From a virus: DNA of 27,506 bases. Of the stretch, positions 1 to 27,506 are shown piece after piece (positions within the stretch are counted from its first letter, which is position 1; every line of letters starts with the position of its first letter). Made by a program: the position numbers and the translations under genes. Location: the IMG/VR virus record IMGVR_UViG_3300010158_000271, positions 1-27,506 of that record; one strand, 5' to 3'. The notes under the pieces are model-generated. The model worked only from the letters and a program-made list of their open reading frames with translations. It was not told where the DNA came from and made no database searches.

Positions 1-2715
1 AATCAAATTCCGAATGACAAAATAAAGATAGCACTTCATCACGGCGCAGTTAATCAAGCTTCTACAGATGCAGGATTTCAATTAACTAATGATTTAGTAA
101 ATACAGATACATTCGCAGATCATGCTATTACTTTATTAGGAGATATTCATAAATTTCAATATCTAAATGCTAATAAAACAATAGCGTATGCATCAAGTCT
201 TATTCAACAAAACTTTGGCGAAACTTTAAACTTCCACGGATTATTGGTTTGGGATATTGAAACCTGCGAATCAAAATTCGTAGAGATAGAAAATGACTAT
301 GGTTATATTACTTTAGAAGCGACTGCAGGTTTAATAAATTCATATCCAGCTAAATTCCCTAAAAAAGCAAGGGTAAAGTTAAAACTTCAAAATACTACAT
401 CATCTCAATTAAAGACATTAGTAGCTGATTTAAAATCTAAATATAATGTTCTGGATATTGTAACACAAAAAGTAAAAGACTTTCATAAAGACTCTTCTAA
501 CGTAACAAAAATATCTTTAGGTAATGTAAGAGATATAGAATATCAAAATTCTCTTATTACCGAATACCTAGTTAATAAATTAGATATTGATGAAGATTCT
601 ATGTTGGATGGGGTGCGTCATATTAATCGAACTATTAATTCTAAGCTTCAAAGTATAGATACATCTAAAAATATAACTTATAATTTAGGAAGATTTGAAT
701 TTTCTAATATGTTTAGTTATGGCGAAAATAATGTTATTGATTTTGGACAAATGAATGGTATTTATGGATTATTTGCTTCTAACAGAGCAGGTAAAAGTTC
801 ATTACTAGATTCATTATTATATTGTATATTTGATAAATCTACTAAGACAGATAAAGCTTCTTATGTTTTAAATAATAAAAAGACGACCTTTAAATGTAAA
901 TTGGAATTGGATATTAATAATAAGAAGTATTTTATTGAAAGAAGTGGCGTTAAGAATAAAACAGGTCACGTTAAAGTAACTGTAAATTTTTATTCAGTAG
1001 ATGATCTAGGAAATATTACTTCTTTAAATGGTCAAGAAAGAGATGACACTAATTCTATTATTAGAGGTTATGTAGGTACATATAAAGACTTTATTTTAAC
1101 GTCAGTAATAACTCAAAATAATAGCTCTGGATTTATAGAAATGTCTCAAAAAGAACGTAAAGATCTTCTTTCTCAATTTTTGGATATTAATATATTTGAT
1201 GATTTACAAAGAATAGCGGCTGAAGAAATTAAAGACGTTTTGGCACTATTAAAGGATTATCAAAAAAGAGACTTTAGCTCAAAGATAGCAGATTCAGATA
1301 AAACCATTAAAAGTAAATCTGCAGAGCTTAAAAAATACAAATCACAAAAAGATATTGTAGAATCAGATATTACGAAGAATGATATAGAAATGTTTGCATT
1401 AGCTGAAAAGCTCATTCCATTAAGTATTACGAACTATGATATTAATTCTTTAGAATTGAAAAAGAAGTCTATTTATCAAGAATTAGAAGGACTTAAAACT
1501 AACTTAACCGCATTAAATGGTGAAATTACTAGTTTTAATGATCATATATTAACTCTAACAGATAAAGTAAATACTTATGATATTTCGTCTATAGAAAGAT
1601 CGTTAAATGCACTAAATACAACCATTCAAGATCGTAAATCTATTGAAACAGAAATACAGATTAAAGAAGTAGAACTGAATCATGTTCTAGATAAGATGGG
1701 AAAATTGAATGATTTGGAATACGATGAATCTTGCAAGTATTGTATGAATAATATATTTGTTAAAGATGCTATTCAAACAAAGGAAAATATTCATATTCAT
1801 CATTCTTTAATTGATGATTTAAACCGTAGTAAAGATATTCTACTAGAACAAGAAACAGGTTTATTACCTTATGTTAAATTAAGCGATGAATATAAGTCCA
1901 TATTATCTAAAAAGCAGTCCTATGATAAATTAAAATCTGCTAAAGAATTAGAGATTGAACGATTAAAGAGTAAAGTAGTATCTTTAATGACCGAATATAA
2001 ATCTGTTGATTTTAGCATTGATGAATATAATAAAAATAAAGATAGCGTTGAATATAATTTAGATCTTAATAAAAAGATTGAGTCTTATAAACTATTACTT
2101 AAAGATCAAAAGTCTGAAGTATCATTAATTAATTCTTTTATGACGACGTTATCTACTGAAATTGAATTAGCGAAGAAAGATAAAGATTTAGCTATCGAAA
2201 ATATTAATCAACTAAAAAACTTAGAGCAAGAATATAGATTTTATGAATTATATTTATCTGCAACAAATAGAAATGGCGTTCCTTATGATTTAATTTGTAA
2301 AGTAATGCCTCAAATCGAGCAGGAAATAAATAATGTATTAGGTCAAATAGTAGATTTTAGCATTATGCTTCAAACAGATGAAAAAAATATTAATGCTTTT
2401 ATAGTATATGATGATGATAATTATTGGCCATTAGATTTAACATCGGGAATGGAAAGATTTATTTCATCATTAGCAATTAGAAGTTCATTAATCAATATTA
2501 CGAGCTTACCAAAACCTAATTGTATTGCAATTGATGAAGGATTTACTCAGTTAGATGCTGAAAATATGGGTCAAGTATATTTGCTATTTAATTATCTTAA
2601 GACACAATTTGATTTTATGATGGTTATTTCCCATATAGATATAATGAGAGATATGGTTGAGCATTTTATTGATATTAAAAAGGAGGATGGATTTTCTAAA
2701 GTATCTATCATGTAG
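1..2715 (+). CDS. Fused Mre11/SbcD-Rad50/SbcC recombination nuclease (gp47-gp46 fusion), 5'-truncated by the window
   Basis: The frame is open from base 1 to the stop at 2713-2715, giving 904 visible residues; the true start lies upstream. A TTG at 244 is not a credible start because homologous protein sequence continues before it. Residues 1-85 match the end of an Mre11/SbcD phosphoesterase: LHHGAV (12-17), GDIHK (47-51, the GHxH-type metal motif with Asp first), then ASSLIQQNFGE and HGLLVWDIE. The Mre11 C-terminal region runs to about residue 220. A full Rad50/SbcC ATPase follows without a break: Walker A GLFASNRAGKSS (bases 766-801), a long coiled coil with a CKYC zinc hook (1732-1743), a second coil, an ABC-signature-like TSGME, Walker B CIAIDEGF, a D-loop TQLD and an H-loop ISHID. 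In T4 these are separate subunits (gp47 nuclease, gp46 ATPase) that process DNA ends for recombination-dependent replication. The fusion is seen directly; end processing is known of the family. Confidence 0.9.
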   Translation, partial: NQIPNDKIKIALHHGAVNQASTDAGFQLTNDLVNTDTFADHAITLLGDIHKFQYLNANKTIAYASSLIQQNFGETLNFHGLLVWDIETCESKFVEIENDYGYITLEATAGLINSYPAKFPKKARVKLKLQNTTSSQLKTLVADLKSKYNVLDIVTQKVKDFHKDSSNVTKISLGNVRDIEYQNSLITEYLVNKLDIDEDSMLDGVRHINRTINSKLQSIDTSKNITYNLGRFEFSNMFSYGENNVIDFGQMNGIYGLFASNRAGKSSLLDSLLYCIFDKSTKTDKASYVLNNKKTTFKCKLELDINNKKYFIERSGVKNKTGHVKVTVNFYSVDDLGNITSLNGQERDDTNSIIRGYVGTYKDFILTSVITQNNSSGFIEMSQKERKDLLSQFLDINIFDDLQRIAAEEIKDVLALLKDYQKRDFSSKIADSDKTIKSKSAELKKYKSQKDIVESDITKNDIEMFALAEKLIPLSITNYDINSLELKKKSIYQELEGLKTNLTALNGEITSFNDHILTLTDKVNTYDISSIERSLNALNTTIQDRKSIETEIQIKEVELNHVLDKMGKLNDLEYDESCKYCMNNIFVKDAIQTKENIHIHHSLIDDLNRSKDILLEQETGLLPYVKLSDEYKSILSKKQSYDKLKSAKELEIERLKSKVVSLMTEYKSVDFSIDEYNKNKDSVEYNLDLNKKIESYKLLLKDQKSEVSLINSFMTTLSTEIELAKKDKDLAIENINQLKNLEQEYRFYELYLSATNRNGVPYDLICKVMPQIEQEINNVLGQIVDFSIMLQTDEKNINAFIVYDDDNYWPLDLTSGMERFISSLAIRSSLINITSLPKPNCIAIDEGFTQLDAENMGQVYLLFNYLKTQFDFMMVISHIDIMRDMVEHFIDIKKEDGFSKVSIM

Positions 2716-2745
2716 TATATTTATATATAATAAAACTAATATATA

Positions 2746-4920
2746 ATGTATAATAAGCAGTTATTTTATAGAGGATTAGATCAAATACCTATTTACATAG
2801 AAGATACTTTACCAAATTCGCCATATTATTTTAATATTGTTGATATTCCTAAGATATTTGGCCCTGGAAAGAACTCATTACGATTTAATTTAAATGAGAA
2901 TAATATTGATATCTATAATGATGTGAATATTGAAATTATAGATTCTTATGGTAATACTGTATACTATGAAACACCAGAATATTCACAGTCTGATGAAGCA
3001 AATATTAGAGTATTAACAGTTTATATTTATAATAATATAGTTAATGGCCCGTTAAAAATTACATTTGTAGGTCATGCTAAATTAGATTATGATGGATCTC
3101 CGATACCAGAAGAATTTAAAAATAGATTTAGTATTCGTTATTCTACAATAGTAGATTTTAATAGATTCCAAAAAAATACCTCTAGAGTATTATTCGCTCA
3201 GCCGCCGACAATTTCTATTACCGAAGCTAGAATGGCTTATGTAAGCAGAAGTTTAAGTACTCCTACTACAGTAACAGTATCTGGTACAGGAACATATAGA
3301 TATCAACATACATATCCAATATTAGAAATACCAATAGGTTCTACATTTAATAATGATATGTTAAATGGGACTATTCAAATGACGGGTACGGAATTTTCTC
3401 CGACATTTGAGGGATATACAACAGGCAGTTATAATACTTTTACAGCATCTATAGTTAATTTTATAAATTCTCAGACAGCTCAATTATCTATTCCTTGGCA
3501 AGCATCTATATCTAATTTAGGTTCAGATCCAATTAAAGCCTTAGTTTCACGAGCAACAGTATCAGCTTATGATTTAACATATAATCCTGCTCAAACAAAT
3601 ACAGCTACAGAAAACTATAAATCATTTATTAATTTAAAGATAAGTAATTTAGATCCCGCATCTGGATATTTAAATAAACTTAAACTATATAGTAAAAGCC
3701 AAGGTAGTTTAGATCAATATGAAATAGTAGGAGAATCTATTACAGCAAATAATGAGCTATTAATTAATGCATCTTCATTACAACAATACGACAGAAAAAA
3801 TGTCGGATATTTTTTAGATAATAGTTCTTTTAATAGTTTTTGGAGTTATGATGCTGGTTTATTAACCCCAACATACGATTCATCTATTTTATTTAATGCT
3901 TTACGATTGACTCCGATAGTAGACCCAGCAACTACTTCAATAACTTTTACTAGTAAAATATCTACTAACTTTCAAAAAGGGTCTCCTTATAGATTATTCT
4001 TAAATTACAAGAAAGATTCGGATTTCATAGTTGAAGTATATATGTCAGGGTCAGCATTTAAAAATGATAGTGCTGGATATGGAGATCGAATATTTTATTT
4101 AGATTCATCTTTATATGGCCCAAATTATCAAAATTTACCTATTGATTTTTTAGCGTCCCAAACAGGTACTGCTAATTTAGTATTTAAAATTATAACTGGT
4201 AGTTTTTATATTAGCGATATTTCATTAAAATCGGGTGTTGAGCAAGGATTTAATCCTTCGAACTTTAATTCATACTTTCCAATAAACGTAAAGAGCAGAA
4301 ATGACGTTCTTGATTTTAAAGTAGATTTTATAGATGATAATGGTCAAATAACTAGTTATGAATTTGATTCTGGTAATGCAACTAATGTACAAATATCAGG
4401 AAGTAATTTTTATTTAGAGGGTACAGATAATTTAGTCCCTGGCTCATTTAATCTAGGGAAAACATCTACATCAGGAATAGTATTTAATGGCAATCTTAGT
4501 AAAATATCGACTTACGGGTATACAGCAGGTAATGGATTTGCAATGTGGTCGGGGAGTCAAAGTATTAGCGGGAGTATACAATCAGGATCAGGAATGATTA
4601 TAGAAACTGGCGCTCCATATTATCATTCTATTAAAGCAGCTTATGGTGGTAAAATAGAAATAGTATCTGACGGCAGCCCAGGATCGGGTGGAGTTTCAAA
4701 CGCTACATTTAATTCTTATACAAGCTCTACAGACTCATCTATAGCATCTATTAATAGTAGTTTAAGTACAGCCACTGCTAATATAATTAATATGCAAACG
4801 GCAGCATATTACCAAACTTTATTTGGTAACATTCCTTGCTCCGCGGGCGATACTAAGACATATAATTTACAAATTCAATGCGTAGATGGTATTGTATCTT
4901 TCAAATATGCCTTAGCGTAA
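2746..4920 (+). CDS. Large beta-rich structural protein, probably tail fibre or virion decoration
   Basis: The 724-residue product is not a family I recognise. It is rich in Ser, Thr, Asn, Tyr and Gly, has no signal peptide or membrane segment, and reads as alternating beta strands and turns. The N-terminal 120 residues look like a compact beta domain. The rest carries many SGS/TGS turns. A short stretch near residues 655-690 (SSTDSSIASINSSLSTA) has the heptad-like Ser/Ala/Ile spacing of a trimeric fibre coil, and a small Cys-containing beta tip follows (NIPCSAG, IQCVDG). This layout suits a trimeric fibre or appended virion protein. It starts 30 bases after the recombination gene and ends 15 bases before the nucleotidyltransferase gene. 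The start is an ATG with an A/T leader and no Shine-Dalgarno sequence. The structural role is inferred from composition and context. Confidence 0.6.
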   Translation: MYNKQLFYRGLDQIPIYIEDTLPNSPYYFNIVDIPKIFGPGKNSLRFNLNENNIDIYNDVNIEIIDSYGNTVYYETPEYSQSDEANIRVLTVYIYNNIVNGPLKITFVGHAKLDYDGSPIPEEFKNRFSIRYSTIVDFNRFQKNTSRVLFAQPPTISITEARMAYVSRSLSTPTTVTVSGTGTYRYQHTYPILEIPIGSTFNNDMLNGTIQMTGTEFSPTFEGYTTGSYNTFTASIVNFINSQTAQLSIPWQASISNLGSDPIKALVSRATVSAYDLTYNPAQTNTATENYKSFINLKISNLDPASGYLNKLKLYSKSQGSLDQYEIVGESITANNELLINASSLQQYDRKNVGYFLDNSSFNSFWSYDAGLLTPTYDSSILFNALRLTPIVDPATTSITFTSKISTNFQKGSPYRLFLNYKKDSDFIVEVYMSGSAFKNDSAGYGDRIFYLDSSLYGPNYQNLPIDFLASQTGTANLVFKIITGSFYISDISLKSGVEQGFNPSNFNSYFPINVKSRNDVLDFKVDFIDDNGQITSYEFDSGNATNVQISGSNFYLEGTDNLVPGSFNLGKTSTSGIVFNGNLSKISTYGYTAGNGFAMWSGSQSISGSIQSGSGMIIETGAPYYHSIKAAYGGKIEIVSDGSPGSGGVSNATFNSYTSSTDSSIASINSSLSTATANIINMQTAAYYQTLFGNIPCSAGDTKTYNLQIQCVDGIVSFKYALA

Positions 4921-4935
4921 TAATTATAATATAAT

Positions 4936-7494
4936 ATGAATAAAATAATAGCACTTTTTCCGGGAAGATTTCAACCCTTTGGAAAACATCACGCAGCTTC
5001 ATTTATGTGGCTTCAAAACAAATTTGGAAAAGAAAATACTTATATCGTAACATCAAATAAAACTGATGATAAATCACCATTCAATTTCGCCGAAAAGAAA
5101 GCCATTATAGAGCTTTATGGTATTAACCCTGATAATATTATTGAAGTTAAGAATCCGTACAACCCAGTTGAGCTATATAACCAATTTGATGGTAATACTA
5201 CCGATGCAGTAATAATGGTTGGCGATAAAGATATGGGAAATGATCCTAGATTTAAAATAGGACCTAAAAAAGATGGTAGTCTTAGCTTTTTTCAAGACTA
5301 TAAATCTAACCAAAATAATATGCAACCGTTATCTAAGCATGGTTATTTACTTACTGGCCCTCATATATCTTTAAAAATTCCGGACGTTGATAAAGAAATG
5401 TCAGGGTCAATGATAAGGCAAGTATTGGGAGATACTACAAAAACTAGAGAAGAAAAAACTCAATTATTTAAAGATATATTTGGATGGTATTCTGATAAGA
5501 TGGCTAACTATATATTTGATAAACTAGAAAATACAATGACAGAAGCATTTAGTAAAGATTGGTGGTTAGAAGAACTGCTAAAAGAAGATTGTTGGGATGG
5601 ATATAAACAAGTTGGTATGAAGAAAAAAGGAAAAAGGCAAGTTCCTAATTGTGTACCTATTAGTGAAGGCGGTAATGTATTTGGAACGACGGGTCCAATA
5701 GCAAAATCTGATATAGAACCTACGTTAGAAGTGTTTTCAGATAGACTTGCTAAATTATTTCCTGCAAAAGCAGCGAGCTTTAAGCAATTTGAGAAATTAG
5801 GGTCTGTAGGTAAAAAGGAAATATCAGGAGACATTGATTTAGCATATGATGTTAAGAACTTCTTCCCTGATGGCAAAACACCAGATCTTAAAGGATGGGG
5901 TTTAGATGAAAATAAATATAATGAATTAGTTGCTGGCTTTACTAAAAGAGCTAAGAATGCATCTCCAGAAAAAATTAACTTAAGAGCAATAATAGCATTA
6001 GTAGGAGACAAAATTAATAATGCTTACGATGATATTGAAGTAGATACAAAAGGATCAGGATCAGGTGCATTATTCTGTAGTATTCAACAATATGATTCAA
6101 ATAAAACTCCACTTCCTAAATATGTGCAAGCAGATATTAATATAGGTAATTTAGATTGGCTTACATTTAGTTATTATTCTAATACTTATGCTGGTAATGT
6201 AAAAGGTCTTCACAGAACTCAATTAATGTTATCATTATTTGCGAATAAGAATTATACATTTGGACATGGAACGGGAGTAGTAGATAAAGAAACAGGAAAT
6301 CAAGTTGCAAGTAATTCTCAAGAAGCAATTGATTTATTGAATAGAATATATGGATTTAATTTAAGTAAAGACATTTTAAATGATTATTTTAAATTAGAGG
6401 AATTCCTTAAAGCAAATTTATCTCAAGAAGAATATAATGCTATTATGGATAGATATTTAAAGATATTAGATTCTACCAGAACAGACATTCCTGATAATTT
6501 ACAAGATTATTGGATCGCTAATCAAGCAAGATTGGGATTAAAAGGCAAGTTTTTACCTGATGATTCTAAATTATTATCATATCAAATATTATCAGAATCC
6601 GGATCTATTGGCGCAGACAGAATTCCAAGTATGGCAGTTAAAGCGACGGTTGATTCATTTGTTAATAAAGTTTTAAAGCCCTATCCATTATATAAAGGCT
6701 ATAAAATTACCGGGTCATATAATATAATTCCAAAAGATGAAAATGGTGAAGTAGTTGGAGGTCATGAAAAGAAAGAAGGGCATGGAGATATTGATTTAGT
6801 AATTGAATTAACCGGTGATAAATCTAATACAAAACAAATAAAAGCTGATTTTGCCGATTATTTAAAATCACTTCCTGATAATGTTATTGTTCCATTTAGA
6901 AGTGGCAGACACGTAGGAAAGAAAACAGCAGGAACCGGAGATATAGTAATCACTCAATATCCGATAGAAGGTTATCCAGATTTAACAGTTCAAATAGATA
7001 ACATGATAGTTGTATCTCCAGAAGAATTAACATACAGATCTACATTCTTAGATATTCCAGGAGAGCGTCAAGCATTATTAATTGGATTAGCTAAAGCAAT
7101 GTGTATTGAAGAAAATCCATATGATATCTTTAAAAGGTTAAATATTACAAATATACCGGAACTAGAAGATAACCAAGAATTTGAATTTGTTCTATCTCCA
7201 AAAGGATTGACATTAAGAGTTGTTACTTTGGATGGTTTTAAAGAGCTAAACAGAACAGATATTTGGTCATCATATAAATGGTCCGATGTAGAAAAATTAT
7301 TTCAAAATTACGATATAAACGGTAGCTTTGAAGAGCTATTATATGATATAGTAAGAAAAGTTAAGAACACTAGATCTAAAAATAGAATCAAAGGAACGTT
7401 TAAATCTATGTTAGTAATTAATTCTGGCGAAGCAGGTACTCCGAAAGGAAATGCAAAATTAAGAGCGTTAGATAAAGTAGCGGATGTACTATAA
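4936..7494 (+). CDS. Three-domain nucleotidyltransferase: HIGH-type nucleotidylyltransferase plus two Pol-beta-type domains
   Basis: The 852-residue protein starts with a HIGH-superfamily nucleotidylyltransferase (NadR/NMNAT-like): ALFPGRFQPFGKHH at 6-19 and SGSMIRQVL at 156-164, standing for the usual GRFQPxHxGH and ISSTxIR motifs. Residues 210-241 form a linker, CWDGYKQVGMKKKG then VPNCVP, resembling a tag I recall from marine T4-like phage proteins. A Pol-beta-type motif set follows: LGSVGKKEISGDIDLAYD (288-305) with a likely third acid in YVQADINIG (D400). A second set has ITGSYN (591-596), GHGDIDLVIEL (615-625) and a candidate third acid in VQIDNM (D688). HIGH enzymes transfer NMP to small molecules; Pol-beta-fold enzymes transfer nucleotides to RNA, protein or small molecules. 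The substrate cannot be read from sequence. The gene sits between a structural gene and the packaging module, so it is probably expressed with late genes. The second and third domain calls rest on short motifs. Confidence 0.75.
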   Translation: MNKIIALFPGRFQPFGKHHAASFMWLQNKFGKENTYIVTSNKTDDKSPFNFAEKKAIIELYGINPDNIIEVKNPYNPVELYNQFDGNTTDAVIMVGDKDMGNDPRFKIGPKKDGSLSFFQDYKSNQNNMQPLSKHGYLLTGPHISLKIPDVDKEMSGSMIRQVLGDTTKTREEKTQLFKDIFGWYSDKMANYIFDKLENTMTEAFSKDWWLEELLKEDCWDGYKQVGMKKKGKRQVPNCVPISEGGNVFGTTGPIAKSDIEPTLEVFSDRLAKLFPAKAASFKQFEKLGSVGKKEISGDIDLAYDVKNFFPDGKTPDLKGWGLDENKYNELVAGFTKRAKNASPEKINLRAIIALVGDKINNAYDDIEVDTKGSGSGALFCSIQQYDSNKTPLPKYVQADINIGNLDWLTFSYYSNTYAGNVKGLHRTQLMLSLFANKNYTFGHGTGVVDKETGNQVASNSQEAIDLLNRIYGFNLSKDILNDYFKLEEFLKANLSQEEYNAIMDRYLKILDSTRTDIPDNLQDYWIANQARLGLKGKFLPDDSKLLSYQILSESGSIGADRIPSMAVKATVDSFVNKVLKPYPLYKGYKITGSYNIIPKDENGEVVGGHEKKEGHGDIDLVIELTGDKSNTKQIKADFADYLKSLPDNVIVPFRSGRHVGKKTAGTGDIVITQYPIEGYPDLTVQIDNMIVVSPEELTYRSTFLDIPGERQALLIGLAKAMCIEENPYDIFKRLNITNIPELEDNQEFEFVLSPKGLTLRVVTLDGFKELNRTDIWSSYKWSDVEKLFQNYDINGSFEELLYDIVRKVKNTRSKNRIKGTFKSMLVINSGEAGTPKGNAKLRALDKVADVL

Positions 7495-7499
7495 AAGTA

Positions 7500-7507
7500 T
7501 ATAAATA
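7500..7507 (+). promoter_or_regulatory. Candidate T4-type late promoter (TATAAATA)
   Basis: This is an exact copy of the T4 late -10 box TATAAATA, with 29 bases between it and the ATG at 7537, in the 42-base gap after the nucleotidyltransferase gene. T4 late promoters consist of just this box, read by the gp55 sigma factor. The region is very AT-rich, so a chance match is possible. Position and spacing are what favour it. Confidence 0.4.
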
Positions 7508-7536
7508 TCAATCAATCAATAATTATATAAAAGGTT

Positions 7537-8148
7537 ATGGCAAAGAAATTACAAAATATTAAAGCTATCCGACAAATGTTGGACGGGTCACACCGAACTC
7601 AAAATAAAACATCTGTAGGTTATGAAGCTACTAAAGAAACACATGAAGTGGGAGATGTTTGGGTTGACGGTAATGGTGTAGAATGGGAACAATTTAAAGG
7701 ATTTAAAAGTAACACCACTAAAGCATTAGATGCTATTAGAGCTGCTTTAAAAGAATTAAGAATGCCTGATGTCTGCCCTAAATGTTCTAACGAAATAAAA
7801 GACAATAAGTACAACAAAAAAATGTGGAGTGTCCATAAGATGTGCTTTGATTGTGTAATTGATATGGAACATGAACATAGATTAAATGGTACGTTTGATG
7901 AATATGCTAAAAATCTAATGAAACCAAATATCCAATCTTGGTTAAAGGATGCTAGATCAGAAATGAAAGCAATTCAAGAAATGATGACAAAAGCAGAATT
8001 CGTTAATTCAGATGGAACTATTGAAACATGGGAATCACCTTGGCAAGGTAAAGAAGAAGAATTAAGTAAATTAATGGAAGAGGACTTTCAAAAGATAAGT
8101 GCTCAATTATTAGGAGAAGAACAAAATGAAATATCGAATATTAATTAA
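7537..8148 (+). CDS. Hypothetical zinc-binding (Cys4) protein next to the packaging genes
   Basis: The 203-residue protein has an N-terminal segment (RQMLDGSHRTQNKTSVGYE, then EVGDVWVDGNGVEWEQ) of a type I recall from hypothetical proteins of marine T4-like phages. It also carries a four-cysteine site: C80-P-K-C83 and C103-F-D-C106, spaced like a small zinc ribbon or treble clef. The C-terminal half is charged and helical. No enzymatic motif is visible. It is preceded by a TATAAATA box, and its last 23 bases overlap the next gene. Its position upstream of the terminase large subunit makes a packaging or DNA-binding role, even a small-terminase role, conceivable; that is speculation. AAAGG just before the ATG is one of the few Shine-Dalgarno-like sequences in the window. 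Confidence 0.75.
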   Translation: MAKKLQNIKAIRQMLDGSHRTQNKTSVGYEATKETHEVGDVWVDGNGVEWEQFKGFKSNTTKALDAIRAALKELRMPDVCPKCSNEIKDNKYNKKMWSVHKMCFDCVIDMEHEHRLNGTFDEYAKNLMKPNIQSWLKDARSEMKAIQEMMTKAEFVNSDGTIETWESPWQGKEEELSKLMEEDFQKISAQLLGEEQNEISNIN

Positions 8149-8449
8149 TACTATTTATTTATTTGTTTTTGTGATTATTTTCTTTTATATTAAGAATTAC
8201 ATCACAGATTTAAATGCAAATGTAAAGGTATTACAAAACGAAATCGAAGAACGAGTAATACAAAATGATAGCATATCTAAAAAATTAGATAGCATCGCAA
8301 TTAAAAAAGTTGAAGTAATTAACAACATACAAAATAGATCTATTATTATTAATAATTTGCAGGAAGAATTAAATAAGACTCCTACATTTGATACTAGTAT
8401 ATCTAACGCCATTATATTTTTAAATGAGTTTGGCAGTAAAAAACTATAA
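8126..8449 (+). CDS. Small membrane-anchored coiled-coil protein, i-spanin-like candidate
   Basis: The 107-residue product begins with a short basic stretch and one hydrophobic segment (about residues 6-24, INTIYLFVFVIIFFYI). The rest is polar, helical and probably coiled-coil (heptad-like LNANVKVLQNEIEERV and later Leu/Ile spacing). This topology, one N-terminal membrane anchor plus a periplasmic coil, is that of Rz-type i-spanins, which disrupt the outer membrane at lysis. It overlaps the preceding gene by 23 bases and is followed after 3 bases by an exported-protein gene, an arrangement common for spanin pairs. There is no sequence match to a named spanin that I can claim. Another membrane role is possible. 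Confidence 0.6.
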   Translation: MKYRILINTIYLFVFVIIFFYIKNYITDLNANVKVLQNEIEERVIQNDSISKKLDSIAIKKVEVINNIQNRSIIINNLQEELNKTPTFDTSISNAIIFLNEFGSKKL

Positions 8450-8452
8450 ACA

Positions 8453-8827
8453 ATGAAACAGTTATTAATTTTAATATTTCTTTTATTCGCAACAATAACA
8501 AGAGTATATACACAACCCATAGATACATGTTTTTCTAAGAAGAAGATACTTAACATCTATAATAATATTATAGTATTAGAACACAGAGATTCTATCAATA
8601 CTATATTAATTAAAGAATTTAATTCAGTAGTTATTGATTATAAGAGTGTAATGAAAATGGATAGTACAACTATCGCAGGTCAAAAAATTCAAATCAATAA
8701 TCTAGAGGAAAACTCTAAAACCTGGAAGAAATTATATGATACAGTAAATCCAAAGTGGTATCAAAAACCTCCTTTTATGTTTGCAACCGGAATTATAACT
8801 ACATTATTATTATTTAAGTTATTCTAA
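8453..8827 (+). CDS. Small exported protein with C-terminal membrane segment, possible spanin partner
   Basis: The 124-residue protein has a clear signal peptide (MKQLLILIFLLFATITRVYT) followed by QP, the Gln-type junction often seen after signal peptides in Bacteroidota. The middle is a polar helical region. The end is WYQKPPFMFATGIITTLLLF, a hydrophobic segment long enough to cross a membrane. C26 lies shortly after the signal peptide, but its context (QPIDTC) is not a normal lipobox, so a lipoprotein o-spanin is not supported. It is 3 bases from the coiled-coil membrane protein upstream and 1 base from the terminase gene downstream. The pair may serve lysis. The function is not established by sequence. 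Confidence 0.6.
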   Translation: MKQLLILIFLLFATITRVYTQPIDTCFSKKKILNIYNNIIVLEHRDSINTILIKEFNSVVIDYKSVMKMDSTTIAGQKIQINNLEENSKTWKKLYDTVNPKWYQKPPFMFATGIITTLLLFKLF

Positions 8828-8828
8828 T

Positions 8829-10460
8829 ATGGCAGACGTAAATGATTATCAAAGTAAAGTCCAAGGAACGCAGAATGTAAAGGATTTAATTAAAGAAGAA
8901 TACAGAAAATGCGCTTTAGACCCTGTATACTTTATGAGAAAGTATTGCGTTATTCAACATCCCGTAAAAGGGAAAATGCTTTTTGATTTATATCCATTCC
9001 AAGAACAATGCTTATATGATTTTAGGGATAATGATAGAAATATCATTTTAAAGTCCAGACAATTAGGTATATCAACATTATCAGCAGGATATATTTTATG
9101 GTTAATGGTTTTTCATGAAGATAAGAACTGCTTAGTCATTGCAACAAGACAAGATGTAGCAAGAAACTTAGTTACCAAAGTAAGGGTAATGTATGATGGA
9201 CTACCGACTTGGATAAAGCAAAATGCTCAATCTACAGAAGATAATAAATTATCATTAAGATTATCTAATGGTTCTCAAGTAAAAGCTTCTTCTACATCAG
9301 TAAGCGCAGGACGTTCTGAAGCAGTTTCATTATTAGTAATTGATGAAGCAGCATTTATTGAATCCAATACTATCGAAGAACTTTGGGGTGGTTTGCAACA
9401 AACTATGGCTACAGGTGGTAAATGTATTATGTTATCTACGCCAAATGGTATGGGTAACTTTTTTCATCGTATGTGGCAAAAGGCCGAATCTGGGCAAAAT
9501 AACTTTCATACTATTAAATTACATTGGTCAGTACACCCAGATAGACATCAAGCTTGGAGAGATGATCAATCTTCTGAATTAGGAGAAAAATTAGCAGCTC
9601 AAGAATGTGATTGCGATTTCACGACATCCGGTAATACAGTAATTGATCCTTTAATTTTAAAGTCTTATTGGGAAGATACAGAAATGTGTTGCGACCCAAT
9701 GGAAAAAAGAGGATATGATGGAAATTTATGGGTTTGGAAAGTCCCTGATTATACCAGATCATATATGGTGGTTGCAGACGTTTCAAGGGGTGATGCTTCA
9801 GATTTCTCCGCCTTCCATATAATAGATATAGAGACGGTAGAACAAGTCGCAGAATATAAAGGGAAATTAGATCCTAGAGATTTTGGAAATATGCTTGTTG
9901 GGATAGCGACGGAATATAATGATGCTTTACTAGTAATTGAAAATGCTAATATAGGATGGGCAGCAATTCAACCCGCAATTGATAGAGGATATGTTAATTT
10001 ATTTTATAGTAGTGCTGACTTAGCAGTTATAGATGTTCAACAACAAATAACAAGCGGTTATGATTTAGCGACTAAATCTAAAATGACTCCGGGATTTTCT
10101 CAAACAACAAGAAATCGTCCTTTAATTATATCTAAGTTAGTTGAGTATATGAGAGATAAGACTCCTATTATACACAGTAAAAGAACGATTGCTGAATTAC
10201 AGAATTTTATTTGGCATGGTTCAAGACCAGAAGCGCAATATGGTTATAATGATGATTTGGTTATTTCTTTTTGTATAGCTCTTTGGGTGCGTGATACAGC
10301 ATTAAGATTAAGACAACAGGGTTTAGACCTTCACAGAAAAACCGTAGGGCTAATAGGCAAATCGTCTCCTGTATATAGCAGATTATCAAATAATACTCAA
10401 GCTAATCAATGGAATATGAAAGTTAGCGGTAAAGATGAAGATATAAGTTGGTTACTATAA
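8829..10460 (+). CDS. gp17: Terminase large subunit (T4 gp17-like)
   Basis: The 543-residue protein is the ATPase-nuclease motor that cuts concatemeric DNA and pumps it into the prohead through the portal. The ATPase half carries an adenine-binding region with YPFQEQ (55-60), a Walker A-type KSRQLGISTL (75-84), Walker B LLVIDEAAF (168-176) with catalytic Glu after Asp, and coupling motif STPNG (203-207). The RNase H-fold nuclease half shows the expected acids: D317 in VVADVSRGD, E371 in LVIENANIG and D475/D476 in YNDDLVIS. The length is slightly below T4 gp17 (610). The start is ATG, one base after the preceding stop, with no Shine-Dalgarno sequence. The portal gene follows after 48 bases; in T4 the tail sheath and tube genes lie between the two. 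Confidence 0.95.
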   Translation: MADVNDYQSKVQGTQNVKDLIKEEYRKCALDPVYFMRKYCVIQHPVKGKMLFDLYPFQEQCLYDFRDNDRNIILKSRQLGISTLSAGYILWLMVFHEDKNCLVIATRQDVARNLVTKVRVMYDGLPTWIKQNAQSTEDNKLSLRLSNGSQVKASSTSVSAGRSEAVSLLVIDEAAFIESNTIEELWGGLQQTMATGGKCIMLSTPNGMGNFFHRMWQKAESGQNNFHTIKLHWSVHPDRHQAWRDDQSSELGEKLAAQECDCDFTTSGNTVIDPLILKSYWEDTEMCCDPMEKRGYDGNLWVWKVPDYTRSYMVVADVSRGDASDFSAFHIIDIETVEQVAEYKGKLDPRDFGNMLVGIATEYNDALLVIENANIGWAAIQPAIDRGYVNLFYSSADLAVIDVQQQITSGYDLATKSKMTPGFSQTTRNRPLIISKLVEYMRDKTPIIHSKRTIAELQNFIWHGSRPEAQYGYNDDLVISFCIALWVRDTALRLRQQGLDLHRKTVGLIGKSSPVYSRLSNNTQANQWNMKVSGKDEDISWLL

Positions 10461-10508
10461 AAACCAGGCAATATTACAATAAACATATAATTATAATAAA
10501 GATATATA

Positions 10509-12335
10509 ATGTCATTAATAGATAAATCACTTTCAGCAAGATTAGGTAGACTGTTTTCAAATAACGTTATTGTACGAAGAGTAGGTGGCGGAAAAGGATT
10601 GAAAGTAATAGATACTGATAGATTACAATCTGCAGGTAACCTCGAACAATCTAAATATGTAGATAGATTTACTAGACTACATGGAATAAAACCTAGTATA
10701 TCTACTTATAACAATAACTATAATTATCAAAGTTCTAGAACAGAGCTTTATACTGATTACGAAATAATGGATATGGATTCTATTATTTCAGCAGCATTAG
10801 ATATTTATTCTGATGAAGCAACTCGTAAAAATGAATATGATGAAATATTAACTATCAAAAGTTCTGATGAAACTATTAAAAAAGTTTTAGAGAATTTATT
10901 CTATGATATTTTAAATGTAGAGTTTAATTTATGGCCGTGGATTAGAAGTATGAATAAATATGGTGATATGTATTTATATTTAGATATTAGAGAAGAAATT
11001 GGTATTGTAAATGTAACTCCATTATCAGCATATGAAGTAATTAGAGAAGAAGGCACGGATCCAAATAATCCTTATCACGTTCAATTCTCTATTATGGGCA
11101 ATAATAAAATTAAGTATAAGAATTACGAGATTGCTCATTTCCGTTTATTAACAGATTCAAACTTTTTACCTTACGGTAAGTCAATGTTAGAGCCCGCTCG
11201 TAAAGTTTGGAAACAGCTTACGATGATGGAAGATGCGATGTTAATTCATCGTGTAATGAGAGCCCCTGAAAGACGTATTTTTAAAATTGACGTTGGAAAT
11301 ATTCCTACTAGTGAAGTTGATAACTATATGCAGCAAATCATGAATAAAATGAAGAAGCAACCATATATTGATCAACAAACAGGTGATTATGATTTAAAAT
11401 TCAATTTAATGAATATGCTAGAGGATTTTTATCTTCCGGTAAGAGGAAATCAATCAGGAACTGAAATCGATACTTTATCAGGTATGGAATTTACCGGTAT
11501 AGAAGATATTGAATATTTAAAGAATAGAATGTTAGCAGGATTAAAGATTCCTAAAGCATTTTTAACTTTTGATGAAGGTATATCAGGTAAAGCTTTATTA
11601 GCTGCTGAAGATGTTCGTTTTGCTAGAACAGTAGAAAGATTTCAAAGAATCGTTGTTTCAGAGCTTACTAAAATAGCAGTTATTCATTTATTCTCTCAAG
11701 GATATAAAGACGAAGATTTAGTTAATTTTGAAATAGCATTGACTACTCCATCAATTGTTTACGAGCAAGAATTACTTGCATTATGGAAAGAAAAGATTGA
11801 GCTAGCAAAAGAAATGCAAGAATCTAAATTATTATCTGAAGGATGGATTTATAAGCATGTATTTAAATTATCTGACAATGAATGGCAAGATGAAAGAGAT
11901 GCTGTATTAGATGATATGAAAAATAAATTCCGTCAAACTCAAATCGAAGAAGAAGGGAATGATCCATTACTTACAGGAGAATCATTTGGTACTCCGCATG
12001 ATATTGCTTCATTACATGTAAGTAAAAGAAATGCCGGTGTAGAAACAGAGCCAAAAAATAATGGAAGACCAAAAGGTGGTGGTTCAGCATATGGCACTGA
12101 TGCTCATATATTTGGAAGAGATCCAATAGGCTCAACCTCATTTAAACCTGCGATAGATTTATCAGTAAAAGAAAATGTAAATAAATCTAATAGCAAAGAT
12201 GCTGCAAAGAGATTAGGATTCGTAATCAATGATCACGCCAAGTCAAAGAAATTAATATTGGAAAGTATAAAAATGCCAAAGAAGTCTGACCCAGATGCAG
12301 GTACTTTTTTAGATGAATCTAATATTTCTGAATGA
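10509..12335 (+). CDS. gp20: Portal vertex protein (T4 gp20-like)
   Basis: The 608-residue protein forms the dodecameric portal, the DNA entry pore and assembly start point of the head. It is recognised by the family's conserved blocks: MDMDSIISAALDIYSDEAT near residue 90, ATRKNEYDEIL, LIHRVMRAPERRIFKIDVG in the wing/stem region, and GLKIPKAFLTFDEG followed by GKALLAAEDVRFARTVERFQ. It is longer than T4 gp20 (524), mainly through a polar C-terminal tail holding two candidate prohead-protease sites: ILE|S at 583-586 and LDE|S at 601-604. A perfect 8-bp inverted repeat begins at the last base of the stop codon. It follows the terminase gene and precedes the prohead-core cluster. Confidence 0.93.
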   Translation: MSLIDKSLSARLGRLFSNNVIVRRVGGGKGLKVIDTDRLQSAGNLEQSKYVDRFTRLHGIKPSISTYNNNYNYQSSRTELYTDYEIMDMDSIISAALDIYSDEATRKNEYDEILTIKSSDETIKKVLENLFYDILNVEFNLWPWIRSMNKYGDMYLYLDIREEIGIVNVTPLSAYEVIREEGTDPNNPYHVQFSIMGNNKIKYKNYEIAHFRLLTDSNFLPYGKSMLEPARKVWKQLTMMEDAMLIHRVMRAPERRIFKIDVGNIPTSEVDNYMQQIMNKMKKQPYIDQQTGDYDLKFNLMNMLEDFYLPVRGNQSGTEIDTLSGMEFTGIEDIEYLKNRMLAGLKIPKAFLTFDEGISGKALLAAEDVRFARTVERFQRIVVSELTKIAVIHLFSQGYKDEDLVNFEIALTTPSIVYEQELLALWKEKIELAKEMQESKLLSEGWIYKHVFKLSDNEWQDERDAVLDDMKNKFRQTQIEEEGNDPLLTGESFGTPHDIASLHVSKRNAGVETEPKNNGRPKGGGSAYGTDAHIFGRDPIGSTSFKPAIDLSVKENVNKSNSKDAAKRLGFVINDHAKSKKLILESIKMPKKSDPDAGTFLDESNISE

Positions 12336-12353
12336 TTTGTTAACGTAACAAAT
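12335..12353 (+). repeat. 8-bp inverted repeat with 3-base loop after the portal gene
   Basis: ATTTGTTA is separated by ACG from its exact reverse complement TAACAAAT. It starts at the last base of the gp20 stop codon. There is no run of T after it, so a classical intrinsic terminator is not supported. It could be an RNA hairpin that slows 3' decay or tunes expression of the next gene, or it could be chance. Confidence 0.35.
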
Positions 12354-12390
12354 AATTATTAATGTAATATATACATAGTACTAATACTGT

Positions 12391-13245
12391 ATGAAAAAAA
12401 TTAAACATAATAAGCTTCGTAACACTGGTATAATATTTGAATTATTAGTAAGACAAATTACTGCTGATATTTTGAATAATAAGGATTCGAAGGCAATTAA
12501 TATTGTAAAAGAATACTTTTCTAATAAATCTAGCTTATCTCATGAGTTAAAATTATATCAAACGTTAACTAATGAAAAATTATCTAGCGATTGGAAAGCT
12601 ACCCAATTATTAGAAGCAGTTATAAAGTCTAGAAAGAATGTTAATGAAGAGTCTTTAGAAAAACTTAAGTATAGTTTAATTAAGCGTATTCGCGAAAGCT
12701 ATAAATTAGAAGACTTTTTTCAACATAAAGTAAATAATTATAAAGTATTAGCAAGTATATATAAGTTATTTGAATATGCTGAAGCTGATAATCCTGTTGA
12801 AGTAGTAGATTCTAAATCTTGTATATTTGAACATTTAATCAGAAAACCAGAAGATTTACCTAGTGCTGAAAGCTTAATTGAATCGGAGTTTGGCAAAGAA
12901 GATAAAGATATTAGAGTATTATCATATAAAATATTATTAGAGAAGTTTAATAATAAGTATAATGGCCTTAATCCAAATCAAAAGCAATTATTAAAGCTAT
13001 ATATCACAAATTCTCCTAATGATAAGAATGCATTATATGAATATGTAATTACATCTATAAAGACTATTAAGACTGATTTAGATAAAAGTATTAAGAATTG
13101 TGATAATCAAGTAGTTCAAATCAAATTATCTGAGGTATCAAATTTACTTACAACCATTACTGAGTCTAAAATTATAAAAGATAATCACGTATTATCTTTA
13201 TTAAGATATTTTGAATTAGTAAAAGAGCTTAAAAAAATTAACTAG
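12391..13245 (+). CDS. Hypothetical head-cluster protein of T4-like phages
   Basis: The 284-residue helical protein begins MKKIKHNKLRNTGIIFELLVRQ, a start I recall from uncharacterised proteins next to head genes in marine T4-like phages. It is Lys/Glu/Leu-rich with no signal peptide, membrane segment or catalytic motif. It lies between the portal and prohead-protease genes and ends one base before the next gene, so it is probably co-translated. An ITE|S site (256-259) matches the prohead-protease rule. A prohead-core or assembly role is inferred from position only. Confidence 0.75.
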   Translation: MKKIKHNKLRNTGIIFELLVRQITADILNNKDSKAINIVKEYFSNKSSLSHELKLYQTLTNEKLSSDWKATQLLEAVIKSRKNVNEESLEKLKYSLIKRIRESYKLEDFFQHKVNNYKVLASIYKLFEYAEADNPVEVVDSKSCIFEHLIRKPEDLPSAESLIESEFGKEDKDIRVLSYKILLEKFNNKYNGLNPNQKQLLKLYITNSPNDKNALYEYVITSIKTIKTDLDKSIKNCDNQVVQIKLSEVSNLLTTITESKIIKDNHVLSLLRYFELVKELKKIN

Positions 13246-13246
13246 A

Positions 13247-13714
13247 ATGGCATTCAAAACACTTTTACAGGAAATCGAGGATAAGTTCAATGAAGTAAAT
13301 CTTTATGATATAGAAGGCAATGATAATGGCGGAAAATATTATGTTGAGGTACTTAAGCCCAACATTTACCTAGCAAAACAAAAATTACAGAAAAATATAT
13401 TTATTCTCAGAGTAATGCGAGACGATATTTTACATGCATTAGGTAATGGCGTATATAAATCTAATTACAAGAATATTATAGAGGAATTACTTAACATTTT
13501 TAAGAATAATGATATTAAATTTGATTCTAATGTAGACGAGTTAGCTGAAGAATCTAATTCAAGCGGAGCAGGTGCATATTTAACACCTAATGCTTTTGGT
13601 CATGAAGCACCAGAAAAAGCTATTACCGCTTTTGGCATGAAAAAGGTTAATATGAAAAATACAAATACTAAAGCTTTACAAGAATCTGTGTATAAAAGAA
13701 TAATGAATCTATAA
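13247..13714 (+). CDS. Hypothetical head-cluster protein
   Basis: The 155-residue protein has a helical N-terminal two thirds with FILRVMRDDILHALG near the centre. A Gly/Ser-rich segment follows, SSGAGAYLTPNAFG (about 110-123), similar in style to flexible segments I recall in head-associated proteins of marine T4-like phages. The end, KALQESVYKRIMNL, holds an LQE|S match (144-147) to the T4 prohead-protease consensus. Cleavage there would release a 9-residue peptide. No function is recognised. It starts 1 base after the preceding gene. Confidence 0.7.
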   Translation: MAFKTLLQEIEDKFNEVNLYDIEGNDNGGKYYVEVLKPNIYLAKQKLQKNIFILRVMRDDILHALGNGVYKSNYKNIIEELLNIFKNNDIKFDSNVDELAEESNSSGAGAYLTPNAFGHEAPEKAITAFGMKKVNMKNTNTKALQESVYKRIMNL

Positions 13715-13733
13715 ACAAAAAAACTATAATAAA

Positions 13734-14909
13734 ATGAGACTTAATAATAAAATAACAATTAAAGGTGATATTTTAAAAATCTTTGAAGAAGTAGATATGC
13801 ATAATGGCTTTGAGATAGGAGATTTTGTAAAAATAGACCCTAATGCTGCCCAACAGTCTGGATTAGATCCTAACAAACCATATGAAATACAAGGATTTGT
13901 AGATTATGGTAAAGGTCTGAGTAAATCTATTAATGCTATACTTGATAAAGAATTATATAAACCACATATATATCCTCCTAAAGGAATTATATCAGTTAAG
14001 TTTATAACTAAAGAAGTAAGTGAAGGATCATTCAATCCTATGAAAGGCGGTGCAGATAAATATTCTACAATAGATAAAGACGTTCGTGGATTTATTCATG
14101 TATTTGCATATCCAGATCCTAAAGGAATTGAGACTATTGACGGATTAAATCAATGGGAAACAGAAGATGCATCAAATCGTGAAGTTCATTTTGTAGGCAA
14201 TTTTAAGGAAGCTAATGCAGCAGCAAATTCATTTATTAATGAAGCTATAAAACAATATCTAGAAGAAGGAGAAGATGATTTTGATTTTGATGATGAAAAC
14301 TTTTCAGATCCAGTGATAGATGGTGAAGATGATAGGGATGATGATTATGATGATAGCATAGATGTTTATAGCGATGAATATGAAATGTTTGAAAATATGA
14401 ATGAAGCTAAAAAAGAAAAATCTGATCCTGCAGACAAAAAGAAAGCTGATAAAACTAATTACGGTCATAAAGATATGTCTGATGTAGATATGGTAAATCC
14501 ATACGAACTTAAAAAAGGTATCAGAATAGAAATGGTTGATACAGAAGATTATGTTAAGGCAATGGATAAAGCAGTTAAGAAATTAAAGAAAGATCCTATG
14601 TTTTATAGTAATTTAATTGCCAATTCTAAACAAGTAAAGGCAAATAAAAGATCAGATCTTCCTAAAGAAGTTAAAGATAAGAAATTAAATAAGACATCTG
14701 ATAAAATGAAAGACAAAGCAAATGGAATGGAAGTATCTAAGAAAGATGCTACTAAGAAAAATGCTAATGATACTTTAAATAAAAAGGAAATGGCCAAAGG
14801 CAAACCTAAAGGAGTTAAGGAAATGGATAAGCCAGGAAAAGAAACAAAAGCTAAACTAAAAGAAAGCATTAGTATTTTTAATAGCCTTAAGAAGTTATTG
14901 TTATCATAA
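13734..14909 (+). CDS. Charge-segregated putative prohead-core protein
   Basis: The 391-residue protein has a folded-looking N-terminal region (1-170, with GDFVKIDP and GFIHVFAYPDPKG). An extremely acidic stretch follows at about 174-220 (runs such as EDDRDDDYDD), then a Lys-rich tail to about 375. It ends in a short amphipathic helix, SIFNSLKKLLLS. Just before that helix is LKE|S (375-378), a match to the gp21 cleavage rule. T4 builds its prohead core partly from small, highly charged proteins (gp67, gp68) coded beside gene 21, and this gene sits directly upstream of gene 21. No homology to those is claimed; the comparison is positional and compositional. No catalytic motif is visible. Confidence 0.7.
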   Translation: MRLNNKITIKGDILKIFEEVDMHNGFEIGDFVKIDPNAAQQSGLDPNKPYEIQGFVDYGKGLSKSINAILDKELYKPHIYPPKGIISVKFITKEVSEGSFNPMKGGADKYSTIDKDVRGFIHVFAYPDPKGIETIDGLNQWETEDASNREVHFVGNFKEANAAANSFINEAIKQYLEEGEDDFDFDDENFSDPVIDGEDDRDDDYDDSIDVYSDEYEMFENMNEAKKEKSDPADKKKADKTNYGHKDMSDVDMVNPYELKKGIRIEMVDTEDYVKAMDKAVKKLKKDPMFYSNLIANSKQVKANKRSDLPKEVKDKKLNKTSDKMKDKANGMEVSKKDATKKNANDTLNKKEMAKGKPKGVKEMDKPGKETKAKLKESISIFNSLKKLLLS

Positions 14910-14927
14910 TTATATTAAATAAGAACT

Positions 14928-15533
14928 ATGAATACTAATTTACTTATAGATTATCTTCCGTTTGAAGTAACTCCTCAAATGATTAATGAATCTCTAGAAA
15001 AAAATGGAGGTCGTTTAATCGTGCAAGGTACTTTACAACGAGCTGATGCTTATAATCATAATATGAGGTCTTATCCTCGTGCTATATTAGAGCGCGAAGC
15101 TAATAGATATTCTTCGCAAGAAGTTAAAGAAAGAAGAGCATTAGGAGAATTAGATCATCCAGACTCATCAGTAATTAACTTAAATAACGTTTCTCATAAC
15201 ATAACTGAGATGCATTTTGAAGGCGATGATTTAGTTGGTACGGTTGAAATTTTAGGAACTCCGTCAGGAAATATCTTAAAAGAATTATTCAAAGCCGGTA
15301 TTAAATTAGGGATTAGCTCAAGAGGATTAGGTTCAGTAAAACCAATTGACGAACAAGGACATGTACAAGTAGGAGATGATTTTAATTTATTATGCTTTGA
15401 TTTTGTATCTAGCCCATCGACTCAAGGAGCATATCTAAGACCTATTAATGAAGGCTCGGGACAACAAGCAGGTGCAAATAAATATTATTCTGTAGAAAAG
15501 ATTATTACAGATATTATATCGGATTTTAAATAA
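14928..15533 (+). CDS. gp21: Prohead core serine protease (T4 gp21-like)
   Basis: The 201-residue enzyme is the maturation protease of T4-type heads, a herpesvirus-assemblin-like serine protease. It degrades the core and trims capsid proteins at (L/I)-x-E sites. Key blocks are visible: NMRSYPRAILERE (45-57), RRALGELDHPDS (69-80) with the catalytic His at 77, and KLGISSRGLGSV (126-137) with the catalytic Ser at 130 or 131. It is close to T4 gp21 in length (212). Two sites fit self-processing, INE|S (19-22) and INE|G (173-176); the second would remove about 26 C-terminal residues. It sits 18 bases after the charged core protein and 7 bases before the next head-cluster gene. Confidence 0.93.
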   Translation: MNTNLLIDYLPFEVTPQMINESLEKNGGRLIVQGTLQRADAYNHNMRSYPRAILEREANRYSSQEVKERRALGELDHPDSSVINLNNVSHNITEMHFEGDDLVGTVEILGTPSGNILKELFKAGIKLGISSRGLGSVKPIDEQGHVQVGDDFNLLCFDFVSSPSTQGAYLRPINEGSGQQAGANKYYSVEKIITDIISDFK

Positions 15534-15540
15534 CATAAAA

Positions 15541-16014
15541 ATGTCAAAAGATAAAAATATAAAACTTAAGAGTCTTTTAAAAGAAGCATTCGGTGCTTTA
15601 GGTGTTGTAACGCATGCTCATCCAAATCGTAAAAGATTACAAGAGGCAGAGCCAGGAATGCCAGGAGCGCCTGTACCTACTAGACCAAGCGTTCAAACGG
15701 CTAGACCTCAACAAAGACCTACTCCGCCAGCTAGACCACAAGTAAGACCAATGGCAAATGACGTTCCAGAAGAACCTCAGGAAGCACCTGCTCCACCGAC
15801 ACCTAAGACACTTAATTATAAAGTGCAACCAGGATTTAAAGTAGAGTTTGAAGGAAAGCCTGGTCAATACTATATTATTAGAATCATGAATACCGCAATG
15901 ACTAATTTCTTAGTTGTTAATGATAAAGTAGGAAAACCAATTCAATTTATAAATGTTGGAATCGAAAGAATAGATTCAGACGAAAAAGGTAAACCATATA
16001 AAGGAGAATTATAA
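15541..16014 (+). CDS. Hypothetical head-cluster protein with Pro/Arg-rich linker
   Basis: The 157-residue protein has three parts. A short N-terminal helix, IKLKSLLKEAFGALG, contains LKE|A (13-16). A Pro/Arg-rich linker covers about 37-92, with ARPQQRPTPPARPQVRP. A C-terminal beta domain follows (LNYKVQPGFKVEFEGKPG, then YYIIRIMNTAMTNFLVV). It resembles no named family I recognise. Lying between gp21 and another core-type gene and carrying a prohead-protease consensus near its start, it is probably a processed internal or core protein. It ends 1 base before the next gene. Confidence 0.7.
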   Translation: MSKDKNIKLKSLLKEAFGALGVVTHAHPNRKRLQEAEPGMPGAPVPTRPSVQTARPQQRPTPPARPQVRPMANDVPEEPQEAPAPPTPKTLNYKVQPGFKVEFEGKPGQYYIIRIMNTAMTNFLVVNDKVGKPIQFINVGIERIDSDEKGKPYKGEL

Positions 16015-16015
16015 T

Positions 16016-16570
16016 ATGAACAGCCCAATAAGAAAAATAATAAGAGAATCTGGTATGGAAGAAATGTCACAAGAAAAGAAAAAATTATCTCTAGAAGAAA
16101 AGAAAGCAGTAATGGAAATGATTGGTAAGTTTAATGAATATGGTAAGCATGTTTATAGAGCTGATGAATTACGTAAAATTACTAACGAAATGAAAGATGT
16201 AGTAAGTAAAGCAAAAGATATGACTTTACAGGAAACAGAAGGAAGTTTTGATGGTATTACAGTAGGCCGTCATATGAAAGGATTAGATAGCTCAATGCAA
16301 TTATTTGAAAAAACTGCAGGAGAAATTAATACATTACAGCAAAGATTAGAAAGCGTTTATGAAGATATCGGAAATGTATTAAATAAATATTATAAGATAA
16401 ATGAAAATGAATTAGATGCTGTAGGGCATGAAGACCAAGATATTAATAATGATGGTAAAGTAGATAATCAAGATGATTATTTAAAGAATAGAAGAAGTGT
16501 TATTTCGCATGAGATAAATGAAAGAGATGCAAATAGATTTAAAAAATTAGCAGGTATTACTAAGAAATAA
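16016..16570 (+). CDS. Coiled-coil prohead-core candidate with EF-hand-like loop and RFKKLAG tail
   Basis: The 184-residue protein is largely helical (about 20-130, with LQQRLESVYEDIGNVLNKYY). Residues 142-153, DINNDGKVDNQD, fit a calcium-binding EF-hand/dockerin-type loop: acidic or Asn at positions 1, 3, 5, 9 and 12, Gly at 6 and a hydrophobic residue at 8. The C-terminus DANRFKKLAGITKK shares RFKKLAG with the scaffold protein encoded next. IRE|S (9-12) near the start fits the gp21 rule. AAAGGAG lies upstream of the ATG but inside the previous gene. A terminator follows directly. A scaffold or core role is inferred from the shared tail and position. Confidence 0.75.
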   Translation: MNSPIRKIIRESGMEEMSQEKKKLSLEEKKAVMEMIGKFNEYGKHVYRADELRKITNEMKDVVSKAKDMTLQETEGSFDGITVGRHMKGLDSSMQLFEKTAGEINTLQQRLESVYEDIGNVLNKYYKINENELDAVGHEDQDINNDGKVDNQDDYLKNRRSVISHEINERDANRFKKLAGITKK

Positions 16571-16572
16571 TT

Positions 16573-16602
16573 AAAAAGCTCTATTAAGTTAGGGCTTTTT
16601 TA
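16573..16602 (+). terminator. Intrinsic terminator after the gp21 cluster
   Basis: A 9-bp stem, AAAAAGCTC (16573-16581) with GGGCTTTTT (16592-16600, one T-G pair), encloses a 10-base loop and ends in a T run. It lies 2 bases after a stop codon and should end transcription coming from the gp20-gp21 cluster. The A/T-rich stem could also work on the opposite strand, though no gene there needs it. Confidence 0.75.
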
Positions 16603-16675
16603 CTGAATATACGAAAAATAATTAAAAAGTAATACTGTTTTTATACATTCGGTAATATATATATTAAATTCCAAT

Positions 16676-16695
16676 ATCCTATTTTAATATAGGAT
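16676..16695 (+). repeat. 7-bp inverted repeat upstream of the scaffold gene
   Basis: ATCCTAT and ATAGGAT are separated by TTTAAT in the 213-base gap before gp22, 88 bases upstream of its ATG. It could be a 5'-leader hairpin or a protein-binding site. TATATTAAATT just upstream (16660-16670) recurs at 19702-19712 before phoH. The rest of the gap shows no gene and no exact TATAAATA. AT-rich sequence makes chance repeats likely. Confidence 0.3.
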
Positions 16696-16783
16696 TCGAA
16701 TATCTTAAGTACCGCTATTGTAGTTTCCTAATAACTATATCGAATAAATTTCGCGGACAACAAAAAATCACAACAAATAAAAA

Positions 16784-17752
16784 ATGTCAAACTCAGACTT
16801 ATTAAAAGAAGCTATTGCTGATGCAAGAGCAGTAAAAGAAACAGCTATCGCTAACGCTAAATTAGCATTAGAAGAAGCTTTCCAACCAAGAATCCAATCT
16901 ATGATTTCTCAACGTTTAGAGGAAGAAGGAGAAGAAGAATTTGGAGATGAAGAAGAAATGCCAATAGATGGCGAAATGGAACCAGGTATAGAAGGCGGAG
17001 AAGACCGTGACTTAAACTTAGGTGGTCAAGCATATCACGTAGACAATGCAGGTGAAGCTTTGCCAGGACAAGAAACAGCACCAGAAGGTGAAGAATTTCC
17101 AGCAGAAGAAGAAGAACTAGTAGATGAATACGATTTATCAGAAATTTTACGTCAGTTAGATGAAGAAGAAGATGGATTAGAAGACACTCCTGAAGAAGAT
17201 GTAGCAGGAACGAGCAAAGAGCCATTCGGTTCACAAGAAGGCCCGGGTTCAGAAGATTTAGACGAAGAAATCGACATCGATGCTTTATTAGAAGAATTGA
17301 TGGGTGATGACAAAGAAGAAATGGAAGAATCTGATATGGATCATGATTTCAAAAGTCCTAAAGACAAAGAAGAAATTATGCAAGAAATTGCAGGATTAAA
17401 AAATGAATTAGAAGAAGCTTATAATGCTATTAAAATAATGAAGTCTAGCTTAAACGAAGTTAATATGCTTAATGCTAAATTATTATTTACTAATAAATTA
17501 TTTAAAGCTCATTCATTAAATGAATCACAAAAAATTAAAGTAATAGATACTTTCGATCGTGCTAGAACAATTAGAGAAGTTAAATTAGTTTATACTACTT
17601 TATCAGAATCATTTGCTAGTAAGAAAACTTTAGTAAGAGAATCTATTGCAAGTAAACCAGTTGCGTCAACAAGACCAGCTAAACAAATTATTTTATCTGA
17701 AGGCGATCAAATTGCTGCAAGATTTAAAAAATTAGCAGGTTTAGGTAAATAA
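16784..17752 (+). CDS. gp22: Prohead scaffold protein (T4 gp22-like)
   Basis: The 322-residue protein is the expected major scaffold, around which the shell forms and which gp21 later degrades. It has a helical N-terminus with LKE|A (7-10). A very acidic, Glu-rich stretch covers about 46-187. The conserved helical region is at 195-280, with LKNELEEAY, NMLNAKLLFTNKLFKAH and DRARTIREVKLVYTTLSE. The C-terminal tail ILSEGDQIAARFKKLAGLGK contains LSE|G (304-307). Position immediately before gp23 and this composition match gp22 of marine T4-like phages; T4 gp22 itself is 269 residues. RFKKLAG is shared with the upstream gene at 16016. The leader is A-rich with no Shine-Dalgarno sequence. Confidence 0.88.
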   Translation: MSNSDLLKEAIADARAVKETAIANAKLALEEAFQPRIQSMISQRLEEEGEEEFGDEEEMPIDGEMEPGIEGGEDRDLNLGGQAYHVDNAGEALPGQETAPEGEEFPAEEEELVDEYDLSEILRQLDEEEDGLEDTPEEDVAGTSKEPFGSQEGPGSEDLDEEIDIDALLEELMGDDKEEMEESDMDHDFKSPKDKEEIMQEIAGLKNELEEAYNAIKIMKSSLNEVNMLNAKLLFTNKLFKAHSLNESQKIKVIDTFDRARTIREVKLVYTTLSESFASKKTLVRESIASKPVASTRPAKQIILSEGDQIAARFKKLAGLGK

Positions 17753-17796
17753 TTAAATAATTAACAATTAAAAACAAAAAAACAAAATATATTACT

Positions 17797-19542
17797 ATGA
17801 GTAATTTAAATGCAATTCAAAAGATCGTTTCTTCTACGCAAGATAGATCATTCCAACTTTTAGAAGAATCTAAAGGTTTAATCAATAAATGGGGTAAAAC
17901 CGGTTTATTAGAAGGTGTTGATAGCGAGTATGATAAAGCTAGCATATCAATCTTATTAGAAAATCAAGCTAAGCAGTTAATCACTGAATCTAGCAGAACA
18001 GGTACAGCAGCTGGCGCAGAAGAATGGTCAGGTGTAGCTTTACCTTTAGTACGTCGTATTTTCAGCGAAATCGCTGCAAAAGACTTCGTTAGTGTTCAAC
18101 CAATGTCTTTACCATCAGGTCTAGTATTTTACTTAGATTTCAAATATGGTACTACAAACAATGCAGGTTTTTCTACTACAAATACTTCACAGTCACCAAG
18201 TAATCCTGGTTACCAAAACAATTCAGTATTTGGTGTTACAGAAAATACAGGTGATCCAAGCCAAGGTCTTTATGGTGCAGGTAGATTTGGGTATTCAATC
18301 AATACCGTTTCTAGTTCAGCATTAGTTTCAGGATCAACTCCTTCTAGTACTGCTTATGCAACTGGTTCACTTGTAGCATCTGATTACAATTATGATACAA
18401 GATTCTATAATACTTATTCTGCATCAATTGCAGCAGCAGCTTCAACCGTAAAAACAGTTACAATTTCTTCAGCATCAATTTCTAACTTTGATTTCGAAGG
18501 TATTAGATCATTTAACTTATCTGGTTCTGCTGGTGTAGTTACAGTATTCCCTCAGTTTACTAGAATAAACAGCGATAATTCACAAATTACTTTCGTAGTA
18601 TCAGCTTCAGCACCTGCAGCATTAGCAGGTATTAATGCAGCAGCAGGTATTACAGTATTCTACGCAGTTCAGCCTAGTGCTTACGGTCGTGGTGATTTTG
18701 AAGCTGGTGCAGTAAATAATGGCGGTTATTCTACTACAAATGCTGGTGCAGTTGATGTTAACGTTAACATTCCTGAAATCAACGTTGAATTACGTAGTGA
18801 GCCAATCGTTGCTAAGACTCGTAAATTAAAAGCTATCTGGACTCCAGAATTTGCTCAAGATTTAAATGCTTATCACGCTATCGATGCTGAGGCTGAATTA
18901 ACTTCAATGTTATCTGAATATATTTCTCAAGAAATTGATTTAGAAATTTTAGATATGTTGATTCAAAATGCAGTAACAGTTGATGCTTGGTCAGCAGTAT
19001 TAGGTACTACAGTAGATGTAAATGCAGCTGGTCAAACAGTATTAGTTTCTAGTGCTCAGACAGCAGCAGCTACGGGTGCATTCTACAATCAACAAACTTG
19101 GTTCCAAACTTTAGGAACTAAAATCCAAAAGGTATCTAACAAAATTCACCAAAAAACAATGCGTGGTGGTGCTAACTTCTTAGTTTGCTCTCCTGACGTT
19201 GCTACTATATTAGAATCTATCTCAGGTTATGCTGCAGATACTAATGGTGATAAAATGCAATTTGCGATGGGTGTACAAAAAGTTGGTATGATGAATAATC
19301 GTTTCCAAGTTTATAAAAATCCTTATATGTTAGAAAGCACTATTTTAATGGGTTACCGTGGTACTCAATTCTTAGAAACAGGTGCAGTTTATGCTCCTTA
19401 TGTTCCTTTGATTATGACTCCTTTGGTTTACGATCCAAATAACTTTACTCCTAGAAAAGGTGTAATGACACGTTATGCTAAGAAGATAGTTCGTCCAGAA
19501 TTTTATGGTTTGATTAGAATCACTGATTTAAACAGAATCTAA
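17797..19542 (+). CDS. gp23: Major capsid protein (T4 gp23-like)
   Basis: The 581-residue protein builds the hexamers of the head shell (HK97 fold). Recognisable blocks include ILLENQAKQLITE near 52-64, PLVRRIFSEIAAKDFVSVQP at about 83-102, the central ELRSEPIVAKTRKLKAIWTP, then YISQEIDLEILDMLI and a C-terminal MTPLVYDPNNFTPRKGV. I62-T63-E64|S65 fits the gp21 consensus almost exactly where T4 gp23 is cut after residue 65, so the mature protein probably starts at S65. Residues about 120-300 form a Gly/Ser/Ala/Thr-rich region that may be the insertion domain and explains the length above T4's 521. It lies 44 bases after the scaffold gene and is followed by a strong terminator. Confidence 0.95.
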   Translation: MSNLNAIQKIVSSTQDRSFQLLEESKGLINKWGKTGLLEGVDSEYDKASISILLENQAKQLITESSRTGTAAGAEEWSGVALPLVRRIFSEIAAKDFVSVQPMSLPSGLVFYLDFKYGTTNNAGFSTTNTSQSPSNPGYQNNSVFGVTENTGDPSQGLYGAGRFGYSINTVSSSALVSGSTPSSTAYATGSLVASDYNYDTRFYNTYSASIAAAASTVKTVTISSASISNFDFEGIRSFNLSGSAGVVTVFPQFTRINSDNSQITFVVSASAPAALAGINAAAGITVFYAVQPSAYGRGDFEAGAVNNGGYSTTNAGAVDVNVNIPEINVELRSEPIVAKTRKLKAIWTPEFAQDLNAYHAIDAEAELTSMLSEYISQEIDLEILDMLIQNAVTVDAWSAVLGTTVDVNAAGQTVLVSSAQTAAATGAFYNQQTWFQTLGTKIQKVSNKIHQKTMRGGANFLVCSPDVATILESISGYAADTNGDKMQFAMGVQKVGMMNNRFQVYKNPYMLESTILMGYRGTQFLETGAVYAPYVPLIMTPLVYDPNNFTPRKGVMTRYAKKIVRPEFYGLIRITDLNRI

Positions 19543-19563
19543 TTTTAGTTTAAGATAATAAAG

Positions 19564-19591
19564 AGAGGCAGAAGTAATTCTGCCTTTTTTT
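19564..19591 (+). terminator. Intrinsic terminator after the major capsid gene
   Basis: A 7-bp GC-containing stem, GGCAGAA (19567-19573) with TTCTGCC (19578-19584), closes a GTAA loop, which is a stable GNRA-type tetraloop in RNA. It is followed by seven T residues. It is the best terminator in the window and fits the end of the highly expressed capsid transcript. Confidence 0.88.
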
Positions 19592-19717
19592 ATGGCTATA
19601 CGTGCTATCTAAAGAACGATCTCCAAAAAGTGATATTATGATATATAATGTTAATTATAGTATGTAAAATAGCCGTATTACTTTCTATCATGGTAAATAT
19701 TTATATTAAATTAGTTA

Positions 19718-19725
19718 TATAAATA
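19718..19725 (+). promoter_or_regulatory. Candidate T4-type late promoter (TATAAATA)
   Basis: This is an exact TATAAATA with 30 bases between it and the phoH ATG, downstream of the capsid terminator. Spacing nearly equals that of the copy at 7500-7507. It is consistent with restart of late transcription here. AT-richness limits confidence. The rest of the 213-base gap contains no gene. Confidence 0.42.
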
Positions 19726-19755
19726 GTTATAAACCAAACCCAATCCTAAAATTTT

Positions 19756-20424
19756 ATGAAACCGGAAACCCGTGAAAGAAAGAACGAAATCAAATCGATT
19801 AATGCAATACAGTTAAACGAAGAACAAAAGGAAGCCAAAAGACTTATAATTGAAAATCAAATAGTTATAGTTACTGGGCGAGCTGGTAGTGGTAAGAGTT
19901 TAGTTTGTGCGCAGACAGCATTAGATTTCTTAAAGAAAAAACAAATAGCGTGTATTTATAATACTAGAGCAGCAGTTGAAGTAGGTAAGAGTTTAGGATT
20001 TTTACCTGGAGCATTAAATGAAAAATTTGATCCTTACATGGAAGCTCTTATTGAAAATTTAAACAAGTGTTGTTCTGATAAGACAGAAGTTCAAAAGCTA
20101 ATTCAAGATGAAAAAGTAAAGGCATTACCAATTCAGTTTATTAGAGGTAAGACAGTTGATGATGTTTTAATAGTAGAAGAAGCTCAAAATCTTACCAAAG
20201 CAGAAATGCTAGCCATCTTAACTAGATTAGGAAAGACAGGTAAAATAATTATAAACGGTGATAACGAGCAAACTGATATCAAGACTACCTCAGGAGAATT
20301 AAATGGATTAACTTATGCAATTGAATTATCTAAAAAAATAGATGAAATTAAATGGATTAAGTTAAAAGAGAACCATCGTTCAGATTTAGTAGGCAAAATA
20401 CTTGATTATGAATATGGAAACTAA
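19756..20424 (+). CDS. phoH: PhoH-like P-loop ATPase
   Basis: The 222-residue ATPase has PhoH-family hallmarks in order: Walker A VTGRAGSGKSLV (39-50), TRAAVEVGKSLGFLPG (70-85), EKFDPYMEAL (89-98), Walker B VLIVEEAQNLT (137-147), LTRLGKTGKIIINGDNEQTD (155-174) and a C-terminal ENHRSDLVGKIL. PhoH-like proteins are common in marine phages; ATPase or helicase activity on RNA is proposed for the family, and the phage role is unknown. The family's usual TRPAVEVG motif has Ala for Pro here. The gene sits between the capsid terminator and the neck genes. Its last 11 bases overlap the next short gene. Confidence 0.92.
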   Translation: MKPETRERKNEIKSINAIQLNEEQKEAKRLIIENQIVIVTGRAGSGKSLVCAQTALDFLKKKQIACIYNTRAAVEVGKSLGFLPGALNEKFDPYMEALIENLNKCCSDKTEVQKLIQDEKVKALPIQFIRGKTVDDVLIVEEAQNLTKAEMLAILTRLGKTGKIIINGDNEQTDIKTTSGELNGLTYAIELSKKIDEIKWIKLKENHRSDLVGKILDYEYGN

Positions 20425-20575
20425 CAAAAGATATGAAATTAGTATAACCGTTAATGATATACCTATTATAGTAAAACTTCAAAGACCTAATCTAGAATAC
20501 ATCGATAAGTATTTTGAAAATTTAGCTGGCGAAGATAATGAGTATATCATTAATTATATAAAAGAATTAACATGA
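20414..20575 (+). CDS. Short hypothetical protein (53 aa) overlapping phoH
   Basis: The ATG at 20414 lies inside the end of phoH (11-base overlap). The protein, METNKRYEISITVNDIPIIV then KLQRPNLEYIDKYFENLAG, is acidic with a beta-hairpin-like start and helical end. Its TGA overlaps the next start in an ATGA, which supports translational coupling. No family is recognised. The long open frame in a compact phage region and the coupled arrangement suggest a real gene. It could act with PhoH or be an assembly helper; that is not shown. Confidence 0.6.
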   Translation: METNKRYEISITVNDIPIIVKLQRPNLEYIDKYFENLAGEDNEYIINYIKELT

Positions 20576-20751
20576 TAATAACAGATGAAGCATTAGCAAA
20601 TGCCTTAGCAGAAATGAAACAGCAAGGATTTGAAATTGGTAAAGTATATTCCAATCCTTACGCAACGTCATTTAAGCCTGATACAGAAACAGAATCTCCA
20701 ATAACTAAAAAGTTAAGAGAGGCTGAAGAATTACGTAATAAAGAGTCTTAA
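20572..20751 (+). CDS. Short hypothetical protein (59 aa), ATGA-coupled
   Basis: It starts at 20572 in an ATGA overlap with the preceding gene's stop. The protein (MIITDEALANALAEMKQQGF, then EIGKVYSNPYATSFKPD) has an amphipathic N-terminal helix, a Tyr/Pro-containing middle and a charged C-terminal helix (KKLREAEELRNKES). It has no recognised family. A hairpin follows 3 bases after the stop, so phoH and the two short genes look like one transcription unit. Confidence 0.6.
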   Translation: MIITDEALANALAEMKQQGFEIGKVYSNPYATSFKPDTETESPITKKLREAEELRNKES

Positions 20752-20754
20752 TGA

Positions 20755-20783
20755 TAAAATAGTCCTTAATTGGGACTATTTTA
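20755..20783 (+). terminator. 11-bp hairpin, probable terminator before the neck genes
   Basis: A perfect 11-bp stem, TAAAATAGTCC (20755-20765) with GGACTATTTTA (20773-20783), encloses a 7-base loop. The 3' arm contains TTTT, but the following sequence is ACTGTTTA, so the T tract is weak. It closes the phoH unit. Confidence 0.6.
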
Positions 20784-20819
20784 CTGTTTATACATAATTA
20801 TATAAAAGAGAATACTACT

Positions 20820-21986
20820 ATGAGTGGATTAACTATCGATATTGCGATATGGCAAGGATTACCTATTGGAACAGCATCAGGGTCTACTCCATTTGGATAT
20901 TTTGATTCTGACGCGCAATTTTTATCAGATGCGCCTAAAGTTGCAGACTTTTGTGCAAGAAGATTAGGATATCCTATGATGGATGTAGAGCTTCAATCTG
21001 GATCATTCTTTGCTTGTTTCGAGCAAGCTACATCAGAGTTTGGAAATATCATTAACGAATATAATGTTGTTGATAATTTTATTAATCTTCAAGGATCTTC
21101 AATAGGTACTACAACAAATATATCTCAAACAAATATTGCTCCGAACTTAGGAAGAGTACTTCAAATAGCTAAAGAATATGGTTCTGAAGCAGGTGTAGGA
21201 GGAAGATTAGCTTGGAAAACAGGTTCATTAAGTATATATACAGGACAACAAAATTATAATATTAATACTTTATTTAGGGATATAGTTCATCCTAGTGAAA
21301 GTATTGAAATTAAAAGAATATTTCATGATGGCCCTCCCGCTATTGTAAGATACTTTGATCCTTTCGTAGGAACAGGTATGGGGTCACAACAAATGCTGCA
21401 ATCTTTTGGTTGGGGAAGTTATTCTCCAGGAGTATCATTTTTAATGATGCCAATGTATTCTGATTTATTAAGATTACAAGCAATTGAATTTAATGACCAA
21501 ATAAGAAGGTCATCATATTCATTTGAATTAATTGGTAATCAATTAAAGTTATTTCCTATACCGACATACGATTTTAAATTGTTCTTTCAATATATATTAG
21601 AGTCAGATAGAAGTTCATTAAGTAATATTACTACATCAGGAGTTGTTTCTGATATGAGTAATGCTCCATTCCTTAAACTTCAATATACTAAAATAAATGA
21701 TATTGGAAAGCAATGGATATTAAAGCATACTTTAGCATTAGCAAAGGAAACTTTAGGCAATGTTCGTAATAAATATTCATCAATCCCTATTCCAAATTCA
21801 GAAATAACCCTTAATGGACAGGATTTAGTAAGCCAAGGAAGGGAAGAGCAAACAACATTAGTAGAACAATTAAGAGCAACGTTAGATAAAGTATCGCGTC
21901 AAGCTCAATTGGAAAAACAAAAAAGCGAGAATGATTCTATTATCGAAACTTTAAACAAGATACCTCTCAAAATTTATGTGGGGTAG
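20820..21986 (+). CDS. Neck protein, gp13-like candidate
   Basis: The 388-residue structural protein contains CARRLGYPMMDVELQ (about 45-59), a type of block seen in gp13-like head-completion proteins. The C-terminal region, with QWILKHTLALAKETLGNVRN then YSSIPIPNSEITLNGQDLV, resembles gp13-like neck proteins of marine T4-like phages as I recall them. It ends in a helical EQTTLVEQLRATLDKVSRQ. gp13 and gp14 join the filled head to the tail. Marine relatives encode these proteins near the capsid genes, which supports the call. A TATATAAAAGAG sequence lies just upstream of the ATG. Homology is judged from memory of short motifs, so the number assignment is tentative while the structural call is firm. 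Confidence 0.65.
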   Translation: MSGLTIDIAIWQGLPIGTASGSTPFGYFDSDAQFLSDAPKVADFCARRLGYPMMDVELQSGSFFACFEQATSEFGNIINEYNVVDNFINLQGSSIGTTTNISQTNIAPNLGRVLQIAKEYGSEAGVGGRLAWKTGSLSIYTGQQNYNINTLFRDIVHPSESIEIKRIFHDGPPAIVRYFDPFVGTGMGSQQMLQSFGWGSYSPGVSFLMMPMYSDLLRLQAIEFNDQIRRSSYSFELIGNQLKLFPIPTYDFKLFFQYILESDRSSLSNITTSGVVSDMSNAPFLKLQYTKINDIGKQWILKHTLALAKETLGNVRNKYSSIPIPNSEITLNGQDLVSQGREEQTTLVEQLRATLDKVSRQAQLEKQKSENDSIIETLNKIPLKIYVG

Positions 21987-21996
21987 AAATAATACT

Positions 21997-22359
21997 ATGA
22001 AAATAAAAAAGATACTTAAAGAAGAGCAACTTGATTTTTATGAGTGTATGATAATCGTGAAGGTTAAATCAGAAAAAACTCAATTATCAGATGCATACGA
22101 TGAAATTCGTGCAGTACCTTATATCGTAACTGCGCAACCAAAGCATTCAGATCAAGTAGAAAAAAGAAATAATGCTATATATGATTACGCTCAATTAAAG
22201 ATTAAGTTTTTATCATATAAAGGAGATCCTTTAGCTTCATTATTTGATATTAAAGAAACTGCTACAAAAGGATTGGGCGATTCTATGAAATATAAAGTGT
22301 ATGGTTTAGTAGGCTTTATAGTTAGAGAAGATACAATACAATTAATAGAGAAAAAATAA
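21997..22359 (+). CDS. Hypothetical small protein in the neck cluster
   Basis: I choose the ATG at 21997 (120 residues) over the in-frame ATG at 21976. The later start follows the previous stop by 10 bases and begins MKIKKILKEEQ, a common start style for proteins of this phage group. The earlier one would overlap the previous gene. The protein alternates strands and helices (YECMIIVKVK, DAYDEIRAVPYIVTA, YDYAQLKIKFL, KYKVYGLVGFIV), suggesting a small alpha/beta fold of ferredoxin-like type. It has no recognised family or catalytic motif. Position suggests an assembly or connector role. Confidence 0.65.
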   Translation: MKIKKILKEEQLDFYECMIIVKVKSEKTQLSDAYDEIRAVPYIVTAQPKHSDQVEKRNNAIYDYAQLKIKFLSYKGDPLASLFDIKETATKGLGDSMKYKVYGLVGFIVREDTIQLIEKK

Positions 22360-22362
22360 ATA

Positions 22363-22887
22363 ATGTCATTATTCGGATCAGCGCGAGACGCATCATTAAT
22401 TACACAAATAAACAGAGAATTAGTTTATAAGTTAGTAGATACTGAGGTAGGTTATTATAAATTTGCCTTAGATCAATCTCGTGTTAATTTATATGGTGAA
22501 GGTGTATCTAAAATATATTATCAACCAGTTAAAGTTCCTATATATATTAATAGAAGTCCTAATGATGCAATTCAAACCGATGCAGGTATTGATGCTGCAG
22601 TAGCAATTGAATTCTATATTTTAAAAGATTCAATGTTAGTTTTAAATTTAGTACCGGAGATTGGTGATGTTATTAATTGGGATGATAAGTATTACGAAAT
22701 TGATAATACAACGGAAAATCAGTACTTTGCTGGTAAAAATCCCGATACTTGGGTTAAGGGTGGTAATTTTGGTGCTTCATTATCATTTATATGTAATGGT
22801 CATCAAATGAGAGAATCGCAACTTCAATTATTGGATTTGAATTATGGAGTTAATAAGGAGGATTATGATCTTCCACTTAATATTTAA
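22363..22887 (+). CDS. Neck protein, gp14-like candidate
   Basis: The 174-residue protein contains VGYYKFALDQSRVNLYGEG (about 29-47), VKVPIYINR and LVPEIGDVINWDDKYYEID (about 96-114). The YGE.. and GDVI.W..KYYEI blocks resemble those I recall in gp14-like neck proteins of marine T4-like phages. gp14 joins gp13 to close the head-tail junction. It is shorter than T4 gp14 (256). It sits 3 bases after the previous gene and 5 bases before the next, in a compact neck/tail-completion operon. Confidence 0.6.
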   Translation: MSLFGSARDASLITQINRELVYKLVDTEVGYYKFALDQSRVNLYGEGVSKIYYQPVKVPIYINRSPNDAIQTDAGIDAAVAIEFYILKDSMLVLNLVPEIGDVINWDDKYYEIDNTTENQYFAGKNPDTWVKGGNFGASLSFICNGHQMRESQLQLLDLNYGVNKEDYDLPLNI

Positions 22888-22892
22888 AATAA

Positions 22893-24053
22893 ATGGCAAA
22901 GCAAATTACAAAGCGTCAAAACCAATATAGAGATAATATTAATCCTACCGAGCGTGTAAACCAGGTAAAAACGGATGAATCGTTAAGGGCAGTCAAGATT
23001 GGTTTATATGATGTAGATGCTGCTATTAAATGGCATCTAGAAAATGTTATTAACGTACAAATAAATACAAACCAAGGATCTAAAAAAGTCCCTGTAATAT
23101 TTGCTACTCCAGAAAAATGGAGCGGCGTGCAAACTCAAGGATTTTTAAGAGATAATAACGATAAGATAATGGCTCCTGTAATAGTTATTAACAGAACAGG
23201 ATTCGAGCAAAGACAAGATTATGTAAAGAATGATGTATTGAAGAATGAAGGCAATCAATGGGTATTTGAAAGAAAATATTCTCAGAAGAATAAATATACT
23301 CCCTTTGATATTTTAACTAATACTGTTCCTATAAGAGAATTTTATGCTTTAGATATTCCTAGATTTATTCATGTAACGTACGATATTATTTGTTGGACAG
23401 AGTTCTTAGAGCAAATGAATGATTTAACAGAACAAATTATGTTTTTTAATGGTACGGCATTTGGAGATACACAAAAATTCCCAACAATAATATCAGCCCC
23501 GTCATTTGAATTAAGTAATGAAATTGGTAATGATAGATTTGTAAAAGCAAAGTTTTCATTTACAACTAAAGCATATTTAATAAATGAGGATGCAAGAAAT
23601 AGACCTTCCATTCAAAAATTAATACCACCAAATAAAGTAGTTGTTAATTTCTTTGAATCAACGACGTTATTAGATTCTGCTACTGTAAGCTCTGGAAGAT
23701 CAACAGCAGTAGCAATCGGACAAGGAAGTGGCGGAACTACTAAAATACCTAATATAAGTCAATTGGTATATGCTTATTTAAATACTGCTATTACTAAACA
23801 AGCATCATCAATAACAATACCAAATACAGCAATATTCTCTCCAGCAAATATACTTCAACCACCTGCGCTATCAGGATTACCTGCTACAACAGTTAATGAT
23901 TTTACATTCTTTATAAACGGTCAGTATGTTCCATCTTCTTTAGTAACATTAACGGAAGTAGGTACGACAGTAACATTAGTATTTAATACGACATCATTAG
24001 GATATGTATTAGAAGCAGATGATGAGGTAATAGCAATTGGTAAATGGGCATAA
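22893..24053 (+). CDS. Tail-completion / sheath-terminator candidate (gp15-like) with C-terminal extension
   Basis: In the 386-residue protein, the first 250 residues hold VPVIFATPEKWSGVQTQGF, KIMAPVIVINRTGFEQRQD, REFYALDIPRFIHVTYDI and FVKAKFSFTTKAYLI. This is the arrangement I associate with gp15-like proteins that cap the tail and contact the neck. Residues after about 300 form an added beta domain (FTFFINGQYVPSSLVTLTEV, then ADDEVIAIGKWA) that looks like an appended surface module. Order after gp13- and gp14-like genes supports the call. T4 gp15 is 272 residues, so the extension explains the extra length. Another tail protein remains possible. Confidence 0.58.
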   Translation: MAKQITKRQNQYRDNINPTERVNQVKTDESLRAVKIGLYDVDAAIKWHLENVINVQINTNQGSKKVPVIFATPEKWSGVQTQGFLRDNNDKIMAPVIVINRTGFEQRQDYVKNDVLKNEGNQWVFERKYSQKNKYTPFDILTNTVPIREFYALDIPRFIHVTYDIICWTEFLEQMNDLTEQIMFFNGTAFGDTQKFPTIISAPSFELSNEIGNDRFVKAKFSFTTKAYLINEDARNRPSIQKLIPPNKVVVNFFESTTLLDSATVSSGRSTAVAIGQGSGGTTKIPNISQLVYAYLNTAITKQASSITIPNTAIFSPANILQPPALSGLPATTVNDFTFFINGQYVPSSLVTLTEVGTTVTLVFNTTSLGYVLEADDEVIAIGKWA

Positions 24054-24064
24054 ATAATTAAGAT

Positions 24065-24283
24065 ATGGCGCGATTAAAATTAAAACAAGTATTATCTAAT
24101 CTTCAATATAATTCATCTACTGACCAACTTATATTAACTGGCTCTACTAATCCGTCATTTATAGTATCTGGATCTGTAATAGTAACGTCAACACCGACAG
24201 TATCAGGATCATTAACTATTAATGGATATGATACATTTGGAGATAATAGTACTCCGACATCGATTGATTTAGGTACATTCTAA
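24065..24283 (+). CDS. Small fibre-type protein (72 aa)
   Basis: The 72-residue product begins MARLKLKQVLSNLQYNSSTD and continues in Ser/Thr/Gly beta repeats (VSGSVIVTSTP, TVSGSLTING). It ends DTFGDNSTPTSIDLGTF. The SGS-spaced strands are like those in the long fibre encoded next, suggesting a trimeric fibre or collar piece. It lies 11 bases after the gp15-like gene and 88 bases before the long fibre gene. No enzyme motif is visible. It could be a fibre adaptor. Confidence 0.6.
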   Translation: MARLKLKQVLSNLQYNSSTDQLILTGSTNPSFIVSGSVIVTSTPTVSGSLTINGYDTFGDNSTPTSIDLGTF

Positions 24284-24335
24284 TACTTAGTAAAATAATT
24301 ATAGTATAATACCAACGTTGTAGATATTTATTATT

Positions 24336-24351
24336 GTAATTATATAATTAC
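24336..24351. repeat. 16-bp perfect palindrome upstream of the long fibre gene
   Basis: GTAATTATATAATTAC equals its own reverse complement and lies 20 bases before the fibre ATG, in an 88-base gap. It could be an operator or a cruciform/hairpin leader. Being almost wholly A/T it could easily arise by chance. Confidence 0.25.
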
Positions 24352-24371
24352 TTTTAATAATTTATTCGCAA

Positions 24372-27300
24372 ATGTCAAATCAATATCTTAAACTACGCCG
24401 TAGTTCTGTCCCGAACAAAATACCCGATACCGGTTCTTTAGATTTCGGGGAGTTAGCAATAAATACATACGATGGTTTAGTCTTCATGAAGAAGAGTGGA
24501 TCATCTGGAGAAGAGGTAATTTCTATCGGCAGCGGCGGTGGAGGTGGTACGACAAATACAGGATCTTTAGCAACGACAGGCTCAAATAGATTTAATGGCA
24601 ATCAAACAATAACAGGGTCTATTATATTTAATAGCGGATCTCAAATAACATCGACTTATTACGGTAATACCTATCCTGGATATATTGATATTGTAGCAGG
24701 AGCACCGGGTGGATTTGTTGAATTGCTATCATATAATCAATCATCTTCTGTTAACGTTGACGATTATAGTGTGTATATAACAACAAACTCAGGCTCGTTA
24801 TTTAATTTGTGGGAATTTAAAAATAGTGGTAGATTGATAGCTACTACAGCCGGTGGAATAGAAGCATCTTCATTTACTGGTTCATTATTCGGAACATCAT
24901 CTTATGCTATAAATGCTTTAAGTTCATCATTTGCTTTAACAGCATCTTATTTATCGGGATATGTTTCTCCTTTTCCTTATACAGGAAGTGCTATTATAAC
25001 AGGTAGTTTAGTAGTAACGGGCTCAACATCAATTACAGGAGATATAACAGGATCAAATGCATTATTCACTGGTACAATAACCGCACAAAAACTAGTTGTT
25101 CAAACAGTCACTTCATCAATAGTATATTCTTCTGGTTCAAATATATTTGGTTCTCAATTAACAGATGTTCAATCATTTACCGGTTCATTACGTGTGACAG
25201 GCAGTGGTGATCATTATGTTATGGGTGGAAATGTAGGTATTGGAACAATTGCACCAGCATACAAATTAGATGTATCTGGATCTGCTAGATTAACATCTGG
25301 ATCTCAATTAAGAATAGACGACACTACTGGTGGTAATTATACTAGAATACAAAATCGTGTAATTGGATTTTCAAGAAATAATGGAACAAGTGAAGGTGCG
25401 CAAATAACAGGTGGCGATAATACAATGACTATATATGCCAGAAGTGGTATAACATTACAAGGTGGAGGAGGTGGAGTTAATGTAATGGTTATTAATGACG
25501 AAGGCGGTACAACAGGTAATGGATCAGTATTAATTACAGGAACAAGTACAGCGACCAATTCAGGCTCATTACATATTAGAAACTCAGCTAATACACAAGT
25601 ATTTAAAACGTTCGATGGTGGGTCAGTAGCAATAGGGGCTATAACAACACCAACGGCAACATTACATATAACTGGATCTGCTCCGTCTGGTTCATTAAAT
25701 GTAAATAATATATTATATGTTAGCGGAAGTAATGTAGGTATTGGAACAACATCACCTTTATATACTTTAGACATTAATGGTGCAAACTGGGCCGGATTTA
25801 GAACATCTGTTCCTTTTCAAGTAGAAACAACAGGAAGTAATTATAGATATGGTGCTTTAGTAGTAAATAATGGATATCATACAGGTGGGTTTACTAATAA
25901 TACATTTGACGTATTTTCTATTGGACAAAATACCGGAGTTAATAACGGAGTTGGATTCTTCAGAGTAAATTTAAACGGAGGAAATACAACAGGGTTATAT
26001 GGAGCAGCAGGAAGTAACAATTCATTAGTACATTTAAATGCAACGACTACTTCAACTTTACAAGTTACAGCTCAAAATTCGGGAATAGCATTAATAGGAA
26101 GCACTTCTGGTGCAACTCTTACAACAGTTGCCGCTGGAACAAATCTTGATTTAAGATCAGATAATAATGGTGTATATTCTGGTGGTGGAATAAGATACTA
26201 CTCAAGCCTTAACGGAGCCAATCATTCGCATGTTTGGTATCATAATGCATCTGAACAAATGCGATTGACATATGGTGGTAATTTAGGTATAGGAACAACA
26301 ACCCCAAACGCTAAATTAGATGTATCCGGTAGTATAAATATATCAGGATCAGGAACACAAATACCATTTCAAATAACATCTGGCTCTACGAGTATAATGT
26401 TTGTATCAAGTAGTGGTAATGTAGGTATCGGAACGACAACACCAGCTCAATCATTACATGTAGTTGGAACTATGAGATATGGTAATTTAGCTAACACTAA
26501 TTACTTAGAATTTAATCAAATAGGAGGAGGAACTCAAATATTAAGTAATTCAGGAAAAGAAATTTATTTTTATCCTGAGGGAAATAGTGGTATTGGAATA
26601 ATTAAAACTGCAACAGGGGCGGGTATGTCGATTGGAGCAAGTTATTTTACAACAACTCCTCCTGATAATGGATTACTCGTACAAGGTAATGTTGGAATAG
26701 GAACATCAGGATCCGTTGGTAGATTATTTGTAAACTCATTAGCTAATGCTATAACGGGTTTAACTAATGTTAGATTATATGCTAATACATTTTTTGGAGG
26801 ATATGCAGGTATTAATTTTGATTATGGATTAGCAGTTGGAATGACAGCCGTGGCTCCCATAATACAAGCAATACAATTAACCTCAGCCTCAGCAGATTTA
26901 AGTTTACAACCTTACGGCGGTAATGTAGGTATAGGGGTACAATCACCTGTATATAGATTAAGAATAGATGCATCTGGCTCAGCAAATTCAAGCCTACCAT
27001 TAGCATTAACATCTGTAGATACTAATAATAGAGTTGGTATTTTATTTGGATCATCTAGCATATCTTCGGGCAGACAACATAAATTATATCATAGAGTAAA
27101 TGCAGCTTCAGCAGAATGGTTAATAGACACATCTTCATCATTATCAGCAAATTGGCAATTTTTACCAACAGACGATTCTACTTATGTAGTTCAAATAGTA
27201 GCTCCATTTGCTACAGGGGGAGATGCAAGATTATATGCTGGATCTAAACATAAATCATTAACATTAGGTGCTGGTGGTGCTAATGATCATTTAACAATAA

Positions 27301-27506
27301 GATCTGGTAGTGGGTTTGTAGGTATAGGAACTACCGCACCAAATGCAACTTTAGATGTATCAGGTAGTGCAATAATAAGTGGTTCATTAACTGTAACTCA
27401 AGGAATAACAGGATCTATAACAAATGCTGTAAGTTCATCTTATGCTGCAACTGCATCATATGCTGATAATTTTACTGTAGCAGGTACCATCACCGCACAA
27501 AAATTA
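24372..27506 (+). CDS. Long tail fibre protein with NVGIGT-type repeats, 3'-truncated by the window
   Basis: The frame runs without a stop from the ATG at 24372 to the last base (1045 codons). The N-terminus, MSNQYLKLRRSSVPNKIPDT then GELAINTYDGLVFMKK, resembles the virion-attachment end common in phage fibres. A GGGGG hinge follows. The body holds helical fibre segments (SSSYAINALSSSFALTASYL) and at least seven imperfect repeats of the form GNVGIGTTxPxxxLDVSGS. They start near 25227, 25725, 26277, 26415, 26685, 26922 and 27312. These repeats are known from long trimeric fibres. GTITAQKL occurs at 25071-25094 and again as the last residues of the window, so a second module begins there. The gene product probably binds the host surface; the receptor-binding tip is outside the window. 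Confidence 0.9.
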   Translation, partial: MSNQYLKLRRSSVPNKIPDTGSLDFGELAINTYDGLVFMKKSGSSGEEVISIGSGGGGGTTNTGSLATTGSNRFNGNQTITGSIIFNSGSQITSTYYGNTYPGYIDIVAGAPGGFVELLSYNQSSSVNVDDYSVYITTNSGSLFNLWEFKNSGRLIATTAGGIEASSFTGSLFGTSSYAINALSSSFALTASYLSGYVSPFPYTGSAIITGSLVVTGSTSITGDITGSNALFTGTITAQKLVVQTVTSSIVYSSGSNIFGSQLTDVQSFTGSLRVTGSGDHYVMGGNVGIGTIAPAYKLDVSGSARLTSGSQLRIDDTTGGNYTRIQNRVIGFSRNNGTSEGAQITGGDNTMTIYARSGITLQGGGGGVNVMVINDEGGTTGNGSVLITGTSTATNSGSLHIRNSANTQVFKTFDGGSVAIGAITTPTATLHITGSAPSGSLNVNNILYVSGSNVGIGTTSPLYTLDINGANWAGFRTSVPFQVETTGSNYRYGALVVNNGYHTGGFTNNTFDVFSIGQNTGVNNGVGFFRVNLNGGNTTGLYGAAGSNNSLVHLNATTTSTLQVTAQNSGIALIGSTSGATLTTVAAGTNLDLRSDNNGVYSGGGIRYYSSLNGANHSHVWYHNASEQMRLTYGGNLGIGTTTPNAKLDVSGSINISGSGTQIPFQITSGSTSIMFVSSSGNVGIGTTTPAQSLHVVGTMRYGNLANTNYLEFNQIGGGTQILSNSGKEIYFYPEGNSGIGIIKTATGAGMSIGASYFTTTPPDNGLLVQGNVGIGTSGSVGRLFVNSLANAITGLTNVRLYANTFFGGYAGINFDYGLAVGMTAVAPIIQAIQLTSASADLSLQPYGGNVGIGVQSPVYRLRIDASGSANSSLPLALTSVDTNNRVGILFGSSSISSGRQHKLYHRVNAASAEWLIDTSSSLSANWQFLPTDDSTYVVQIVAPFATGGDARLYAGSKHKSLTLGAGGANDHLTIRSGSGFVGIGTTAPNATLDVSGSAIISGSLTVTQGITGSITNAVSSSYAATASYADNFTVAGTITAQKL

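Follow-up and report, generated by a model that had tools for sequence, protein, structure and literature searches.

The head cluster of the window, the whole 27,506-nucleotide stretch of viral DNA analyzed here, raises the question of why its predicted proteins carry the T4 gp21 cleavage motif, [LI]xE[SAG], so close to their ends. An initial annotation had listed such sites near the termini of nearly every head-cluster protein and proposed that a terminal peptide sorts proteins into the core and is then cut off as an anchor. All of the listed sites are found in the predicted proteins, and its estimate of less than one site per random protein holds, as shuffles give 7.4 sites over nine head-cluster proteins. 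The observed number is 26 (P 2e-4), where 15 sites lie no more than 40 residues from an end, our definition of terminal, versus 1.9 expected (P 2e-4). At least one terminal site is present in 9/9 head-cluster genes versus 1.7 in shuffles (P 2e-4); whole proteins were shuffled in 5000 rounds, so each P of 2e-4 is the floor. The same whole-protein shuffles of the 13 other window genes yield 0 terminal sites versus 1.7 and a total of 7 versus 8.2. Local shuffling within the 18 terminal 40-mers gives 1.7 sites versus the 15 observed (P 5e-5). The terminal enrichment in the head cluster is confirmed as real, and it extends to four terminal sites absent from the earlier list, namely E35 of gene 15541, E31 of gp22, and E24 and E39 of gp23. 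One listed site, ITE/S of gp23 (E64; slashes follow the Glu throughout), is present but lies more than 40 residues from the protein end.

Inspection of homologs indicates that some of these positions are strongly kept and others are not. The prohead protease gp21 (14928-15533, + strand, as are all features given here; Peptidase S77, PF03420, 96.7 bits with a cut-off of 27) is 32% identical to T4 gp21 over 158 columns and keeps GELxHP and SSRGLGS, which we take to hold the catalytic residues. Its INE/S (E21, 14982-14993) is kept in 81/82 homologs and its INE/G (E175, 15444-15455) in 14/82. The gp22-like scaffold (16784-17752) is assigned from its place before gp23, its acidic composition and its many conserved sites, with no gp22 family among Pfam and PHROGs matches up to E 0.1. 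Homologs keep its LKE/A (E9, 16802-16813) in 39/43, LEE/A (E31, 16868-16879) in 43/43, E275 in 39/43 and LSE/G (E306, 17693-17704) in 36/43. The major capsid protein gp23 (17797-19542; Pfam Gp23, 264 bits) carries LLE/G (E39, 17905-17916), kept in 26/30 homologs, together with ITE/S (E64, 17980-17991) in 12/30 and LEE/S (E24, 17860-17871) in 3/30. An ILES inside the gp23 body, at residue 473, is likewise kept in 26/30 homologs, so a motif match is not in itself proof of cleavage.

Conservation is partial or lacking elsewhere in the cluster. The portal (gp20-like, 10509-12335; Pfam Portal_T4, 247 bits) bears C-terminal ILE/S (E585, 12255-12266) and LDE/S (E603, 12309-12320), both exact in 16/68 homologs, a quarter of relatives; over 69 portals, terminal sites number 42 versus 12.8 expected and all sites 66 versus 96. 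The T4 portal is reported as not processed (PMC5694885). Two orphans have C-terminal sites kept in near relatives only, LQE/S (E146, 13676-13687) of the gene at 13247-13714 in 3/18 homologs, and LKE/S (E377, 14856-14867, 14 residues before the end) of the gene at 13734-14909 in 3/4. The conserved orphan between portal and gp21 (12391-13245) has 72 homologous ORFs in relatives and homologs in 6 phage records. Its ITE/S (E258, 13156-13167) is probably no cut site, because it is kept in only 5/74. The N-terminal IRE/S (E11, 16040-16051) of a candidate core or cargo protein at 16016-16570 is kept in 1/52 homologs, and terminal sites in that family show no clear enrichment (13 versus 9.7 expected). 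That is to say, the claim of cut sites at nearly every head-cluster protein is not right, as several listed sites are unconserved.

To what extent composition might produce such a pattern can be judged from related loci. Across 80 gp21 loci, for which a simple ORF caller (longest non-overlapping, ATG preferred) was used and which, like the homolog counts, include near-duplicates (e.g. L032/L035 and L051/L053), terminal sites number 119 versus 16.7 expected in gp21, 144 versus 17.3 in gp22 and 31 versus 3.6 in gp23. Control genes of the same loci are depleted (TerL 2 versus 6.8; PhoH 0 versus 2.6), while two small control families lie above expectation (g22893, 3 versus 1.0; g8126, 2 versus 0.4). 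The motif is enriched 4.3x at the ends of 688 head-region ORFs versus 0.55x in 132 non-head ORFs, and altered motifs at the same head-region ends give 1.35x with Asp, 1.07x with Lys, 0.78x with Gln and 0.89x when reversed. A chance origin, in which acidic, helical, scaffold-like proteins are simply rich in LxE tetrapeptides, draws on the 2.2x enrichment of internal 40-mers of head genes (11 versus 4.9) and on the unconserved sites in 12391 and 16016, but neither whole-protein nor local shuffles, the placement test, motif variants or neighboring-gene controls reproduce the enrichment. We consider this origin very improbable and largely refuted for the whole set, though individual sites may have arisen by chance, for instance the unconserved ones of genes 12391 and 16016.

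The tag of the gene at 15541-16014, a candidate cargo or core protein, provides a second line of evidence, as following it led to portable terminal tags in uncultivated phages. This gene carries IKLKSLLKE/A (15559-15588; E15, kept in 4/4 homologs), has a second site LQE/A (E35, 15637-15648), and scores 21.96 with a tag-A matrix, the top of the 22 window genes scored; the N-terminus of 13247 (AFKTLLQE) scores 9.93, where the 1% threshold is 3.64. Tag A, MIKLKxLLxE, is N-terminal on at least 77 otherwise unrelated families (135 proteins) in a scan of a viral collection. The scans for tags A, B and C and for a free Glu cover 119 to 120 stretches each, so totals are lower bounds from a perhaps non-random sample; families were formed by single-link blastp at 1e-3 and counted separately for each tag, and remote homology among "unrelated" families is possible. 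Among the matches listed, 143 hits include 139 ORFs of at least 40 aa, 129 with a stop no more than 25 codons upstream, and a stretch carries up to 4. The consensus is flat after the tag (sets A1 and A2), with nothing conserved beyond the residues that the search fixed. When residue 10 was left free (117 of the 120 stretches listed), Glu occupied it in 95/105 proteins versus a 6% background and in most members of 54/62 families among the matches listed, and this unbiased set holds Glu, never Asp.

Specificity of tag A was judged with a scrambled tag, which over the whole collection matched 59 stretches, 11 ORFs and 2 near an upstream stop; in 257 Gb of cellular genomes, a stricter tag-A pattern found 19 stretches, 2 with plausible starts. 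A scan with Asp for Glu was rejected as a clean control and replaced by the scrambled tag and the free residue 10, because many Asp matches are tag variants with Glu at 9 or ITE soon after. In contigs of at least 20 kb, S77 is found in 28/47 with tag A (taken from the first 80 rows of a 120-row listing) versus 5/26 with the scrambled tag (one-sided P 8e-4), and in 16/34 with the Asp variant; the scrambled and Asp sets comprise all such contigs, and the tag-A and Asp sets have two contigs in common. These data bear on the idea that translation-start leaders of high AT content, or recombination scars, account for the N-terminal peptides. The tags are indeed rich in AT codons, but tag-A residues are kept while synonymous codons vary, composition-matched scrambled peptides are uncommon and rarely lie at a gene start, residue 10 is Glu and never Asp among the matches listed, and tag C, described below, is found at C-termini, all of which leaves such an origin barely credible. 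A derivation of tag A as a copy of the gp22 N-terminus was also rejected: 0/41 gp22 pass the tag-A matrix, and only xLLKE/A is common to both. TerL, which is no core protein, passes it in 9/52. PADLOC on 77 tag-A representatives matched 4 families, each in one member, of nuclease type plus one candidate.

Tag B, MKxSELKQLIKEEIxKxLxE, is N-terminal on at least 78 otherwise unrelated families. With residue 20 left free, Glu is found in 84/116 proteins versus a 7% background and in most members of 52/78 families, among the matches listed. Conservation ends at the Glu in both tag A and tag B, and the following residue is mildly biased, with S, A or G in 31 to 47% versus 19% among the matches listed. 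Inspection of tag-B contigs (n=34, likewise taken from the first 80 rows of a 120-row listing) locates S77 in 13/34 (P 0.09 versus the scrambled set), a count that leaves out contig L466 because it is identical to genome G001, which has gp21. An HK97-type major head protein is among the tag-B matches.

Tag C, R[MF][QK]KLAG[IL], connects these peptides to the scaffold itself. It forms the C-terminus of gp22 (RFKKLAGL at 17720-17743; motif in 40/41 homologs) and the N-terminus of at least 22 other families. In the window, the gene at 16016 ends with the same peptide as the scaffold (INE/RDANRFKKLAGITKK, with RFKKLAGI at 16535-16558), and among its homologs only the closest have tag C (1/50 by regular expression; KFKRLAGIK in loci L004 and L005). 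The 121 hits listed divide into 93 C-terminal, 26 N-terminal and 2 other; one C-terminal motif count is inflated, because the motif itself had served to retrieve 119 of the loci. Among the matches listed, [LI]xE stands at -7 from a C-terminal tag in 72/91 and at +10 from an N-terminal tag in 17/25, so that LxE is mostly on the body side of tag C, whichever end bears it. For C-tagged ORFs other than gp22, one of them a probable gp22 fragment, [LIVM]xE lies upstream of the tag in 16/16 and [LI]xE in 13. Several proteins are tagged at both ends. For covariation between tag C and the gp22 tail of the same phage, 8 records hold both.

Terminal enrichment, portability, conservation ending at Glu, a peptide common to scaffold and cargo, and gp21 itself are all visible in the sequence. 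We propose, with a probability of roughly three in four, that the terminal sites are mostly gp21 substrates delimiting removable targeting peptides on proteins of the scaffold and shell and on core or cargo proteins. During prohead assembly, the terminal peptide would dock a protein onto the scaffold core; once the shell has closed, gp21 would cut on the body side and free the mature protein inside the head, and a freed head protein could then be injected at the next infection. Tags A and B would merge dock and cut site in one N-terminal propeptide, whereas tag C would be the gp22 C-terminal peptide, duplicated at either end of other proteins and separated from the body by the cut site. The earlier idea of sorting into the core followed by cutting of the anchor fits well and matches the T4 mechanism, though not for nearly every listed site. 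It gains independent support because tag conservation ends at the LxE Glu and because the tag C site is mostly body-side at either end.

The same residues might instead serve docking alone, with L, I and E forming a helix face that binds the scaffold or another partner and remains mostly uncut. The mild bias at P1', the conserved ILES inside the gp23 body and the resemblance, by eye, of tag B to an amphipathic helix are consistent with docking helices, as is the enrichment at head-gene ends of [LI]xE[LIV] (2.25x, almost equal to 1.94x in non-head genes) and likewise of [LI]xE[DE]. Against docking alone, conservation halts at the Glu in tags A and B, LxE shifts to the body side when tag C swaps ends, and T4 gp22, gp23, gp24 and internal proteins are cut at such LxE sites (PMC9026906). 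Docking without cleavage is unlikely.

The mechanism most likely at work here, a removable targeting peptide cut by gp21, is already known, but in these phages it would take a broader form that copies the scaffold. In T4, sorting of internal proteins by a terminal peptide that is later cut is an established capsid-targeting mechanism, where residues 4 and 7 serve targeting and 8 and 10 processing (PMC9026906). The T4 capsid targeting sequence (IPI, IPII, IPIII and Alt, cut by gp21 at L/I-x-E) is likewise a short N-terminal propeptide that ends in the LxE Glu and is common to unrelated proteins of a phage with gp21. Comparison by eye with T4 ipII, ipIII and gp24 (NC_000866) indicates that tag A also has 10 residues, with hydrophobics at 4, 7 and 8 and E10 in register with ipIII (MKTYQEFIAE/A) and gp24 (MAKINELLRE/S). 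The likeness is one of register and not of letters, because the tag-A matrix gives -8.7 for ipIII, which fails, and 3.85 for gp24, barely above threshold. In contrast, the layout of tag B differs from the T4 sequence. Three T4 IP genes were inspected and show two peptides, whereas the three types here occur on at least 77, 78 and 22 families; the tagged set includes enzymes, some proteins bear tags at both ends, and one type copies the scaffold C-terminus.

Destination is a separate matter, as the tags might direct proteins elsewhere, for example to the baseplate or a replication compartment, with a convergent likeness to capsid targeting. A tag-B-like protein, gp114 of Flavobacterium phage immuto, adjoins baseplate genes, and a search for published virion proteomics of immuto or Mel-JY01 found none. 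Besides gp114, immuto has two more tag-B-like genes (gp095 and gp080), a tag-A-like gene (gp231) and a protein with tag C (KNV73_gp083). Tagged candidates include a kinase-like protein, metallopeptidases, an ADP-ribosyltransferase-like protein and the DNA- or RNA-active enzymes that such an address might favor (a Mom-like protein, a tRNA nucleotidyltransferase and an exonuclease); S77 was also not found in 21/34 tag-B contigs, mostly fragments. Another address is nonetheless improbable given that the scaffold itself ends in tag C, that tag A is in the T4 capsid-targeting register, and that tagged genes lie within the head cluster too, where locus L023 has five between gp21 and gp22, three of them adjacent.

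Aquatic T4-like phages may possess a protein-delivery code, which we hold to be an even bet: portable tags, one scaffold-derived, would load unrelated proteins (up to about 10 in a genome examined here) from either end, and the prohead protease would then remove them body-side. In the nearest long relative, 11 ORFs are tagged genome-wide versus 0.15 expected, a tally in which genomes G011, G044, G045 and G055 were included on the strength of a tag-scan hit, the training set already contained a gene of G001, and the matrix hits for G045 and G055 count gp22 itself. With such a code and its body-side cut, sequence could reveal which proteins an uncultivated phage packages and injects, a signature of 10 to 20 residues predicting packaged and probably injected proteins. 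It would also suggest that cargo gains entry to the scaffold by bearing the end peptide that the scaffold itself has, give terminal processing a possible role (PMC9026906 singles out gp21 autocleavage as a major gap in what is known of T4), and turn short portable tags into a useful tool for placing proteins inside phage heads. Among the papers listed in a search of PMC full text, none described tags A, B or C.

A further likeness is to phiKZ-like phages and SPN3US, which have a Glu-specific prohead protease (A-x-E or S-x-E) that is C-terminally processed, and in which terminal propeptides are carried by many proteins of the head and many that are ejected (PMC5694885). Their propeptides differ in being mostly >100 residues, with A-x-E in SPN3US, and their portal is cut at the N-terminus, whereas the possible portal sites here are C-terminal. 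T4 Alt, an ADP-ribosyltransferase that the phage ejects into its host and that is processed at each end (PMC9026906), has a possible parallel here in the proteins tagged at both ends and in one tag-B protein, with no match among named phages, that has a weak ART-like match, below the Pfam cut-off, just after its tag.

The window derives from a T4-like phage, and along its 27.5 kb the gene order is TerL, portal gp20, three orphans, gp21, two orphans, an acidic gp22-like gene, gp23, PhoH and head-tail adaptor. In the phage collection, it is closest to Flavobacterium phage immuto, Microcystis phage Mel-JY01 and an uncultured 484-kb phage. The core order recurs in the longer members of 80 related loci. 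The initial annotation had listed matches to the T4 gp21 cleavage rule, [LI]xE[SAG], near the ends of head-cluster proteins. Every listed site is present, and the enrichment proves real by shuffling, by placement and across related loci. The nine head genes (portal, 10509; genes at 12391, 13247, 13734, 15541 and 16016; gp21, gp22 and gp23) contain 26 sites versus 7.4 in shuffles, and 15 within 40 residues of an end versus 1.9, or 1.7 when shuffling is confined to the terminal 40-mers. Placing the same number of sites at random yields 6.9 terminal sites (P = 3.5e-4). Thirteen other window genes contain 7 sites (8.2 expected), none terminal.

Across the 80 related loci, observed versus expected terminal sites are 119 versus 16.7 for gp21, 144 versus 17.3 for gp22, 31 versus 3.6 for gp23 and 42 versus 12.8 for the portal, with only 13 versus 9.7 for 16016 homologs. 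Terminal enrichment is absent from TerL, PhoH and gp13 in these loci, all of which fall below expectation, and two small control families exceed it (g22893, 3 versus 1.0; g8126, 2 versus 0.4). Unassigned genes are also enriched, both upstream of the portal (33 versus 14.2) and downstream of gp23 (22 versus 9.8). Altered motifs occur at head-gene ends at 0.4 to 1.6 times expectation, except for [LI]xE[LIV], which reaches 2.25 times there but 1.94 times in non-head genes too.

Inspection of individual positions reveals uneven conservation. Strongly kept are E9 (39/43 homologs), E31 (43/43), E275 (39/43) and E306 (36/43) of gp22, E39 of gp23 (26/30) and E21 of gp21 (81/82). Partly kept are gp23 E64 (12/30), portal E585 and E603 (16/68) and gp21 E175 (14/82, where P3 is often M, V or T in the rows shown). 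Sites in 13247 (3/18), 13734 (3/4) and 15541 (4/4) are kept in near relatives only, and 12391 E258 (5/74), 16016 E11 (1/52) and gp23 E24 (3/30) are not conserved. Conservation by itself does not imply cleavage, because 26 of 30 homologs also preserve E473 inside gp23.

The mechanism originally proposed, in which a terminal peptide sorts a protein into the core and is then cut off, is judged probably right despite some single sites that are not conserved, and it is already known from T4. PMC9026906 gives the T4 rule as L/I-x-E, describes targeting propeptides of 10 to 19 residues in which residues 4, 7, 8 and 10 have roles, and notes that Alt is cut at both ends and that Asp at position 10 inhibits processing only, sparing targeting. 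In NC_000866, ipII and ipIII start MKTYQEFIAE|A (bar, predicted cut), gp24 starts MAKINELLRE|S and ipI has ITE|A at 19. The first and last 60 residues of T4 gp20, which PMC5694885 reports as unprocessed, contain no [LI]xE[SAG]. In T4 gp2, the DNA-end protector (L399, 16062-16886), residue 9 lies in a gp21-type site at the very start of the protein, MAIFQIINE|S.

Many unrelated short genes in relatives of the window phage begin MIKLKxLLxE (tag A), and window gene 15541 carries IKLKSLLKE|A. A DNA scan returned at least 143 matches in at least 120 stretches; among matches listed, 139 are ORFs of 40 residues or more, 129 have a stop within 25 codons upstream, and 135 proteins form at least 77 families (single-link blastp, 1e-3). 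Aligned representatives have nothing in common except the tag, whose invariant residues were set by the search. A scrambled tag of the same residues matches 59 stretches in the whole collection, with 11 ORFs and 2 near an upstream stop. In cellular genomes, where Ala or Gly was demanded after the glutamate, the search gives 19 stretches, 8 ORFs and 2 near a stop; one of these two shows weak similarity to a pair of phage cargo proteins (blastp E 0.001 and 0.002). When only MIKLKD[LF][LF] was fixed and the glutamate left free (117 of 120 listed stretches used), residue 10 is Glu in 95/105 and Asp in 0/105 of the matches listed, or Glu in 54/62 families, and conservation stops there. The likeness to T4 targeting sequences lies in register: scored with the tag-A matrix, ipIII falls short and gp24 barely passes. 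Long contigs (20 kb or more) encode Peptidase S77 (S77), the gp21 family, in 28/47 of those with tag A among the matches listed versus 5/26 for the scrambled tag (P = 8e-4) and in 16/34 with the Asp variant (P = 0.02 versus the same set); above 100 kb, the fractions are 6/8 for tag A and 2/4 scrambled. Outside the head cluster, an internal ATG in window gene 21976-22359 would give tag-A-like MKIKKILKE|E (score 4.58).

A second N-terminal form, MKxSELKQLIKEEIxKxLxE (tag B), was searched with residues fixed up to 13 only, giving at least 138 matches, at least 133 ORFs and at least 78 families in 121 proteins. Among matches listed, residue 20 is Glu in 84/116 (52/78 families), residue 18 is L or I in 69%, S/A/G follows LxE in 34/72, and E20 forms the first [LI]xE[SAG] site in 37/52. 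S77 is found in 13/34 long contigs (P = 0.09 versus scrambled) and 4/4 above 100 kb, again among matches listed. The pattern is not cargo-specific, because an HK97-type major head protein (L426, 2321-3502) starts with a tag-B-like helix, a resemblance that may be fortuitous or may point to a related function of its N-terminal domain.

With a combined A and B matrix, at least one tagged ORF occurs in 13/13 records, four of them chosen via a tag match; counts reach 11 in the nearest long relative and 10 in another (0.15 expected in each), 8 in a 40-kb piece of LR756508 (0.02) and 4 in immuto (0.12). Cargo matches include Mom, CCA-adding enzyme, exonuclease, AAA/Zeta-type kinase, SprT and other metallopeptidases, and deoxyribonucleotidase, with Pfam families assigned to at most 16/77 tag-A and 5/78 tag-B representatives. 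In the rows listed, alignments between two tagged enzymes and their phage homologs begin only at residues 12 to 33, and the tag is therefore an added part. We infer that tagged proteins dock, are cut and are packaged; no description of portable tags at such scale was found in the PMC full-text papers searched. In Mel-JY01, two similar-looking tag-A proteins (ISDRVWHLTT.., without a Pfam match, and ISDRVWHVTQ..) flank two genes (L120, 10276-12718), and a long row of like-sized hypothetical genes (about 140 to 280 residues each; L121, 12014-21813) possibly represents paralogs. The NMN-adenylyltransferase-like protein of the window (4936-7494) has an internal tag-like LEELLKE, followed by CWxxYKQxGMKxKGxRxVPNCV and ISE|G; this stretch matches PHROGs 4359, 9737, 727 and 38880, and by eye, cargo proteins of loci L149 and L242 show a similar motif after tag A.

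The scaffold tail provides a third peptide, R[MF][QK]KLAG[IL] (tag C), which in this or close form ends 40 of 41 gp22 homologs and is common to window gp22 and 16016. All 119 RFKKLAG-form matches listed lie within 13 residues of the stop, and 92/96 proteins among them belong to the gp22 family. A looser expression over 10236 ORFs gives 181 C-terminal matches, a count inflated because of the way loci had been fetched, 12 N-terminal and 1 internal, versus 0 in shuffles. RMQKLAGI matches listed comprise 93 C-terminal (85/90 proteins in the single gp22 family), 26 N-terminal (24 distinct proteins, at least 22 families) and 2 other. The N-terminal version, MKKQILSEEFxRMQKLAGIITE, closely resembles gp22 tails, for example ISEVSDAVRRMQKLAGII. 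Among matches listed, LxE lies 7 residues before the C-terminal tag in 72/91 and 10 after the N-terminal tag in 17/25. The predicted cut site mostly falls on the body side, a reuse of the scaffold tail for which no description was found in the PMC full-text papers searched. All 16 non-gp22 C-tagged ORFs, which include gp22-fragment-like L821 and three apparent homologs of each other, carry [LIVM]xE no more than 14 residues before the tag ([LI]xE in 13/16), and several have an N-terminal tag too. The gene at 16016-16570 also holds an EF-hand or dockerin-like stretch, DINNDGKVDNQDDYLKNRR, common to other phage proteins via PHROGs 38880 and 4359.
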